NCBI GenBank assembly: GCA_019359035.1
Contig: JAHHIC010000054.1
Coordinates: 1 to 64,000 of the forward strand
Source of the DNA: Scytonematopsis contorta HA4267-MV1
GTDB lineage: Bacteria > Cyanobacteriota > Cyanobacteriia > Cyanobacteriales > Nostocaceae
Direction of reading: 5' to 3'
DNA: 64,000 nt
In this document: positions 1-64,000 of the stretch, one piece after another
How positions within the stretch are numbered: position 1 is the first letter of the stretch
Layout: each line of letters opens with the position of its first letter
Made by a program: the position numbers and the translations under genes
Notes under the pieces: model-generated
The model's database searches: none
What the model was told of the DNA's origin: nothing
What the model saw: only the letters and a program-made list of their open reading frames with translations

Positions 1-19
1 GCGAGCGGGACGCTCGCAC
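1..19. repeat. short GC-rich hairpin repeat
   Basis: GCGAGCG-GGA-CGCTCGC is an inverted repeat just downstream of the first exoprotein gene. A variant followed by the same CACTAC tail occurs at 12286-12307, and its reverse complement at 54399-54420. It may act as a hairpin at the 3' end of the minus-strand gene, but there is no T-run. Confidence 0.6.
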
Positions 20-57
20 TACAAAATATTGGGATGGATTCGCGCTTGAGTATTTAT

Positions 58-2565
58 TTATACTCTTTGACACTGTGTAGGTTTTTGCCTTAAATATGAA
101 GTTGCTGGAGAAGCGTTGGCTATTAATTTGACTTCACCAGATTTACCTATTACCCATCCTGTAGCTTCTACGATTGGAGATTGAGAATCAGGTACTGGAA
201 ATTGAGAAATAATTCTCTGTTCCTTTCCTGAAAGCGGACGTAAATCAGACCAGACTCTATTGCTAATTAAGGGAGTGGTGGGACTTGGGGGTAAACTAGA
301 ATGTCCACCAATAGTAAAATTATTTCCGTCTCTGCTAGCTCCGCATCGTTCAGTAATTTGGTTGCTCGTGTCTATTACTTGGGATGGTAATTTTGCTAAT
401 CCAGAACTTGTATCTACATTTGGAGATTTGATTTCCACAAACCCATCAAATGACGCTCCTAACTCGGAACTGGCAGTTATGTCACTTTCTAAGGTAAGTT
501 GCGGTCGATACTCAGTGCCAAAGATACCTTGGGCATTTATTGTTACTCTTCCACCAGAGTTATCTCTTGCATTAGCAGTGATATCACTATTTCCTAAGGC
601 TGCGAGAGTATCTGTGTAAATGGTTATGTTGCCACCTATTTTACCTTCACCTCTTGCGGATGCAGTAATTTCACTACCACTAAGCAGTTGTATGGTCTGC
701 GCTTTCAGTTCGATATTACCTCTCTCACCTGCTATTGTAGCTGCAGTTATACCGCCTTTTTTATCTAACACAATGGAGTCCGCATTAACCTTTACGGTTC
801 CGGAGTTACCAGTCCCATCATTTTTTACACTCACCAGACCACCGTTTGCAATATTCAAACGTGGAGTATTGATAATGACATCTCCCGAAGCTCCACTAGG
901 TATACCATTGAGTCCTAAAAATTTTTGTAAAGAAATATCCAAAATATTTCCACTGGAAATAATCAGACTGGGGTTGACTGAACCTGGTACTGTACCGTTC
1001 ACTTCAACAAATTCAGAAGCATTCACTGTCACACTTCCAGCTTTACCACTTGCAACGGTTGACGAATCAATCCTTCCCCCATCACGAACTATCAATCTTG
1101 ATGTATTGATGCTTAAATTCCCAGCATTGCCAATACCAAGAGTTGAAGAAGTAAGAACACTTGGTTTGAGAAAGGTGGGTTCGACTCCAGTAGCTTCCAC
1201 TAATTCCGAAGCATTTACTATTACATTACCTGCCGAACCATTTCCAACTGTTGTTGATGAGATTCCAGAACCATCGGTAATACTTAATCGTCCAGTGGAA
1301 ACATTAATATTTCCTGCGATACCTGAACGAAAAGCACTAGACTGTATGAAACTAGTGGTTCGGGTGATGGGTGAATAACCAGCTATTTTTAAAGATTCTG
1401 TAGCTTTAATGTCAATATTACCGCTAACGCCTGATAAATAACTTCCGGTGCTAATCCTTGCTCCATCTTGAATCAGCAAACGCTGTGTGGAAACAGAAAT
1501 CTCTCCACTGTTACCTGTTCCAAAAGTGTCATTTTGCAAACTGCTAGCAATATGTTCATTTGGAGTGGTTCCAATTAATTTGAGAGATTCTGTGGCATTG
1601 ACATTGATGTTTCCTGTCGATTGGATTTCCCGATTTTGAATCAAAGCTAATGAGCCATTGGTGAATATTACATCTTTACCCTGTATATTAATAGACCCAC
1701 CAGTACCGCTAGCATCGGCTAAAGCTTGTTGATAAAGCCCAATATTTTGAAAATTTCTGACTCCCGCAAAATCCAGATTCCAGCCAAATACATTAGGACG
1801 GAGATTGACTTCACCTTCTGCAACACCAGCTAACTCAACTCGTCCTTGTTTTGCTACCACAGTGCTACCATCCAAGGTGATATTTCCACCAACAAGAGCA
1901 AGGGTCTTTCCTGGTTTTACCTGTAAACCCATCGCACGAGTACTTGTGTCAATTGGTCCTGAAAGAAAACGTGTCAAACCATGTCCAGTTCCTTTGACTA
2001 TAATTTCTCCTGGATTATTCCCCAACTGTAACCCGATAGGTACACTAACTGTTAATAATGGGTTTTGTTGTGGATTCACTGCACTAAATTCACTTCCCTC
2101 AGCAAATTTAATGCTATTGGCTGTTGTACCAAAAAAAGAGCCACCAATATCCAATCTCGCGTTGACACCAAAGATAATTCCCTTCGGATTCATTAAAAAT
2201 AGGTTTGCATTACCATTTGCTCTAAGGATTCCATCAATATTAGAGACGGAACTACCAGTTACTCTCGTAAAAATATTATTGGTATCAATACTGTTATTAA
2301 AAAAAGCTTCTGTTCCTGTGGGTATGCTAAAACGTTCAAAACTATGAAATAAATTTCCTCCTACTTGTGTACCTTCGTTGATGTTAAAGATATTATTGTT
2401 AGGGGTTACAACTGAGTTTGCGGGTAATGTCCTATCAGGAACAATTTGCGCGTTTGCTATCCTTGGAAGAAGCGAGCAACTAACTAAAATCAGATATATT
2501 AAGTTATTTAAATTATTCAAATTACCTAAATTATCTAACTTATTTAAAGCAAAAGAGTTTTTCAT
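58..2565 (-). CDS. two-partner secretion exoprotein (filamentous haemagglutinin N-terminal domain)
   Basis: The 835-residue product starts with an Asn/Leu-rich leader and a hydrophobic signal segment (about residues 20-39). A TPS/haemagglutination-activity domain follows (about 40-170), with the family motifs FTRVTG, SNIDGILRANGNANLFL and NPKGIIFG. The remainder is a long Gly/Ser/Asn/Thr-rich beta-helix array of repeats such as GSGISSTTVGNGSAGNV. The C-terminus carries the RVWSDLRPL and ATGWV motifs that are also present in the adjacent paralogue. Known members of this family are secreted by a TpsB outer-membrane pore and act as adhesins or surface proteins. No TpsB gene lies in this window. 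The gene sits 4 bp downstream of its paralogue at 2570-5032, so the two are probably cotranscribed. Substrate or target is unknown. Confidence 0.9.
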   Translation of the reverse strand: MKNSFALNKLDNLGNLNNLNNLIYLILVSCSLLPRIANAQIVPDRTLPANSVVTPNNNIFNINEGTQVGGNLFHSFERFSIPTGTEAFFNNSIDTNNIFTRVTGSSVSNIDGILRANGNANLFLMNPKGIIFGVNARLDIGGSFFGTTANSIKFAEGSEFSAVNPQQNPLLTVSVPIGLQLGNNPGEIIVKGTGHGLTRFLSGPIDTSTRAMGLQVKPGKTLALVGGNITLDGSTVVAKQGRVELAGVAEGEVNLRPNVFGWNLDFAGVRNFQNIGLYQQALADASGTGGSINIQGKDVIFTNGSLALIQNREIQSTGNINVNATESLKLIGTTPNEHIASSLQNDTFGTGNSGEISVSTQRLLIQDGARISTGSYLSGVSGNIDIKATESLKIAGYSPITRTTSFIQSSAFRSGIAGNINVSTGRLSITDGSGISSTTVGNGSAGNVIVNASELVEATGVEPTFLKPSVLTSSTLGIGNAGNLSINTSRLIVRDGGRIDSSTVASGKAGSVTVNASEFVEVNGTVPGSVNPSLIISSGNILDISLQKFLGLNGIPSGASGDVIINTPRLNIANGGLVSVKNDGTGNSGTVKVNADSIVLDKKGGITAATIAGERGNIELKAQTIQLLSGSEITASARGEGKIGGNITIYTDTLAALGNSDITANARDNSGGRVTINAQGIFGTEYRPQLTLESDITASSELGASFDGFVEIKSPNVDTSSGLAKLPSQVIDTSNQITERCGASRDGNNFTIGGHSSLPPSPTTPLISNRVWSDLRPLSGKEQRIISQFPVPDSQSPIVEATGWVIGKSGEVKLIANASPATSYLRQKPTQCQRV

Positions 2566-2569
2566 TACA

Positions 2570-5032
2570 TCATTTTCTTACACACTGACTTATCATTCCC
2601 CTATTTTTGTGAATTGTAACATCCCTTTCTTGGGCTACTAATTTAACTTCACCCGATTTATCTACTACCCACCCTGTGGCTTCTATGATTGGGGATTGAG
2701 GATTGAGTATTGGAGATTGAGAAACTTGCCCCTCTGTTCGTAAAGGTCGCAAATCCGACCAAACTCTTGTACCTATTAATGTTGTGGTAGGACTCGGTGG
2801 CAAACCACCCTGTCCACTAATAGTAAAATTATTACCAGAAGTAGCTGAAGCACATCGCGTCTTTATTTGGTTACTGGTATCTCCTACTTCGGATGGTAAT
2901 TTATCTAAGGAAGAGCTACTCATATCTAAACTATTAATTTCTACCAGACCATTAAACTCTGCTCCTCGTTCAGAACTAGCAGTAATATCACTTTCTGGGG
3001 TGAGTTTTTCTCGATAGTTAGTGCCAAAAACACCTTGAGCATTAATAGTTACGCGACCACCATAACCTTGATTTGCATTGGCTGTGATATCACTGTTTTC
3101 CAAAGCCACAAGGGTATCAGTATTTATTTTGATGTTACCGCCATTACCTGTACCGCCAGCAGAGGCAGTGATATTACTGTTACGACGTAGTTGTAGGTTT
3201 TGTGTATGCAAGTTAATATTGCCACCTTCACCAGATGCCGTCGCTGCTGTAATACCCCCTTTATTGTCTAAAAAAATAGAAGGAGCATTAACTGTAGCCG
3301 TTTCGGAATTACCTGTACCTTCATTCCTAATGCTAATCAAACCACCATTGATAACTCTCAAATCAGGTGTATTAATAGTTACTTTACCTGAATTTCCACT
3401 TGGCTTTTCTTGTAATTGCAAACTCTGTTGCAGGGATTTATCCACAATATTGGCAGAAGATGTAATCAAGCTAGGGTTTCGCGAACCAGGTACTGTTCCA
3501 GACACTTCTACAGACTCTTTGGCATTTACAGTTACACTTCCGGCATTTCCACTGGCTAATGTTGAAGAGTCTACTCTGCCTCCGTCCCGCACAATTAATC
3601 TGGATGTGTTGATTATCAAATTAGCCGCATTCCCTGAACTGATAGTCGCAGAAGTTAAATTACTTGGCTGTAATAATTTGGAAATTCCAATCAATTCAAC
3701 AGACTCAGAAGCATTGACTGTTAAATTTCCAGCAGAACCCTTTCCTATAGTCGCAGAAGCAATACTTCCTCCGTCTCGAATACTCAAGTTTCTAGTTGTA
3801 ATATTTACATCTCCGGCATTTCCGGTAGCGTAAGTTGCAGCAGTGATTACACTGCTTTGCTGGTTCTTGGGTAAAGCTCCGAAAATTTCTAGAGAATTTG
3901 TAGTGTTAATGTTTATATTACCGCCAGGAGTTCCCCTCCATGTGCTAGCAACTATTCTCCCCGAGTCTTGAAGCGCTAATCGAGGAGCGGAAATTGCTAT
4001 ACTAGCTCCTTTGCCAACTCCTACAGCCTCACTCCGTAAACTGGTATTAAAACTTTCGTTTGGTGTTGCTCCTTGTAATCCTAGATATTCGCTGGCATTA
4101 ATGGTTATACTACCCGATGGTTGATTTCCTTGGTTTTGAATTACCATTATTGAACCATCGCCCAAGGTTATATTTGCTCCTTGGACTTTGATATAACTGC
4201 TACTGATACCGCTAGCATCTATTGCGGCTTTTTGAGACAACCGAATATTCTGGAAGCTCTGTACTCCAGAGTAGTTTAAAGACAAACCATCAGAGTTTGA
4301 ATTGAGACTGACGAACCCATTTTTGATACTCCCTAACTCAATTCTTCCTTGTCCTGTAAGGATACCCCCTTCTAATGCCACATCACCACCGACTAACGCT
4401 AAAGTCTTTCCTGACTGCACTCGTAAACCCGTAGAACTAGCACCAGCTCCTTGAAGTGGTCTAAAACTAATTTGATTTAAGTTGTGTCCATTTCCTTTGA
4501 CCGTAATTGCACCAGGATTACTATCAAACTGCAACCCTAAAGGTACGCTTACCGTTAATAATGCTTGATTTTGTGGATTAACTTCACTAAATTCATTTCC
4601 ATCTGTAAACTTAATACTATTAGCAGTTGTGCCAAAAAAAGAACCACCAATTCTCAAACTGGCATTTTGACCAAAAACTATCCCATTAGGATTTAGCAAA
4701 AATAAATTAGCATTTCCATTAGCTCTTAAAATCCCATCAATATTAGAAACAGTACCACCAGTTACCCGTGTGAATATATTGTCAATATTAGTAGCGTTAT
4801 TGAAAAACGCTTCTGAGCCTGTAGGAACATTAAACTGTGTAAAGCTATGGAATAAATTATTTCCAAAAGTAGTACCACCGTTGATATTAAAAATATTACT
4901 ATTTGGGGTTACAACTGAGTTTAAAGGTAATGTTGTATCAGGAACAATTTGTGCGTGTGCTACCTGAGGAATAAATAATAAAGCACTTAATATTAAGTAG
5001 CGAAAGTTATTTGAAGCACAACAATTGTTCAT
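2570..5032 (-). CDS. two-partner secretion exoprotein, paralogue of the downstream gene
   Basis: An 820-residue protein with the architecture of the 58-2565 product: a signal peptide ending near residue 27 (AQIVPDTTLP begins the mature protein), a TPS domain with FTRVTGGTVSNIDGILRANG and NPNGIVFGQNASL, a beta-helix array, and the same C-terminal RVWSDLRPL/EATGWV segment. Long collinear stretches match between the two, so they arose by tandem duplication. This is the first gene of the pair, with about 80 bp separating it from the kinase gene upstream. By family it is a secreted, surface-exposed beta-helical protein. No partner TpsB is present, so secretion must use a transporter encoded elsewhere. 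The individual role is unknown. Confidence 0.9.
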   Translation of the reverse strand: MNNCCASNNFRYLILSALLFIPQVAHAQIVPDTTLPLNSVVTPNSNIFNINGGTTFGNNLFHSFTQFNVPTGSEAFFNNATNIDNIFTRVTGGTVSNIDGILRANGNANLFLLNPNGIVFGQNASLRIGGSFFGTTANSIKFTDGNEFSEVNPQNQALLTVSVPLGLQFDSNPGAITVKGNGHNLNQISFRPLQGAGASSTGLRVQSGKTLALVGGDVALEGGILTGQGRIELGSIKNGFVSLNSNSDGLSLNYSGVQSFQNIRLSQKAAIDASGISSSYIKVQGANITLGDGSIMVIQNQGNQPSGSITINASEYLGLQGATPNESFNTSLRSEAVGVGKGASIAISAPRLALQDSGRIVASTWRGTPGGNININTTNSLEIFGALPKNQQSSVITAATYATGNAGDVNITTRNLSIRDGGSIASATIGKGSAGNLTVNASESVELIGISKLLQPSNLTSATISSGNAANLIINTSRLIVRDGGRVDSSTLASGNAGSVTVNAKESVEVSGTVPGSRNPSLITSSANIVDKSLQQSLQLQEKPSGNSGKVTINTPDLRVINGGLISIRNEGTGNSETATVNAPSIFLDNKGGITAATASGEGGNINLHTQNLQLRRNSNITASAGGTGNGGNIKINTDTLVALENSDITANANQGYGGRVTINAQGVFGTNYREKLTPESDITASSERGAEFNGLVEINSLDMSSSSLDKLPSEVGDTSNQIKTRCASATSGNNFTISGQGGLPPSPTTTLIGTRVWSDLRPLRTEGQVSQSPILNPQSPIIEATGWVVDKSGEVKLVAQERDVTIHKNRGMISQCVRK

Positions 5033-5115
5033 TGTATTATTTCCTTATATGACAGTAATAAATTATGAATATTCAGAGTAATCTTATTCTTTGCGTCTTT
5101 GCGTGAGATTTTTTA

Positions 5116-6435
5116 TTATTGCATTGGAATCTCAATTAAAAATTCTGTACCTTGACCAAATTGTGAAAAACAACTTAATTTACCTTGATGCTTATCCTCA
5201 ACAATTTGTTTACTAATTGATAACCCTAAACCAGTTCCCTTCCCAACATTTTTTGTTGTGAAAAACTGTTCAAATATTTTGTTTCTAACTTCTTCTGGCA
5301 TTCCTGAAGCATTATCTTTAATAGAAATACTCACAAATTTTTGAGAAGAATTTATTTGTGTAGAAATCGTAATAGTATTTAACCGTTCGTCTATTTCATT
5401 CACCTGACTATCTGTATATTCTTCCAAAGCATCAATAGCGTTAGAAATAATATTCATAAAGACTTGATTAAGCTGTCCAGAATAGCATTCAATTAATGGT
5501 AATTCACCATAATTTTTAATTACCTCAATTTCTGGTCGTTTTTCATTAGCCTTTAAACGATGCTTGAGAATCATTAATGTACTATCAATCCCTTCATGAA
5601 CATTAAAAGATACTTTGTTTACAGTATCAGAGCGTGAAAAATTTCTTAAACTATTGCTGATATTACGAATTCTATCTGTTCCTAATTTGATTGCACCAAT
5701 GATTTCTGGTAGTTCTTTAATCACATCATCTAAATAAATGCTCTCTGCATCTTCCAAAATTTCTTCAGCCGGATTTGGGTAATATTTGTGATATAATTTC
5801 AAATGTGAAATCATGTCAGATGTATATTGGGAAATTAAACTAAAATTGCCAGAAATAAAACCTAATGGGTTATTAACTTCATGTGCTACACCAGCTACTA
5901 ACTGACCAAGAGTAGACATTTTTTCGCTTTGCACTAGTTGTAGTTGTGACTCTTGCAATTCATGTAAAGTATTGCTGAGTTCTGCGGTACGTTCTAAAAC
6001 TCGCTTTTCCAAGTCTTGTTTTTGTTCTTCAAGCTGTTTGGTTAAAAAACGTAGTTTTAGGTGTATATTGATTCTGGCTAAAACTTCTTCTGTTTGAAAT
6101 GGTTTGGTAATATAATCAACTGCTCCAATCGAAAGCCCTTTTACTTTATCAACAGTATCAGAAAGTGCAGTCATGAATATTACTGGAATTTCATGAGTTG
6201 CAGTATTAGCTTTAAGATTTTTACAAGTTTCAAAGCCATCGACTATAGGCATCATCACATCTAATAAAATTAAATCAGGATTAGCATATTCAGCTTGTTC
6301 CAGTGCTGTTTCCCCATCTGTAGCAACTAATATTTCCCATCCATAATCAGCAATAGCACCACATAAAACTTTTAAGTTATTTAAATTGTCATCAACAATT
6401 AAAATCGTAGCATCTTTAATATTATTCATACTCAT
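5116..6435 (-). CDS. response regulator-histidine kinase hybrid (REC-HisKA-HATPase)
   Basis: A soluble 439-residue protein. The N-terminal receiver domain (about 9-125) has phospho-acceptor Asp59 in LILLDVMMP and the conserved KPF. A coiled coil follows (about 130-172), then a HisKA segment with His185 in [14 protein letters not shown]. The HATPase_c domain shows the N box ([10 protein letters not shown]), G1 box (DNASGMP) and G2 box (GTGLGLSI). There is no membrane segment, so the input is phosphotransfer through the REC domain. Its start overlaps the stop of the CHASE2 kinase gene by 4 bp, which indicates translational coupling. The pair probably forms one phosphorelay in which the membrane kinase feeds this REC-kinase. 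The final output regulator is not in the window. Confidence 0.9.
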
Positions 6436-9251
6436 GATTTTTTATCCTGTTTATAATTTTTTATGATTTCTCTGATTTTCTTGCTTTGGAATGTATCAGC
6501 TAATTGTCTAATTTCTGATGTGAATTTTAGGAATTTATTATCTACTTTATCTAAATTATCTAAAGCTGCTTGTATACCTTTAATATTTCCTCGCATTGCT
6601 AACTCAAATAGTTTATCAAGCTCACTATCATCTGGAATAATTAACTCAATATTTTGATTATCTGTAGATACAAGCGCTTTTTGATTTTGAATCTCATGAT
6701 TTTCATAAATCCACTCTAGGTTTAAATTCTTTTGTAGTGATTTTAATAAATCCTCAATTTGTAAAGGCTTTGCTAAAAACTCATTAGCACCTGCTAACAA
6801 ACTTTGATTTTGGTCGCTTTCAAAAGCACTAGCTGATGATACGATAATTTTTATATCATCAAAATCTGGTAAATTTTTCAACGTTTTTATCATTTCCAGA
6901 CCACTTATAACTGGCATATTTAAGTCAGTTATAATCAAATCTGGTATGATTTCTTTAGCTTTATCCAAACCTTGTTTTCCATCGTAGGCTTCAAAGCAGG
7001 AAAATCCAATTGGTTTTAGAAGATTGATGATTATATCAAGACTCTCCTGTTGGTCATCTACCAATAGAACTTTTGGCTGTTTACCTTTAATTCCAATAAT
7101 TTTTTGTGAATGTTTTAGATGATTTCTTTCTATCCATTCTTTAGCAATTTCTAAATCCAAATCTAGCCAAAATTTACTACCTAATCCAGGACTGCTTGCA
7201 ACTTGTATTTCGCTACCCATTAAAGCGGTAATCTTAGAGCAAATTGCTAACCCTAAACCAGTACCCTCTGCTTGTTTATTTTTTTCCCCAACCTGCTCAA
7301 ATGGCATAAATATTTTTTTTAATTGTTCCGGAGTCATTCCCACTCCAGTATCAATTATTTCAAATCTAATTTTGGCAATGGATGTAGTAACGGATGTAAC
7401 AGATGGTTGATTTGTGGGAGTAATAGGTGTAGGAAGTGGTTGATTTATTGACCCAACAGTTAACTTATCCGTTACATCCGCTATTTCATTCGTTGCCAGT
7501 TTTATATTAAAGGTAACTGAACCTTTATCTGTAAATTTAATTGCGTTACCGAGTAAATTAATTAGAACTTGTCGTAAGCGTTTTTCATCAGCATGAATTG
7601 CGTTCGGTACTTGGGAATCTATTTGAAAAATAAAATTAATACCCTTTTGCTCAGCACGAATACGGCATATTTCTGTGACACCAGTTAAAAATGCAGGGAA
7701 ATGAAAATCACTTTTGTGCAATTCAAGTTTTCGCGCTTCAATTTTGGATAAATCTAAAATATCGTTAATTAAAGTTAACAAATGAGAACCACATTGGTAA
7801 ATAACGTTAATACCATCTAGCTCTGATATATTTAACTTCTGTGAACGTTGTAAAATTTGCGCGTACCCCAAAATACCATTAAGGGGCGTTCTTAATTCAT
7901 GACTCATATTTGCCAAAAAATCACTTTTGGCTTGATTTGCTACATCTGCAGCTTCTTTTGCGGTTGCTAATTCTTGAGTTCTTTCCTCTACCTTTTGCTC
8001 CAAAGTTAAAGAATATCCCTGTAATTTCTTATTTGCTTCTTCTAATTTCCACTGATGATGAAAAATTGTTGTCACTATTGCTGAAATTATTAAAGCTAAT
8101 GATGGTGAAACTGATGGAATCCATAAACCTAGCGTAAAAGCTATATAGCTACTACTAATAGGAATTACAGCCAAAATAGGTAATCCAAATAATAATTTTG
8201 TTCCCACAGATTTCATTTGCAGGAATTTCCAAACGCTGACACTACTGAAGAACGACCAACATAAAACCCATAACCATTCAGCTTCCGAAGATAATATTTT
8301 TATGATTGGTCTTCCTTCTTGTGCTGCACTCAATATTTGGCTGACAATATTAGCATGAACTACTACCCCAGCCATACGTTCACCTTTATTAGTGAAATTG
8401 GCACTGTAACCGACATTAAAAAAGTCATTAAGACTTTTCGCTGTCTTGCCAATTAACACAACACGACCTTTTACTCGCTCTGAAGAAAGAGAGTTATTAA
8501 GTACATCCCGCAGTGTAATAGTATCAAAAGCGTTACTAAATCCCCGGTAGTTTAATAAAATTTGGTATCCCCCTACATCAGCACCCCTATAGGCAAACTC
8601 ATTTCCTCTAAGGGCTTTAAATATGGCTTTACCTAAGCGCAAAGTATTTCCAGATTCATCAACAGGTTCTAAAGAAATATTTTTCGACTCTAGATACAGC
8701 AAACTGACACGAGTCGCTAAACCCAAGAAAATTTCACCATTCTCGTCACCTGAAGATAACAAACCACGTCGAACTTTACCATCTGTATCCAAAACTGTGT
8801 CAGCAAGAGCAATTTGGTCAAGCTTCGCTAAAGCTGAGGGTGGAGCTACACTATCACCCACAAGTTTTTTCACACCTATCAAGTTAGGTGTACTCTTCAT
8901 CACTTCTAATAACCGTTGATGACCTGGTTCTACTGGTAAATCTCGGTAAATATCCATACCTATTGCCGCAGGTTGCTTATCTTTAAGTTTTTGCAAAGCT
9001 TCGGCTAGTACCGCGTCTGGTATCGGCCATTTACCAATTTCAGTCAGGTCTTTTTCATCAATGGTGACAATCAAGATACGTTCATCTTTTTTTTCTGATG
9101 GACGTAAAATAAAAAATTGTTCAAGCGTTGCCCATTCTAACAGTTGGTAGATGCCAGTAACGCTCCCCAAGCTAACACACAACGCGACACTTGGGGCTGT
9201 CATTAGTACAAAGCGCCATTTTTGAAAACGCGCTTTTAATTTAGACAACAT
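6432..9251 (-). CDS. CHASE2-domain hybrid sensor histidine kinase with C-terminal receiver
   Basis: The 939-residue product has an N-terminal membrane anchor (about 15-45), an extracytoplasmic CHASE2 sensor domain (about 45-315), three closely spaced membrane helices (about 325-398) and a coiled coil. HisKA follows with His451 in [14 protein letters not shown], then HATPase_c with GVGMTPEQL and [12 protein letters not shown] domain begins near 744 (KVLLVDDQQ) and carries the phospho-Asp in [11 protein letters not shown]-terminal helical tail of about 70 residues follows; I do not recognise it with confidence. CHASE2 proteins sense unknown extracellular cues. The gene overlaps the next kinase gene by 4 bp, so the two are likely an operon. 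Confidence 0.92.
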
Positions 9252-9390
9252 AGGGGATTGGGGAGTGGGGATTGGGGAGTGAGGAGTGGGGAGTGGGGAA
9301 TTGGGAATGGGGAATGGGAAGTGGGTAATAATATACAGTCAGCAATTACCAATTACCAATTACCAATTACCAATTACCAATTCACTAATT
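9252..9390. repeat. GGGGAGTGGGG-type and AATTACC heptamer repeats
   Basis: The gap between the CHASE2 kinase and the DUF928 gene holds a run of GGGGAGT/GGGGATT-type heptamers (9252-9323), then about six tandem AATTACC units (9343-9385). Similar G-rich heptamers recur at 32353-32400 and 39800-39870, and similar ATTACC units at 38151-38187. These are cyanobacterial short tandem heptamer repeats; function unknown. Confidence 0.8.
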
Positions 9391-10137
9391 CACTAAAGGT
9401 TCTTTGGCTATTTCGTTCAAGTTGGCTGATTTTAAGAGTTCTTGCCAAGAATCCGCCAAATTTTGATTGCTAGGTTGCTCTCTTCTTAGCTGAGCTAGAG
9501 CGGTGAGAGAATCGTACCAAAGACCGTTGGTGGCTAATTTGGAAACTGACTCTAGAGAATTTTTCGAGCTCGCTTGGTTGCTAGGCTGATTGCTCAAATT
9601 ATGGTTGCTTTCGACTCGACGAATCCAACCACTTACTAAAGGACTATCTGGTTCTAGTGATTCTCCACAAATCACCGCTAATGACCATTTATAGTTTTTA
9701 TTGGTCTTTAATTGCGGAGCGGAATCTGGTAGCTTGATTTCCATTACACCAGGTTTTTCTGGTAAATCAATTGTCGTTTGGTAATAATGATTGGTGTTTT
9801 CGTCTTGGACACTAAAAAATGCCTTCTTGGCTATTGTTTTTGGAACGTAAACAAATATGTTTGGACGTTCTGTTGTTGTTAAGCCAATGTTTGTGTTTGG
9901 TAATAATGGTGTTACTACAGTGCTAGAAGTATTTTGGGCTGTTGAAAAGCCACACATATCGCTGTCGCGTGATGCTCCACCTGTTGTGCTTTTTGGTGCT
10001 TGGTTTGCTGGTGGTCTGAATGTCACCTTTGTTTTGGCATAACTTGCTGTATTTAATACCGGAAGCGATGACACCGCTATTAGTAGAGCTATACCGAACA
10101 ATGCATACCTAATGATTGATTTACTGTTTATTGCCAT
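9385..10137 (-). CDS. DUF928 domain-containing secreted protein
   Basis: A 250-residue protein with an N-terminal signal/anchor (about 10-33) followed by a Pro/Thr-rich stretch. The DUF928 core (about 60-185) shows RPNIFVYVPKT, a central beta-sandwich-like region and YKWSLAVICG. The C-terminal part is helical (SLTALAQLRREQP), as is usual for the family. DUF928 proteins are common in filamentous cyanobacteria, often near CHAT or kinase genes, and their function is unknown. It is transcribed in the same direction as the two kinases downstream, but 133 bp of tandem repeats separates them. Confidence 0.8.
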   Translation of the reverse strand: MAINSKSIIRYALFGIALLIAVSSLPVLNTASYAKTKVTFRPPANQAPKSTTGGASRDSDMCGFSTAQNTSSTVVTPLLPNTNIGLTTTERPNIFVYVPKTIAKKAFFSVQDENTNHYYQTTIDLPEKPGVMEIKLPDSAPQLKTNKNYKWSLAVICGESLEPDSPLVSGWIRRVESNHNLSNQPSNQASSKNSLESVSKLATNGLWYDSLTALAQLRREQPSNQNLADSWQELLKSANLNEIAKEPLVN

Positions 10138-10464
10138 AGGTCAATTAACAAGGGTGAAATTTTTTTTAAAATTAAATTCACAAATTTAGATGGCTACAAC
10201 ATGAAATTTGATAGCGCATTTAAATACTAATAGTTTATTGACTTGGCATTGTAATTGACATCAGTGCGATTATCATTTTACTGATAGCGAAAAATAAATA
10301 TTTAAGTACGAATACGGTAATTTACGACATATATCAAATATTTTAATTATGTTTTTTTTACTTAGAAAAAAAAATCGCGTATTTACACCTAAGTGACTTA
10401 CGAATATTTATAATTAAATAAACAAGAAAGACCCTATTTTTTCTTCATTATTCGTTCTTCGTTC
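10138..10464. other. gene-free AT-rich spacer
   Basis: This 327-bp spacer lies between the potC-like gene and the DUF928 gene. It is strongly AT-rich. I see no ORF, tRNA or convincing hairpin in it. Confidence 0.6.
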
Positions 10465-11271
10465 TTATACTTCTTCCTTCTCTCCAGAAGCACGAATTAA
10501 TTCTGCAATTAATGCAACAATTGCTGATGCTGAAATCAAAATAACGCTTAAGGCATTTATATCTGGTTTCACTCCGCTTCTGATACGGCTAAAGATTTCC
10601 ATCGGCAATGTGTTGGAACCACTCCCAGCTGTAAAGCTGGCAATTAAAAAGTCATCTAAACTCAATACGAAAGCTAGCAAACAACCTGCTATAATACCGG
10701 GCATTAATTGAGGTAACAATACTTGAATGAATGCTTGTACTGGTGTTGCTCCCAAGTCTAAAGCTGCTTCTTCCAGATGGGAGTTTAGGTTCGTTAGTCT
10801 TGAAGATACAACCAGTCCTATATATGCTAGACAAAAAACTACATGTGCCGCAACAATTGTCCAAATGCTCAAAGGTACTGCAAATGCTGCTAAAAATACT
10901 AGGGTCGCTACTGCGATCGCAATATCAGGAATAATCAAAGGTAGGTAAGTAACACCCTGGTACAAGCCTTTACCAGGAAATCTATAACGAGCTAACCCGA
11001 CTGCCATCAAAGTCCCTAACACCGCAGAAATGCTGACAGCACATCCAGCTACTAATAAACTGTTTTTCAGTGATGATAAAATTCGCTCATCAGCAAATAA
11101 ATTGCGATACCATTGCAGTGTGAACCCTTGCCAAGTAGCGCTGTAGGGGGATTTGTTAAAACTATAAAATGCAAGTACCCCGATTGGTAGGTACATAAAA
11201 ACAAACATTAGTACCGAGAAAAGCCCCTGCCATCCGATATGCAGCTTTCTCTTAGGGGAGTGTATTTTCAC
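10465..11271 (-). CDS. potC: ABC transporter permease, PotC-like (spermidine/putrescine family)
   Basis: A 268-residue inner-membrane permease with six predicted helices. It has the cytoplasmic EAA loop EEAALDLGATPVQAFIQVLLP and the PotC-type start (GLFSVLMFVFMYLPIGVLAFYSFN). Length and motifs match the PotC/PotI family, which with PotA (ATPase), PotB (second permease) and PotD (binding protein) imports polyamines. None of those partners is adjacent: the genes on both sides are unrelated and their strands differ. It may be the last cistron of a relocated operon, or it may partner with distant subunits. The polyamine substrate is inferred from the family. Confidence 0.85.
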   Translation of the reverse strand: MKIHSPKRKLHIGWQGLFSVLMFVFMYLPIGVLAFYSFNKSPYSATWQGFTLQWYRNLFADERILSSLKNSLLVAGCAVSISAVLGTLMAVGLARYRFPGKGLYQGVTYLPLIIPDIAIAVATLVFLAAFAVPLSIWTIVAAHVVFCLAYIGLVVSSRLTNLNSHLEEAALDLGATPVQAFIQVLLPQLMPGIIAGCLLAFVLSLDDFLIASFTAGSGSNTLPMEIFSRIRSGVKPDINALSVILISASAIVALIAELIRASGEKEEV

Positions 11272-11493
11272 CTTTATTTATTTTAAATATTTCTTCCTTA
11301 TCAAAATTATTATACCATCTTAATAATTTTAAGTCAATATTCATAGACGCTATATTATTGTCATCCGGTAATAATCTTGTTTTTTGCGGAATGACCTAAA
11401 TACGCAATGTATTTTTAATTAGATTGTTAATTGCTACTTACTTGAGCAGTTTATATGATTTAGTCGCCTACCGCTAATATTAAAAATACTATT

Positions 11494-12114
11494 ATGAGAC
11501 ATACTATTCTATTTACAGCGAGTTTATTAAGCTTAACATTTGTGGGACGAGCAATGTTTGATACTAGTAGTAAAAATGATATTGCAGACGCGACACAAGC
11601 ACCACAACAAATAAATTTAGTACAAACAAAAACCTCTTCCAAATCATTGTTAGAAGAATACGGTGGAGGATTTATTGTGAAGTTGACGTTAGCTCCTCAA
11701 GGTGATGGGTGGACTATTATCAAAACAGAAGAATTGGGTGGAACTAAACCATCAGAAAAAAGACTAAAAGAATTTGAAGCAGGCTTTGGTAAACCAGACT
11801 CCGAAACTTGGACATCGATAATGTCTCCAGTTCGCGAATATTTGTACCATAGAAAGATAGCAGTAGTCAGCCAAGATGGTGATAAATTATGGAAGCGCTA
11901 TCCAGAATTAAAACAAAAAATCCAAAACGCCAACGGAGATGATTTTCTTCAAATAAATACTCTACCTTGGACTTTTAAAAATAGTAATTTGAAACCAATT
12001 GATGGCAATATAGATGCGGAAGCTGGGGGAGAAATAAAGACAAAAATTGATGGAGATAAAGTGCAGGTTATTGTAAGGGGAATGGAAACTTACCAGTATT
12101 GGAATGGGAAATAA
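11494..12114 (+). CDS. hypothetical exported protein
   Basis: A 206-residue protein with a short hydrophobic N-terminus (MRHTILFTASLLSLTFVGRA) that looks like a signal peptide or anchor. The mixed alpha/beta domain contains GGGFIVKLTLAPQGDGW and ends in ETYQYWNGK. It has no cysteine pairs or catalytic motif that I recognise. It stands alone between the divergent permease gene and an array of 14-bp tandem repeats. I do not recognise the family; the composition and lack of frameshifts suggest a real, expressed gene. Confidence 0.6.
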   Translation: MRHTILFTASLLSLTFVGRAMFDTSSKNDIADATQAPQQINLVQTKTSSKSLLEEYGGGFIVKLTLAPQGDGWTIIKTEELGGTKPSEKRLKEFEAGFGKPDSETWTSIMSPVREYLYHRKIAVVSQDGDKLWKRYPELKQKIQNANGDDFLQINTLPWTFKNSNLKPIDGNIDAEAGGEIKTKIDGDKVQVIVRGMETYQYWNGK

Positions 12115-12191
12115 AATTGGGAGCATTGGAATTATTTCTTCCTTTGCGTCTTTGCGGCTTTGCGTGAGCTAATAAATCCGATGCCAGAAAC

Positions 12192-12289
12192 GACGTAAAA
12201 AGCGTGACGTAAAAAGCGTGACGTAAAAAGCGTGACGTAAAAAGCGTGACGTAAAAAGCGTGACGTAAAAAGCGTGACGTAAAAAGCGA
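12192..12289. repeat. 14-bp tandem repeat, seven copies
   Basis: The unit GACGTAAAAAGCGT begins at 12192 and repeats every 14 bp up to 12276, seven copies in all, the last one ending in CGA. It runs straight into the hairpin GCGAGC-AAGAT-GCTCGC. Reading frames across it give repetitive peptides but no plausible gene. Confidence 0.9.
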
Positions 12290-12307
12290 GCAAGATGCTC
12301 GCACTAC
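12286..12307. repeat. GCGAGCAAGATGCTCGC hairpin module
   Basis: The sequence GCGAGCAAGATGCTCGCACTAC has inverted arms GCGAGC/GCTCGC. The exact reverse complement is found at 54399-54420, again abutting an expanded tandem array. A variant occurs at position 1. Confidence 0.85.
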
Positions 12308-12329
12308 CCCACTCCCCACTCCCCACTCC

Positions 12330-12929
12330 CTAATCCAGTTCTCGTCTTCCTTCTAATGCTCTAGCTAAAGTAACTTCGTCTGCATATTCTAAATCTCCAC
12401 CGACTGGTAAACCAAAAGCTATTCTTGTGACTTTGGTAAAAGGCTTTAGAAGTTGACCAATATAAAGAGTCGTTGTTTCCCCTTCAACACTGGGACTTAT
12501 AGCCAAAATAACTTCTTTTGGTTTATCGTGGCTTACCCTTCTTACCAAAGCTTGAACGGTTAACTGTTCAGGACCAATACCATCCATAGGTGAAATAACC
12601 CCACCTAAAACGTGATATTTACCTTTAAACTCGCGAGTTTTTTCTAGGGCTATTACATCACGGGAGTCCGCAACAACGCAAATGGTACTGATATCACGAC
12701 TGGGACTGCGACAAATTTCACAAACAGGCTCAGCTGATAGATGAAAACACACCTTGCATAAGCCTACCTGCTTTTTCGCTTCTATTAAAGCTTGTGCCAA
12801 AGCCTCTATTTCTGACTCCGGACGCTTTAAAATGTGCAGCGCTAATCTTTGAGCGGATTTTGGCCCAACTCCTGGTAAGCGTTGTAGCTGCTCAATTAAT
12901 CTTGCTAGAGGACGTGTGTAAACCGTAAT
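12330..12929 (-). CDS. recR: recombination mediator RecR, probable ATT start
   Basis: RecR works with RecO/RecF to load RecA at gaps. The frame encodes the complete protein: an N-terminal helix-hairpin-helix ([20 protein letters not shown]), a C4 zinc finger (CKVC...CEIC, with SRD), a Toprim domain ([15 protein letters not shown]) and the C-terminal [19 protein letters not shown]. The first ATG (12800) would delete the helix-hairpin-helix. The frame stays open upstream to a TAA at 12945-12947 with no ATG, GTG or TTG. An ATT at 12927-12929, preceded by GGAG with a 5-nt gap, gives the expected N-terminus M-T-V-Y-T-R-P-L and the usual 199 residues. ACG at 12924-12926 is the alternative. The gene stands alone. 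Confidence 0.88.
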
Positions 12930-13177
12930 CTTATCTCCAGTATTTTAGTACTAACAATATAATGGCATTCTCGCATACAAATGTACAACATTAATGAAGT
13001 AAGAGGGAATAAGAAAGAGGCAAGAACTTCGTGATGTAGTTTAAATACTTATGATATTCATTGGAATTCAAATTAATACTTAACTAGGAGAAAGCTGTAA
13101 CATTAAGCTAATTATTTAGGTTTTACTTAAGTATTTTCCTACATAACTTAGATTCCCTCCATGTATCAGCGATTTTC

Positions 13178-15778
13178 ATGCCTAGTTATCTCAAGCTTTT
13201 GTCCTCTCGTAAGGTGCCTCTAAGTTTTATCCTTATTTTACCTTTCGTGTTACAAATCTTTGCTGCTGTTGGATTAACTGGATGGATATCCTTGTACAAC
13301 GGACAAAAGGCTGTAAATGAACTTGCGACCAAATTGCGTGAGGAAGCCAGTGAGCGTGTAGCTCAAGGACTTCGACAATATTTAGAAAGTTCTCAAGCCA
13401 TCAATCGAATAAATGAGGAAAATATCCGATTTAATCATGTAGATTTGGAAAATCCTAATAGCTTGACTCGCTCCTTTTGGAAACAACGGTTTTTGTTCGA
13501 TAACGTATGCGGAGCGGCAATGTATTTTGGTAATTCCAAAGGTGAATTCATCGGTTTAGGATTACAAGAAGACCAAAACTGGAGAATTGGTAGAGCGGGA
13601 AAATCGACTAATGGTAAATTTTATAGATATGCTAGCGATAATCAAGGAAATGCTACAGATTTAGTGAGAATTTTTCAGGATTTCGACCCTCGAAAGCGAC
13701 CTTGGTATCAAGATGCAGCAGCAGCAGGCAAAGTTGTCTGGACTAGACCTTATATAGATTATGCGCGACAAGAAATGAAGCTTGCGTTAGCACAACCAAT
13801 TTACGATAAATCGGGAAAATTGCGTGGGGTGATTGGGGTTGATTGCTTGCTATCTTCAATTGGAAGATTTCTAGAAAATATTAAAATTGGAAAGTCAGGT
13901 AAGATTTTCATCATCGACCGTACAGATAAACTTATAGCAAATTCAATCGGCAGAATCCCTTTCCGACTTCAGTCACGGGGAGTAAAAGCGAGTGACAGCC
14001 AAAATTTTATAATTGCAGCTACAGCCAACCATATCAAGGACAACTTTGGAGAATTTAGCCAGATTGTAGAGAAGAAACAATTTGATTTTTATTTAAATAG
14101 TCAACGAAAAATAGTACAAGTAACACCTTTTTCTGAAAAAAATGGTTTGGATTGGTTGATTGTAGTGGTTGTTCCTGAATCCGATTTTATGGGAACCATA
14201 AATACAAATACTCGTATTACTATTTTATTATGTTTAGTGGCTTTATTGCTATCAGTAGTGATGGGAATTTTGACTGCTCGCTGGTTAGTATATCCAATTT
14301 TGATAACCATTAACGCAGCAGATGCACTTTCTCAAGGTGATTGGTATCAGCATGTACCTGAATCTAAAGTGAATGAACTGGCATTATTAGCAAAAGCATT
14401 TAACCGAACAGCAAAACAATTAAAAAATTCTTTTGTTCAATTGGAATATAATGCTAGCCATGATGCTTTGACAGATTTGTTTAACCAAAAAGCCTTTAAT
14501 TTAAAGTTACAAGAGGCAATCAAGCGGAGTAAAACCAATATTACAAAACAAGAAAATCATCCCCATTTATTTGCTATTTTATTTTTGGACTTAGATTTTT
14601 TCAAGCTGATTAATGATAGTCTTGGACACCTAGTAGGAGACCAAGTACTAATTGAAGTTGCGCGAAGGCTTCGCAATTGCGTTAGCGAAGCAGATGTGAT
14701 TGCACGTTTTGGAGGAGATGAATTTATTATTTTGTTGCAAAATATCGTAGATGTTGATGATGCAATTCAAGTTGCAAATAAAATTTTACAGATATGTAAG
14801 CAAGCATTTGATTTAGGAAATGAACGAGTTTTTATTAGTACTAGTATTGGTATTGTCATGAGTAGTAATTTCAGCGAACGTCCTGAAGATTTTTTGCGAG
14901 ATGCAGATAATGCTTTGTACTGTGCTAAATCTTCTGGTAAAGCTGGATATCGAATTTTTGATGCTAAAATGTATACAGAAACAGTGGAAAGATTACAATT
15001 AGAAATTGAGTTAAGAAAAGCTATTGAAAACGAAGATTTAACTACTGTTTACCAACCTATTATAGACGCTAACACCCAACAAATTATAGGCTTTGAAGCA
15101 TTAGTTCGCTGGCAAAATTCAACGGGTAAAATTGTATCTCCTACTCAGTTTATTCCAGTTGCTGAAGAAACAGGACTAATTATGAGGTTAGACTTGTTAG
15201 TATTACGTATGGCTTGCTTACAATTAAAAATATGGCAACGACAATTTCAGCAACAACAGCCTTTTTTTATAAGTGTTAACCTTTCCGGAAAGCAATTTTT
15301 ACAATCAGATTTACTTGTACAAATCGAAAAAACAATTGACGAGATTGGTATAAATAGAAGCTGCTTAAAACTGGAAATTACCGAAAGTATTCTTATTAAC
15401 TATCAAGAAATAACAAAAGCTAAAATTAGGCAAATAGTAGCTTCTGGAATTCACTTAACTATTGATGATTTTGGTACTGGTTATTCTTCTTTAAGTTATT
15501 TACACCAGTTTCCTTTCAGTATGCTGAAAATTGACCGCTCTTTTATTCACAACTTAGGAGAAAATGACGAAAATTTAGAAATTGTCAAGGCAATCACTGG
15601 CTTAGCACATAATTTGGGAATGGATGTAGTTGCTGAGGGAGTAGAAACAAAGAAGCAACTAGAACAACTTTTGAGGATTGGTTGCAAAAAAATACAAGGT
15701 TACTTTTTCTCTCCCCCCTTAAGTTCAACCGAAGCAACAAATTTTCTAGCCAATGATTTATCACAGTATCTTGGATAG
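13178..15778 (+). CDS. dCACHE-HAMP-GGDEF-EAL c-di-GMP turnover protein
   Basis: An 866-residue membrane protein. It has one N-terminal helix (about 17-38) and an extracytoplasmic dCACHE sensor (about 40-340, with the typical DPRKRPWYQDA and GVDCLLSSI). A second helix (about 345-370), a HAMP-like linker, a GGDEF domain and an EAL domain follow. The GGDEF active site is intact (RFGGDEFIIL, motif near residue 512). The EAL domain keeps EALVRW near residue 640, DDFGTGYSSL and VVAEGVET, so both diguanylate cyclase and phosphodiesterase residues are present. Which activity dominates cannot be told from sequence. Isolated gene, probably controlling adhesion or motility through c-di-GMP. Confidence 0.92.
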   Translation: MPSYLKLLSSRKVPLSFILILPFVLQIFAAVGLTGWISLYNGQKAVNELATKLREEASERVAQGLRQYLESSQAINRINEENIRFNHVDLENPNSLTRSFWKQRFLFDNVCGAAMYFGNSKGEFIGLGLQEDQNWRIGRAGKSTNGKFYRYASDNQGNATDLVRIFQDFDPRKRPWYQDAAAAGKVVWTRPYIDYARQEMKLALAQPIYDKSGKLRGVIGVDCLLSSIGRFLENIKIGKSGKIFIIDRTDKLIANSIGRIPFRLQSRGVKASDSQNFIIAATANHIKDNFGEFSQIVEKKQFDFYLNSQRKIVQVTPFSEKNGLDWLIVVVVPESDFMGTINTNTRITILLCLVALLLSVVMGILTARWLVYPILITINAADALSQGDWYQHVPESKVNELALLAKAFNRTAKQLKNSFVQLEYNASHDALTDLFNQKAFNLKLQEAIKRSKTNITKQENHPHLFAILFLDLDFFKLINDSLGHLVGDQVLIEVARRLRNCVSEADVIARFGGDEFIILLQNIVDVDDAIQVANKILQICKQAFDLGNERVFISTSIGIVMSSNFSERPEDFLRDADNALYCAKSSGKAGYRIFDAKMYTETVERLQLEIELRKAIENEDLTTVYQPIIDANTQQIIGFEALVRWQNSTGKIVSPTQFIPVAEETGLIMRLDLLVLRMACLQLKIWQRQFQQQQPFFISVNLSGKQFLQSDLLVQIEKTIDEIGINRSCLKLEITESILINYQEITKAKIRQIVASGIHLTIDDFGTGYSSLSYLHQFPFSMLKIDRSFIHNLGENDENLEIVKAITGLAHNLGMDVVAEGVETKKQLEQLLRIGCKKIQGYFFSPPLSSTEATNFLANDLSQYLG

Positions 15779-15929
15779 GTTTGTAGTTGCGCTAAAGCGC
15801 TGTAAGAGCGTTTCTGAGTTAAGTGAGATACAAATTAAATTAGTAAAAATCTTGTGGGGTGGGTATCTTTGCCCAGGAATCGCTCTTAATCATGTATTAA
15901 GTAGAAGGGTTAAAGCCCAACTACAAACC
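15778..15929. repeat. inverted-repeat element downstream of the GGDEF-EAL gene
   Basis: The arms GGTTTGTAGTTG and CAACTACAAACC flank a core with GCGCTAAAGCGC and TGTGGGGTGGG. The left arm overlaps the stop codon of the upstream gene. It resembles the element at 43609-43725. Non-coding palindromic repeat; it may form a 3' hairpin. Confidence 0.7.
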
Positions 15930-15944
15930 TATGTGAAACACTAA

Positions 15945-16319
15945 CTATTTCTGATTTAAATTTCCTTGGGTATTTTCATCAAGATTGCGAGCGCTTCTTT
16001 CAGCGGTATCTGGGTATATAGAGCCAAAATCTTTAAAGGCTTGTGCTGAATCTCTTGCGGTGTTGTAAACTCTTTCATTCAGAGGAACATCACCTTCAAC
16101 CTCGTTCTTAAAGTCCCCTACTGTTTTTGGTCTTTGGGAATCATTCTGATGTACTAATTCGTCAATTCTCTTAGCGGCAGCTTGGTTGTCTTGTCCAGGA
16201 TAAGCGTTTGTTGTCAGTAATAAAACTCCAAGTAGGACAACAGATAGGACACTTTTTACTTGAAATTTTTTCAGCACAGAGGTAATGCTAGTAAATGCTC
16301 TAGAAATTAAATTTGCCAT
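15945..16319 (-). CDS. small exported protein, DUF6658-like
   Basis: A 124-residue protein when started at MANLISRAF (16319), which follows AGGAG by 8 nt. An upstream in-frame ATG at 16340 has no such site. A signal/anchor helix spans about 25-42 (VLSVVLLGVLLLTTNAYPG). The mature part is short, charged and helical, containing NDSQRPKTVGDF and DTAERSARNLDENTQGN. Similar small proteins with a Ser/Arg-rich C-terminus are widespread in filamentous cyanobacteria; I recall them as DUF6658, with no known function. Isolated gene, convergent with the upstream GGDEF-EAL gene. Confidence 0.7.
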   Translation of the reverse strand: MANLISRAFTSITSVLKKFQVKSVLSVVLLGVLLLTTNAYPGQDNQAAAKRIDELVHQNDSQRPKTVGDFKNEVEGDVPLNERVYNTARDSAQAFKDFGSIYPDTAERSARNLDENTQGNLNQK

Positions 16320-16627
16320 TATAGTACTCCTGTAATTCATTTTGAATTATTTTCGTATTTGAAAAACTAATTGGCTGATTTCTACTCAGCTCAATTAATT
16401 CAATTCGCTACAAATCAAGCTTAGCTATAAGTTCATAGTTATTCCTCTAGCAGAAGTCTTAATACTAAAGTGATATTTACAAGAAAATTTGAAATGCTTA
16501 CAGTTCTTTGTGGGGAGTCAAACTCATATATATAGAGCAGTGTGCGTATTTTTATTTTTTAAAGGTAACTTGTAAAATATTAATACAGATTAATTTGACA
16601 TTTATTACAACTTATGCATAGCATATG
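16320..16627. other. gene-free spacer
   Basis: This AT-rich spacer of about 310 bp separates two divergent genes. Apart from the operator-like palindrome at its right end (16628-16647) I see no gene or strong structure. Confidence 0.5.
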
Positions 16628-16647
16628 GGTATAACCTGAGTTATACC
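16628..16647. promoter_or_regulatory. palindromic operator of the mazE-like gene
   Basis: GGTATAAC-CTGA-GTTATACC is a perfect 8+8 palindrome ending 6 bp before the ATG at 16654. Ribbon-helix-helix antitoxins normally autorepress through such a site. That this palindrome is the operator is inferred from position and symmetry. Confidence 0.65.
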
Positions 16648-16653
16648 GTTTTT

Positions 16654-17010
16654 ATGAAAACAGCTATTTCAATTCCCGACCAACTTTTTGAATCGGCTGA
16701 GCGCTTTGCAAAACAGATGGGACTATCTCGAAGCGAGTTGTATGCAATGGCTCTTAAGGAGTATTTACAAACTCATCGCTCCGATAGCATCACAGAAAAA
16801 TTGGATGCAGTTTATTCAGATGAAGGTAGCGTCCTTGACCTTTTAGTAACATCAGATAAGACAGGTTTGCCGCGAGATTCTGTTGTGAACGTTTCGCAAA
16901 TCATTACCGTAGACAAATCTTTTTTAACAGAACATGTAAATCAAGTTACTGAACATATTATGTTGCTTGTTGAAGATGGCCTTAGAGGATGTTTGAAAAG
17001 TATAATATAA
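16654..17010 (+). CDS. MazE/MazF hybrid: ribbon-helix-helix antitoxin fused in frame to the C-terminal third of a toxin
   Basis: The 118-residue product begins like cyanobacterial MazE/CopG antitoxins (KTAISIPDQLFESAERFAK, SRSELYAMALKEYL, ITEKLDAVYS). From about residue 62 it matches the C-terminal part of MazF instead (TGLPRDSVVNVSQIITVDKS, then MLLVEDGLR). The toxin's N-terminal half, including its catalytic Arg/Thr region, is absent, so RNase activity is not expected. The last residues (GCLKSII) come from a MITE inserted at 16985. The remnant keeps an intact DNA-binding domain and an upstream palindrome, so it could still bind DNA. An ordinary antitoxin is excluded by the MazF-like tail. 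Confidence 0.75.
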   Translation: MKTAISIPDQLFESAERFAKQMGLSRSELYAMALKEYLQTHRSDSITEKLDAVYSDEGSVLDLLVTSDKTGLPRDSVVNVSQIITVDKSFLTEHVNQVTEHIMLLVEDGLRGCLKSII

Positions 17011-17186
17011 GACAAAGAGACCTAACCCCCCTGCCCCCCTTCCCTCATAGGGAAGGGGGGTTAAAAGCCTTTATCTAAAGCAGATAGAGAGGTTTTGAAA
17101 GCTCTATTTTCTTATTCCCCTTCCCTTGTAGGGAAGGGGTTAGGGGTTAGGTTCTTTGTTAATATTGATACTTTTCAAACATCCTC
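16985..17186. mobile_element. 202-bp MITE with 19-bp terminal inverted repeats and TTA target duplication
   Basis: Perfect 19-bp terminal inverted repeats, GAGGATGTTTGAAAAGTAT at 16985-17003 and its complement at 17168-17186, are flanked by TTA on both sides (16982-16984 and 17187-17189). The interior holds two palindromes of the CCCTTCCCT...AGGGAAGGG family and no ORF. A 3-bp TNA duplication fits IS5-family (IS1031-like) transposition; that assignment is inferred. Removing the element plus one TTA restores GLRLVLSL-stop, the usual MazF ending, with the original stop at 17207-17209. Confidence 0.88.
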
Positions 17187-17255
17187 TTAGGTTAGTTCTT
17201 TCGTTATAAGCCCGAAAATGATTATTGTCAATCGATAATTGGTGATTACCAAAAC

Positions 17256-17288
17256 AAAAAAACACCCCTCGTTTCCGAAGGGTGTTCT
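17256..17288 (-). terminator. psbA intrinsic terminator
   Basis: Read on the minus strand, AACACCCTTC-GGAAA-CGAGGGGTGTT forms a stem directly followed by a run of seven T. It lies about 45 bp past the psbA stop codon. Confidence 0.85.
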
Positions 17289-17332
17289 TATTTAGCGGAG
17301 AGGTGATATATCACGTCTCTACATTTTTAGAA

Positions 17333-18415
17333 TTAACCGTTGATTGCAGGAGCGCTGATTGCAACAGGAGCTTCAACACCAGCAGCTAAGTCTAGAGGGA
17401 AGTTGTGAGCGTTACGCTCGTGCATTACTTCCATACCCAAGTTAGCGCGGTTGATAATGTCAGCCCATGTATTGATTACGCGACCTTGTGAATCAATGAT
17501 GGATTGGTTGAAGTTGAAACCGTTCAAGTTGAAAGCCATTGTGCTTACACCCAAAGCGGTGAACCAAATTCCAACTACTGGCCAAGCAGCTAAGAAGAAG
17601 TGTAAGCTGCGGCTGTTGTCGAAAGAAGCGTATTGGAAAATCAAGCGACCAAAGTAACCGTGAGCAGCTACGATGTTGTAGGTTTCTTCTTCTTGACCAA
17701 ACTTGTAACCGTAGTTTTGTGACTCGTTCTCAGTTGTTTCACGAACTAAAGAAGAAGTTACCAAGCTACCGTGCATTGCGGAGAACAAAGAACCACCGAA
17801 CACACCTGCTACACCTAACATGTGGAAAGGATGCATCAAGATGTTGTGTTCAGCTTGGAACACCAACATGAAGTTGAAGGTTCCGGAGATACCCAAAGGC
17901 ATACCGTCAGAGAAAGAACCTTGACCGATTGGGTAAATCAAGAATACTGCGCTTGCTGCTGCTACTGGTGCAGAATAAGCTACGCAAATCCAAGGGCGCA
18001 TACCTAAGCGGTAAGAAAGTTCCCACTCACGACCCATGTAGCAGAAAATGCCGATGAGGAAGTGAAATACTACCAACTGGTAAGGACCACCGTTGTACAA
18101 CCACTCATCTAAGGAAGCAGCTTCCCAGATTGGGTAGAAGTGTAAACCGATAGCGTTAGAAGAAGGTACAACAGCACCAGAGATGATGTTGTTTCCGTAA
18201 ATCAAGGAGCCTGCAACAGGCTCGCGGATACCGTCGATGTCTACTGGAGGTGCTGCTACGAAAGCGATTACGTAGCAAATGGTTGCAGCTAGCAAGGTAG
18301 GAATCATCAAGACGCCAAACCAACCAATGTAAAGGCGGTTTTCGGTGCTTGCAATCCAGTTGCAAAACTGTTCCCATACATTAGCGCTTTCGCGTCTTTG
18401 TAAGGTAGTGGTCAT
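17333..18415 (-). CDS. psbA: photosystem II D1 protein, Glu130 (high-light type)
   Basis: D1 binds the P680 pigments, pheophytin, QB and the Mn4Ca cluster in the thylakoid PSII core. Started at [10 protein letters not shown] the product is 360 residues. A longer frame back to 18466 adds non-homologous residues, so it was not used. Visible ligands are Tyr161, Asp170, Glu189, His190, His198, His215, His252, Ser264, His272, His332, Glu333, His337 and Asp342. Ala344 precedes the 16-residue tail removed by CtpA. Residue 130 is Glu, the form typical of high-light D1 isoforms; low-light D1 has Gln. Monocistronic, with its own promoter and terminator. Confidence 0.99.
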
Positions 18416-18449
18416 GTCTTTATAATTGCTTTGCTTGTATGAATGTTTT

Positions 18450-18467
18450 GGTGGCGTTTCGTCCACC
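18450..18467 (-). promoter_or_regulatory. 5'-UTR hairpin of psbA
   Basis: On the minus strand, GGTGG-ACGAAACG-CCACC forms a 5-bp stem 35 nt before the D1 start, near the predicted 5' end of the mRNA. A role in mRNA stability or translation is only inferred. Confidence 0.5.
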
Positions 18468-18475
18468 TGTATACA

Positions 18476-18504
18476 ACATTAAAGCCTGTATTGATTTTTG
18501 TAAA
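18476..18504 (-). promoter_or_regulatory. putative psbA promoter
   Basis: On the minus strand TTTACA (18504-18499) and TAATGT (18481-18476) are separated by 17 bp. The spacing is ideal for a sigma-70 promoter although the -10 match is weak. The predicted 5'-UTR is about 55 nt. Confidence 0.5.
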
Positions 18505-18579
18505 GCATTGTAACTTAATATTTACTTATGTTAAATGAGCAAACACTATAGTTTTTATTATGAAACGTTACAAAAAAAT

Positions 18580-18676
18580 GTAGAGACGCGATTAATCGCG
18601 TCTCTACGTTAATTCGCGTCTCTACGTTAATTCGCGTCTCTACGTTAATTCTCGTCTCTACGTTAATTCGCGTCGT
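18580..18676. repeat. GTAGAGACGCG palindrome followed by 18-bp tandem units
   Basis: The palindrome GTAGAGACGCGATTAATCGCGTCTCTAC (18580-18607) is followed by four repeats of GTTAATTCGCGTCTCTAC with small variations. Members of the same GTAGAGACG palindrome family are at 22004-22031, 56373-56400, 60418-60459 and 62625-62650. Confidence 0.85.
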
Positions 18677-18682
18677 TAGATA

Positions 18683-19033
<351 letters not shown>

Positions 19034-19108
19034 TTACTGGCCATTTGTCATTTGCCAATAACCAATGATAAGACAAAGGATTAACAACAACGACTAAGGA
19101 TTTAGAGA

Positions 19109-20638
19109 ATGCTGGCCAGGGTTTGGAGTGCTGCTATTACAGGTATCGACGCAGTGAAGGTGGGTGTTGAAGTTGATGTATCTGGGGGTTTGCCTGCAAT
19201 TGTGATGTTGGGACTACCAGACGCGGCTGTTGTTGAATCGAAACAGAGAGTCAGGGCTACTTTTAAGAATACTGGTTTGAATTTTCCGATGCGGAGAATT
19301 GTAATTAATCTTACTCCCGCTGATTTACGTAAGGAAGGGCCAGCTTTTGATTTACCTATTAGTGTAGGACTTTTAGCTGCCTCTGAGCAAGTTAGCGCTG
19401 ATTTATTGGGTGATTATTTATTTCTAGGTGAAGTTAGTTTGGATGGCAGTTTACGTCCTGTGACTGGGGTCTTACCGATTGCGACTTCTGCTTTGTCTAT
19501 GGGAATTACTGGTTTGGTTGTTCCTACTGATAATGCCCAAGAAGCTGCGGTGGTGGAAGGATTGGATGTGTACGCTTTTGATAATATCGTCCAAGTGGTC
19601 AGTTTTTTGAATAATCCCTCACGTCATGAGCCTGTTAAATTTAATTTTAATGAAGAACCTACAATCTTTACAAACTCTAATGTTGACTTAAAAGACGTTA
19701 AAGGACAAGCTCATGCTCGTCGTGCTTTGGAAGTGGCTGCTGCTGGTGGACATAATTTAATTTTTGTCGGACCTCCCGGTAGTGGTAAAACTATGTTGGC
19801 GCGACGCTTACCAACTATTATGCCTCCCTTGAGTTTTACGGAAGCTCTGGAAGTTACCCGTATTCATTCGGTGGTTGGTTTGCTGAAAAATCGCGGTAAG
19901 TTAGTTCAAGACCGTCCCTTTAGAACTCCCCATCACTCAGCCTCCGGACCATCTCTTGTAGGTGGTGGAAGCGTTCCCCGTCCGGGTGAGATATCTTTGG
20001 CACATCAAGGAGTACTTTTTCTCGATGAACTTACGGAATTTAAACGCGATGTATTGGAATATTTACGTCAACCTTTAGAAGATGGTTCCGTTACAATTAC
20101 TCGTACCAAGCAATCGGTAACATTTCCTGCACAATTTACCTTGGTTGCGAGTACTAACCCTTGTGCTTGTGGTTACTATGGTGACGCTATTCAAAGTTGC
20201 ACTTGTTCTCCTCGTCAGAGGGAGCAATATTGGGCAAAACTCTCTGGACCGCTGATGGATAGAATTGATTTGCAAGTAACTGTTGGTCGTCTTAAAGCTG
20301 AAGAAATTACGCAACAATCAACGGGGGAAGAGTCTTTATCTGTACGCGAGCGAGTGATGGAAGCACGTAAAAGAGCAACAATTAGATTTCAAGATGAACC
20401 TAGTTTGCGTTGTAATGCACATATGCAAAGCCGTCATTTGCAGAAATGGTGTTGTCTGGATGATACAAGCCGTAATTTATTGGAAGCTGCAATCAGAAAA
20501 CTAGGATTGTCTGCTAGGGCTAGCGATAGGATTTTGAAGGTTTCCCGTACAATTGCGGATTTAGGTGGGGATGATGAAATAAAGGCACATCATGTTGCGG
20601 AAGCGATTCAGTACAGAACTATCGATAGGATGCAGTAG
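19109..20638 (+). CDS. comM: ComM/YifB family Mg-chelatase-like AAA+ ATPase
   Basis: A 509-residue protein of family length. The N-terminal Lon-protease-like S5 fold (about 1-170: GVEVDVSGGLPAIVMLGLPD, KEGPAFDLPI) precedes the AAA+ core with Walker A GPPGSGKTM near residue 222, Walker B VLFLDELTEF and sensor VASTNPCACGYYG. The C-terminal Mg-chelatase domain ends in the helical SRTIADLGG region. ComM acts as a hexameric branch-migration helicase that extends recombination during natural transformation, so this gene hints at competence. A palindromic element (20640-20816) begins right at the stop codon. Confidence 0.95.
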   Translation: MLARVWSAAITGIDAVKVGVEVDVSGGLPAIVMLGLPDAAVVESKQRVRATFKNTGLNFPMRRIVINLTPADLRKEGPAFDLPISVGLLAASEQVSADLLGDYLFLGEVSLDGSLRPVTGVLPIATSALSMGITGLVVPTDNAQEAAVVEGLDVYAFDNIVQVVSFLNNPSRHEPVKFNFNEEPTIFTNSNVDLKDVKGQAHARRALEVAAAGGHNLIFVGPPGSGKTMLARRLPTIMPPLSFTEALEVTRIHSVVGLLKNRGKLVQDRPFRTPHHSASGPSLVGGGSVPRPGEISLAHQGVLFLDELTEFKRDVLEYLRQPLEDGSVTITRTKQSVTFPAQFTLVASTNPCACGYYGDAIQSCTCSPRQREQYWAKLSGPLMDRIDLQVTVGRLKAEEITQQSTGEESLSVRERVMEARKRATIRFQDEPSLRCNAHMQSRHLQKWCCLDDTSRNLLEAAIRKLGLSARASDRILKVSRTIADLGGDDEIKAHHVAEAIQYRTIDRMQ

Positions 20639-20639
20639 A

Positions 20640-20816
20640 GACCTAACCCCCCAACCCCCCTTCCCTACGAGGGAAGGGGGGCTTTTTTGCGGTCTGCGTA
20701 GGTTGGTTAGTTCCACTCAAGCCAACACTTCTCCAATCCAAGTCCAAAAAACATTCAAAAAATTTTTTATTTCCCCCCTTCCCTCTTAGGGAAGGGGGGT
20801 AGGGGGGTTAGGTCTG
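20640..20816. repeat. MITE-like element with CCCTTCCCT palindromes
   Basis: The terminal inverted repeats AGACCTAACCCCCC and GGGGGGTTAGGTCT bracket two palindromes (CCTTCCCTACGAGGGAAGG, CCTTCCCTCTTAGGGAAGG) and about 85 bp of non-coding core. The same palindrome forms the interior of the MITE at 16985-17186, and single copies lie at 40886-40929 and 48398-48439. Confidence 0.8.
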
Positions 20817-20951
20817 CGGTTGTTACTAAAAAATCTATCTTTCAGATATTGCTAAAAAGCCTTTAGGAAGATGATTTTATTACAAGAGTAAGTATAAATT
20901 CAAACTGGAGGTGAATAGCCCTGCTGTAAACTGGTATAAGGAGCTAATTAA

Positions 20952-21983
20952 ATGAATTTAAAACCTGTTTTAGAACTATTTCAAGAAACATTTCAAGAGT
21001 GGAGTAAAGATAAGGTATCACGCTTATCAGCAGCTTTAGCTTATTACACAATTTTTTCGATTGCTCCCTTACTTATTATTATAATTGCTGTTGTTGGAGC
21101 CGTGTTAGGAGAAGCTGCAGCACAGGATGCTGTTAGACAGCAATTAATAGGATTAGTAGGTAGTTCAAGCGCAGAGGTAATTCAAACTGCAATAAAAAAT
21201 GCCAGCCAACCACGAGCGGGTATTGTTGCTTCTTTAATTAGTATTGCGGTGCTGCTATTTGGTGCGACTGGTTTATTTGCTGAATTACAAGATTCTTTGA
21301 ATACAATTTGGGAAGTACAACCGAAACCAGGACGTGCTGTAAAAACTATGGTTCGTCAACGTTCTTTGTCGTTTGCAATGGTTTTGGGTATCGGTTTTTT
21401 ACTGATGGTTTCTCTTATATTAAGTACAGTTTTAACGGGGGTTATAACGTATTTTAGGGGTTTACTACCAGGTGCTGACTTTATCTGGCCGCTGATAAAT
21501 TTTATTCTTGGTTTTGTAGTGACCACTGTCTTGTTTGGACTAATTTTTAAGGTATTACCAGATGTAAAAATAGCTTGGAATGATGTTTGGATTGGTGCTG
21601 CTATAACTTCGCTATTATTTTCAATTGGTAGACTTTTATTGGCGTATTATTTAACCCATAGTAACTTTGGTTCAACTTATGGAGCAGCAGGCTCAATTGT
21701 AGTTATTTTAGGTTGGGTTTATTATGCGGCACAAATTTTATTTTTTGGTGCTGAATTTACCCAAGTTTATGCTATAAAATACGGTTCCCAAATTGTCCCA
21801 GATAAGAATGCTGTGCCTCTAACAGAAGAAGCTCGTCTTCAACAAGGGCTAAAACCTAATGATACTTATGATACTCCTAGAAAAACACAACGTTCAAAGA
21901 AAAAGCCATCATCCAATTGGATTAATCGTTTATTCAGAAGCTTTAAGCAACCTAAACGTTTAAAAGGTCGCAGAAATAGGTAA
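20952..21983 (+). CDS. YihY/BrkB family inner-membrane protein
   Basis: A 343-residue protein with about six membrane helices. It shows the family signatures RLSAALAYYTIFSIAPLL near the N-terminus, GLFAELQDSLNTIWEV, and FGSTYGAAGSIVVILGWVYYAAQILFFGAEFTQVYA in the last helices. The tail is basic (QRSKKKPSSNW, KRLKGRRNR) and cytoplasmic. The family was once called ribonuclease BN by mistake; its transport or envelope role is unresolved. GGAG precedes the ATG at a normal distance. It is followed by a GTAGAGACG palindrome and then purB. Confidence 0.92.
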   Translation: MNLKPVLELFQETFQEWSKDKVSRLSAALAYYTIFSIAPLLIIIIAVVGAVLGEAAAQDAVRQQLIGLVGSSSAEVIQTAIKNASQPRAGIVASLISIAVLLFGATGLFAELQDSLNTIWEVQPKPGRAVKTMVRQRSLSFAMVLGIGFLLMVSLILSTVLTGVITYFRGLLPGADFIWPLINFILGFVVTTVLFGLIFKVLPDVKIAWNDVWIGAAITSLLFSIGRLLLAYYLTHSNFGSTYGAAGSIVVILGWVYYAAQILFFGAEFTQVYAIKYGSQIVPDKNAVPLTEEARLQQGLKPNDTYDTPRKTQRSKKKPSSNWINRLFRSFKQPKRLKGRRNR

Positions 21984-22003
21984 CCGTAACCGCACCCGTA
22001 TAT

Positions 22004-22031
22004 GTAGAGACGTTACATGTAACGTCTCTAC
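22004..22031. repeat. GTAGAGACG palindrome
   Basis: GTAGAGACGTTACATGTAACGTCTCTAC is a perfect 28-bp palindrome, followed by ATTTTT. It may work as a bidirectional hairpin terminator for the YihY gene. An identical copy follows pgk at 56373-56400. Confidence 0.85.
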
Positions 22032-22080
22032 ATTTTTGCTGTAAAATGTGACAGTTGTACTTTGTGGCGTGTGGCGAAGG

Positions 22081-23385
22081 GTGATTGAGCGTTATACTCT
22101 GCCTGAAATGGGCAATTTGTGGACTGATGAATATAAGCTAAAGACTTGGCTGCTGGTGGAAATTGCAGTTTGTGAAGCGCAAGCTGAGTTGGGTTATATT
22201 CCTGCTGATGCGGTTACGGAAATCAAGGCTAAGGCTAACTTTGACTTGAAGCGGGTCTTGGAAATTGAGGCTGAAGTCCGTCATGATGTAATTGCGTTTT
22301 TGACGAACGTTAACGAATATGTTGGTGATGCTGGTCGGTATATTCATTTGGGAATGACCAGTTCTGATGTGTTAGATACCGCTTTAGCTTTGCAGATGGT
22401 TGATAGTCTGGATGTAATAATGAAGCGTCTGGATGATTTAATCGCTGTAATTAGAAATAAAGCCAGTGAGCATCGTGAGACGTTTATGATAGGACGCTCA
22501 CACGGTATTCATGCGGAACCAATTACTTTTGGTTTTAAATTAGCTGGGTGGTTAGCGGAAGTATTGCGTCACCAAGAACGTTTGAAAATTTTACGCTCGA
22601 CTATTGCAGTTGGTAAAGTTTCTGGTGCTGTGGGGACTTATGCCAATATTGAACCGCGTGTGGAAGCTCTGGCTTGCGCTAAGTTAGGGTTAAGACCTGA
22701 TGCAGCATCAACACAAGTTATTTCCCGCGATATCCACGCTGACTTTGTGCAACAATTGGCTCTGGTGGCTGCTTCAATTGAGCGGTTTGCGGTGGAAATT
22801 CGTAATTTGCAAAGAACTGATGTTTTGGAAGTGGAAGAGTTTTTTGCTAAGGGTCAAAAAGGTTCTTCGGCAATGCCCCACAAGCGTAATCCTATCCGCT
22901 CGGAACGGTTAACAGGGATGGCTAGAATGGTGAGAAGTTATGCTGTGGCTGCGTTAGAAAATGTTGCTTTATGGCATGAGCGCGATATTTCTCACAGTTC
23001 TGTTGAGCGGATGATGTTGCCTGATGCATGTATTTTGACCCATTTTATGTTGGTGGAAACTATTGATTTGGTGCAAAATTTGCTGGTGTATCCGGAAAAT
23101 ATGGCTCGGAATATGAACTGCTATGGTGGTGTTGTATTCAGTCAGCGGGTAATGTTGACCCTGGTCGCTAAGGGTATGCTGCGGGAAGATGCTTATAAGG
23201 TGGTGCAGGAAAATGCTCATGCTGCTTGGAATCAACCTTCTGGGAATTTCCATGATTTGATTCGTAATGATGCTCGTGTGAATGAAAAGCTTTCTGCTGC
23301 AGAAATTGAGGAGTGCTTTAATCCTCAGCACCATTTGAAACATTTGGGTGAGGTTTATCAAAGGTTGGGTATTGGGAATGAGTGA
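22081..23385 (+). CDS. purB: adenylosuccinate lyase
   Basis: PurB acts twice in purine synthesis, cleaving SAICAR to AICAR and adenylosuccinate to AMP with release of fumarate. The GTG at 22081 gives the standard N-terminus M-I-E-R-Y-T-L-P-E-M and 434 residues. An upstream in-frame ATG at 22048 would add 11 unconserved residues inside the palindrome flank. Fumarase-superfamily motifs are TSSDVLDTALALQ, GRSHGIHAEP (general acid His) and the signature GSSAMPHKRNPIRSE carrying the catalytic Ser loop. Cytosolic tetramer by family. It stands alone in the plus direction. Confidence 0.96.
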   Translation: MIERYTLPEMGNLWTDEYKLKTWLLVEIAVCEAQAELGYIPADAVTEIKAKANFDLKRVLEIEAEVRHDVIAFLTNVNEYVGDAGRYIHLGMTSSDVLDTALALQMVDSLDVIMKRLDDLIAVIRNKASEHRETFMIGRSHGIHAEPITFGFKLAGWLAEVLRHQERLKILRSTIAVGKVSGAVGTYANIEPRVEALACAKLGLRPDAASTQVISRDIHADFVQQLALVAASIERFAVEIRNLQRTDVLEVEEFFAKGQKGSSAMPHKRNPIRSERLTGMARMVRSYAVAALENVALWHERDISHSSVERMMLPDACILTHFMLVETIDLVQNLLVYPENMARNMNCYGGVVFSQRVMLTLVAKGMLREDAYKVVQENAHAAWNQPSGNFHDLIRNDARVNEKLSAAEIEECFNPQHHLKHLGEVYQRLGIGNE

Positions 23386-23395
23386 TTGGTGATTG

Positions 23396-23526
23396 ATACC
23401 TCTGAACTAAAGTTCGAGCTAAAAGCTAAAACCCGTTAAAAACGGGTTGAAAGCTTGGACAATAGCGCATATTTTAACCCGTTTCAACGGGTTTAAGCTT
23501 TTAGCCAGAACTTTAGTTCAGGGGTA
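23396..23526. repeat. long imperfect palindrome (CTGAACTAAAGTTC family)
   Basis: The arms ATACCTCTGAACTAAAGTTC and GAACTTTAGTTCAGGGGTAT enclose internal hairpins such as AACCCGTTAAAAACGGGTT. A second full copy lies at 27550-27669 and a fragment at 24783-24835. Non-coding. Confidence 0.85.
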
Positions 23527-23803
23527 TTTCTCGTGGGGTTTTCTGTTGCGAGGACAGTAATACTGTGGCGAATATTTGTTTTTACTAAAAGTACAGGAAT
23601 TAATCTATAGTAAAAAATTACGAAAACTAAACCAAAATAATACGGAATTTATAGTAAAAAATAAAATATCGGCTACGGAGTTTCAGCATAGCAACAAAAA
23701 TTCTTGTTTATGTTGCAAGAAAAATCATAAATCTGGGTAGTTTTAATTTGTTACCCAGGGTTTGCAGCTGTCCTCGATGAGTAGTTATTACTATTTTATT
23801 TTT
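23527..23803. other. gene-free spacer upstream of the DUF4126 gene
   Basis: AT-rich spacer with no ORF that I trust. It probably holds the promoter of the next gene, but no confident -35/-10 pair was found. Confidence 0.4.
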
Positions 23804-24373
23804 ATGATTGAAATCCTAGCTGTACTTTCTGTTTCTGCTGCTGCTGGTATGAGAATTGCTTTGCCTCTATTGGTTTTTGGACTTTTACAAGAGGAAACTC
23901 TTTGGTCTCAGATTCCTATTTTATCTCAATTTCCGGAAACTTTGTTAATTTCATTACTCAGTATCTGGTCGCTTTTTGAATTGTTTGCTTCCAAAAAATT
24001 ACTGGGACAACGAATTTTGCAGGTGGTACAGTTAATGTTTTCACCTTTGGTCGGTGCGATTTTGGGTTTGGCAATTCTGACTACACCAATGATTCCCAAT
24101 TGGTTGATTGCTTCTATTGCTGCTTTGTTGGCTTTGGTGCTGCAAATTGTTCAGGTTGGTTGGTTTTATCGCTTGCGTGGGTTGCCTTTGTGGGCTGTTG
24201 TAATACAAGATATTTTATGTGTTGCTTTGGTACTTTTTGCTGTTGATGCTCCTTGGCATGGTGGATTAATTGCTTTATTTTTACTTTGGTTTGCTGTTCG
24301 TTCGGCTACTCAATGGTATGGTTGGTATCAAAAAGGGAAGAAGACAAAGGTTCCTCGACGGCTTTATTTGTAA
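23804..24373 (+). CDS. DUF4126 family membrane protein
   Basis: A hydrophobic protein of 189 residues when started at MIEILAVLSVSAAAGMRI (23804), the conserved start of this family. In-frame TTG 23762 and ATG 23777 are possible earlier starts, and none has a good ribosome site. Five to six membrane helices alternate with short loops (ASKKLLGQRIL, VVQLMFSPLVGAILGLAI), and the C-terminus is basic (WYQKGKKTKVPRR). The family is of unknown function. No partner gene is nearby; repeats flank it on both sides. Confidence 0.8.
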   Translation: MIEILAVLSVSAAAGMRIALPLLVFGLLQEETLWSQIPILSQFPETLLISLLSIWSLFELFASKKLLGQRILQVVQLMFSPLVGAILGLAILTTPMIPNWLIASIAALLALVLQIVQVGWFYRLRGLPLWAVVIQDILCVALVLFAVDAPWHGGLIALFLLWFAVRSATQWYGWYQKGKKTKVPRRLYL

Positions 24374-24574
24374 GTATTTATCTTAATTTACAGTATTTAC
24401 AGCATTTACTGATTACCATTTATAATCAGAGTTATAGATATCAAAATACTTACAACATGGTAATCTCTATTAGACATATCCGAAAAAGAATGTAGATACC
24501 GTAAATTTACTTTTTCTATAAGGGTTTCGGTGGATGCATAATTAATTTCCGGAGATGTTTATTAGTTATGTTAG

Positions 24575-24775
24575 CTAGATAACTACGACGGGAATCTTTG
24601 TGGTCAAGTTGGTCGAGAAGTTAAACCCTCTCCTGTATGGATTGCTGATTTAGATGATTATCAAGTCGTCACTATTTTTGGTGCAAATGTTGACCCACGT
24701 AAAAAGTATATAAACGAATTAAAAACAAGTAAAAATATGAAAGAATACTTCCAAATATTCCCCTTACCTTTGTAA
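24575..24775 (+). pseudogene. remnant ORF without start codon
   Basis: An open frame of 66 codons, ending with TAA at 24773-24775, has protein-like composition (PSPVWIADLDDYQVVTIF and KNMKEYFQIFPLPL). It is preceded by an in-frame TAG and has no ATG, GTG or TTG at its start. It looks like the 3' end of a lost gene. I do not recognise the family. Confidence 0.35.
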
Positions 24776-24782
24776 ATCTCTC

Positions 24783-24835
24783 TCGCAACCCGTTAAAAAC
24801 GGGTTTAAGCTTTAAGCCAGAAATTTAATTCTAGG
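24783..24835. repeat. partial copy of the CTGAACTAAAGTTC-family palindrome
   Basis: Contains AACCCGTTAAAAACGGGTTTAAGCTTTAAGCC, which matches the inner part of the copies at 23396-23526 and 27550-27669. Confidence 0.65.
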
Positions 24836-25102
24836 TTTCAGAAATTTAATTCTATGCTTATCTATAAAAACCTTGTAGGGACTCTAAATTTAGGGTCTCT
24901 ATATTCTTTTTTACCAAGATACCAAGCAGCAATATTAATATACCACGTTTGGGTAAAGTTTTCAAGTTATACAATATGCTATTGTCAAACATTAAAGCTA
25001 CTGGGCAAATGTAACCTAACTTTCTTAAATTTAATAAACGTAAAATATTGCTTGTTTTATACTAAAATGTGATACGCCATATAAACTTATTACAAATAAA
25101 GG

Positions 25103-25118
25103 TGTGATTCTAGTCACA
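25103..25118. promoter_or_regulatory. CRP-type binding site TGTGA-N6-TCACA
   Basis: TGTGATTCTAGTCACA is an exact match to the consensus of cAMP receptor proteins, including those of cyanobacteria (SyCRP1/AnCrpA). It lies about 210 bp upstream of the AAA/GGDEF gene at 25326. A possible -10 (TATAAA) lies at 25151-25156. Binding and target are inferred. Confidence 0.65.
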
Positions 25119-25325
25119 TCATTCTTGTTAACTAAATGATATTTCAACATTATAAAGATGCTATAAATCTAACTGTAATTCAAATCTGAGGCTTACTAAG
25201 TTAGTACATTCATCTAAGAGTGTAAGTTTATACTTTTTTAACTGTCTCCTATGGGCATCTGCATTGAGTGCGATTTTTTATTCAATATGAATTTAAGCTT
25301 AGCCCACTTGTCGCCAATAAAGTAA

Positions 25326-26972
25326 ATGAATACTACAACTATAGAATTTCCTGGAACCCCATTAGAACCAAACTCTATTTTTTACATTAAACGTCCTAGT
25401 ATGGAAAAATTAATTTTCCAAGAAATTACTCATCCAGGTTGTATTATTCGTATTAAAGCACCCCAACTGATGGGTAAAACATCTTTGGTCTTACGCTTAA
25501 TTGCTCATGCTAAAAGCCTTGAATATCATACCGTATATTTAGATTTACAAAAAGCTGATAAAGCTATTTTTGCTTCTATAAATAAATTCTTACGCTGGTT
25601 ATGTGCTAACGTCAGTCAGCAGTTACAGTTACCAGTTAATTTAGATAATTATTGGGATGATGATATCGGGAGTAAAATAAGCTGTTCCATTTATTTTCAA
25701 CATTACTTATTACGAAAAATAAATAATCCTTTAGTCTTAGTTTTTAATGAATTAAATCGAATTTTAGAATATCCGGAAATTGCCGAAGATTTTTTACCGT
25801 TAATACGTGCTTGGCATGAAGAAGCGAAACAAGAAGAAATTTTACAGAAACTAAGATTTGTCTTAGTTCATTCTACAGAAATTTATATTACTCTTAATAT
25901 AAATAAATCTCCCTTTAATGTAGGTTTAACAGTTAAGATACCTGAATTTACAGTCGAAGACATTCAAGAATTAGCACAACGCCATGGCTTAGATTGGACA
26001 GAAAAAGCCGCAAAACGTAATGCTTTCGCTCTCAAATCGATGTTGGGTGGGCATCCATATTTAGTGAGACTTACCCTTTACCATTTAGCAAATAATGCAA
26101 ATAAAACTTTAGACCAAATTTTAGAAGATGCTCCTACAATTACAAGTATTTACAGCAGTCATCTCAAAAATTTACTAATCACTTTACAAGAAAATATAGA
26201 ACTTAAAGCAGCACTACAAGAGTTAATCGCTGCTCGTGGTAAACTAAATATAGACCACATATTAGCATATAAATTAGAAAGTTTAGGTTTAATAAAACTT
26301 GAAGGTGATTCATGTACTTTTTCTTGCGAACTTTATCGACAATACTTTTCTAATCAACCTTGGGAAAAGTTAAATCAGTGGCAATACCTAAAGCAGTTAC
26401 AACAAGAAAAGAAGACCTTAGAGGAACTGTCAAATACAGATAACCTCACTCAACTTGCCAATCAACGCTACTTTGATACATTACTAAATGACCTTTGGCC
26501 AACGCTAGCAGAAGAAGAAGCTCCTATTTCGTTAATTATATTAGACGCTGACCATCTGAAAATTTATAATAAAACCTATGGACGAGAAGCAGGAGATAAT
26601 TGTTTGCGAAAAATAGCTGATTTGCTCAAAGAAATCGCTAACAGTTTTTCTATTCGTGGTTCTTACCAATTAACTGCAACTCGTTATGATTCCGGAGAAT
26701 TTGCTTTGCTTGTTCCTGGTAAAGCATCTGCAATAACTTTTAAGCTGGCTGAATATATCCGTGAGCAAGTAATAAATTTAGCTATCCCTCTGGATAGTAT
26801 GCTATTTTCTGGACTTACAGCTTCTTTTGTAACTATCAGCTTAGGTGTTTCTTCGATAGTTCCTAGTAATACACAATCCCCTGCGATTTTAGTGCAAGAC
26901 GCTCGTCAAGCTCTTGAGAAATCTAAAAAGAATGAACGCAATCGTACCACAATGGGCAGTATGGTCACATAA
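25326..26972 (+). CDS. AAA-like ATPase domain fused to a degenerate GGDEF domain
   Basis: A 548-residue protein with no membrane segment. The N-terminal half is the AAA-like module common in filamentous cyanobacteria (PGTPLEPNSIFYIKRPSMEK; Walker A-like APQLMGKTSLV near residues 46-56; Walker B-like LVLVFNELNRI; VEDIQELAQRHGLDW; a C-terminal winged-helix-like part). From about residue 375 a GGDEF-type domain follows (LSNTDNLTQLANQRYFD, LIILDADHLKIYNKTYGREAGD). Its signature loop reads DSGEF instead of GGDEF, so cyclase activity is doubtful, and it may bind GTP or act as a regulatory domain. A perfect CRP site lies upstream. Ligand and output unknown. Confidence 0.85.
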   Translation: MNTTTIEFPGTPLEPNSIFYIKRPSMEKLIFQEITHPGCIIRIKAPQLMGKTSLVLRLIAHAKSLEYHTVYLDLQKADKAIFASINKFLRWLCANVSQQLQLPVNLDNYWDDDIGSKISCSIYFQHYLLRKINNPLVLVFNELNRILEYPEIAEDFLPLIRAWHEEAKQEEILQKLRFVLVHSTEIYITLNINKSPFNVGLTVKIPEFTVEDIQELAQRHGLDWTEKAAKRNAFALKSMLGGHPYLVRLTLYHLANNANKTLDQILEDAPTITSIYSSHLKNLLITLQENIELKAALQELIAARGKLNIDHILAYKLESLGLIKLEGDSCTFSCELYRQYFSNQPWEKLNQWQYLKQLQQEKKTLEELSNTDNLTQLANQRYFDTLLNDLWPTLAEEEAPISLIILDADHLKIYNKTYGREAGDNCLRKIADLLKEIANSFSIRGSYQLTATRYDSGEFALLVPGKASAITFKLAEYIREQVINLAIPLDSMLFSGLTASFVTISLGVSSIVPSNTQSPAILVQDARQALEKSKKNERNRTTMGSMVT

Positions 26973-27090
26973 TATTTTATAAGAATATACGCTCATAGCG
27001 TATCCACAAAATCGTGATACAATAGTGGACGCCGCATGTAAGTTGTGGTACTCGATGTCCCAACTGATGGCTGAGAGAAAATAAAATTCT

Positions 27091-27175
27091 GGAGAGGTGT
27101 CCGAGTGGTTGATGGTGACGCACTCGAAATGCGTTCTAGGGAAACCTAGCGGGGGTTCGAATCCCCCCCTCTCCG
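27091..27175 (+). tRNA. tRNA-Ser (anticodon CGA)
   Basis: A complete 85-nt cloverleaf. Acceptor stem GGAGAGG pairs with CCTCTCC and the discriminator base is G. The anticodon loop CTCGAAA, closed by CGCA/TGCG, places anticodon CGA. A long variable arm (TCTAGGGAAACCTAG) identifies a class II serine tRNA, and the T loop is GGTTCGAATCC. CCA is not encoded. Confidence 0.96.
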
Positions 27176-27298
27176 TTTCAATTCTATTTCGTTAAGCATA
27201 GTAAAATATTCTTCAGTGCAGAAGTTCTAAAAGACGGAGGTTTTACCATATCAGAAATTGAAGACTTAGGAGTCACCGATGAGGAATATTTAGCAGGT

Positions 27299-27508
27299 TT
27301 GGCAGCTGGTATTGATGTTTTAGAATTAAAACGGCTTATAAACTGGGGAATTCCCGAAAAATTGGCTTTGGAGGTCATGGAAATTACTCCTCGTATAGCT
27401 AATGGTACAGCAGCCCCTGAAGAAATTGCCAGAGGATTAATGATTTTGACACCCTCATTTAGAAAAAAAATTATGGAAGAAGAAGGTATTTTACCCACTC
27501 AAAGCTGA
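27299..27508 (+). CDS. conserved-looking small protein, 5' end lost or non-canonical start
   Basis: From the only usual start (TTG 27299) the product is 69 residues (ELKRLINWGIPEKLALEVME, APEEIARGLMILTPSF). The coding-like sequence clearly continues upstream in the same frame (TISEIEDLGVTDEEYLAG) up to the end of the tRNA-Ser gene, without any ATG, GTG or TTG. Either the true 5' end was removed by a rearrangement at the tRNA 3' flank, or an unusual start is used. Family not recognised. Acidic, helical and soluble. Confidence 0.5.
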   Translation: MAAGIDVLELKRLINWGIPEKLALEVMEITPRIANGTAAPEEIARGLMILTPSFRKKIMEEEGILPTQS

Positions 27509-27549
27509 TATTTTGACACTCCACCAAATGTTACAAAGAAAAGACCCAG

Positions 27550-27669
27550 ATACCCCTGAACTAAAGTTCTAGCTAAAAACTAAAGTTAGCTAAAGCTAAC
27601 TAAAATAAGTGTTTCAACCCGTTTTCAACGGGTTTAAGCTTTTAGCCCTCACTTTAGTGAAGGGGTATC
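27550..27669. repeat. long imperfect palindrome (CTGAACTAAAGTTC family)
   Basis: The outer arms TACCCCTGAACTAAAGTTCT and CACTTTAGTGAAGGGGTA flank an inner AACCCGTTTTCAACGGGTTT hairpin. Second full copy of the 23396-23526 element. Confidence 0.8.
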
Positions 27670-27709
27670 AAGGATTTTATTAGTAATACTTGGGTTTAAT
27701 TAATGCATT

Positions 27710-29116
27710 TTATCTACGTATACTCCCTTGCCAAGTTATATTCTGTTTAGCCGAACGACCTCCTAAAGAACGGGTTGCTTCCAACTCAATATCAACTTGT
27801 AAACCCGAACGTAAAGCATTATTAGGAATTTGTAGTTTACCTAAAGCTATAGAAAAACGATTATACTCCCGATTTACAAGCTCTGCTGGAATATCACCCT
27901 CATAAACCTTTTGATAATCTGAAAAACCGCGAAAATCATCCCTATCTTGAATACGATATTTAACACGAAATCTTGTATTAATCACATCAGACCTTGCAGC
28001 TAAATCTACTATTTTTAAACTTAAATTTTGTCCCGAACCAGCAAATTCTGCTACAGCCAATCTAGTAACGTCCTTTCTAGGAATAGCACTATTAACAGTA
28101 TATTTAGTGATATTACCTTCCGTTTTAGCGCTACCATCAAGCCATAAATCTTCAGGAAAATCTACTTCCATCTGATTATTATCATTTAGCGTAATCTTGA
28201 CATTTTTATCACCATAACGGTTGATAGGTTGCTTATCTTGCCAAACTAACTGAAAAGTTCCTTCCAAGCGTTTATCAAATTCCCGATATTCATCAGCAAT
28301 AATAGAGCCAGGAGCCAATAAAGAAGTAGCACCAGTACGAAGATTCCATTTATTCTTAGATAAATTAAACTGTTGACTACCCAACTCAGAAATCGCCTTA
28401 GTAACGCTAGGATTATCAACCGCTAAAGTTTCCTTACCCTTAATAATACTCAAAACCCCCAAACTTCCGCGCTTCCCACTACTACCATCGCTACCATCTT
28501 GACCGTCCCTACCGTCATTACATCTATAAGTTTTCTTAGTACATTTATAATCTGGACTACCAGAAGTACCCGTACAACTTTCTATTTCCCAATCTCGTTT
28601 GCGACAGCGACACCCTTCGGCACCATTCCCACCCCGTCCACCACGTCCACTTTCCCCACCCGTAGCACGAACCAAAATTTTTCTTAAATCATCTAAATTA
28701 GAATAATAAACAGTCAAAGAACCCCCATTTCCACCATCACCACCACGACCACCAACACCACCACCACCCCCATCAGGTGCTTGCACATCATGACTTACAT
28801 TGCTTGGTTGGTCATAGCAATAAGGACGAGTACCATTTGTACCATCCTCCCCATCTTCTCCATTACTACCAGAAAGCTCAAGATTTACCGCAGAACCATC
28901 AGCAAAAATAGTTTGACTTTGACCAGAACGTCCATCTCTACCAGCACGTCCAGAGCTTCCACTACGTCCATCTGTCCCATAGTCTCTACCATAATCTCTG
29001 CTTGCTAAAGTATAAGAATTTGTTAAACATACTACTGATGCAGAAGTCGGTAACGAGCTAGCAAATAAGCTGACAGTTACTAATAGGGCTAATTTCCCCC
29101 ACACAAGCTTAAGCAT
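27710..29116 (-). CDS. secreted collagen-like Gly-rich protein
   Basis: A 468-residue exported protein. The signal peptide spans about 1-26 (LALLVTVSLFASSLPTSAS). Two stretches of Gly-X-Y-like triplets (GRSGSSGRAGRDGRSG; GRDGQDGSDGSSGKRG) and a Gly-rich run (GGGGGVGGRGGDGGNGG) alternate with Cys-containing loops (CRCRKRDWEIESC, YKCTKKTYRC). The C-terminal half (about 240-468) is a beta-rich globular domain without a motif I know (EFAGSGQNLSLKIVDLAAR). Collagen-like tracts in bacteria usually form trimeric surface stalks. The next gene on the same strand encodes a predicted outer-membrane barrel, which could be its partner. Function unknown. Confidence 0.75.
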   Translation of the reverse strand: MLKLVWGKLALLVTVSLFASSLPTSASVVCLTNSYTLASRDYGRDYGTDGRSGSSGRAGRDGRSGQSQTIFADGSAVNLELSGSNGEDGEDGTNGTRPYCYDQPSNVSHDVQAPDGGGGGVGGRGGDGGNGGSLTVYYSNLDDLRKILVRATGGESGRGGRGGNGAEGCRCRKRDWEIESCTGTSGSPDYKCTKKTYRCNDGRDGQDGSDGSSGKRGSLGVLSIIKGKETLAVDNPSVTKAISELGSQQFNLSKNKWNLRTGATSLLAPGSIIADEYREFDKRLEGTFQLVWQDKQPINRYGDKNVKITLNDNNQMEVDFPEDLWLDGSAKTEGNITKYTVNSAIPRKDVTRLAVAEFAGSGQNLSLKIVDLAARSDVINTRFRVKYRIQDRDDFRGFSDYQKVYEGDIPAELVNREYNRFSIALGKLQIPNNALRSGLQVDIELEATRSLGGRSAKQNITWQGSIRR

Positions 29117-29228
29117 AGGTTTTTAGTTGATTTTGTAAGCACTTTCTTTAATCAACTACTTATGACATTGATTTTCCGTAAATTGCTCCAAATTGAGGAA
29201 CTCCCCACTCCCCATTCCCCATTCCCCA

Positions 29229-29966
29229 TCAAAGCATCCACTCAAGAAGCAAACCAACTCGACTATCTTTACTCTGTCGAGCATTTTGTTTTTGTATATC
29301 CGTAGAAAACCTTAATTTTTTTGTCACAGCATAAGCAAAAGACAGCGTTGTTAAACCCACCTCCTCATCAGTACCCGGAGCAACCCAACTTTGAGTCAAA
29401 GAAATATCCGCTCCACCACCACGAGATAAAACAAACAGAAGTCTCACTCCAATATTTACTCCCGATGTTGAATAATTATTAGCATTACTGTTATTTTCAC
29501 CATTATTTTTTAAATATCTATACCCCAATACCGGAGCTATATTTATATAACTACCCAAAGGACGCAAATAATATCGTAAATCTGCACCATATGCTTGACG
29601 CTGACCATTAAACGCTACTTGATAATCACCACTAATCGTTAAACGACTATCACCAATAAATATATCCTCAATGCCAACACTCACCCCACCAGATTGTCCA
29701 TTAGAAGGAAACAGAGCATAGCCAAACCTTAATCGAGTAGGAAAACTGGGGTCATTTTTAATATCTTCCAACACATTAGGAACCTGACGTAACCAACGCT
29801 GTAAAACCGGACTACTTTCTATAATTTCCGGACTTAAATCCAAATCTTCCGCAGATACTGAAACCTTTACAGCTGGGAGAGTCTGACACCAAGCAGGAGT
29901 CGCAGTTAACAATAAACAAACCAAAAATCCTAATCTAAAAATCAATCTTTTTCCTCCTTCTGTCAT
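29229..29966 (-). CDS. putative outer-membrane beta-barrel protein
   Basis: A 245-residue protein with a cleavable signal peptide (about 1-27, ending TPAWCQ). From about residue 80 amphipathic strands alternate regularly (RLRFGYALFP, RLTISGDYQVAF, YGADLRYYLRP, VNIGVRLLFVLS, GADISLTQSW) and the chain ends in a strand with a hydrophobic terminus (SRVGLLLEWML). This layout is typical of a small porin-like barrel. No family is recognised. It is 112 bp upstream of the collagen-like gene on the same strand, suggesting a shared transcript and an envelope role. Confidence 0.65.
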   Translation of the reverse strand: MTEGGKRLIFRLGFLVCLLLTATPAWCQTLPAVKVSVSAEDLDLSPEIIESSPVLQRWLRQVPNVLEDIKNDPSFPTRLRFGYALFPSNGQSGGVSVGIEDIFIGDSRLTISGDYQVAFNGQRQAYGADLRYYLRPLGSYINIAPVLGYRYLKNNGENNSNANNYSTSGVNIGVRLLFVLSRGGGADISLTQSWVAPGTDEEVGLTTLSFAYAVTKKLRFSTDIQKQNARQSKDSRVGLLLEWML

Positions 29967-29994
29967 TGCGTTCGTGAAGGGTTCCCTCTTAGAG

Positions 29995-30165
29995 GGTGTT
30001 TATAAATAAAATCTTAAGCATAATTCAGGCTGCAAAATACCCAAAAAGCCAGGGAATAAATTCCCTGTCTAAAAGCTAAAGTCCTCTAAAGAGGACTAAT
30101 AATAAGGGTTTTGGGATTAATATTTATTTTATAAAAACCCTCTTAGGAAGTGGAGGAAGGCAATG
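29995..30165. repeat. CCAGGGAATAAATT repeat copy
   Basis: Contains GCCAGGGAATAAATT, GTCTAAAAGCTAAAGTCCTC and AGAGGACTAATAA in the same order as the larger copy at 35833-36024. AGTCCTCTAAAGAGGACT is a perfect internal palindrome. Non-coding. Confidence 0.7.
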
Positions 30166-30174
30166 ACAGGTAAT

Positions 30175-30204
30175 AAAAAAGTGGCTCTGTTTTCGCAGAA
30201 CCAC
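30175..30204 (-). terminator. acsF intrinsic terminator
   Basis: On the minus strand, GTGGTTCTG-CGAAAA-CAGAGCCAC forms a 9-bp stem (one G-U pair) followed by TTTTTT. It is 26 bp past the acsF stop. Confidence 0.88.
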
Positions 30205-30229
30205 CATTACTTCTAAATGTTTTTCTAAA

Positions 30230-31306
30230 TTACCGGACAGAACCTTCCCAAACTTTAGAATCAATAGGTTTCATCAAATACAATTTGACGAATTGCCACC
30301 CATTAGAAACAAAGTGAGGTAACTTTTGGAAAATTTGTAAGAACTTAGGTGTACCAGAATTAGCTATCGCACCTAATTTCTCATTATTTTTGACACAAAT
30401 TTCCAAGCGCTCGTAAAACTCTGGATTTTCCACATCCAGCATTACAGGGAAAACTCGTGCTGCAGTTTCGTTCGTCTTCAAAATTACATGCTTGTCGTAT
30501 TCCCGTGCATCAAGCCCCAGCGTCGCATAAAAATCTTTACGCTGGATGTCGTTTAGATACATGGTCACAAATACTGATAACAAGAAGAACCGAGACCATA
30601 ACCGCGCTCTCCAGTCATTAAGCATTTGTGGCTGAGAACGCATAATAGCGTCAAAAAAGTCACCATGACGGTTCTCATCCTGACACCAATTTTCAAAGAA
30701 TCGGAAAATCGGATAAATTCTGTCTTCAGGATGTTGCTCTAAATGACGATAAATGGTTATGTACCGCCAATAACCAATTTTCTCCGACAAATAAGTTGCG
30801 TAGAAAATAAATTTTGGCTTAAAGAAGGTGTAGTTTTTGCTCTTAGTCAAAAACCCTAAATCGAGGGACAAATTGAAGTCCGACATCGCTTTGTTCAAAA
30901 AGCCAGCATGACGTGCTTCATCCCGTGACATCAGGTTAAAACACTCAGCCAATAAAGGACTTTTATCCTTTAAGCGACGACCAAGTTCTTTGTAAAGCAA
31001 AAAGCCAGAAAACTCCGCTGTACAAGAACGTTCTAGAAATTCAATGAATAATTGGCGTGTTTCCCCGTCAATATCATCCCAGGATTTGTCAAACTCTTCA
31101 TTCCTAACGAAATGATGACGGTTATAATCAGCGCGAAACTCTTCCAAGATGGCTTTTAGCTCGTCTTCGTTGACGGCTATATCCATCCGCGCCATTTCAT
31201 CAAAATCGGTTGTATAAAACCGGGGTGTCAACAGCGTATCTTTCGCTGGGGCTTTTATTCCCGGACGCAATTCTTCAAAGCCTGGTTTTTTTAGGGAATC
31301 TACCAT
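30230..31306 (-). CDS. acsF: aerobic Mg-protoporphyrin IX monomethyl ester cyclase
   Basis: AcsF is the di-iron subunit that uses O2 to close the isocyclic ring E of chlorophyll. The 358-residue product has the family length and carboxylate/His ligands in [27 protein letters not shown] and [12 protein letters not shown] (two ExxH-type motifs). There is no signal peptide; it acts at the thylakoid membrane together with Ycf54-type partners not found here. It is monocistronic with its own terminator and a long upstream spacer (31307-31858). Being the aerobic enzyme, it implies chlorophyll synthesis under oxic conditions. Confidence 0.97.
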
Positions 31307-31858
31307 GTTTTGATTGCTCTTTCTCTTTTTTTTATCTTTTGCATGTCCGACAAGCTTTCAGTTGACAAAAGGAACAAAATAAACTAAGGCAAAAGAAATT
31401 ATAAAATAATTGCTGGTTGTCCTTTATCCTTTTTGCTCAACTTTGGCATTGCCTAACAAAACCAATTAATACGACGATAAATATTTAGTCGCATAGTATA
31501 AAATTCAGTCTACCAAGCCTTGCACTTCTTACAGCCATCTCAAACGTTAAGAGTTGCAACAAATTTTTGCTTGTTTTCGGGAATTGCTAAGTGGGAGTAG
31601 GAAGTCATATATGAGTACAAAGCATTTTAAGGAAAGCAACTGTAAAAACCCTGATGAATCTCCCCAAGCGTTAAAGATTTCACATTATAATTTTACTTAA
31701 TGCTTGATATCAGTTTTTTAAATTAATTGCTGACACCGCTTAGGTTAGCTGATATTGAATTGCTTCTCCTATCTTTTGAATGAACCGTTCTCAAACTAAG
31801 TGTAAAGAGTATTAATAATAACTAGCTAAAGCGCCAAAGGTTTTAAGGATAATTGATT
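31307..31858. other. divergent regulatory spacer between acsF and the TM2 gene
   Basis: The 552 bp between divergent genes contain no ORF, no repeat family and no convincing riboswitch-like fold. The length suggests long leaders or regulatory sites, but I cannot assign any. Confidence 0.5.
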
Positions 31859-32350
31859 ATGCAAAACACCAAGAAGCAAGAACGTGTAACAACTTCCTAT
31901 ATTTTATCTGCGGGTTGGTTTTTGGGTCTAGGAGGATTGCACCGTATATACAATGGTAAAATTGGCACAGGCTTATTATGGCTATTTACTTATGGGATGT
32001 TTGGTGTCGGCCAGTTTATTGATTTATTTCTGATTAACGACATGGTAGACGAACACCACATGAAGCTCCGGCTCAAAGGTGGTTTAGACCCTTGGGGAAT
32101 ACCTGAAACTCAACAAATCGTTGCTACCCAAGTTCACCGTCCTACGGGTCAAGAATTGATGGTAAAGCTTATCGAAGTCGCTGACAAAACAGGTGGATTT
32201 CTCACCGTGACTAAAGCTGTAAAAGAGACGGGAGCCACTTTTGCTGAAGTTGAAGCTTGTTTTAAAGAAATGCTTAAATCCGGTTACGTGAAAATAGACA
32301 ACGACCCCGTTACTGGAGCCGTCACATACCATTTTCATGAACTCGGTTAA
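31859..32350 (+). CDS. TM2 domain-containing protein
   Basis: The 163-residue product is started at ATG 31859, 8 nt after AAGGAT; an in-frame TTG two codons earlier is less likely. The TM2 domain (about 10-70) has two membrane helices with the signature GWFLGLGGLHRIYNGKIGTG and FGVGQFIDLFLI. A cytoplasmic region follows with GGFLTVTKAVKETGATFAEV, a winged-helix-like segment, and KSGYVKIDNDPVTGAV. The pattern 'TM2 plus DNA-binding-like tail' is common in cyanobacteria. Function unknown; a membrane-tethered regulator is one possibility. Confidence 0.85.
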   Translation: MQNTKKQERVTTSYILSAGWFLGLGGLHRIYNGKIGTGLLWLFTYGMFGVGQFIDLFLINDMVDEHHMKLRLKGGLDPWGIPETQQIVATQVHRPTGQELMVKLIEVADKTGGFLTVTKAVKETGATFAEVEACFKEMLKSGYVKIDNDPVTGAVTYHFHELG

Positions 32351-32352
32351 GG

Positions 32353-32440
32353 GGGGAATGGGGAATGGGGAGTGGGGAGTGGGGAATGGGGAGTGGGGGA
32401 GTGGAGAATTGCGAATTGCGAATTGCCTACTCCCTACTCC
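32353..32440. repeat. GGGGAGTGGGG heptamer repeats
   Basis: G-rich heptamers (32353-32400) are followed by GAATTGC and TACTCCC tandem units up to the stop of the DUF2996 gene. Same type as 9252-9323 and 39800-39870. Confidence 0.75.
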
Positions 32441-32899
32441 CTAATTTCGGCTGAGCCATTTTTGACCGTTTAAGCGCTGAATTAAACCCCAAACCAACAG
32501 GTCAAGAGTCATTTTGCGCTCGTCAATCAAGAAAGACTCTAGGGTACTGGGTTTCTTTTTACCTTCGCTACAAGAAAAACCCTTTTTCCCTTGAATATCT
32601 TCATCTGGAAAATATAGATTAAATTGACGCAGCCCATTTTGCCATGAGCCTATCATTTGCCAGCAATCCCCTACAGATTCCATCCCTTTAACTGGGAATT
32701 TCTGTTTCACAAGTGACAATTGCAAATCACTTACCCCTACCTGGCTGATTGCCTTTTGGATGGCTGGTATATAGTCTTGCTCAACAAATTCTGCAAAAGG
32801 CTTAGTTTCTGGACCTGCGGGTTTTTCCTTTTTAGCTGCTTTTACTGCTGGTGCGGCTGCTGGCTCTGCTGCTGGAGTTGGGTTAGTTTCTTCTGCCAT
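32441..32899 (-). CDS. DUF2996 protein (LPA3-like)
   Basis: The 152-residue soluble protein has an Ala/Pro/Lys/Glu-rich N-terminal tail (about 1-34). A compact domain follows with FAEFVEQDYIPAIQKAI, SVGDCWQMIGSW and a C-terminal helix LVWGLIQRLNGQKWLSRN. I recognise it as DUF2996, found in cyanobacteria and plastids. The plant relative LPA3 helps accumulate photosystem II, so a role in PSII assembly is plausible but inferred. It is transcribed toward a block of heptamer repeats. Confidence 0.8.
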   Translation of the reverse strand: MAEETNPTPAAEPAAAPAVKAAKKEKPAGPETKPFAEFVEQDYIPAIQKAISQVGVSDLQLSLVKQKFPVKGMESVGDCWQMIGSWQNGLRQFNLYFPDEDIQGKKGFSCSEGKKKPSTLESFLIDERKMTLDLLVWGLIQRLNGQKWLSRN

Positions 32900-33082
32900 T
32901 GCTCGGATTTATCCTTAAATATATAGAGGTTTAGAGCAAGCGCTCCGAATCAGGTATTTGTCATTTACATTTTGACACAACTCTGAGGATGCAAGGAATG
33001 CGAGCTTTCTATGGTTGAGATGTGATATAAGTACTGTTTGAAGCAATGACAGGGGGTTCCTCCTCGCAATGACGGGGGGTTG

Positions 33083-34282
33083 TTATTTATCTAATTCGGT
33101 GAACAACTGGGACAAAACCACGTTGGAAAACAGAAATCCATCTGGGTCGGTAAACCTTAACTTTTCGTCTGTAATCTCTACCCAAGCCTTTTGACCATTT
33201 TGAGACTTTAAGTAGGGTTGTAAAATTTTTCTTATTTTCTCCACTTTATCGACACCGAACTTTTCCTGCAAAACCTGCAAACTCAAACCCTCAGCTAAGC
33301 GCAATCCCACCATTAAGGTTTCTAATAAAACTTCATTAAGCGGTGTAACTTGGCAATCAACCACCGCACCCGTTTCTACCCAAGCATAGTATTCCTGAGT
33401 TTTGCGTGGACGAGTAAATCGTTTACCCTCAACATAGCTCGCAGCTCCCATCCCAAAACCGTAATAAGACTTATTTTCCCAATAAACCCGATTATGACGA
33501 CACTGATGTCCTGGTAAAGCATAGTTAGAAATCTCATAATGCTCGTATCCAGCGCTAGTCAAAACCTTTTGTGCCATCCGGTACATATCTACAGTTGTTT
33601 CATCCGTAGGTAAAGGTTTATCACCCGGTTTATAATAACGACCAAAAGCTGTCCCTGCTTCGATGGTTAAATCATAAATAGATATATGTGTTGGTGCTAA
33701 AGATATAGCTTTGTCAAGAGATTCTCGCCACATTTCTAAACTTTGGTTCGGTAAACCAGAAATTAAATCTAAACTAAATTCTGGAACCTCTACCTTGCGA
33801 ATTAATTCTACCGATGCAAAAATATCAGAAACTGAGTGCAAGCGACCAGATAATTTTAGCAGTTCATCTTGAAACGCCTGCACACCAAAACTTACCCTAT
33901 TGACTCCAGCATCACGAAATCCTTGGATATGCCCTAAATTAAACGTTCCTGGGTCAATTTCCATAGAAATTTCTGCCGAATCACAAATACCAAAATGCTT
34001 ATCGAGCGTATTTAATATACACTGTAACTGTTGTGTAGATAACAGTGAAGGAGTTCCACCACCAAAAAAAATTGTTTTTAAAGGTTGCCCTAAGGTTGGT
34101 GTAATGAGGATTTCCTCACATAATACATCAACATAATGAGAGATAGTACCAGATGTCTCTCCTCGCTTATTATCGCCAACAACCGAAACCGCAAAATCAC
34201 AATAAAAACAACGACGTCGGCAAAAAGGAATATGCACATAAGCAGAGTTAGGAACGCTAGGAAATATAACTTTTTGAAGCAT
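33083..34282 (-). CDS. hemW: radical SAM heme chaperone HemW
   Basis: A 399-residue protein of the HemN-like family. The [4Fe-4S] cluster motif CRRRCFYC sits at residues 21, 25 and 28, preceded by AYVHIPF. The SAM-binding stretch FFGGGTPSLL and the family blocks RVSFGVQAFQDELL, DLISGLPNQS and HYEISNYALPGHQCRHNRVYW follow. The C-terminal HemN domain is present (TLMVGLRLAEGL). HemW lacks coproporphyrinogen oxidase activity and delivers heme to membrane proteins, although such genes are often annotated as hemN. Isolated gene. Confidence 0.9.
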   Translation of the reverse strand: MLQKVIFPSVPNSAYVHIPFCRRRCFYCDFAVSVVGDNKRGETSGTISHYVDVLCEEILITPTLGQPLKTIFFGGGTPSLLSTQQLQCILNTLDKHFGICDSAEISMEIDPGTFNLGHIQGFRDAGVNRVSFGVQAFQDELLKLSGRLHSVSDIFASVELIRKVEVPEFSLDLISGLPNQSLEMWRESLDKAISLAPTHISIYDLTIEAGTAFGRYYKPGDKPLPTDETTVDMYRMAQKVLTSAGYEHYEISNYALPGHQCRHNRVYWENKSYYGFGMGAASYVEGKRFTRPRKTQEYYAWVETGAVVDCQVTPLNEVLLETLMVGLRLAEGLSLQVLQEKFGVDKVEKIRKILQPYLKSQNGQKAWVEITDEKLRFTDPDGFLFSNVVLSQLFTELDK

Positions 34283-34536
34283 TATGAGTTCATGATTAAC
34301 TTATGTTTTCAAGAATTACAAATAATGTAAATTAATGTGACTTTCATAAATTATTATTATATTTCAATAACAAAGATGAAAAAACTAAAATATAAGGCTA
34401 TTTAGTTATAATATTTGCAGATGCTATCAATTATCATTCCTCTTACTTTTGTAAATAATTCTAAATCTATGTTACCGAGGATATAAAAAATACTTCGGAT
34501 TATCCGATAATATAATTTCAGGAAGATTATACAACC

Positions 34537-35613
34537 ATGCTTGATGCCATTATTATTCTCTCATTCATCCTGGCAGCGGCGGGAATCGGCTTCTACAGTA
34601 CCGATTTGCTTCCAACTGAAGCACTAAGTCGGGTGACAAACTTAGATGCTTTACGTTTTATCGTTGCTGTCTTTGCTGCTATTATTGGTGGAGCTTTTGG
34701 GCTAAGATTTCAGACTGAATACCGCCGTCTGGAAATACAAGTCCGGGAATTACCACTAGAAGTTATCTTGACTCGCGCTATTGGTTTGGTAATTGGATTA
34801 CTTGTTGCCAACTTAATGTTAGCGCCACTATTTTTGTTACCCATTCCAGCTGATTTTGGTTTTATTAAGCCCTTGGTGGCAGTTGTTGGTAGTATTGTGT
34901 TGGCTGTTACAGGTATGAACTTAGCAGATACTCATGGAAGGGGTTTACTACGCCTTATCAATCCCAACACTGTAGAAACAATGGTAGTGGAAGGAACATT
35001 GAAGCCTGCCAGCACTAAGGTGTTAGATACCAGCTGTATTATCGATGGTCGAATAGAAACCCTTTTAGAGACAGGTTTTTTAGAAGGACAAATAATTGTA
35101 CCTCAGTTTGTCTTGCAGGAATTACAGCAAGTTGCAGACGCGAGCAAAGACCAAAAGCGGGTGCGGGGAAGACGGGGTTTAGAAATTCTTAACCGGATAA
35201 AAACAGATTATCCAGACAGAATCGTGTTAAATTCCCTTGATTACGAAGATATTCCCACCGTTGACGCAAAATTAGTCAAATTTGCTCAAGAAATTAACGC
35301 TATATTGCTAACGAACGACTATAACTTATCCAAAGTCGCCACTTTGCAAAAAGTATCGGTATTAAATGTGAATGATTTGGTAAATGCTGTACGTCCTAGC
35401 TATTTACCTGGTGATAACATTGATTTGAAAATTCTTAAAGAAGGAAAAGAACCCAGCCAAGGGATAGGTTACCTTGATGATGGCACAATGGTTGTTGTCG
35501 AGGAAGGAAGTGGTTATGTTGGTGGCGAAATTAGAGTAGTAGTCACTAGTGCGTTACAAACTTCTGCTGGGAGAATGATATTCGCTAAACCCCAAGAAAA
35601 AGCGTTCACGTAG
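34537..35613 (+). CDS. PIN/TRAM domain membrane protein (YacL-like)
   Basis: The 358-residue product has four N-terminal membrane helices (about 1-130). A PIN-type nuclease domain follows (about 160-280: KVLDTSCIIDGRIE, FVLQELQQVAD, LLTNDYNLSKVA, with its acidic residues in place), then a C-terminal TRAM domain (about 290-350: GIGYLDDGTMVVVEEG). This is the YacL/PilT-N layout, a membrane-anchored putative RNase. The substrate is unknown. The next gene (35631) starts 17 bp after the stop and is probably cotranscribed. Confidence 0.92.
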   Translation: MLDAIIILSFILAAAGIGFYSTDLLPTEALSRVTNLDALRFIVAVFAAIIGGAFGLRFQTEYRRLEIQVRELPLEVILTRAIGLVIGLLVANLMLAPLFLLPIPADFGFIKPLVAVVGSIVLAVTGMNLADTHGRGLLRLINPNTVETMVVEGTLKPASTKVLDTSCIIDGRIETLLETGFLEGQIIVPQFVLQELQQVADASKDQKRVRGRRGLEILNRIKTDYPDRIVLNSLDYEDIPTVDAKLVKFAQEINAILLTNDYNLSKVATLQKVSVLNVNDLVNAVRPSYLPGDNIDLKILKEGKEPSQGIGYLDDGTMVVVEEGSGYVGGEIRVVVTSALQTSAGRMIFAKPQEKAFT

Positions 35614-35630
35614 AGTTTGTATAACAATCA

Positions 35631-35813
35631 ATGGGACGTTCAATTAGGGTAAAACCTTGTGGTCGCTGTAGTCAAACTGCAGCGATTTTGTATAGGGTTA
35701 AATATGAAGAAGATGGGAACTGGGTTTTTGTTTGCCGCGAATGTTGGGATATGGTGAGCTTGGATAACCCTTTTTATGTTTATGGTGGGACTTGGAAAGC
35801 GAAGAAGAAGTAG
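35631..35813 (+). CDS. small zinc-ribbon-like protein
   Basis: A 60-residue basic protein with two Cys-x2-Cys knuckles (CGRCSQT and CRECWDM) about 30 residues apart, separated by a beta-hairpin-like YRVKYEEDGNWVFV. It ends in KAKKK. The arrangement is that of a single zinc ribbon. It sits 17 bp after the PIN/TRAM gene and likely shares its mRNA. Similar mini-proteins are conserved in cyanobacteria; function unknown. Confidence 0.75.
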   Translation: MGRSIRVKPCGRCSQTAAILYRVKYEEDGNWVFVCRECWDMVSLDNPFYVYGGTWKAKKK

Positions 35814-35832
35814 GTAGTAAATAAAATTTTAA

Positions 35833-36024
35833 GCTGCATTCGTACCGCAAGCCAGGGAATAAATTAAGAGTCTAAAAGCAAAAGTCCTCTGTAAGAGGAC
35901 TAATAAGAAAATTTTTGGAAACATCCTAATTTTGTAGAAATTATCTATTTTGGATTTGTGATTTTAGTCCTCTTAAGAGGACTTCAGCTTTTAGACTCTT
36001 AATTTATTCCCTGGCTACCTGGGA
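35833..36024. repeat. large inverted repeat, MITE-like
   Basis: The arms GCCAGGGAATAAATTAAGAG (left) and CTCTTAATTTATTCCCTGGC (right) are perfect complements. They continue inward as TCTAAAAGC...AAGTCCTCT and AGAGGACTTCAGCTTTTAGA. The interior of about 60 bp is AT-rich and non-coding. A shorter relative is at 29995-30165. Confidence 0.85.
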
Positions 36025-36085
36025 TTGCTTCGTTCCATTCCCTAAGAGGGAACGCTACGCGAACGCAATGACAGCTAACGGGGAT

Positions 36086-36475
36086 TTATAATTCGTAAAC
36101 TTCTAATGGCAAATTGTCCGGGTCTTGAAAGAATGTGAATTTTTTACCTGTTAGGTCATCAACCCTAATATTTTCAACTTCTATATTTTGGGATTTTAAG
36201 TAAGCTACTGTTTGCTCAATATTTTCCACTTTAAATGCAAGATGTCTTAACCCACATGCTTCTGGATTGCTAACTCGGTTGGGTCGATTGGGAAAGGAAA
36301 ATAATTCTATTTGGTCGTTATTCCCCACCTTTAAATCTAATTTATAAGAATTTCTTTCTTTACGAAAAGTTTCTTCAATAATCGTAAATCCTAAAATTTC
36401 TGTATAAAACTTCTTTGAGCGTTCATAGTCAGAACAAATAATAGCTACATGATGAATCCCACTAGTCTTAATCAT
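36086..36475 (-). CDS. VOC (glyoxalase/bleomycin-resistance fold) family protein
   Basis: The 129-residue protein contains two beta-alpha-beta-beta-beta modules. The metal-ligand positions of the family are visible as His in SGIHHVAII, Glu in DQIELFSFP, His in GLRHLAFKV and Glu in NLPLEVYEL. The layout matches the SMU508/YaeR-like (GloA2) subgroup. Family members include glyoxalase I and dioxygenases; the substrate here is unknown. Monocistronic, with heptamer repeats upstream. Confidence 0.88.
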   Translation of the reverse strand: MIKTSGIHHVAIICSDYERSKKFYTEILGFTIIEETFRKERNSYKLDLKVGNNDQIELFSFPNRPNRVSNPEACGLRHLAFKVENIEQTVAYLKSQNIEVENIRVDDLTGKKFTFFQDPDNLPLEVYEL

Positions 36476-36489
36476 AAAATACCATCAAC

Positions 36490-36631
36490 TTAAAATTCAA
36501 AACTTAAAATTCAAAATTCAAAATTCAAAATTACAATCTCTATAAGTAGATTTAGAGGTTTTATTAATTCAAAATTGAATTTGCTTTTCTTTAATTTTGC
36601 ATTTTGCATTTTGAATTTTGAATTTTGAATT
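36490..36631. repeat. AAAATTC heptamer repeats in inverted orientation
   Basis: Tandem AAAATTC units (36490-36530) and tandem TTTTGAATT units (36591-36631) face each other around about 60 bp, so the region can fold into a long AT-rich hairpin between the VOC gene and the vWA gene. Confidence 0.7.
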
Positions 36632-36633
36632 GT

Positions 36634-37881
36634 TTAAGAATCCTGCAAGGTTGTTTTAGAAACAATCCGTGTTTTCTTCCGGTCTGCTTCGCTAAGGTCT
36701 CCTCCTTCTTGCAAGCGGGTTGCAGAATATTGCAGTACCGTTGCAGCAGAAGTATCTCCCATTTGCAAAGCTGTTTTTGCGGCTGTTTGCAGCATTGTTG
36801 CTGCACCTGCACGGTCACCTTGTTGTAATTTAGCCTCCGCTAGCTGAGTTTGTCGATATTTAGCTAAAGCGAGTATGGATTTTTGTACTTCTTGGTCTGT
36901 AACGGGTTGATAGTTCGTTACAAAATTCCCTTCTACTGGTATATTTTCGGAAAGTACTCCCGTTAGTTTTTTTGCTGGGTCATCGTAGCGTACTTGTAGT
37001 TTCGCAATTGGATGAGTACCTGCTGGAAATTGACCGATGTAAACATTTGCTAGGACTTTACGTTCTGAGTCGGTCATTAAGTCCCCTAAACGTACCGCAA
37101 AACGTCCATCAGCTTCTTGTTGCACTGGTAATTCGATTGTATCAGGTGCTACTTGAGCGATTGGTTTGAGTTCTGCTAAGCGTACGTTGGGCATTAAAGA
37201 AAATATTAGATATGCGTTAGTTAAACCTACGGATTGAATCCGGTTAAAAAGGCGACTGAATTCTTCTACTGCTTGGTCTGCTTGTTGAATATAAGACAAG
37301 CTACCACCACCAGCATCAGCGATTTTTTCTAGGATATCTTGGTTCCAATTATCACCAAACCCCAGGGAATTGAGAGTTAAATTGTAACCAGCAGCCAATT
37401 GGGCAAATTTTAAACAGCGGTTATTATCTCCATGTTCGTTTTCCCCATCGGTTAACAAAAACACTTGTGAAATAGTTTCTTTTTTTCCTTTAGCTAGTTC
37501 TTCAATCCCCAAGCGCAATCCTTCGTCGATAGCTGTTCCTCCGTCTGCTTTCAAACGGCTTATTTGTTGCTTTACGCTTTCTGGGTCTTCCACAACTTGG
37601 TTGGGTACTAAAACTTTCGCACGGTGGTCGAACACCACAACCGAAAGTCGGTCACCAGGATTAAGTCGGTCAACCAAACGGATAGCGGCTTGTTTGACAG
37701 TTTCCAAAGGTCGCCCGCTCATTGAGCCACTATGGTCTAAAATCAAACATAAATTTAGCGGTACATTGCTGTCGAAAGTTTCATTTAGGGCTGAAATTGA
37801 AACAGACAACTGACGCTGACTATTGGGTTGGTTGGCGTCTAAGTTATAATCGCTAAGAGCAGGCTGCAAACTAACCTTCAT
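36634..37881 (-). CDS. von Willebrand factor A domain protein
   Basis: The 415-residue protein lacks a signal peptide or membrane helix and is therefore cytosolic. The vWA domain (about 38-215) has the complete MIDAS motif (CLILDHSGSMSG, a conserved Thr in DGGTAIDEGL, and LLTDGENEHGD). A beta-sandwich-like domain (about 220-320) and a C-terminal helical, Ala/Gln-rich region (ATMLQTAAKTALQMGD, about 340-400) follow. Similar proteins are common in filamentous cyanobacteria, often linked to kinase or protein-complex assembly roles. Partner unknown. Confidence 0.88.
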   Translation of the reverse strand: MKVSLQPALSDYNLDANQPNSQRQLSVSISALNETFDSNVPLNLCLILDHSGSMSGRPLETVKQAAIRLVDRLNPGDRLSVVVFDHRAKVLVPNQVVEDPESVKQQISRLKADGGTAIDEGLRLGIEELAKGKKETISQVFLLTDGENEHGDNNRCLKFAQLAAGYNLTLNSLGFGDNWNQDILEKIADAGGGSLSYIQQADQAVEEFSRLFNRIQSVGLTNAYLIFSLMPNVRLAELKPIAQVAPDTIELPVQQEADGRFAVRLGDLMTDSERKVLANVYIGQFPAGTHPIAKLQVRYDDPAKKLTGVLSENIPVEGNFVTNYQPVTDQEVQKSILALAKYRQTQLAEAKLQQGDRAGAATMLQTAAKTALQMGDTSAATVLQYSATRLQEGGDLSEADRKKTRIVSKTTLQDS

Positions 37882-38330
37882 AAACCAAGAGTCCTATACA
37901 AGCTACACATACTTATAAATAACTTCAAAATCCTAGTTCAGCACTACGGAAAAAAGAATAAAATACAAATACATTAAATAATATTTAGAATATCTTTGTA
38001 GGCAAATTTACCAAAAAGTGCAAAAACTAGATTTCTTCAGGATAACGAGAGTTAACTAGCATAGCAGCCTCGACATGGAGGGATAACCGTTCCTGTGTTC
38101 CATTGGTTGTTGCCATTGACACTAGAGCAAAAAGAGTTCCCAGCAATTATTTATTACCAATTACCCATTACCAATTAGCCATTACCAAGATTTATAGCCT
38201 TTGCCGTCCGCTTACAGGATTTAATAAAAATCTATTTACCGAATAGCAGAAATCCGTACCAGGCATAATAGCAAGCATCGCGTTAGGATGTAATACAGTT
38301 AAAGGCATTAATTCTCAGGCAACAGTTGCT
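37882..38330. other. gene-free spacer upstream of clpR
   Basis: The 449-bp spacer contains an ATTACCA heptamer run (38151-38187). TAATACAG (38291-38298) could be part of a -10 element for clpR. No ORF or tRNA seen. Confidence 0.45.
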
Positions 38331-38981
38331 ATGGAAACTTCCCCCATCAAGGCTGTTCAAGCCCAGTACTACGGCGACAATTCCTACCGTACTCCACCAC
38401 CAGATTTACCTTCCTTATTGCTGAAGGAACGTATCGTCTATCTTGGGATGCCGCTGGTGGCAGCAGTTACGGAGCTAATAGTCGCACAACTGTTGTACTT
38501 ACAGTCCGACGACCCAGAAAAACCAATTAAAATTTACATCAACTCTATCGGTACGGCGGGCTATGGCGCTGAAACAGAAGCCTTCGCCATTTACGATACG
38601 ATGAAATATATTAAGCCTCCCATCCACACCATTTGTATAGGTAGCGCGATGGGTATGTCAGCAATGCTTTTGTCTGCGGGCACGAAAGGCTACCGAACAG
38701 CTTTACCTCATGCGACTATTGTACTGCACCAGCCAATGAGCGCAGCAAGAGGACAAGCAACCGACATCCAAATCCAGGCTAAGGAAGTTCTGACAAATAG
38801 AGGAACAATGCTCGATATCCTTTCCCGCAATACAGGACAGGATAGAGAAAAAATCCATAAAGACATGGACCGCCTCTTTTATATGACACCTCAACAAGCG
38901 GTGGAATACGGTGTTATAGACAAAGTTTTTGAAACTAAAGAAGAACTAGCCAAATCGCCATTACCCGCTGGAGTTCTTTAA
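38331..38981 (+). CDS. clpR: ClpR, non-catalytic ClpP-like subunit
   Basis: The 216-residue protein is homologous to ClpP, but the catalytic Ser is replaced by Gly: ClpP has [11 protein letters not shown] and this protein GSAMGMSAMLL. The His (VLHQPMS) and the Asp (KDMDRLFYM) remain. Cyanobacterial ClpR forms a mixed heptameric ring with ClpP3 and works with ClpC in essential proteolysis. The N-terminus has an extension (SPIKAVQAQYYGDNSYRTPP). The active ClpP follows 220 bp downstream, so they probably form one operon. Confidence 0.93.
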   Translation: METSPIKAVQAQYYGDNSYRTPPPDLPSLLLKERIVYLGMPLVAAVTELIVAQLLYLQSDDPEKPIKIYINSIGTAGYGAETEAFAIYDTMKYIKPPIHTICIGSAMGMSAMLLSAGTKGYRTALPHATIVLHQPMSAARGQATDIQIQAKEVLTNRGTMLDILSRNTGQDREKIHKDMDRLFYMTPQQAVEYGVIDKVFETKEELAKSPLPAGVL

Positions 38982-38987
38982 TTTATC

Positions 38988-39186
38988 TGTTGACTGTTGG
39001 CTGTTAACTGATGACTGTTGGCTGTTAACTGATGACTGTTGACTGATGACTGTTGACTAACGAGCGAATTAACTCATAGATGTTTTTTCCCTTTCAACCG
39101 TCAACCGTTAACCGTCAACCGTCAACCGTTAACCGTCAACCATCAGCAGTTAACCGTCAACCGTCAACAGTCAACAGTAAACTATT
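38988..39186. repeat. heptamer tandem repeats in inverted orientation between clpR and clpP
   Basis: Left block: about ten units of TGTTGAC/TGTTGGC/TGTTAAC type (38988-39060). Right block: about twelve units of GTCAACC/GTTAACC type (39098-39186). The blocks are complementary and could form a long hairpin in the clpR-clpP transcript. The same heptamers appear at 47688-47715 and 47937-47996. Confidence 0.85.
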
Positions 39187-39200
39187 TTAGGAGTAGTCAA

Positions 39201-39797
39201 ATGCCTATAGGCGTCCCAAAGGTTCCTTACCGGATGCCGGGGGAACAGTATACCCAGTGGGTTGATATCTATAATCGTCTTTATCGCGAGCGTATTATTT
39301 TCCTCCCGCGAGACATTGATGATGAAATAGCAAACCAAATTGTTGCGGTAATGCTTTACTTAGACTCAGAAGACCCAGGTAAAGATATTTACTTATACAT
39401 CAATTCTCCTGGTGGTGTTGTCAACTCCGGGTTGATGATTTATGACACCATGCAGCATATCAAATCAGATGTGGTAACAATTTGTGTTGGTTTAGCAGCT
39501 TCGATGGGTTCATTCCTGCTAGCAGGTGGAACTAAAGGTAAGCGCTTAGCCCTACCACACTCCAGAATAATGATTCACCAACCGTCTGGTGGTGCAAGCG
39601 GACAAGCTAGCGATATAGAAATTCAAGCCAAAGAAATTATTAGGCTTCGTCGTCAGCTAAATGGAATCTACGCTAACAACACCGGTCAAACCCTTGAGAA
39701 AATCGAAAAAGACATGGATAGAGACTTTTTCATGTCAGCCGAGGAAGCTAAGGAATACGGTCTAATTGACAAAGTGATTGAAGAGCGTCCCGTCTAA
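39201..39797 (+). CDS. clpP: ClpP protease subunit
   Basis: The 198-residue serine protease subunit has a complete triad: Ser in [14 protein letters not shown], His in [12 protein letters not shown] and Asp in [10 protein letters not shown]. The length equals that of typical ClpP, and the ring-interaction and handle regions are intact ([14 protein letters not shown]). AGGAG lies 5-9 nt before the ATG. Together with the upstream ClpR this is the classic cyanobacterial ClpP3/ClpR pair. Confidence 0.96.
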
Positions 39798-39799
39798 GT

Positions 39800-39985
39800 G
39801 AGGGGAGTGGGGAGTGGGGAGTGGGGAGTGGGGAGTGGGGAATGGGGAATGGGGAATGGGGAGTGGGGAGATGAGGGAGAATATTAAATTAATATTTAAT
39901 TTTTTGTAATTTCCAACTCCCAACTCCCCACTCCCCACTCCCAACTCCCAACTCCCAACTCCCAATTCCCAACTCCCCATTCCCC
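39800..39985. repeat. GGGGAGT / ACTCCCC heptamer arrays in inverted orientation
   Basis: Tandem GGGGAGT/GGGGAAT units (39800-39870) face tandem CTCCCAA/CTCCCCA units (39915-39985). They could make a very stable long hairpin just downstream of clpP, with AT-rich sequence in the loop. Confidence 0.8.
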
Positions 39986-40085
39986 AAATTTGTATTCCCA
40001 AGAACTTTACATTTTAAAATTAGTCTTTATTATTATAAATTCAGGCTTTAAGCTGGATGGCTGATAGCTGTATACATGATAGCTG

Positions 40086-40772
40086 ATGCTCAAAATGGAT
40101 GTTGGAGATTGCTACCGCTTATTGGGTTTAAGGTCTGGAGCCTCGTTTGCTGATATTAAAGCCTCTTACCGTAGGCTAGCGCAGCAATATCACCCTGATA
40201 TTAACCCTGGTGATTTAAGAGCTAAAGAAAAGTTTATTACGCTGACGGAAGCGTACAAATTGCTGTTGCAAATTGTGCCTCCTATTGAGATAATCCAAAA
40301 GCCTAGTCCAGGGAAAGATACAACCCTAGAGGAGAAGGCTACAAAAGTTCGCACCCCTAAGCAGAAGTCGGAACCTGCTTCTGCCGATGTAAAGGGAAAA
40401 GAAGTAGATGTAAAGGGAAAAGAAAAGGAGAAGCAAAAGCAACAACCGCAACCTAAGCCTCCTAATATTCGGGAAATTGAACAGCGGTTAAAGTGGAAGA
40501 CCTACGAACAGTTACAAATATTTTTGAAAGAAAGGCGTTTCCCACAAGCTATTGCTTTAGCGGAAGCTTTGGCTGAGCGTTTACCCGAAGATATGGAAGT
40601 GCGTCAGTGGTTGGCTGTTTCTTATCAAATTTGGGGACGGGCTTTAATTGCACAAAAACAATTACTTAAAGCGAGGATTTATCTTAAAAAAGCTTTGAAA
40701 ACTGACCCCAATAATAAAACTTTATGTAACGAGGTGCAGCGGGATTTTCAAAGTTTAGAGCAAGTTTTTTAA
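40086..40772 (+). CDS. J-domain protein with TPR-like C-terminus
   Basis: The 228-residue protein has an N-terminal J domain (about 5-65: DCYRLLGLRSGASFADIKAS, QQYHPDINPGD) with the HPD tripeptide needed to stimulate DnaK. A low-complexity Lys/Glu/Pro-rich linker (about 75-135) precedes a C-terminal helical region with TPR-like pairs (FPQAIALAEALAERLPEDME, LLKARIYLKKALKTDPNN). It lacks the zinc finger and C-terminal domains of DnaJ, so it is a specialised co-chaperone. The client is unknown. The start could also be ATG 40095. Confidence 0.85.
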   Translation: MLKMDVGDCYRLLGLRSGASFADIKASYRRLAQQYHPDINPGDLRAKEKFITLTEAYKLLLQIVPPIEIIQKPSPGKDTTLEEKATKVRTPKQKSEPASADVKGKEVDVKGKEKEKQKQQPQPKPPNIREIEQRLKWKTYEQLQIFLKERRFPQAIALAEALAERLPEDMEVRQWLAVSYQIWGRALIAQKQLLKARIYLKKALKTDPNNKTLCNEVQRDFQSLEQVF

Positions 40773-40885
40773 TCATTTATATTATTGTCATTGTGTGGAG
40801 TAGAAGCGGGCGGGCAAGGATGCCCACCCCACAAGAGTTTTGAAATTTTTTGATGTACCATCATTTACCACTTCAAAGTACCCTA

Positions 40886-40929
40886 TTCCCCCCCTTCCCT
40901 TGTAGGGAAGGGGTAGGGGGGTTAGGTCT
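40886..40929. repeat. CCCTTCCCT palindrome copy
   Basis: CCCCCTTCCCTTGTAGGGAAGGGG followed by TAGGGGGGTTAGGTCTG. It is the right-end half of the element seen whole at 20640-20816. Confidence 0.75.
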
Positions 40930-40936
40930 GTGTTGT

Positions 40937-43306
40937 TTAATTACCTGAAAACTGCTGTAAAGACTGAAACTCTAACTCATTTGTTACAGGATTTCGTGTA
41001 ACTTTGACTAAATGAACGTAAGGCTTTTTGCGGTTACCATTAGCTGCAAAACGAATTTCACCAGTTGCACCTGTAGCTTTAAAATTAGGGTCGGCTATGA
41101 TATTTTTTAAGCTAGTGCGTGATGGTGTTGGAAGTTGTTCTAAAGCAGTTAATAATGTCCGAGTGGCATCGTAAGAGAGCGCAGTATGCCAGTTAACAGG
41201 TTTTCCCCATAATTTTTTTGCTTGCTGAGTATAATCTAAATTGAGAGTACTACCTGGATACCAAGGTAATGCTATAACTGAACCGACTTCGTTTTCGGCA
41301 ATTTCTTTGAGTATTTTTCTAATTGCAAGACTGTCTCCACCGGCTATCAAATATTTATTATTTTTAGCGTATTCAATTACTTGAATTGCTAAGTCGGAGG
41401 TTAAACCATCGCTTGTGGGAAATAAAACAATAACATCAGCTTTTTTTGCCTGCATTTGGTTAATATTTTGTTCCCAATTCTCGTATAAAGGTATTTCTGC
41501 TATAACTTTTCCACCTACACGGGAAAGTTCTTTTTTCATTTCCGCTTGTAACGATTTACTATAATTACTACCAGGGTTAAAAAATACAACTGGGTTTTGT
41601 TTATTTTCTTTTTTTAAGTATTTAGCTAAAGCTTGTGCTGTAATATTATTATTAGGAACTACGCGAAAGAAACAATGCGGATGAGATTTTTGACAAACAT
41701 TTGATAAATCTTCTGATGTTGCTGTGGAAGAAATTAATAATAACTCATTTTTTTGATAAACTTTAACGGTTTCTATGGTTATATCGCTTCTAAAATGACC
41801 AACAACAGCTAAAACATCGCGTTTTTTAACTAGCTCTTTAACTACTCTTACTGCATCTCGTGGCTGGTTATTATCATTGACAATTAAAACTTGTAAGCCA
41901 ATTTTTTTATCTTTGTTATTTTGATTAAATTCATCTTGTGCCTGTGCAATACCTTGTAAAATATCGCGACTGAAGTTAATACCGTCGTTGTTATTAGAAA
42001 TAGGTGCTGCGACAGCTATAGTATAAGTTTTAAATTTTTCTAATTCTAAACGTGCATTATTTAAGTAAATTAATGTTTCTGGGTCTGGTTGTTCTTGCCA
42101 TGCTTTTTCCAGTTTTTTTACAGCTTCTTGATAATTTCTTTGTGCAATAGCTTGAACTCCATCTTGCTTTTCTGAATTTGTGGGATTTGGTAAAAGAATT
42201 TCTTCTCCGCAACTCATGGAATCACCCTGAGGAAAACTGCGAAGCCAAATTTTTGAACAGCCATTTACACCAGTTGTATACCAATTCCAACTATAAGCTA
42301 AAGTTACAAATAAAGCTGCTGCACTAGCTGTTTTAACTGGAATTTTGGGCATTGGTAATTTATGGTCAAGATTTTTCAAAATTACCTGCGTGTTTTGAGG
42401 TCTATTTCTCCACAAAGGCTCCATCATTTTGTCTAACAAATCAAATAGTGCTCTGATGCGGAAAAAATTAAATATATTTTCTAATTTACCCGAATAATAT
42501 GGTAATTTATTTCGCCAAATTAACCGATGTGTTTTATAATCTTCTGGTAAATTTATGGGATGAATTCCAGTCAGCAAATGCACAAATGTTCTGGCTAATG
42601 CAAAAAAGTCTGATTGCTTGATTGCTTTACCTTTTTCTTGCTCCCTAGGTGTATAACCAGCGGAAACTATTGCTGTACCTGTAAGGCTTTGCTCTTTTTG
42701 TATATAAGTTTGTGCTAACTCTCTAACTGCTCCGAAATCTATTAGAACTAATTCTCCAGAGCTTCTTAACATGATATTAGCTGGTTTTATATCTCGATGA
42801 AAAAAACCTTGTGCGTGAACTATATCTAAAATTTCTACTAATTGTCTTAACCAAAGATAAGCTTGCTCAGGTGTAATCGGTTGATTTCCACGATTTTCTA
42901 ACCATTGTTGTAAATTTATACCTTCGATTTTTTCCATTACCAAGCAATGTCGCATTTCTTGATAGTTAGGAAAATGTAATTCTAAATAGCCATCTTTTTC
43001 TACTCTAGGAATTCCCGGATGATTTAAACGGCTTAAAATTTCAGCCTCTCGCTTAAATAATCTAATAACTTGTTCTTTTTTTTCTCTATTGTTAAAACGA
43101 GATAAATCTAAGACTTTAAGAACTTTTTTTGTTCCTTGATATTCGATTTCATAAGTTTTACTAAATCCACCACTTCCCAAAACCTGAGTTACTCTATAGC
43201 GATTTGGTAATATAAAGCTGGCTCCACAATGGCGACAAAAGACACTATCTTTTGGCGTCATCGGGTCGGTTGGGTTTGGGCATTTGGGATTTAAACAGTA
43301 ATTCAT
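40937..43306 (-). CDS. Ser/Thr protein kinase fused to an extracytoplasmic type-1 periplasmic-binding-protein domain
   Basis: The 789-residue protein has an N-terminal C4 zinc ribbon (Cys4, 9, 24, 27) and a Hanks-type kinase domain (about 38-310: GSGGFSKTY, KVLKVLDL, FHRDIKPANIML, VLIDFGAVREL). One membrane helix (about 325-345) follows. Next come a short TPR-like segment (about 385-425) and a Leu/Ile/Val-binding-protein-like domain (about 430-770: YTIAVAAPISNNND, LVIVND-type beta strands, AVVGHFRSDITIE, ISSTATS, FFRVVPNNNITAQ). A cytoplasmic kinase is thus joined to an outside ligand-binding domain like those of ABC importers. A receptor kinase sensing an amino-acid-like ligand is the natural reading. 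No phosphorylation target is adjacent. Confidence 0.93.
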   Translation of the reverse strand: MNYCLNPKCPNPTDPMTPKDSVFCRHCGASFILPNRYRVTQVLGSGGFSKTYEIEYQGTKKVLKVLDLSRFNNREKKEQVIRLFKREAEILSRLNHPGIPRVEKDGYLELHFPNYQEMRHCLVMEKIEGINLQQWLENRGNQPITPEQAYLWLRQLVEILDIVHAQGFFHRDIKPANIMLRSSGELVLIDFGAVRELAQTYIQKEQSLTGTAIVSAGYTPREQEKGKAIKQSDFFALARTFVHLLTGIHPINLPEDYKTHRLIWRNKLPYYSGKLENIFNFFRIRALFDLLDKMMEPLWRNRPQNTQVILKNLDHKLPMPKIPVKTASAAALFVTLAYSWNWYTTGVNGCSKIWLRSFPQGDSMSCGEEILLPNPTNSEKQDGVQAIAQRNYQEAVKKLEKAWQEQPDPETLIYLNNARLELEKFKTYTIAVAAPISNNNDGINFSRDILQGIAQAQDEFNQNNKDKKIGLQVLIVNDNNQPRDAVRVVKELVKKRDVLAVVGHFRSDITIETVKVYQKNELLLISSTATSEDLSNVCQKSHPHCFFRVVPNNNITAQALAKYLKKENKQNPVVFFNPGSNYSKSLQAEMKKELSRVGGKVIAEIPLYENWEQNINQMQAKKADVIVLFPTSDGLTSDLAIQVIEYAKNNKYLIAGGDSLAIRKILKEIAENEVGSVIALPWYPGSTLNLDYTQQAKKLWGKPVNWHTALSYDATRTLLTALEQLPTPSRTSLKNIIADPNFKATGATGEIRFAANGNRKKPYVHLVKVTRNPVTNELEFQSLQQFSGN

Positions 43307-43608
43307 AAAATATAATTTAACACTTGCACTTGTTCATCGTCTCTATTTTCATTACAAAAAAGTAGTTTATGTGGTCTGTAGTACTAAAGGTTAAATTGAT
43401 TTTTTATTAGTAGATACAGTATTTTGATAGCAACCTGATAATACTTAAAGATTTTACTTGCCCATAAGTTTTCCAACTGTTTTACTGCAACATTGTTTTA
43501 ATATCATTTATAGCTAATTTTTTCTTTGTTTATTGTGGTGCCTTGCTACGCACCATAACCATCATGAGCTATAACTTTATATTATGTTCGGCTAAACACT
43601 TGTAATTA
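43307..43608. other. gene-free spacer upstream of the receptor kinase
   Basis: AT-rich, no ORF of interest. The promoter of the minus-strand kinase gene should lie here, but no clear -35/-10 pair was identified. Confidence 0.4.
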
Positions 43609-43725
43609 GGTTCGTAGTAGCGCTTTAGCGCCATTTCTTTATGCAGTCTCTTTATGAAGCCTCTTTATACCGTCTTTTTGTAAAGAGGAAGCAGGAATTG
43701 GCATATTAAAGCGCTACTACGAACC
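43609..43725. repeat. inverted-repeat element GGTTCGTAGTAGCGCTTTA
   Basis: 19-bp perfect terminal arms GGTTCGTAGTAGCGCTTTA (43609-43627) and TAAAGCGCTACTACGAACC (43707-43725) flank a core with CTCTTTAT repeats. Non-coding; related to the 15778-15929 element. Confidence 0.85.
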
Positions 43726-43956
43726 TTTAGTCCGTTTATTGGCTAGAATTGCACTGCCCAACTTACGTGTCATTAACTTACTAAAACTTGTTTAACAAGT
43801 TACTAATACATAATGCCTTGATTTAAGCTACTATCTTTAGAAGTATATATCAGAGCTTTTGTTAAAATTGTCCTGGTAGATTTTTGATAATGGCTTCAAA
43901 ATACTAATTACATATAGTGTGTTTCTAATAGCTAATTATTATTCAGTGAATGATGT

Positions 43957-44259
43957 ATGAAATACTTATTGAGATTTTTATCGCTGTTGGGTTTTCAGCC
44001 TATCAAGTCAAAGTCCCGTCTGGAGACTAAAACCCACAATTATACTAATTTGGTTTGTGGGAAAGATTACGTATTGGAAAAGTCGGAAGATACACAAAAA
44101 AGCCAAATGACTGCAACAGGAAAGAATGTCAACAGTGGTGACTGTATAATAATTACTGGGGCTGATGGTAATAGTTATAAATACCAAGTTGAGGAAATTG
44201 ATTACTACTCTAACCCACCAGATATGTGGATGGCTTTGCTTAAACAAGTTGAATTATAA
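43957..44259 (+). CDS. hypothetical protein
   Basis: The 100-residue protein has a short hydrophobic start (MKYLLRFLSLLGFQP), then a Lys/Ser/Thr-rich middle and a small beta-rich core (GDCIIITGADGNSYKYQVEE). It ends in MWMALLKQVEL. No motif recognised. It is 33 bp upstream of the MoaD-like gene on the same strand and may be cotranscribed with it. Confidence 0.6.
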   Translation: MKYLLRFLSLLGFQPIKSKSRLETKTHNYTNLVCGKDYVLEKSEDTQKSQMTATGKNVNSGDCIIITGADGNSYKYQVEEIDYYSNPPDMWMALLKQVEL

Positions 44260-44292
44260 TTTTGAGTTTTGGGTTAGTAGTTTGGAGGGGTT

Positions 44293-44553
44293 ATGTCTAA
44301 AATTGGTATTAGTATCACTGTTAAGTTGTTTGCTGCTTATCAAGAAGCTTATAAAGTTTCGGAGTTAGTACTTGATTTTCCGGAAAATACTCAAGTTTTT
44401 GAGGTTCGGGAACGTCTTATTAATGAACATCCAGAGCTCGCTCGGTGGCGTGATGTGACTCGTTTTGGTGTTAATTTGAATTTTGTTGAACCTGATACGA
44501 TTATTCAAGATGGAGATGAAGTGGTTTTGATTCCTCCTGTTAGTGGGGGTTAA
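44293..44553 (+). CDS. MoaD/ThiS-family sulfur carrier
   Basis: An 86-residue ubiquitin-fold protein. It begins ISITVKLFAAYQEAYKV and ends in DGDEVVLIPPVSGG with the C-terminal Gly-Gly that is adenylated and thiocarboxylated by a MoeB/ThiF-type enzyme. The core is close to MoaD, the small subunit of molybdopterin synthase. No moaE or moeB lies nearby, so the true acceptor pathway is uncertain. GGAGGGG precedes the ATG. A second, CysO-like carrier lies 3.4 kb away at 48003. Confidence 0.85.
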   Translation: MSKIGISITVKLFAAYQEAYKVSELVLDFPENTQVFEVRERLINEHPELARWRDVTRFGVNLNFVEPDTIIQDGDEVVLIPPVSGG

Positions 44554-44590
44554 ACAATTCGCAATTAGCAATAAGTTTATAAAGAAAAAA

Positions 44591-44797
44591 TTAAAAATAG
44601 TTCATATATATCACTAAAAATCTGTCGGGTGAAGGAACTTTCTCTCTCTCATACAAATGGATGATTACAATCCGCGCAGCAGCCCAGGCGAAACAATTAT
44701 ATTGCGTGCTTTGCTTGCTGGTTACAGAATACTGATTCCTCGCTAAGTTGGGAAACTTATTTTCTTTATAGCTTTCCAACCTACCATCTGTAGCCAT
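44591..44797 (-). CDS. truncated TQYNC-type hypothetical protein
   Basis: The frame starts with ATG inside the 3' end of the upstream minus-strand gene and encodes 68 residues. The first 40 (LESYKENKFPNLARNQYSVT, then QSTQYNCFAWAA) match the N-terminus of a family that I recall from cyanobacteria, typified by a YNC-(I/F)-AWAA motif. After AWAA the sequence no longer looks family-like (ARIVIIHLYERE), so the C-terminal part has been lost by a frameshift or deletion. Probably a degenerate second cistron. Confidence 0.5.
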   Translation of the reverse strand: MATDGRLESYKENKFPNLARNQYSVTSKQSTQYNCFAWAAARIVIIHLYEREKVPSPDRFLVIYMNYF

Positions 44798-45107
44798 TTG
44801 CTCTGCCCCATTCAACCCATGCTTGAGCCATTTGTGGAAGCCTACCACTCTGTTCGACTTTGACAGGGTTTGCTCCGGTAATTGCATTTAAAGCCCAAAA
44901 CCAATGGTCTGGCTCCCGCTCAAGTTCGCGCATAATTAAAGGTACAACAGGTTGTCCCATTCCAATTATTCTTTGATAAGCTGGGTGCATTGATATTTTG
45001 GATACAACAGAAAGCATTCCTGTCTCACTTCGCCATTGTTCTGCTAATTCCATAAATGTAGTTTCGATTTCAGTGGTTTCAATAACTGGATAACAGTAAG
45101 ATGACAT
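44781..45107 (-). CDS. conserved hypothetical protein (short HEAT-like helical protein)
   Basis: The 108-residue soluble protein contains TTFMELAEQWRSETGMLS, HPAYQRIIGMGQPVVPLIMR and DHWFWALNAITGANPV, a helical pattern reminiscent of one HEAT repeat. It ends EWGRANGYRW. The 3' end overlaps the start of the truncated TQYNC-type frame by 17 bp, the arrangement of a translationally coupled two-gene operon. Such pairs recur in cyanobacterial accessory regions. Function unknown. Confidence 0.7.
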   Translation of the reverse strand: MSSYCYPVIETTEIETTFMELAEQWRSETGMLSVVSKISMHPAYQRIIGMGQPVVPLIMRELEREPDHWFWALNAITGANPVKVEQSGRLPQMAQAWVEWGRANGYRW

Positions 45108-45299
45108 TTTATTTGAAGTCTACTAACTACAAAAATTGTAGCAGTGATAAATAAATCTTGATAAAAAGGTAGACCACCTTTACAATTTTATCGCGCGCAC
45201 TTGAACCAATGTATAAATTGTCAATCTAAAAATCCTCACGCAGATAGAAGTTTAGAAGTAAGGCAAAAAATATATTTGTAAGTAAAAAAGAGGTATTCA

Positions 45300-45554
45300 A
45301 TGGCAAGAGAAGTTACAGACAGTGATAATATCACTTGGTCATGTGCGGAGGCTTATTCAGGGCTTTCCGACAGCGAAGAAAAAAGTGATGCAGCTAAAGT
45401 CAAGGGTGAAGACAATAAATATTGGGTTGTTTGTACGCCAAGTGGTGGTGCTAAGTCAGTAAGAATTAAGCTATCAGGTGATTGGGAAAATTCATCTTCA
45501 GATGAAGAATTGCTCGATTTGATAGCACAAGAACTAAAAGCAGAAGTTACATAA
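45300..45554 (+). CDS. small acidic hypothetical protein
   Basis: An 84-residue acidic protein with no signal peptide. The sequence mentions NITWSCAEAYSGLS, KYWVVCTPSGGAKSVRIKLS and a Ser/Asp/Glu-rich C-terminus. It resembles small cyanobacterial proteins of unknown function in which a beta-hairpin carries VRIKLSGDW. Two cysteines are present. It stands alone, with an AT-rich upstream region. Confidence 0.6.
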   Translation: MAREVTDSDNITWSCAEAYSGLSDSEEKSDAAKVKGEDNKYWVVCTPSGGAKSVRIKLSGDWENSSSDEELLDLIAQELKAEVT

Positions 45555-45682
45555 TTCATTATTGTAAAATCTTTATTACATAAACATTACGGCTCAATTG
45601 AAATCGATTCTTGCAACAAAAATTTCTTCACTAAAGTGAAGAGCTTTTTGCAACATTGGGATACCCCTCCGCAAGCCTTTCC

Positions 45683-45907
45683 TTACTTTTCTTCTGTCAA
45701 AGCATCAAGCTTTGCGAGTAGTTTTAAACCTTCTTCAGGGTCGCCATTTGCGGCTATTACTTTAAATCTGGTATATGTATCAAATTCAACTAAAGCTATG
45801 GTGGAAAGTTCTTCTATAAGTTTATTCACACTTACTCCTCTAGCTTGGGCAAGTTCCTTTAATCTTGTATGTTTTTCATCTGGTAAACGAATAGTTAAAG
45901 TAGCCAT
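45683..45907 (-). CDS. ribbon-helix-helix antitoxin-like protein
   Basis: The 74-residue protein begins with an RHH DNA-binding motif (ATLTIRLPDEKHTRLKELAQ, SVNKLIEELS), followed by a short C-terminal part (GDPEEGLKLLAKLDALTEEK) such as binds a toxin. No toxin gene is adjacent: downstream lies a gene-free stretch and upstream the palindromic repeat at 45952-46056. Orphan antitoxin or small regulator. Confidence 0.75.
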   Translation of the reverse strand: MATLTIRLPDEKHTRLKELAQARGVSVNKLIEELSTIALVEFDTYTRFKVIAANGDPEEGLKLLAKLDALTEEK

Positions 45908-45951
45908 TTATGTTCAACTCCTAATAATTTATTATGACTTAGAACTGATTT

Positions 45952-46056
45952 ATAGCGGTTCTCAGTCAAGTGGAGTACAGCTTAAAATTGTAAAGTATTG
46001 TGGATGGGCATCCCGAACCGCCCTTGTGTACCTCACCAGAGCAAGAACCGCTATAT
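45952..46056. repeat. TATAGCGGTTCTCAGT inverted-repeat element
   Basis: The arms TATAGCGGTTCT and AGAACCGCTATA bracket a core containing GGATGGGCATCCCGAACCGCCC. A relative lies at 53395-53502 at the edge of a broken gene. Length about 105 bp, no ORF of its own. Confidence 0.8.
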
Positions 46057-46082
46057 AAAGTAAATATTAAGTCTACAAAATT

Positions 46083-46154
46083 GATGGGTTACGGCGCTTC
46101 ATCCGATTTAAAGAGCCTCCAACTAAGTCTTACATATGCGCCTAACCCATCCTA
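46083..46154. repeat. GATGGGTTACGGCGC inverted-repeat element, copy 1
   Basis: GATGGGTTACGGCGC and GCGCCTAACCCATC form the ends. Copies 2 and 3 are at 47755-47829 and 59421-59535. Confidence 0.8.
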
Positions 46155-46277
46155 CTACTGGGCATCGCTAACTTAATAAAACTTAACAATTTGTCAATTT
46201 TTGTTCTTCGCGTTTAAAAGCACTGAAAAACTTTGCTATACAAGGCTTTTAACCTTGAGTTGGCTAGCAAAAATAAA

Positions 46278-46317
46278 ACCCGACAAAATTTGTCGGGATT
46301 GTTTGACGGGTATTTTT
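46278..46317 (+). promoter_or_regulatory. thrC leader with competing hairpins
   Basis: CCCGACAAA-A-TTTGTCGGG (46279-46297) is a perfect hairpin. A second 3' arm TTTGACGGGT (46302-46311) followed by ATTTTTA could pair with the same ACCCGACAAA (one mismatch). Two mutually exclusive stems, one with a U-rich tail, resemble an attenuator. It is 56 nt upstream of thrC. Purely sequence-based inference. Confidence 0.4.
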
Positions 46318-46372
46318 ACTCGTGCTAGTATCAGTCCACAGTTGACGGACAATTCAGAAAAGGCTTTTTTTT

Positions 46373-47677
46373 ATGACTCAGGTGACGACTACCACAACCA
46401 AAAAAACTACAGCCCCATTCCAAGGTCTCAAATGTAAAGAATGTGGTGCGGAATATGAAGCAAAAGCACTTCATGTTTGCGAATTGTGTTTTGGCCCATT
46501 GGAAGTTAAGTACGACTACAGCAACTTACGTCTCACTGTCACTCGCGAAAAAATTCAAGCTGGTCCAAACTCTATATGGCGTTACCGTGATTTTTTACCT
46601 GTTGCTACCGATGACTATATAGATGTCGGAACTGGTATGACTCCTTTGGTACGTTCCCAGCGCTTAGCTCGTCGCCTAGGTTTGAAAAAGCTATATATAA
46701 AGAATGATGCCGTCAATATGCCTACCCTCAGCTTCAAAGATAGGGTAGTTTCCGTTGCTCTTTCACGAGCCAAAGAATTAGGTTTTACTACTGTTTCTTG
46801 TGCTAGTACTGGTAATTTAGCAAATTCAACTGCTGCAATTGCGGCTCATGCTGGTTTAGATTGTTGTGTGTTTATCCCTTCAGACTTGGAAGCTGGTAAG
46901 GTTTTGGGTAGCTTGATTTACAGTCCCACACTTATGGCTGTTAAAGGTAACTACGACCAAGTAAATCGTCTCTGTTCTGAAGTCGCCAATACACATGGTT
47001 GGGGATTTGTCAATATTAATTTACGTCCTTATTACTCAGAAGGTTCCAAAACTCTGGCTTTTGAAGTCGCTGAGCAATTAGGCTGGGAACTACCCGACCA
47101 CATTGTTGCACCTCTAGCTTCTGGCTCTTTATTTACCAAAATCTATAAAGGTTTCCGCGAGTTCGTCGAAGTTGGTTTAGTGGAAGATAAAAAAATCCGC
47201 TTTAGTGGGGCACAAGCTGAAGGTTGCTCTCCTATTGCGGAAGCGTTCAGAGAAAAACGCGACTTTATTAAACCAGTGAAACCAAACACAATTGCTAAAT
47301 CGATTGCAATTGGTAATCCTGCAGATGGTGTATATGCAGTCGAAATTGCGAATAAGACAAACGGCAATATAGAAACGGTGACTGATGCTGAAATTATTGA
47401 AGGCATTAAACTACTAGCCGAAACCGAGGGTATATTTACCGAAACCGCTGGTGGAACAACTGTTGCGGTGTTAAAGAAACTGGTGGAAGCTGGTAAAATT
47501 GACCCAGAGGAAACAACTGTGGTTTACATCACTGGTAACGGCTTAAAAACCCAAGAAGCAATTCAGGGCTATGTCGGAGAACCCTTAACAATTGATGCGA
47601 AACTTGATAGCTTTGAACAAGCTCTAGAGCGTTCTCGCACTTTGGAACGTTTGGAATGGCAGCAAGTTTTGGTTTAG
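46373..47677 (+). CDS. thrC: threonine synthase with N-terminal zinc ribbon
   Basis: ThrC converts O-phosphohomoserine to threonine with PLP. The 434-residue protein starts with a C4 zinc-ribbon-like extension (Cys21, 24, 36, 39: LKCKECGAEYEAKALHVCEL), typical of cyanobacterial and plant-type ThrC. The fold-type II core shows the PLP lysine in LSFKDRVV, the substrate loop SCASTGNLANSTAA, the Gly-rich APLASGSLFTKI and, near the C-terminus, TGNGLKTQEA. A leader with alternative hairpins precedes it and a CysO-like sulfur carrier gene follows 325 bp downstream on the same strand. Confidence 0.95.
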   Translation: MTQVTTTTTKKTTAPFQGLKCKECGAEYEAKALHVCELCFGPLEVKYDYSNLRLTVTREKIQAGPNSIWRYRDFLPVATDDYIDVGTGMTPLVRSQRLARRLGLKKLYIKNDAVNMPTLSFKDRVVSVALSRAKELGFTTVSCASTGNLANSTAAIAAHAGLDCCVFIPSDLEAGKVLGSLIYSPTLMAVKGNYDQVNRLCSEVANTHGWGFVNINLRPYYSEGSKTLAFEVAEQLGWELPDHIVAPLASGSLFTKIYKGFREFVEVGLVEDKKIRFSGAQAEGCSPIAEAFREKRDFIKPVKPNTIAKSIAIGNPADGVYAVEIANKTNGNIETVTDAEIIEGIKLLAETEGIFTETAGGTTVAVLKKLVEAGKIDPEETTVVYITGNGLKTQEAIQGYVGEPLTIDAKLDSFEQALERSRTLERLEWQQVLV

Positions 47678-47754
47678 TTGATGGTTTATTGTTGACTGTT
47701 GACTGTTAATTGTTGAGAGGCCATTTATAAAGTAAAAGTAAAAGTAAAATTTAC

Positions 47755-47829
47755 GTAGGATGGGTTAGGCACATTTGTAGTACTTGGTTGGAAGCTCTTT
47801 AAGTTATATGAAGCGCCGTAACCCATCAC
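47755..47829. repeat. GATGGGTTACGGCGC inverted-repeat element, copy 2
   Basis: GTAGGATGGGTTAGGC...GCGCCGTAACCCATC, inverted relative to copy 1. Flanking AAAGTAAA / TTTACTTT extends the symmetry. Confidence 0.75.
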
Positions 47830-48002
47830 TTATGTAGACTTAATATTTACTTTATGAATCACTTCCAGATGTTAAAAACAGTAAACTGCTAATTGTTGAG
47901 GGTTGAATAACATTCAACTAAATGAGTAACAATAAAATAGTCAACAGCCAACAGTCATCCGTCAACGGTCATCCGTCAACAGTTAACAGTTAACAATTGA
48001 TT

Positions 48003-48278
48003 ATGTCTGTAAAAGTTTTAGTTCCTACTGCACTGCAAAAATTTACGAATAACCAAGCAACCCTCGAATGTAGTGGTGCTAGCATTGGTGAGCTTTTAAA
48101 TTCTTTGGAGCAAGCTTGTCCGGGTATTAAGGAAAGGCTATGCGATGAAAAGGGTCAACCACGGCGTTTTCTAAATTTATACGTAAATAGTGAAGATATC
48201 CGCTTTTTGGAAGGTACTGATACCCCGTTGAAAGATGGTGATGAGGTGAGTATTGTTCCTGCGGTTGCTGGGGGTTAG
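48003..48278 (+). CDS. CysO/MoaD-like sulfur carrier protein
   Basis: The 91-residue ubiquitin-like protein starts at ATG 48003; a TTG two codons earlier is less likely. It shows [40 protein letters not shown] and ends [14 protein letters not shown]. The layout, including the NxYVNxEDIRF block and the terminal AGG, is very close to what I recall of mycobacterial CysO, which carries sulfur as a thiocarboxylate to the PLP enzyme CysM. Here the upstream PLP enzyme is ThrC. The protein ends exactly at Gly-Gly, so no protease step is needed. Function is inferred. Confidence 0.85.
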
Positions 48279-48397
48279 CTTTTTGGGTAATTGCTAATGG
48301 CTAATTGGTAATTGCCTATTTGGATTTTCGAGTCAACTGTATATTCTGTTTGCTAGGTGTGGCTTTTTGCTGCACCTTCTTTTTTGCTGACCACACA

Positions 48398-48439
48398 GAC
48401 CTAACCCCCCTACCCCCCTTCCCTAGGAGGGAAGGGGGA
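48398..48439. repeat. CCCTTCCCT palindrome copy
   Basis: CAGACCTAACCCCCCTACCC followed by CCTTCCCTAGGAGGGAAGG, the left half of the 20640-20816 element. Confidence 0.75.
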
Positions 48440-48606
48440 AATAAAAGAGAGTATCCTGTATCAAAGTTAAATCAGTAACAGTAAAATCCCCAAAAATTTC
48501 TTCTCACTTTCCGTAATCGTCAAACCTATTGGTGTATCTATATTTAGAAAAGCAACTATAAAAAATTATATACACACTATCACTACCACACAGATTTCCC
48601 TCATTC

Positions 48607-48634
48607 AACCTAATCTTGATGATTGGGTTTTTTT
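48607..48634 (+). terminator. intrinsic terminator-like hairpin
   Basis: AACCTAATC-TTGAT-GATTGGGTT forms a 9-bp stem (with G-U pairs) followed by a run of T. It lies 330 bp after the CysO-like gene and upstream of the ncRNA promoter. It could end read-through from that gene or a second small transcript. Confidence 0.6.
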
Positions 48635-48666
48635 ATTTTGATTGTGTCCCAAGCATTTCAGGAATT

Positions 48667-48696
48667 TTGACTGACTTAATCGTAAGACTGCATAAT
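48667..48696 (+). promoter_or_regulatory. putative promoter of the candidate ncRNA
   Basis: TTGACT (48667-48672), an 18-bp spacer and CATAAT (48691-48696). Near-consensus sigma-70 boxes predict initiation near 48703. Confidence 0.65.
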
Positions 48697-48702
48697 TTTA
48701 TT

Positions 48703-48902
48703 TTGCTGAGCCTATAGATAGATAGTTATAGAACACCAACCACAGCTTACGGAGAACATAATATTTTGGCTTCTCCGTAATTATTTAAAACCTGCTTGTG
48801 CCATTTAAAAACAAGCGACTATAACAAATCTATATAGCAAAGCATGGGGACTTACCCCAACTCAACCCAATCGTACTAACGGTTGGGTTTTGAGTTTTTT
48901 TA
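48703..48902 (+). ncRNA. candidate structured non-coding RNA, about 200 nt
   Basis: The segment between a TTGACT-18-CATAAT promoter and a strong terminator has several mutually compatible helices. A closing stem forms from CTATAGAT (48712-48719) with ATCTATATAG (48828-48837) and GTTATAG (48725-48731) with CTATAAC (48819-48825). Inside are hairpins TTACGGAGAA/TTCTCCGTAA (48747-48756/48771-48780) and GCTTGT/ACAAGC (48794-48799/48811-48816). Then come GGGG/CCCC (48846-48858) and the terminator stem. No long ORF is present (only an 11-codon frame at 48844) and the next downstream gene is on the other strand. It does not show the motifs of tmRNA, RNase P, SRP or 6S RNA that I can recognise. Confidence 0.6.
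48860..48902 (+). terminator. intrinsic terminator of the candidate ncRNA
   Basis: ACTCAACCCAA and TTGGGTTTTGAGT pair with one bulged base around a loop of about 13 nt and are followed by seven T. Confidence 0.85.
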
Positions 48903-48926
48903 CCTTCTAATTACACTAAAAATTTT

Positions 48927-49277
48927 TTATAAAGGTAGTTTAGCAATACGGTCAATCCATTCCTCTGCACTAGATGCAGCCCAAATCACAATTAATTCCT
49001 CAATGATAAGTTCAACTGGCAGTTTTTGGGAAACGATTATAACTCCTGCACTTTGAGCGTTTATGATGAACTCAGCAAACTCCGACGGCATTGTTTTTCT
49101 GTCATGGCTAACTAGAATACGGCCTTGCTGTGCAGCAATTGCCAATACTTCTGTGTCCTTTACACCTTCTAATCCAGCAGCAAAAGCTGTTTGGAAATCA
49201 ATGTTGGGTTCTCGTCGTAGTACTGCTGTCACTATATCTTGATTTGAATCCGCATCTGCTTGGTCGCGAATATTCAC
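48927..49277 (-). CDS. DUF5615 PIN-like toxin candidate
   Basis: The 116-residue protein starts at GTG (49277), which overlaps the stop of the DUF433 gene in the GTGA arrangement. It shows ADADSNQDIVTAVLRREPNI near the N-terminus (acidic residue at the PIN-like position) and LAIAAQQGRILVSHDRKTMP, the DUF5615 signature. DUF5615 proteins pair with DUF433 proteins in putative type II toxin-antitoxin modules, the former being a PIN-like nuclease. Toxicity is inferred from that pairing. Confidence 0.82.
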   Translation of the reverse strand: MNIRDQADADSNQDIVTAVLRREPNIDFQTAFAAGLEGVKDTEVLAIAAQQGRILVSHDRKTMPSEFAEFIINAQSAGVIIVSQKLPVELIIEELIVIWAASSAEEWIDRIAKLPL

Positions 49278-49603
49278 GAGTCCACCTTCTTTCTTGCGCT
49301 CTTTGCTGCTATGAGCTTGTTGTACAAATCTGGGTCAGTGGATTGTAGTGGTTGAGGCATAGCATTAAAGGCTGCTTCCTCTGTAGCAAGATAAGCATCA
49401 ACATCAGTTTTGTTAGCTAAATAAAATGCGATCGCCCCGTAAACTTGCTCTAGTGTCAGCAATGGGAAGGACTGAACAATAGCTTCAGGTGATAATCCCC
49501 TTTGGAAAGCGTAGACAACCGAGTCAAGAGAAATCCGGGTTCCTTCAACCCAATAAGCATCGTTTCGATACTCTACGTAGGATTTAGCTGCGACAACTGG
49601 CAT
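49274..49603 (-). CDS. DUF433 antitoxin candidate
   Basis: The 109-residue protein has the DUF433 helix-turn-helix-like domain (YVEYRNDAYWVEGTRISLDS, YAFQRGLSPEAIVQSFPLLT, QVYGAIAFYLAN). A C-terminal helical tail (ATEEAAFNAMPQPL) probably binds the partner. It precedes the DUF5615 gene by a 4-bp overlap, the normal antitoxin-first order. No clear operator palindrome was found upstream. Confidence 0.82.
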   Translation of the reverse strand: MPVVAAKSYVEYRNDAYWVEGTRISLDSVVYAFQRGLSPEAIVQSFPLLTLEQVYGAIAFYLANKTDVDAYLATEEAAFNAMPQPLQSTDPDLYNKLIAAKSARKKVDS

Positions 49604-49895
49604 ATAAATTTGGTTTTATTTTGACTACTAACAATCATAAACGGATTTTGATAAAGCCAGCGAGAGCAAGTTTTACAGTTATTTTGAAGATATTTCACAA
49701 TATTTATCTATGAGGTTAAGAGGGAATGATAGCAAAGAATAGATGCATTTGCTTTGAGGTTTAAAATTATAGCCAAAAACAAAGTGTAATAATTTACGGA
49801 GTCTTCACCTTATATTTACATAAAAACAGATGACGATAAGTAAATTCCGAAAGTATAAATGTAAGTATTATTATCTACAGCAAAGGTTTAATAAA

Positions 49896-50654
49896 ATGAA
49901 TTTTGTCATTGCAATTAAGAAATTAAGTGTAGTTTTGGGACTTGCTGTAATTAGTGCTGCATCATTACAACCTAGTACATTAGCTAAAGTTGTTAAATAT
50001 CAAGTCGAATCTGGTACAACAACATTCTTGGGCTTTCACTCTGAATATACAGGAATATTAGAACCTTTCCTTAAGCTTAAGTCAGTAGAAGGTTTTGTTC
50101 CTGGAGAATTTGGCTCTCCTTTTGGTTTAAAAGTGATTCCTCCTAGCTCAAATTCATCTGGGAGTAATCTGACATTTGATTACGATACTTCAAATGGTAG
50201 CTTGAGCAATTTTCAAGGAGAAATTAAATATGCTGGTAAGTTTATTTATGATGTCGCTCCCGGTATGAATCTACCCAATCCTTTTGAAATTGGTGATTTA
50301 AGTTTTAGCTTTAATGACCTTTCTTTTAAAAATAATGCTTCGTTGAAGAATTTGAGTACTTTTAGTTTTTCAACTGCTAGCCCTACGTTTCTTGATGGTA
50401 ATACTTTAAGGAAAGATGGATTGCTAGTAGTTAGTCAAGAATGGAGAGAGGCTTTATTAAAAGCAGGTTTATCAAGGGTTCCTTCAAGGGTTGGCTTCGT
50501 TGCACTTAAAGCAAATGTAGTTCCAGTTCCAACAAGCAAAGTTTTTGAACCTGGTAATTTTTGGGGGATTTGGCTGACTGGTGGTGCGATAATCGCTGTT
50601 AGTAAGGTACGACGCTCAAAACAAATAATTGCTAAAACACTAAAGGCTAAATAG
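49896..50654 (+). CDS. exported protein with a PEP-CTERM-like sorting signal
   Basis: Started at MNFVIAIKKLSVVLGL (49896), the protein has 252 residues; the longer frame from 49830 lacks a ribosome site. It has a signal peptide to about residue 30 and a beta-rich body with SFSFNDLSFKNN and GFHSEYTGILEPFLKL. The C-terminal tripartite tail is VPVPTSKVFEPG, a hydrophobic stretch (FWGIWLTGGAIIAVSKV) and RRSK. This resembles a PEP-CTERM/exosortase signal, although the motif is EP rather than strict PEP. Probably envelope or extracellular matrix protein. Function unknown. Confidence 0.7.
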   Translation: MNFVIAIKKLSVVLGLAVISAASLQPSTLAKVVKYQVESGTTTFLGFHSEYTGILEPFLKLKSVEGFVPGEFGSPFGLKVIPPSSNSSGSNLTFDYDTSNGSLSNFQGEIKYAGKFIYDVAPGMNLPNPFEIGDLSFSFNDLSFKNNASLKNLSTFSFSTASPTFLDGNTLRKDGLLVVSQEWREALLKAGLSRVPSRVGFVALKANVVPVPTSKVFEPGNFWGIWLTGGAIIAVSKVRRSKQIIAKTLKAK

Positions 50655-50730
50655 AAATATCGTCAGCAGAGTGATAGCGGCTTATGCCGCACTAAAAAAA
50701 TTTATTTTAATATTTGATATGCTTCCAACT

Positions 50731-51030
50731 TCAAGTCTTTGACTTCAACACTTTTATTGCTTCAAATCCTTCCCATGCTTGACTTAAGAATGCGGTGGGA
50801 ATAATCAGACCAAAAGGCTTACCAGTTTGAATGGTACTATAGATACCACTTAAAAGGCTTATTACCATAAATCCTACCGCAATACCCAAGGCAAGTTTTG
50901 ATTTACGTTGTACAAAAAAACCAAGAGCTAGATAGAGTAAACCGAAAGATAAATAGACGATTCCGAATATTATACCTCCAGGAAGTTGATTGCTAGCAAC
51001 AAACGCGAGGATTCCCAGAAAAATGCTCAA
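50731..51030 (-). CDS. small membrane protein, 5' end apparently lost
   Basis: A 99-residue hydrophobic protein with three to four membrane helices (FLGILAFVASNQLPGGIIFG, LLYLALGFFV, IAVGFMVISLLSGIYS) and a basic end. The only usable start is TTG at 51030. The frame continues upstream as plausible coding sequence (SKLACAYRAAYGVGVLS) to a stop near 51118 without any ATG or GTG. Together with the truncated RTX gene on the other side this suggests that a rearrangement around 51060-51160 removed both 5' ends. Family not recognised. Confidence 0.5.
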   Translation of the reverse strand: MSIFLGILAFVASNQLPGGIIFGIVYLSFGLLYLALGFFVQRKSKLALGIAVGFMVISLLSGIYSTIQTGKPFGLIIPTAFLSQAWEGFEAIKVLKSKT

Positions 51031-51217
51031 AACACCTACGCCATAAGCTGCACGGTAAGCGCAGGCTAATTTGCTTCGATACTTTGATATTCGTTGTGTA
51101 TCGGTGCCGTGACTTAACTACGTTGCCAGTTCGTACTACAGTATTATTAAATTTTGACAACCCGCTTTTAATACATCACTAAATATCACAAGACCCAGCG
51201 ATATTGATGGTGACCTT

Positions 51218-52303
51218 TTGACCGCTACTATTACAGGAATACCAGACGCGACTAAAGGGAAAATTTATCTTTCAAATGGTATCGAAGTTACCAACGGACA
51301 ACGTTTAAGTGCTGACCAAATACCCTGGTTGATGTTCCGTCCTGTTGCTAATGCTAATAGTGAGGCTGGTAGTTTTAGTTATACTGTCAGCGATGGAAGA
51401 CTGACTAATAGCCAAACAATTAACTTTAATATCAACTCTATTAATGATGCTCCTAGTTTTACGATGGGAACTAGTCAAACTGTTAGAGATGGTATGGGAG
51501 AATTGACTTTTAAAGGTTGGGTGAATAACTTTAATCCTGGTGCTAACGAAGCAAATCAAAATGTCCAAAGGTACATTGTTGAAGTTTTGAGCAACCCCAG
51601 CATTTTTAAAATCGCACCAACAATAAACACTCAAACAGGAGATTTAACATATGTTCAAGATAATGGTGGTGTTGCAAATAACGGTGTAGATACTTCTGTT
51701 GCTCAAACTTTTACTATTTCTGTTCTGAACACAACAACTAATTCGATTACTCTTAATGGTCGTTGGGATGCTGAGACACTAACAGGAACTGATTTTAACG
51801 ACTTAATTTACGCATGGGGTGGTGATGACACAATTATTGGTGGACTGGGTAATGACCAAATTTGGGGTCAAGACGGTAACGATACCATCTACGGAGACCA
51901 ACTAACAGGAATTACAAATAGTTCTACTTTTAGCATGGATGATATTATCTACGGTGGTTTTGGCAATGACCGTATATTTGGCAATGCGGGTAATGACCAA
52001 ATCTGGGGTGAAGATGGTAATGATGAAATTTGGGGAGGTCTAGGTAACGATACCCTCAGAGGTGGTTTTGGTCGAGATACTTTTGTTGTTGCTGTTGGTC
52101 AAGGGACAGACAGTATTATGGATTTTCGTCTGGGTGAAGATTTAATTGCTGGTGCAAGTGGCTTGAAGTTCGACTCTTTGTTAATTACTCAGCAAGGTCG
52201 GGATACTTTAATTAGTGATAGAAACACAAACCAATCTTTGGCTGTTCTTTCTGGAATTAATGCATCTAGCCTAACTCGCAACAGTTTTGTTTCAATTATT
52301 TAA
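51218..52303 (+). CDS. RTX/haemolysin-type calcium-binding protein, 5' truncated
   Basis: From TTG 51218 the product is 361 residues, but the frame stays open to about 51156 without a usual start and already reads as a cadherin/Big-like repeat (PSDIDGDLLTATITGIPDAT). An N-terminal cadherin-like module (SFSYTVSDGRLTNSQTINFN) is followed by RTX nonapeptides GGxGxDx (GLGNDQIWGQDGNDTIYGDQ, GGFGNDRIFGNAGNDQIWG, GGLGNDTLRGGFGRDTFVV). The C-terminal domain (VGQGTDSIMDFRLGEDL) is typical of type I secreted proteins. The original was probably a much larger surface protein; this is a 3' remnant. Confidence 0.75.
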   Translation: MTATITGIPDATKGKIYLSNGIEVTNGQRLSADQIPWLMFRPVANANSEAGSFSYTVSDGRLTNSQTINFNINSINDAPSFTMGTSQTVRDGMGELTFKGWVNNFNPGANEANQNVQRYIVEVLSNPSIFKIAPTINTQTGDLTYVQDNGGVANNGVDTSVAQTFTISVLNTTTNSITLNGRWDAETLTGTDFNDLIYAWGGDDTIIGGLGNDQIWGQDGNDTIYGDQLTGITNSSTFSMDDIIYGGFGNDRIFGNAGNDQIWGEDGNDEIWGGLGNDTLRGGFGRDTFVVAVGQGTDSIMDFRLGEDLIAGASGLKFDSLLITQQGRDTLISDRNTNQSLAVLSGINASSLTRNSFVSII

Positions 52304-52493
52304 CAGCATAGTACAAATCTTGTGGGGTGGCTTTCTCTTGCCCACCCTCCTCAATATCACCGAATAGCACTAAGAAATGCCCACATATACTGCTGATAAC
52401 CCCTATAAATAAATTACCCACCCCAATTGACTGCATTATTTGTAAAATGACAATTAATGGCAGTACTTTCAATTCTCTGTCAGGATTGCAAAA

Positions 52494-53057
52494 ATGGTAC
52501 AGACCCCTTTAAAACCCATTACTCTAGAAGAATTTCTGAAGTTGCCAGAGACAGAACCAGCCAGCGAGTACATTGATGGACGTATCATCCAAAAGCCAAT
52601 GCCACAAGGGGAACACAGTACACTTCAAACTGAATTAGCACCAGCAATTAACTTGGTTGTGAAACCCAAAAAAATTGCACGAGCTTTCTGTGAGCTTCGT
52701 TGTACTTTTGGTGGACGCTCAATTGTACCTGATATTTCTGTGTTTCTTTGGGATAGAATTCCGCGTAAAGAAAACGGTGGGGTTGCTAATATCTTTTCAA
52801 TTGCTCCAGATTGGACAATTGAGATTTTATCTCCAGAACAAAGCCAAACTAAAGTTACCAAAAATATTTTACATTGCTTAAAACATGGAACTGAAATGGG
52901 GTGGCTTATTGACCCGGAGGAACAATCTGTGTTTGTTTTCCATCAAAATCATCCAACCACGTTTTACGACGAACCTGGAGCACTTTTGCCAGTACCAGAA
53001 TTTGCATCGTCTTTTAGTCTCACGGTTGAGGGATTATTTAATTGGTTGTTGGAATAA
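52494..53057 (+). CDS. Uma2 family endonuclease-like protein (DUF820)
   Basis: The 187-residue protein is of the PD-(D/E)XK fold. It starts PLKPITLEEFLKLPETEPAS and shows YIDGRIIQKPMPQGEHSTLQ, VPDISVFLWDRIP (acidic Asp), APDWTIEILSPEQSQTKVTK (Glu near the QxK-type region) and GTEMGWLIDPEEQSVFVF. Cyanobacteria carry dozens of such paralogues; no confirmed substrate is known. A typical accessory gene standing alone next to decayed nuclease genes. Confidence 0.88.
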   Translation: MVQTPLKPITLEEFLKLPETEPASEYIDGRIIQKPMPQGEHSTLQTELAPAINLVVKPKKIARAFCELRCTFGGRSIVPDISVFLWDRIPRKENGGVANIFSIAPDWTIEILSPEQSQTKVTKNILHCLKHGTEMGWLIDPEEQSVFVFHQNHPTTFYDEPGALLPVPEFASSFSLTVEGLFNWLLE

Positions 53058-53080
53058 GTCTATTAAATAAGTCACTCTTC

Positions 53081-53374
53081 CTATTTTCCTTCAACAGCTT
53101 CATCAAATACCGCAACTTGCTCAGGTGTTAAATCATTAAAAGTACCTGAAACTGCTTCTAAAATCAGGATACTATCAATCCTGTCGATTAAATCATCATC
53201 TTTAATTTCTGTCATCTCTTCTGGACTAAATTTACTAAATAAATCAACTAATATTTCAATCGTTTCATGTTTTTTTTATTTAACCAAGTATAAACTGTTA
53301 TTTTGGAGCAAATTTTCTACTATTGGTGAAATATGGTAGGAAAGTTCTTGATGATAACTTTGGGTTAACTGCAT
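53081..53374 (-). pseudogene. small gene interrupted by an in-frame TAA
   Basis: From ATG 53374 (AGGAAA 6-11 nt upstream) the frame encodes QLTQSYHQELSYHISPIVE and LLQNNSLYLVK, hits TAA at 53276-53278, then continues in the same frame as HETIEILVDLFSKFSPEEM, DDDLIDRIDSILILEAVSG and DLTPEQVAVFDEAVEGK to TAG at 53081. Codon quality does not change across the stop, so a single nonsense event in a gene of about 97 codons is the simplest reading. The flank next to the start is a palindromic element (53395-53502). Family unknown. Confidence 0.6.
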
Positions 53375-53394
53375 AAAATTTTCCTGAAATATTC

Positions 53395-53502
53395 TATAGC
53401 GGTTCTCAGTTGAGTGAGGTACAAAGAAAAATAAAACTCTTGTGGGGTGGGCATCCTTGCCCGCCCTTGTATACTTCACCGGAATTAAAACAAACCGCTA
53501 TA
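53395..53502. repeat. TATAGCGGTTCTCAGT inverted-repeat element, copy 2
   Basis: The arms TATAGCGGTT and AACCGCTATA lie between two broken genes. The core (GTGGGGTGGGCATCCTTGCC, then CGCCCTTGTATAC) is shared with the copy at 45952-46056. Confidence 0.8.
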
Positions 53503-53512
53503 AGATAGATAT

Positions 53513-54322
53513 TTATTCATTGTAGCCAAATGATTGAATATTGGGTATATAAAGATTGCGACTTTTTAATTCAGATAAAAAGTCATAAATAATTTTAGTA
53601 ATTACTTCTTGGCTATCATCATATATCCGCTGCTTAATGTCTTCAAGTTCGTTATTTAAATAATCTCCAATATTTTGCCAAGTTGCGGAACCTAGTTGCT
53701 ATGAATTTAATATTTGTATAGCATCTTTATGTAACAATTCAGTTGAATATAAATTACCCAATTTTACAGGAAAAGGGTTTTCATTGAGATATTCTACAAT
53801 ACTTGTGACTGAATTCTCTTTGGCAAAAATTTTATTCCGTTCTTTAGCTACCCATTGCTTATGGATATAATTTGGGGATAGAAAGAAAATAAATGGCTTT
53901 TTATTATAGATACCTGTTTTCTGATTCCACCAAGCATGTAAGAATATATATTTATAAGTCTGTGAAAGTGTAAAGTCGGATTTGATTTTAGTTTCAATAA
54001 AAATACGAGATGTATTTGTTTCTAAAGTAATATCAGCTTGAGCAAAGTAACCCGTTTCGGGAATTATGGATAAAATATCTATCAACGCAAATTCTTTACC
54101 AAAATCTGCTTCACTGAATAAACTTAATAAATTTGTCAATATTCTGGAAGGCAAAAGTCGAAGACTGACATTAAGAATCGCGTTTAATGGTGCTTCTGTT
54201 TTTCGCATCGTAGCGCGAACTTCCGCAATTGATGTTTTCTTATTTAAATATTGTGGTTCCCAGTAATAATATTCTACGTACTGATAAATCTGTTCTACCC
54301 ATGAATCTTTATTTTGGGACAT
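53513..54322 (-). pseudogene. PD-(D/E)XK nuclease-like gene interrupted by an in-frame TAG
   Basis: From ATG 54322 the frame gives 207 residues: an N-terminal WVEQIYQYVEYYYWEPQYLN, then LIDILSIIPETGYFAQADIT and RIFIETKIKSDFTLSQTYKY. The last two blocks give the D...ExK core of a PD-(D/E)XK nuclease. TAG at 53699-53701 ends it, but the same frame continues for 61 good codons (QLGSATWQNIGDYLNNELED, FLSELKSRNLYIPN) to TAA at 53513-53515. The intact ancestor would have about 269 residues. A defence or recombination nuclease is likely; the truncated version may retain its core. Confidence 0.65.
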
Positions 54323-54398
54323 TTTTCCAAATCAAATTACTTGTTCATGTATAGTGTTCCCAAAATAAATGTATTACACCGCCTACACAGACGTATTT

Positions 54399-54420
54399 GT
54401 AGTGCGAGCATCTTGCTCGC
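54399..54420. repeat. GTAGTGCGAGCATCTTGCTCGC hairpin module
   Basis: Exact reverse complement of the module at 12286-12307. It abuts the 19-bp tandem array. Confidence 0.85.
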
Positions 54421-54545
54421 GATATTGTTGGTTGCTCGCGATATTGTTGGTTGCTCGCGATATTGTTGGTTGCTCGCGATATTGTTGGTTGCTCGCGATA
54501 TTGTTGGTTGCTCGCGATATTGTTGGTTGCTCGCGATTTTGTTTC
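54413..54545. repeat. 19-bp tandem repeat, six copies plus one partial
   Basis: The unit TTGCTCGCGATATTGTTGG starts at 54413 and repeats exactly six times; the seventh diverges after TTGCTCGCGAT. All copies are contiguous with no unique spacers, so it is not a CRISPR. The unit contains the right half of the hairpin module. Confidence 0.92.
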
Positions 54546-54664
54546 TTACTTTGTTTCTTACTTAGTAAGGGCGGGCAAGGATGCCCACCCCACAATTAGT
54601 GGTTGTTAATTACAATTAGTGGTTGTTAATTGCAATTAGCAGTTGTTAGTTGCAAGTAGCTGCT

Positions 54665-55072
54665 TTAAGGCACAATCAACACCGGACAAGGTGTAAGATT
54701 AATCACCCGACTGGTGACGCTTTCAGTAGCCCCCTCATCGGTCAACCCTAATCCCCGACAACCCATAATGATTAAACTCGCTCCGATTTCGTCAGCGACA
54801 TCACAGATAACGAACGCGGGTTTACCCTCACGTTCGATGGTATCGGCGGAAATACCTTGTTTAGAAAACGAGGCTTTAGCGGTCTCCAGTAGTTTAGCGA
54901 CCGCTTCAGTTGACTTCATTGGGTCTGTGCTAGCCTCATCTTGGGCTTTCTCCTCGACAACAGACAGCAATACTAAGCGACTGCCGTTCTGTTGCACGAC
55001 TTGAGCAACCATTTCAGCGGCTTCTTGCGTTTCTCTGCTTCGGTCAATTGGAAATAGTACTGTTTTGAACAT
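54665..55072 (-). CDS. universal stress protein family (UspA)
   Basis: A single 135-residue Usp domain begins FKTVLFPIDRSRETQEAAEM. The C-terminal ATP-loop region reads MGCRGLGLTDEGATESVTSR, where the second conserved Gly before Ser/Thr is replaced by Glu, so ATP binding is less certain. It ends NLTPCPVLIVP as usual. Usp proteins act in stress survival and signalling. It is divergent from pgk with 91 bp between the starts, so promoters may be shared. Confidence 0.92.
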   Translation of the reverse strand: MFKTVLFPIDRSRETQEAAEMVAQVVQQNGSRLVLLSVVEEKAQDEASTDPMKSTEAVAKLLETAKASFSKQGISADTIEREGKPAFVICDVADEIGASLIIMGCRGLGLTDEGATESVTSRVINLTPCPVLIVP

Positions 55073-55163
55073 AGAAATTTCTCCTCCGCACCCCCGCTCC
55101 AGTAAAATCTGAATGGTTCTACTTAAAAAACAATAACAAAAAGGTAGTCAGGAGTTTGGTACC

Positions 55164-56366
55164 GTGTCTAAGAAAAGTATCGCTAGCTTATCGTCTGCTG
55201 ATTTATCAGGTAAACGCGCCTTCGTGCGTGTAGACTTTAATGTACCTCTCGATGACTCAGGAAACATTACAGACGATACTCGCATTCGTGCAGCGTTGCC
55301 CACAATCCAGGATTTAACCCAAAAGGGAGCTAAGGTAATTCTAGCAAGTCACTTCGGACGTCCCAAGGGTGTTGACGAAAAATTACGCCTAACTCCGGTT
55401 TCCAACCGTCTTTCTGAGTTATTAGGGCAACAAGTCATTAAATGTGACGATTGTATTGGTGATGAAGTTGCCGCTAAAGTTGGGGCAATGCAAAATGGTC
55501 AAGTTTTGTTACTAGAAAATGTTCGCTTCTATAAAGAAGAGGAGAAAAACGAAGCTGGATTTGCCGAAAAACTAGCTGCTAATGCCGATTTATACGTCAA
55601 TGACGCTTTTGGTACAGCCCACCGCGCTCATGCTTCTACTGAGGGTGTTACCAAATATCTTAGTCCCTCAGTGGCTGGATATTTGATTGAGAAGGAATTG
55701 CAGTATTTGCAAAATGCTATCGAAAATCCCCAACGTCCTTTGGTTGCTATTATTGGTGGTTCCAAGGTTTCTAGCAAAATTGGTGTTATTGAAACCTTGC
55801 TAGAAAAATGCGATAAGCTCATCATTGGCGGTGGGATGATTTTTACCTTCTACAAAGCCCGTGGTTTGAGTGTGGGTAAATCTTTGGTGGAAGATGACAA
55901 GTTGGAATTAGCTCGCTCTTTGGAAGCTAAAGCTAAAGAAAAAGGTGTTACTTTCCTGCTTCCTACCGATGTAGTTGTTGCAGATAACTTCGCTCCTGAT
56001 GCCAACTCCCAAACCGTCAGCATAGAAAATATTCCTGATGGTTGGATGGGTTTAGATATTGGGCCTGATTCTGTGAAAGTTTTCCAAGACGCACTTGCTG
56101 ATTGTAAGAGCGTCATTTGGAACGGACCAATGGGTGTGTTTGAATTTGACAAATTCGCAGCTGGTACAGAAGCGATTGCCCACACTTTAGCCAACATTAG
56201 CAAAACTGGTGCTATTACTATTATTGGTGGTGGTGACTCTGTTGCGGCTGTAGAAAAAGTTGGTTTAGCTGACCAAATGAGTCATATTTCTACTGGTGGT
56301 GGTGCTAGTTTAGAATTGCTTGAAGGTAAGGTTTTACCAGGTATTGCAGCGTTAAACGACGCCTAA
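55164..56366 (+). CDS. pgk: phosphoglycerate kinase
   Basis: Glycolysis and Calvin-cycle enzyme interconverting 1,3-bisphosphoglycerate and 3-phosphoglycerate. The 400-residue product starts at GTG 55164 with GGAG 9 nt upstream. Substrate residues lie in [13 protein letters not shown] and ASHFGRPKG, the hinge is intact, and the nucleotide-binding [14 protein letters not shown] is near the C-terminus. The length matches bacterial Pgk. The stop is followed by a perfect 28-bp palindrome that may serve as terminator. Confidence 0.97.
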
Positions 56367-56372
56367 AAAAAT

Positions 56373-56400
56373 GTAGAGACGTTACATGTAACGTCTCTAC
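56373..56400. repeat. GTAGAGACG palindrome after pgk
   Basis: GTAGAGACGTTACATGTAACGTCTCTAC, identical to 22004-22031, located 6 bp after the pgk stop between converging genes. Probably a bidirectional hairpin terminator. Confidence 0.85.
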
Positions 56401-56420
56401 TACTCTACATCTATTCAAAA

Positions 56421-57281
56421 TTATTTTGCAGTTATCGCAGTAGTTAATAATTCATGCCTGAGTGAATTTTTTCCTGTTTTCTTTGCGCGATACATTAAAG
56501 CATCTGCTTTTTCTATCATTTCTACAACGGAATTAGGTGGACGGGTAAAAGTAATGGCTCCAATACTAAAAGTAACTGGCCATCCTTGGTTTCGCATGGA
56601 TTCTAAAAGAATTTTGTGGAATCTATCCAAAACAATTTTTTCATCTTCATATCCTGTATGTGGTAACAAAATAGCAAATTCATCTCCCCCAAGTCTAGAA
56701 ATAACATCTATTTTTCGGAGATTTTTTCTGGCAATATCTGATACAGAGCATAAAAGACCATCACCAACATTATGACCCCAAGTATCATTGACTATTTTAA
56801 AATCATCAATATCTAAATAAGCTAAAGTTAAAGGCTCTTTATATCTCAAGGCTCTATTAAGTTCATGACTTGCTATTTCCATAAAAAAACTTCTATTGGT
56901 TAACCCTGTTAAACCATCACATTGAGCAAGTTTTTCTAATTTATTTAAAGTAAATTTAAGTTTCGATAACAAATAAGTAGTTAATAAGAAAAAACTTAGA
57001 AATATAAAAGTATCCCAGTATTTTACGAAAGGGTAGTATAGATGATATTTTTCTGGTATTGTATAGTCTGCTAAAAACATCATTGAACTGCTTACAGATA
57101 TAAATATACCAGCATACAAACCTGCAAACCATGTTGCTACTAAAATAGGAAACACATAAAAGAACGGCAAAGAAATTCCTGGCGTTTTATAGTCAATAAA
57201 GCTAATTAGAGCAACGAGAAAAATACTGAATAAAACGGAAAATATTTTCGGCTTTTTCTCTAAAAATTTCACTATGTTCAT
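56421..57281 (-). CDS. membrane-bound diguanylate cyclase (GGDEF)
   Basis: The 286-residue product is taken from MNIVKFLEKKPKIFS (57281); a frame from 57359 adds 26 residues of uncertain value. Four to five hydrophobic helices (about 14-125: SVLFSIFLVALISFI, PFFYVFPILVATWF, FIFLSFFLLTTYLL) form a membrane sensor. The GGDEF domain follows (AQCDGLTGLTNRSFFMEIAS, AYLDIDDFKIVNDTWGHNVG, SRLGGDEFAILLP). The active motif is intact, so c-di-GMP synthesis is expected. No EAL domain. Independent gene. Confidence 0.92.
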   Translation of the reverse strand: MNIVKFLEKKPKIFSVLFSIFLVALISFIDYKTPGISLPFFYVFPILVATWFAGLYAGIFISVSSSMMFLADYTIPEKYHLYYPFVKYWDTFIFLSFFLLTTYLLSKLKFTLNKLEKLAQCDGLTGLTNRSFFMEIASHELNRALRYKEPLTLAYLDIDDFKIVNDTWGHNVGDGLLCSVSDIARKNLRKIDVISRLGGDEFAILLPHTGYEDEKIVLDRFHKILLESMRNQGWPVTFSIGAITFTRPPNSVVEMIEKADALMYRAKKTGKNSLRHELLTTAITAK

Positions 57282-57514
57282 ACACTTTCTACGTAGCAAC
57301 AGAATTTTATGCAAAGCTTTGATGAGGTAAATAGTAGGCACAAATAAGATGTGTAACAACGCATTAAGTGTTGTTCCTGTTTTATCTGTGATTATTAAGC
57401 ATCTCAGATATTTGAGTTATGGCAATATTTTTTTAGTTTATGTACGTAAAAATACCTTCATCAAACTGCCATTCTAAGAAAACATATTTTTATTATTTTG
57501 TCAAGGGAATACAC

Positions 57515-57550
57515 GGGTAAAACACATGGTAGCCGTGAGGTGTTTTACCC
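57515..57550 (+). terminator. strong hairpin, possible terminator of an unknown transcript
   Basis: GGGTAAAACAC (57515-57525) and GTGTTTTACCC (57540-57550) form an 11-bp perfect stem with an inner ATGG/CCGT helix, followed by CCTTTT. No plus-strand gene precedes it within 1 kb apart from pgk, so its transcript is unknown. Confidence 0.5.
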
Positions 57551-57660
57551 CCTTTTGCAAAAAAAATAATGACTTCAAAAAAACACATACACATAGAGGA
57601 GATATAGAGGAGGCGTTATGTGTATTTAATGATTAAGAATTATAAAATAAATAGTTACAT

Positions 57661-57690
57661 TATATTTATATTTATATTTATATTTATAAA
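57661..57690. repeat. TTTATA hexamer microsatellite
   Basis: About five tandem copies of ATTTATA/TTTATA type. Low complexity; part of the gene-free spacer 57282-57729. Confidence 0.7.
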
Positions 57691-57729
57691 TTTGGTAGAA
57701 ACTACTGATAATTATTTTAATTCTAATTT

Positions 57730-58314
57730 TTATTGATTTGATTGCTGAGATACCTGCTTAAGTTCTCCATAGCTGCTGGATATTAATCTTAGAAATAACT
57801 TGACACTACCGTAGATAATAACCATTGCAAAAAGCCCCCAAGCTATCAAGTTAGAAGCAATATTAGACATCCAAAGACTAACTAAAACTAATCCTAAAAC
57901 ATCAGCAAACAAGACTAGCGAGCGCTCAGAAATATGCCAAGATTTAATAATTATTTCTGGGGAAGTTTGAATTTTGACTCCTGCAAACAGGTTAAACCAA
58001 ACCTGGCTAATTAAAATGATAATTGACCCCCATCCCCACCAAGTTGATGATACATAAAATCCTATAAGCTCTATGAAAATTGTACTAATAGTTATTTTTT
58101 GAAAATTATTCAGACGAATATCATTAATTTGCTTTTTTGCATCAGTTATTTGTCGCAAATCCTTTACTGCCATCCTTGCTTGCTCTATACAAAATAAGAA
58201 TGTTCCCAAAGCCAACATTTGATGAGTTAATTCTGAACCCCAAATAATTTGTCTCAATACACCTAAGCAAGCTGGGAAAAATAACAAAAAGATAATTCCT
58301 GTAATTCGCGGCAT
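57730..58314 (-). CDS. hypothetical membrane protein
   Basis: The 194-residue protein has about five membrane helices in two groups (ITGIIFLLFFPACLGVL, ISTIFIELIGFYVSSTWWGW, IIILISQVWFNLF; then LVLFADVLGLVLVSLWM and GLFAMVIIYGSVKLFLRLI). It has basic/Asn-rich loops between them and a Gln-rich tail. No catalytic motif was recognised. It is on the same strand as the diguanylate cyclase downstream but separated by 448 bp. Function unknown. Confidence 0.6.
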   Translation of the reverse strand: MPRITGIIFLLFFPACLGVLRQIIWGSELTHQMLALGTFLFCIEQARMAVKDLRQITDAKKQINDIRLNNFQKITISTIFIELIGFYVSSTWWGWGSIIILISQVWFNLFAGVKIQTSPEIIIKSWHISERSLVLFADVLGLVLVSLWMSNIASNLIAWGLFAMVIIYGSVKLFLRLISSSYGELKQVSQQSNQ

Positions 58315-58460
58315 CTAGTCCTTCCTTTTGTTGAAATTTGAAAAAATAAATAATAACACTTGTTTCCCCTTTTCTATGAAGATACAGTTGGCAAATAAGA
58401 GTTGAGATTCATCACCGCTTACAACAGAAGCGCAAACATTTTTCTCGTCCCATTATAAGA

Positions 58461-58680
58461 AACCCCACCCCCAACCCCCTCCCGCACGCGGGGAGGGGGC
58501 TACGATTTTTGATGAATTTTACTAAAAATTGCAATTACAAATTAGATTATTTACTATTCTATTTTTCGTAGCCCCCTCCCCGTAAACGGGGAGGGGGTTG
58601 GGGGTGGGGTTTTTAGGGTTGGGGGTGGGGTTTTTAGGGTTGGGGGTGGGATTTTTAGGGTTGGGGGTGAGGTTTTTATT
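58461..58680. repeat. CCCCACCCCC inverted repeat plus 21-bp tandem array
   Basis: The arms AACCCCACCCCCAACCCCCTCC and GGAGGGGGTTGGGGGTGGGGTT face each other around about 90 bp. The right arm is amplified into four 21-bp units (GTTGGGGGTGGGGTTTTTAG plus G, starting at 58597). The last unit overlaps the stop of the flavoprotein gene at 58676. The G-rich strand could form quadruplexes. Confidence 0.85.
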
Positions 58681-59164
58681 TAGTGATGTGAATTAAACGA
58701 CTAAAATCGCTGGGGTCAACTTCGTAAGCAGCACCAAAACCAATTACAAAGCGACCTTGACTAGGTTTGAGTTGAAAAATACGAAAGTCAGGCAAATCGC
58801 GCAACACAGGAATAATCTCCCCAAAACGCGATTCAAAATTATCAACAATTAGGTTCCACAACTCAGTTTCTCGTTCCACTAAGGTAGCTGAGCAATCAAA
58901 ATTTAAACGACGACGTGCGAATATTTGCTTAGTCTGTGATTCTTCTTCGATAAATAATACGCTCACTTTAGGGACAGCATGTAGATTTTGTGTGTGGGTG
59001 GAAAGTCCACTGACATATATATAGATATTTTTGTTCTCGTCCATTACGAAGGGAGCATAACTAGCGTTGGGAACACCTTCTTGACTTACAGTGCTGATAA
59101 TAGCGCTTTGAAATTGCTCTGTGAATCCTTGATATGCTACTTGAGCGTTTTCTAGCTGAGACAT
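58676..59164 (-). CDS. HugZ-type pyridoxamine 5'-phosphate oxidase family protein
   Basis: The 162-residue split-barrel protein contains QSAIISTVSQEGVPNASYAP, IYIYVSGLSTHTQNL, VLFIEEESQTKQIFARRRL and QGRFVIGFGAAYEVD. This is the HugZ/heme-utilisation pattern of the flavin/heme split-barrel superfamily. Known relatives bind and degrade heme or act as flavin oxidoreductases. No heme-uptake genes are nearby, so the substrate is uncertain. The 3' end touches a G-rich tandem array. Confidence 0.85.
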   Translation of the reverse strand: MSQLENAQVAYQGFTEQFQSAIISTVSQEGVPNASYAPFVMDENKNIYIYVSGLSTHTQNLHAVPKVSVLFIEEESQTKQIFARRRLNFDCSATLVERETELWNLIVDNFESRFGEIIPVLRDLPDFRIFQLKPSQGRFVIGFGAAYEVDPSDFSRLIHITK

Positions 59165-59420
59165 AGTACTAATTTAGGATTTTGGATTTGATAAGTTTAT
59201 TTGTTAAGATACTTAATTAATTTTACTATCTATATCACTTTGTTTATATTTTTGGGAAAGGTATAGCATAACCATCTCATATCAATTCATATTTATGCTT
59301 AATCGTCTCATTATTGCTACCCTTGTTTTAAATTTAGGCATTTAGACATCCATATTATTGGGCACCATTTATATTAATTGGTAATGGATTTTAAAAGATA
59401 ATTTATAAAGCAAATATTAA

Positions 59421-59535
59421 GGTGAAAGGGGTGATGGGTTACGGCGCATTAAGGTGAAAGGGGTGATGGGTTACGGCGCTTTATAAGTTAAAGAGCTTCC
59501 AATTTAGTTTTACAAATGCGCCTAACCCATCCTAC
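59421..59535. repeat. GATGGGTTACGGCGC inverted-repeat element, copy 3, left arm duplicated
   Basis: The left arm occurs twice in tandem with a 32-bp period (59432 and 59464). The right arm GCGCCTAACCCATCCTAC ends at 59535. Copies 1 and 2 have one left arm. Confidence 0.8.
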
Positions 59536-59569
59536 GTCTCCCTCATTCCCTACTCCCCACTCCTCACAC

Positions 59570-59599
59570 TTGACAACTCATAGTCGTTATGAGTATGAT
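59570..59599 (+). promoter_or_regulatory. peroxiredoxin promoter with a palindromic operator in the spacer
   Basis: TTGACA (59570-59575) and TATGAT (59594-59599) are separated by 18 bp. The palindrome ACTCATA-GTCGT-TATGAGT (59576-59594) covers exactly that spacer. Predicted start near 59606, 46 nt before the ATG. The bound regulator is unknown. Confidence 0.75.
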
Positions 59600-59651
59600 T
59601 TAATTGTTAAAGTAAAATGATTGATGTTAAATTTTCCAAGGAGTTTGAACT

Positions 59652-60383
59652 ATGTTAGCTAATCATGAAGGACAAAGAGTACCTAACGTCATTTTCCGTA
59701 ACCGTCACGATAACCAATGGGTAGAAATTACCACAAGTCAACTGTTTTCAGGTAAGACAGTAGTTGTATTTTCCTTACCTGGAGCCTTTACACCAACTTG
59801 CTCGTCAACTCACGTGCCTGGTTATAACCAATTAGCAAAGGCTTTTAAAGAAAACGGTGTAGATGACATTGTTTGTATGTCCGTGAATGATGCATTTGTG
59901 ATGGAAGCTTGGGCAAAAGACCAAGAAGCAACAAATATCACAATGATTGCTGATGGTAATGGTGAATTTACTGAAGGTATGGGACTGCTGGTCGATAAAT
60001 CAGATTTAGGATTTGGTAAGCGTTCGTGGCGTTATTCAATGCTGGTTAAAGATGGTGTAATTGAAAAAATGTTTATTGAACCAGAAGAACCAGGAGACCC
60101 CTTCAAGGTTTCGGATGCAGAAACAATGCTTAAGTATATCAATGCTGATGCAAAACAACCAGCATTAGTTTCATTGTTTGCCAAAGTTGGTTGTCCTTTC
60201 TGTGCAAAAGCCAAGAAAATGTTACAAGAACATGGCTTTGATTATGAGGAAATTGTTTTAGGAAGAGACGTAACTACTCGTTCCTTAAAAGCTGTTACAG
60301 GTGCAACAACAGTTCCTCAAGTATTTATCGATGGTAAGTTGATTGGTAGCTCGGAACAATTAGCTGCTCACTTCGGAGTTTAA
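59652..60383 (+). CDS. hybrid peroxiredoxin-glutaredoxin (Prx5 type)
   Basis: The 243-residue fusion has an N-terminal Prx5/AhpE-like domain (about 1-160) with peroxidatic Cys50 in [15 protein letters not shown], and [14 protein letters not shown]. The C-terminal glutaredoxin domain (about 170-243) carries the redox pair Cys181 and Cys184 in [23 protein letters not shown] and GSSEQL. Such hybrids reduce peroxides using glutathione without a separate reductant. AAGGAG precedes the ATG. The promoter carries a palindrome in the spacer, suggesting redox-dependent repression or activation. Monocistronic. Confidence 0.95.
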
Positions 60384-60417
60384 TTTCTTAGATACGTTTG
60401 TTTTTATAATTTGGTAT

Positions 60418-60459
60418 GTAGAGACACGATTAATCAGACCGAATTACTTCGGTCTCTAC
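60418..60459. repeat. GTAGAGAC palindrome variant
   Basis: GTAGAGACACGATTAATCAG ... GACCGAATTACTTCGGTC, ending TCTCTAC; an imperfect palindrome 34 bp after the peroxiredoxin stop, possibly acting as its terminator. Confidence 0.7.
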
Positions 60460-60952
60460 GTATTTAATTTAAATTATTTAGTTTTGTTTTAATTCTCTAC
60501 TGATGTCATATTGTAAATATTTTTATCATTGAATTATTTTATACTCGTTTGTAGTAAAAATATATGATGCAAAAAAAAGCATCCCTCCCAGGTTATAATA
60601 TACTAAAATTATGCGATTAGAAATTTAAATATAAATCGCAAATCCAAAGGACTGAAACAATCCTTGAAACGCTACGATATCAATGAATTCAAGCTTCTGA
60701 AGGATTGTTCAAAATAAAACTCTGCGTATTTTCTAGTAAAAAAACCTTTGCTTTGTGTACAAAGAGATGTTAAATATTTACTGAGCTTTAAAAAAGTTTT
60801 TCCTCCCAGTCTTAATCTGGGAAGTGTTCGTTCATCTGTTCGTCAAAATAGATTCCGCTCACTTTCAACTTTTTGAAAAAATCCTCACATTTGAGGATGA
60901 GCCGCAATAGAGAGCGGCAATATATTCGGAAACAAGAGGAACCAAGTTAATC
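60460..60952. other. gene-free leader region
   Basis: About 490 bp upstream of the Pro-rich protein gene. Near its end are two small hairpins (ATCCTCA-CAT-TTGAGGAT at 60882-60899 and GCCGC-AATAGA-GAGCGGC at 60901-60919), which could be part of its 5'-UTR. No ORF seen. Confidence 0.5.
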
Positions 60953-61672
60953 ATGAAAAAAATCTTATTTTCTTTAATCGCAGTAGTACCTTTACTATTT
61001 GCTCAAAACGTAAGCGCAGCTACCCCAGTTAGTGAGAAACTGGCACAGACACCAGAAAGCGCACCTGCACCTGCAACACCAGAAAGCGCACCTGCACCTG
61101 TTCCAACAACACCAGAAAGCGCACCTGCACCAGAAAACGCACCCAGACCAGAAAGAACACCTAACTCAACACCAGAAAACGTACCTGCTCCAACACCAGA
61201 AAGCGCACCAGGGAATGTTGAATTCAAGCAACAAAACACATCCACAAACGCAGGTGATGGAAATTTTGGTAGAGTCTACGACGTAGTTGGTGATGTCGTA
61301 ATGATTGAGTTAGAAAATGGTGGAAGCAGACAAATCGCTGTTTCCAAGGGAGAAAGAGGAACCTTAGGTCACCTGATTGGGCAAAGAGTGATTGTTGATG
61401 GTAATTCTTTCCGTAAAGTGGCACTTGCACCCTCAATAGTCACAGCTACTTCTACCGCTGGTGCATCCAGAACAGAAACTACAACCACTCAACAAACGAC
61501 ACAGCCAGAAACTACACAAGTAGAGCAACAACCCGCTCAAGTAGTTACACCAGCACCAGCACCAGCACCCGAAGCTGCACCAGCACCAGCACCGGCACCC
61601 GCACCCGCACCAGCACCAGAAGCTGCACCAGCACCAGCTACCCCTGATAAAGTTATCCCTCAGACTTGGTAA
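60953..61672 (+). CDS. secreted Pro/Ala/Glu-rich repeat protein
   Basis: The 239-residue protein has a signal peptide (about 1-22, ending NVSAA), then six copies of a TPESAPAP-type repeat (about 33-85). A small globular core (about 100-150: GRVYDVVGDVVMIELENGGS, GHLIGQRVIVDGNSFRKV) precedes an Ala/Pro-only tail (about 190-235). The core resembles a short beta-barrel. The Pro-rich arms suggest a cell-wall- or periplasm-spanning linker. No known family; the next gene on the strand is an L,D-transpeptidase. Confidence 0.75.
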   Translation: MKKILFSLIAVVPLLFAQNVSAATPVSEKLAQTPESAPAPATPESAPAPVPTTPESAPAPENAPRPERTPNSTPENVPAPTPESAPGNVEFKQQNTSTNAGDGNFGRVYDVVGDVVMIELENGGSRQIAVSKGERGTLGHLIGQRVIVDGNSFRKVALAPSIVTATSTAGASRTETTTTQQTTQPETTQVEQQPAQVVTPAPAPAPEAAPAPAPAPAPAPAPEAAPAPATPDKVIPQTW

Positions 61673-61710
61673 TTAAAGATACTCTAAAGATTCGTACCAA
61701 GTGATTAAAT

Positions 61711-61751
61711 AACCGGGTTTTAGTTATACACTGAAAATACCCGGTTTTTTT
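61711..61751 (+). terminator. intrinsic terminator of the Pro/Ala-rich protein gene
   Basis: AACCGGGT and ACCCGGTT form an 8-bp stem around a loop of about 18 nt, followed directly by TTTTTT. Confidence 0.88.
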
Positions 61752-61919
61752 ACTCTTAAATTCAAGCTCCGCTTTTAAGCATTAGGTCTTAATTGCGAAT
61801 TGCGTATCCGTAAGCGGACGCTGGCGCGAACACGCAGTGGAGCGGAGCGCTTATTGCGAATTGCGAATTGCTTAGTGACCACTGTTTTATTTATATTAGT
61901 AAAAATATTGAATTGTAGT

Positions 61920-62576
61920 ATGAAAAACTACTTAAACTTGAATACGCTAAAAATTTTAAAAGGTAAATTATTACCCCTGGTAGTTCTTCTGATGTGTTTT
62001 ACAACAGGGGATTTATTACCGTTTCGTTCTTTACAAGCAAGTGCTTCTGAGCCATCAAAAGGGGAGCAACCAGCGAAGCTAGAATCACCCAATCCCAACA
62101 CGACAACTCCAGAAACAAAACCCCCCGCAACTACAGATTCAACTAATACTCCAGATGAACCAACCAGAGCAACAGAACCAACAGCAGACGAGATTCATCT
62201 TGTTGTTCGGTTGAAAGCTAGAAGGGTTTTTGTGTATCAAGGGGATAAAGTATTGAAGAGTTTTCCTGTGGCTATAGGTAAAGCAGGATGGGAAACCCCG
62301 AAAGGAAGTTTTAAAGTATTTTCAATGGAAGTAGACCCAATTTTTAAGAGCTTTAAAACTGGTGAATATATTTATCCTGGACCAACTAATCCACTTGGAC
62401 CCCGATGGATTGGTATCTGGACTGATGGCAAAACTCAACTTGGTTTCCACGGAACAAATCAGCCTAAGTTAATTGGTAGAGCTGTTTCTCATGGCTGTAT
62501 TCGCATGAAGAATGAAGACGTGATGAAACTTTATGAAAAAGTGAAAATTGGAACTCTTGTAAAAGTCGAACCTTAA
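61920..62576 (+). CDS. L,D-transpeptidase (YkuD domain)
   Basis: The 218-residue product starts at MKNYLNLNTLKILKG (61920), the first codon followed by a signal/anchor (LLPLVVLLMCFTTGDLLPF). An upstream frame from 61800 runs through a GC-rich repeat and was rejected. A Thr/Pro-rich linker (about 45-80) precedes the YkuD domain, whose catalytic motif is intact (GFHGTNQPKLIGRAVSHGCIRMKN, Cys nucleophile in SHGCIRM). Such enzymes make 3-3 peptidoglycan cross-links or anchor proteins in the periplasm. The Cys and conserved His/Gly suggest it is active. Confidence 0.92.
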   Translation: MKNYLNLNTLKILKGKLLPLVVLLMCFTTGDLLPFRSLQASASEPSKGEQPAKLESPNPNTTTPETKPPATTDSTNTPDEPTRATEPTADEIHLVVRLKARRVFVYQGDKVLKSFPVAIGKAGWETPKGSFKVFSMEVDPIFKSFKTGEYIYPGPTNPLGPRWIGIWTDGKTQLGFHGTNQPKLIGRAVSHGCIRMKNEDVMKLYEKVKIGTLVKVEP

Positions 62577-62624
62577 TATAACTCAGAGACAAATTCAGGA
62601 TAACCGCAACAGCACACAACCCTC

Positions 62625-62650
62625 TAGAGACGCGATTAATCGCGTCTCTA
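62625..62650. repeat. GTAGAGACGCG-type palindrome at the end of the ABC exporter gene
   Basis: TAGAGACGCGATTAATCGCGTCTCTA is a perfect 26-bp palindrome between two converging genes; it probably functions as a bidirectional hairpin terminator. It overlaps the last codon of the exporter. Confidence 0.8.
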
Positions 62651-64000
62651 CATTTTTTGGTGCTGGTTTCTGTCGTATTCTACTTTTCCATAATCGAGTT
62701 TAATCACCCGGTCTGCGAGATGGAAATAATGGTCGTCATGGCTAATGACTAAAACTGTTTTACCTTTATTTCTCAGTTTAAGTAGTAGCTGAGTGTAAAA
62801 AACTTCTTTAAATACTGGGTCTTGGTCTGCGGCCCATTCATCAAATAGATAAATCGGTCGGTCTTCTAAGTAAGCTGTGAGCAAAGCTAGTCTTTTTCTT
62901 TGTCCTTGGGAAAGTGAAGTTGTAGAGAGTCTACCGTTTTCGATTTTAACTTTATGTTCCAGTTGCAGTTGTTGGAGATATTCTTCTGCTTGATTATCTA
63001 GGTCACTATTTTCTAAGCCTAAAAGTTCATCAAACAAATAAAAATCAGAAAAAACCACAGAAAAATGCTGACGATACCATTCGCGATTTTGCTCTGTAAT
63101 CATCTGCTCATCTAATTTTATATCTCCTGACTTCGGGATATAAAGTCCTGTAATCAGTTTAGCAAGGGTTGATTTACCACTACCATTACCTCCAACTATA
63201 AATACTAATTCTTTTGGATAAAGTATTAAATCTACTGGTCCGAGAATAAAGTCGCTATCTTCTCTATCGGTTCGATAAGTATGGGTGACATTTTTAAATT
63301 GTAATTTTTCCCAATCAAATTTAACTGGAGGTGGTGCAGTAAATTTTTCTGCTTTTTCTGACAAAGATAAACCTAATGATTCTATTTTGGCTAAAGAAAT
63401 TCCTGCTTTACTCAATAAGGGGAGTTTACTGACGATATTGTCCATCGGCAACATTAAGTATGTAAATGTTAAAATGTAGCCAGAAAGTGTTTGGGAATTA
63501 ATACTAATAATATTCGGAAGTGCAAAAAGCACAAAACCAATTGCAAAAAAGAATATCAACCTTCCCCAGCTAGTAGTAATAGCAAAAAAAGTTAAACCGC
63601 GAGTATTATGACTTTTAAATCTAGTTGCTGTTGATTCTAGTTGTCTTTTGAGAAAATCTTCTCGTCTTTGGTAATGGAGTTTTAGCTCTTTAGTTCCTTC
63701 GGTAATTGTTCTAAAATGTTTAAATAGTGTATCTTCATCTTCTCTTGCTAAAGATAAAAAATGTTTTCCTTGTTGTAATAGCGATATACAACTTCCCAAT
63801 GCGACTACTGTTATTCCTATAACTATCAACAATACTAACCAAGAGAGCCAGGTAATATAAATTAAGCAACCTAACACCATTGCTATGTCAATGCATAAAA
63901 AAGGAATAGCGTAAACTGCATCCGCAACTGTTTTTATGTCTTCTGTCAGAGTTGCCAACAATCGAGGATTTCCTAATTGTTCTAAACGGCTTAATTCTGA
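62648..64000 (-). CDS. cyclic-peptide-type ABC exporter (membrane plus ATPase), 5' end outside the window
   Basis: The frame runs off the right edge, where the last 13 codons still read SELSRLEQLGNPR in frame. Visible parts are membrane helices (AIPFLCIDIAMVLGCLIYIT, LVLLIVIGITVVAL, FAIGFVLFALPNII), then an ATPase domain with Walker A GGNGSGKSTLAKL, signature LSQGQRKRLALL and Walker B PIYLFDEWAADQD. The family (SyrD/PvdE-like cyclic peptide exporters) usually has 530-570 residues, so about 90-110 are missing. It may export a secondary metabolite or peptide made by genes beyond the window. Confidence 0.9.
   Translation of the reverse strand, partial: SELSRLEQLGNPRLLATLTEDIKTVADAVYAIPFLCIDIAMVLGCLIYITWLSWLVLLIVIGITVVALGSCISLLQQGKHFLSLAREDEDTLFKHFRTITEGTKELKLHYQRREDFLKRQLESTATRFKSHNTRGLTFFAITTSWGRLIFFFAIGFVLFALPNIISINSQTLSGYILTFTYLMLPMDNIVSKLPLLSKAGISLAKIESLGLSLSEKAEKFTAPPPVKFDWEKLQFKNVTHTYRTDREDSDFILGPVDLILYPKELVFIVGGNGSGKSTLAKLITGLYIPKSGDIKLDEQMITEQNREWYRQHFSVVFSDFYLFDELLGLENSDLDNQAEEYLQQLQLEHKVKIENGRLSTTSLSQGQRKRLALLTAYLEDRPIYLFDEWAADQDPVFKEVFYTQLLLKLRNKGKTVLVISHDDHYFHLADRVIKLDYGKVEYDRNQHQKM

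Follow-up and report, generated by a model that had tools for sequence, protein, structure and literature searches.

The locus considered here raises the question of whether a 648-bp stretch free of genes encodes an RNA of its own and, if so, what kind of RNA this might be. The stretch lies in 64,000 nucleotides of the Scytonematopsis contorta HA4267-MV1 genome, hereafter the window, and the first-pass annotation had proposed it as the site of a candidate structured RNA not recognised as any of the standard ones. The latter part of this reading agrees with our searches: at the gathering cut-off, Rfam returned one tRNA alone from the whole window and no match in the region, and a relaxed threshold added nothing relevant. 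Plasmid and phage collections likewise yielded no DNA match to the element. The idea of a single orphan RNA has to be abandoned: the element belongs to a family with many copies, of which it is the long variant and the 3′ half of which is widespread in Nostocaceae. Positions 48703–48902 very probably constitute a real gene for a folded non-coding RNA, with a predicted length of about 200 nt; all parts of this RNA described below lie on the plus strand.

The RNA gene faces a convergent DUF5615–DUF433 gene pair (48927–49603, minus strand), a common PIN-like/antitoxin-like pair. Elsewhere in the window, a PLP-dependent enzyme resembling threonine synthase lies between two small proteins of the ThiS/MoaD type (44293–44553, 46373–47677 and 47997–48278).

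The long RNA gene and its paralogues

BLAST of the same 10.66-Mb genome retrieved near-full-length relatives of 72–79% identity, together with others that match the 3′ part alone. A covariance model built from eight copies (R2) detected 13 long copies in the genome at E < 1e-5, one (C86) being truncated; the copy in the window matches at 48688–48861 with 185.4 bits. Some long copies stand alone and others form tandem groups (C12, C48, C69), and the genes next to them are unrelated. Two near-identical ones, C103 and C7 (loci L046 and L047), have homologous neighbourhoods with a 571-aa possible mobilisation protein, so the RNA family may travel on plasmids. Beyond this genome, R2 gave weak matches in 3 of 218 genomes (G154, G147 and G067), and three sequences of other genomes that were inspected all proved to be short forms devoid of the leader. 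The presence of the long form in other genomes was accordingly rejected, and any conservation of the leader is conservation among paralogues only.

The promoter pair proposed in the first-pass annotation, TTGACT (48667–48672) separated by 18 bp from CATAAT (48691–48696), is present and scores higher than any other candidate promoter in the region (10 of 12 positions). Its two halves fare differently among the paralogues. The −10-like box, CTGCATAAT at 48688–48696, is conserved: its core CTGCATAA is retained in 12 of the 13 long copies, the sole exception, C7, having AAGCATAA instead. The −35-like hexamer is loosely kept in the tandem group of long copies (by inspection, C69a also shows the spacing of 18) and is variable or absent in the others. 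With a start placed about 7 nt past the −10-like box, the predicted transcript would run from 48703 to 48902. Its longest reading frame has 13 codons, slightly above the maximum of 11 given initially; as no frame is conserved between long copies, the non-coding character of the element is upheld.

Folding and compensatory changes

The minimum free energy of 48703–48902 is −63.5 kcal/mol, as compared with a mean of −34.5 for shuffled sequences (z = −7.25), and none of 200 shuffles folded as well. Full transcripts of the long copies gave z values from −3.5 to −7.8, all 12 copies tested being more stable than their shuffles. The closing stem (P1), the two inner hairpins (P2 and P3), the GGGG/CCCC hairpin and the terminator, all of which had been proposed from the letters of the window, are borne out by pair probabilities, which lie between 0.75 and 1.0 for most of their pairs.

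According to these probabilities, P1 comprises 48711–48731 paired with 48819–48838 and an outer stem of 4 bp (48704–48707 with 48841–48844); over the entire 5′ arm (48704–48731, facing 48819–48844) the values range from 0.4 to 1.0, with moderate support in paralogues. The stem is strong in the window copy and in C69a and weak in many other long copies, and exchanging P1 arms between copies did not significantly weaken their pairing (p = 0.25). The 10-bp hairpin P2 (48747–48780, arms 48747–48756 and 48771–48780) shows compensatory A–U/G–C and C–G/U–A changes, and pairing between P2 arms of the same copy exceeds that between arms of different copies (p = 0.036). The 3′ arm of P2, TTCTCCGTAA, contains TCCGTA (48774–48779). 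P2 could in part reflect a DNA palindrome. In C13, C103, C7 and C52, however, the TCCG pair is missing and, by inspection, an unrelated hairpin (AAGG/CCTT) stands in its place, which favours a structure formed at the RNA level.

P2 is followed by a near-invariant AU-rich linker, AATTATTTAAAA (48779–48790), and by the weakly conserved P3 (48793–48817, GCTTGT/ACAAGC), which has 7 bp (48793–48799 with 48811–48817), or 6 without the terminal G–U, and whose 3′ arm coincides with the place where the short form is predicted to begin. Next comes a conserved AU-rich element, ACTATAACAAATCTATATAG (48818–48837), sequestered in the window copy as the 3′ arm of P1. The GGGG/CCCC hairpin, GGGGACUUACCCC (48846–48858), has no broken pair in the 25 sequences aligned for the 3′ module and displays replacements of G–C by A–U. 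The intrinsic terminator (48860–48902) consists of an 11-bp stem, running from 48860–48864 to 48889–48895, and a T-run; its helix also varies across the 25 sequences.

Pairing was further assessed on two alignments. In the MAFFT alignment, which is not fitted to structure, 87.6% of cells pair and six double-sided changes are seen (shuffled mean 2.1; slid 0–5). In the model alignment of 13 copies, which leans towards the structure, 86.5% of cells pair, with nine double-sided changes (shuffled 3.2; slid 1–3). The search for compensatory changes that had been suggested as a check has a mixed outcome: P2 and the GGGG hairpin compensate, and arm swapping gave no significant result for P1. The sequence comparisons thus support a shared architecture of the long copies, but the exact closed junction only in part.

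The short form and the proposed origin of the long one

The 3′ module common to the long and short forms occupies 48804–48903 and was represented by a model of 100 positions (R1), to which the window copy scores 85.2 bits (E = 1.2e-16). R1 matches 139 of 193 Nostocaceae genomes. In a sample of 391 genomes from the order, 36 match, all in the window's own family, and none outside Nostocaceae. A pattern search put names to some hosts, among them Nostoc sp. 106C, Nostoc sp. T09, Nostoc linckia FACHB-104, Calothrix brevissima NIES-22, Calothrix sp. NIES-4101 and Tolypothrix sp. FACHB-123; from these named relatives we infer that the R1-bearing family is Nostocaceae, the heterocyst-forming group. 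Among viral sequences, a single IMG/VR contig has a weak match (L146, 3953–4038, minus strand, 35.8 bits); this contig may come from a cyanophage or be host sequence sorted wrongly.

In relatives the short unit is often repeated in tandem, with a spacing of about 168 bp in G087, and is preceded by TTTTCCGAAATC or TTCTCCGGAAT, followed by TGTAGTCATTATT. From the promoter spacing, the short RNA is predicted to start near AGACAAGC and to be about 90 nt long. In five genomes (G003, G087, G132, G140 and G121; loci L116–L120), arrays of short forms occupy a conserved site flanked by an ABC-2-type gene pair and an osmoprotectant-type ABC operon, and many of their copies carry TATGCGGAAGC, not TCCGGA. 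A degenerate short-form copy is also found just upstream of the long one in the window (48480–48644; R1 match 48541–48644, 39.1 bits, E = 1.1e-5). It has retained a TCCGTA remnant (48510–48515), the AU element and the terminator and has lost the GGGG hairpin, and the sequence upstream of the match resembles that of the short copy C69:49604–49701. The 648-bp stretch, free of genes in the initial description, hence holds two related elements, in an order (degenerate short, then long) recalling that of contig C69 (short, long, long).

The box TCCGGA at −35, with one mismatch allowed, is known as DIF1 and marks heterocyst-specific promoters (PMC6133370; PMC9045159). A box of this type at −35 is found in the short form only, the long form's own CTGCATAA promoter having none. 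TCCG[AGT]A precedes 30 of 51 short copies of relatives and five of the seven copies scored as short forms of this genome, about 44–45 nt before an ACTATA element. The TCCGTA of the long form has the same spacing and, upon alignment to short-form promoters, is homologous to their −35 (DIF1-like) box. Measured by eye, the distance from TCCG to ACTATA is 44 nt in the window as against 45 nt in the genome's own short copy C51; by virtue of this agreement, TTCTCCGTAATTATTTAAAACCTGCTTGTGCCATTTAAAAACAAGC of the long form aligns with the short-form promoter, the −10 region of which has decayed. The CTGCATAA box lies about 110 bp upstream.

A plausible history would be that the ancestral small RNA consisted of the 3′ module, with its AU-rich element, GGGG-ACUUA-CCCC hairpin and terminator, behind a DIF1-like promoter of its own, and that the CTGCATAA box arose or was acquired upstream as a new promoter in this genome. 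The old promoter would now be transcribed as a consequence, its TCCGTA pairing with an upstream inverted copy as P2 and the old start region forming P3, with ACAAGC as its 3′ arm. We regard it as rather probable that the gene is such a long form of a multi-copy small RNA family, with a new promoter, the old DIF1-like promoter transcribed into P2/P3 and, probably, an action in trans. The bolder proposal, namely that the family is undescribed and that one lineage made its own DIF1-like box a hairpin arm by means of a new upstream promoter, thereby gaining a separately controlled long isoform in about a dozen copies, is put forward tentatively, with the odds tilted slightly against it.

Most likely, the RNA would act in trans, its exposed AU-rich or loop sequences base-pairing with mRNAs. 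Two conserved parts would be available for such pairing: the AU-rich element, ACTATAACAAATCTATATAG being the candidate target-pairing region, and the GGGG hairpin loop. The structured leader may either alter the timing of the module's production or cover the AU element until the RNA is cleaved; AATTATTTAAAA is a possible endonuclease site, and a cut in this linker would free the element. The mean unpaired probability of the AU element is 0.20 in the window copy versus 0.58 in the 3′ module alone. Clear sequestration is limited to a few long copies, so a general switch in which the leader hides the AU element was rejected: it holds for the window copy, not for all.

Several other explanations deserve consideration. 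The inverted TCCG boxes might bind a protein as DNA, the upstream part being a duplicated promoter or operator, and only the short 3′ RNA would then be made, from an internal DIF1-like promoter at TCCGTA (48774). This would account for the inverted repeat of the box that constitutes P2 and for the ancestral spacing kept in several long copies. Nevertheless, the −10 region of the short form (TGTAGTCATTATT) is degenerate in the window copy, CTGCATAA is conserved instead, and the four copies lacking the TCCG pair have another hairpin; we therefore consider this explanation unlikely. The dispersed and tandem copies, together with the plasmid-like surroundings shared by C7 and C103, may also hint at a small MITE-like mobile element that happens to carry a promoter and a terminator and has no function as RNA. 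To this we would give even less credit, given that copies of only 72–80% identity have kept the helices, the −10-like box and the terminator, that base pairs compensate, and that no terminal inverted repeats besides the terminator were noticed.

A role as a sponge or antagonist appears slightly less probable again. Here the 5′ arm, CCUAUAAAUAGAUAUAG, would titrate the short RNAs, whose AU-rich element it complements; 5′ arms indeed show about equal pairing with their own 3′ AU elements and with those of other copies, but AU-rich complementarity of this kind is weak and non-specific. Least of all do we expect control in cis, with the element serving a neighbouring gene as leader or attenuator. 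An intrinsic terminator at the end of the element would suit such a role, yet the next gene (DUF5615) lies on the opposite strand; the downstream gene is convergent at most long-copy loci, which argues against a leader, and the neighbours of the long copies are unrelated. A long, probably trans-acting form of a small RNA family thus stays our preferred reading.

Relation to known small RNAs

Heterocyst-forming cyanobacteria have few known small RNAs. In relatives the multi-copy family is preceded by DIF1-like promoters, which makes it a candidate regulator of heterocyst development, and short and long forms side by side offer a readable case of a small RNA gaining a leader and a new promoter. 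In the literature searched, no known small RNA of heterocystous cyanobacteria matches the element, NsiR8 and NsiR9 being compared by description only. Both are HetR-dependent RNAs of Nostoc sp. PCC 7120: NsiR8 (4547556r) has 171 nt and 11 homologues, and NsiR9 (4451847f) has 122 nt and homologues in 22 of 27 heterocystous genomes. On the basis of that description, the short form could be a homologue of NsiR9. Like the present family, Yfr1 and Yfr2 are small conserved cyanobacterial RNAs, Yfr2 being itself described as a family; they differ in that the region has no Rfam match and that, by inspection, the invariant Yfr1 motif CACUCCUCACACC is absent from 48703–48902.

NsiR1 is a tandem small RNA driven by DIF1 and located upstream of hetF (PMC9045159), with 12 copies in PCC 7120. 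Identity with NsiR1 had been suspected from the tandem arrays and TCCGGA boxes and was ruled out by locating hetF and the true arrays. hetF-like genes (830 aa, N-terminal CHAT) are present at L128 and L129, in this genome and in G087, each beside a true NsiR1 array, and the R1 and R2 copies lie elsewhere than upstream of or antisense to hetF. These arrays are large (L128, 4400–6230; L129, 7090–10735), several repeats in this genome being nearly identical, with a period of 142 bp. By inspection, their repeats (GGTAGATGCACCCTGATAAC, with TCCGGA boxes) bear no recognisable likeness to R1 or R2, and the R1 search of the genome gave no match on contig C57, which holds the NsiR1-like array. The two families thus resemble each other as multi-copy tandem small RNAs of heterocyst-forming cyanobacteria, each copy with a TCCGGA-type promoter and a terminator, but they differ in sequence and location, and the long form is set further apart by its different promoter and its structured leader of 110 nt.
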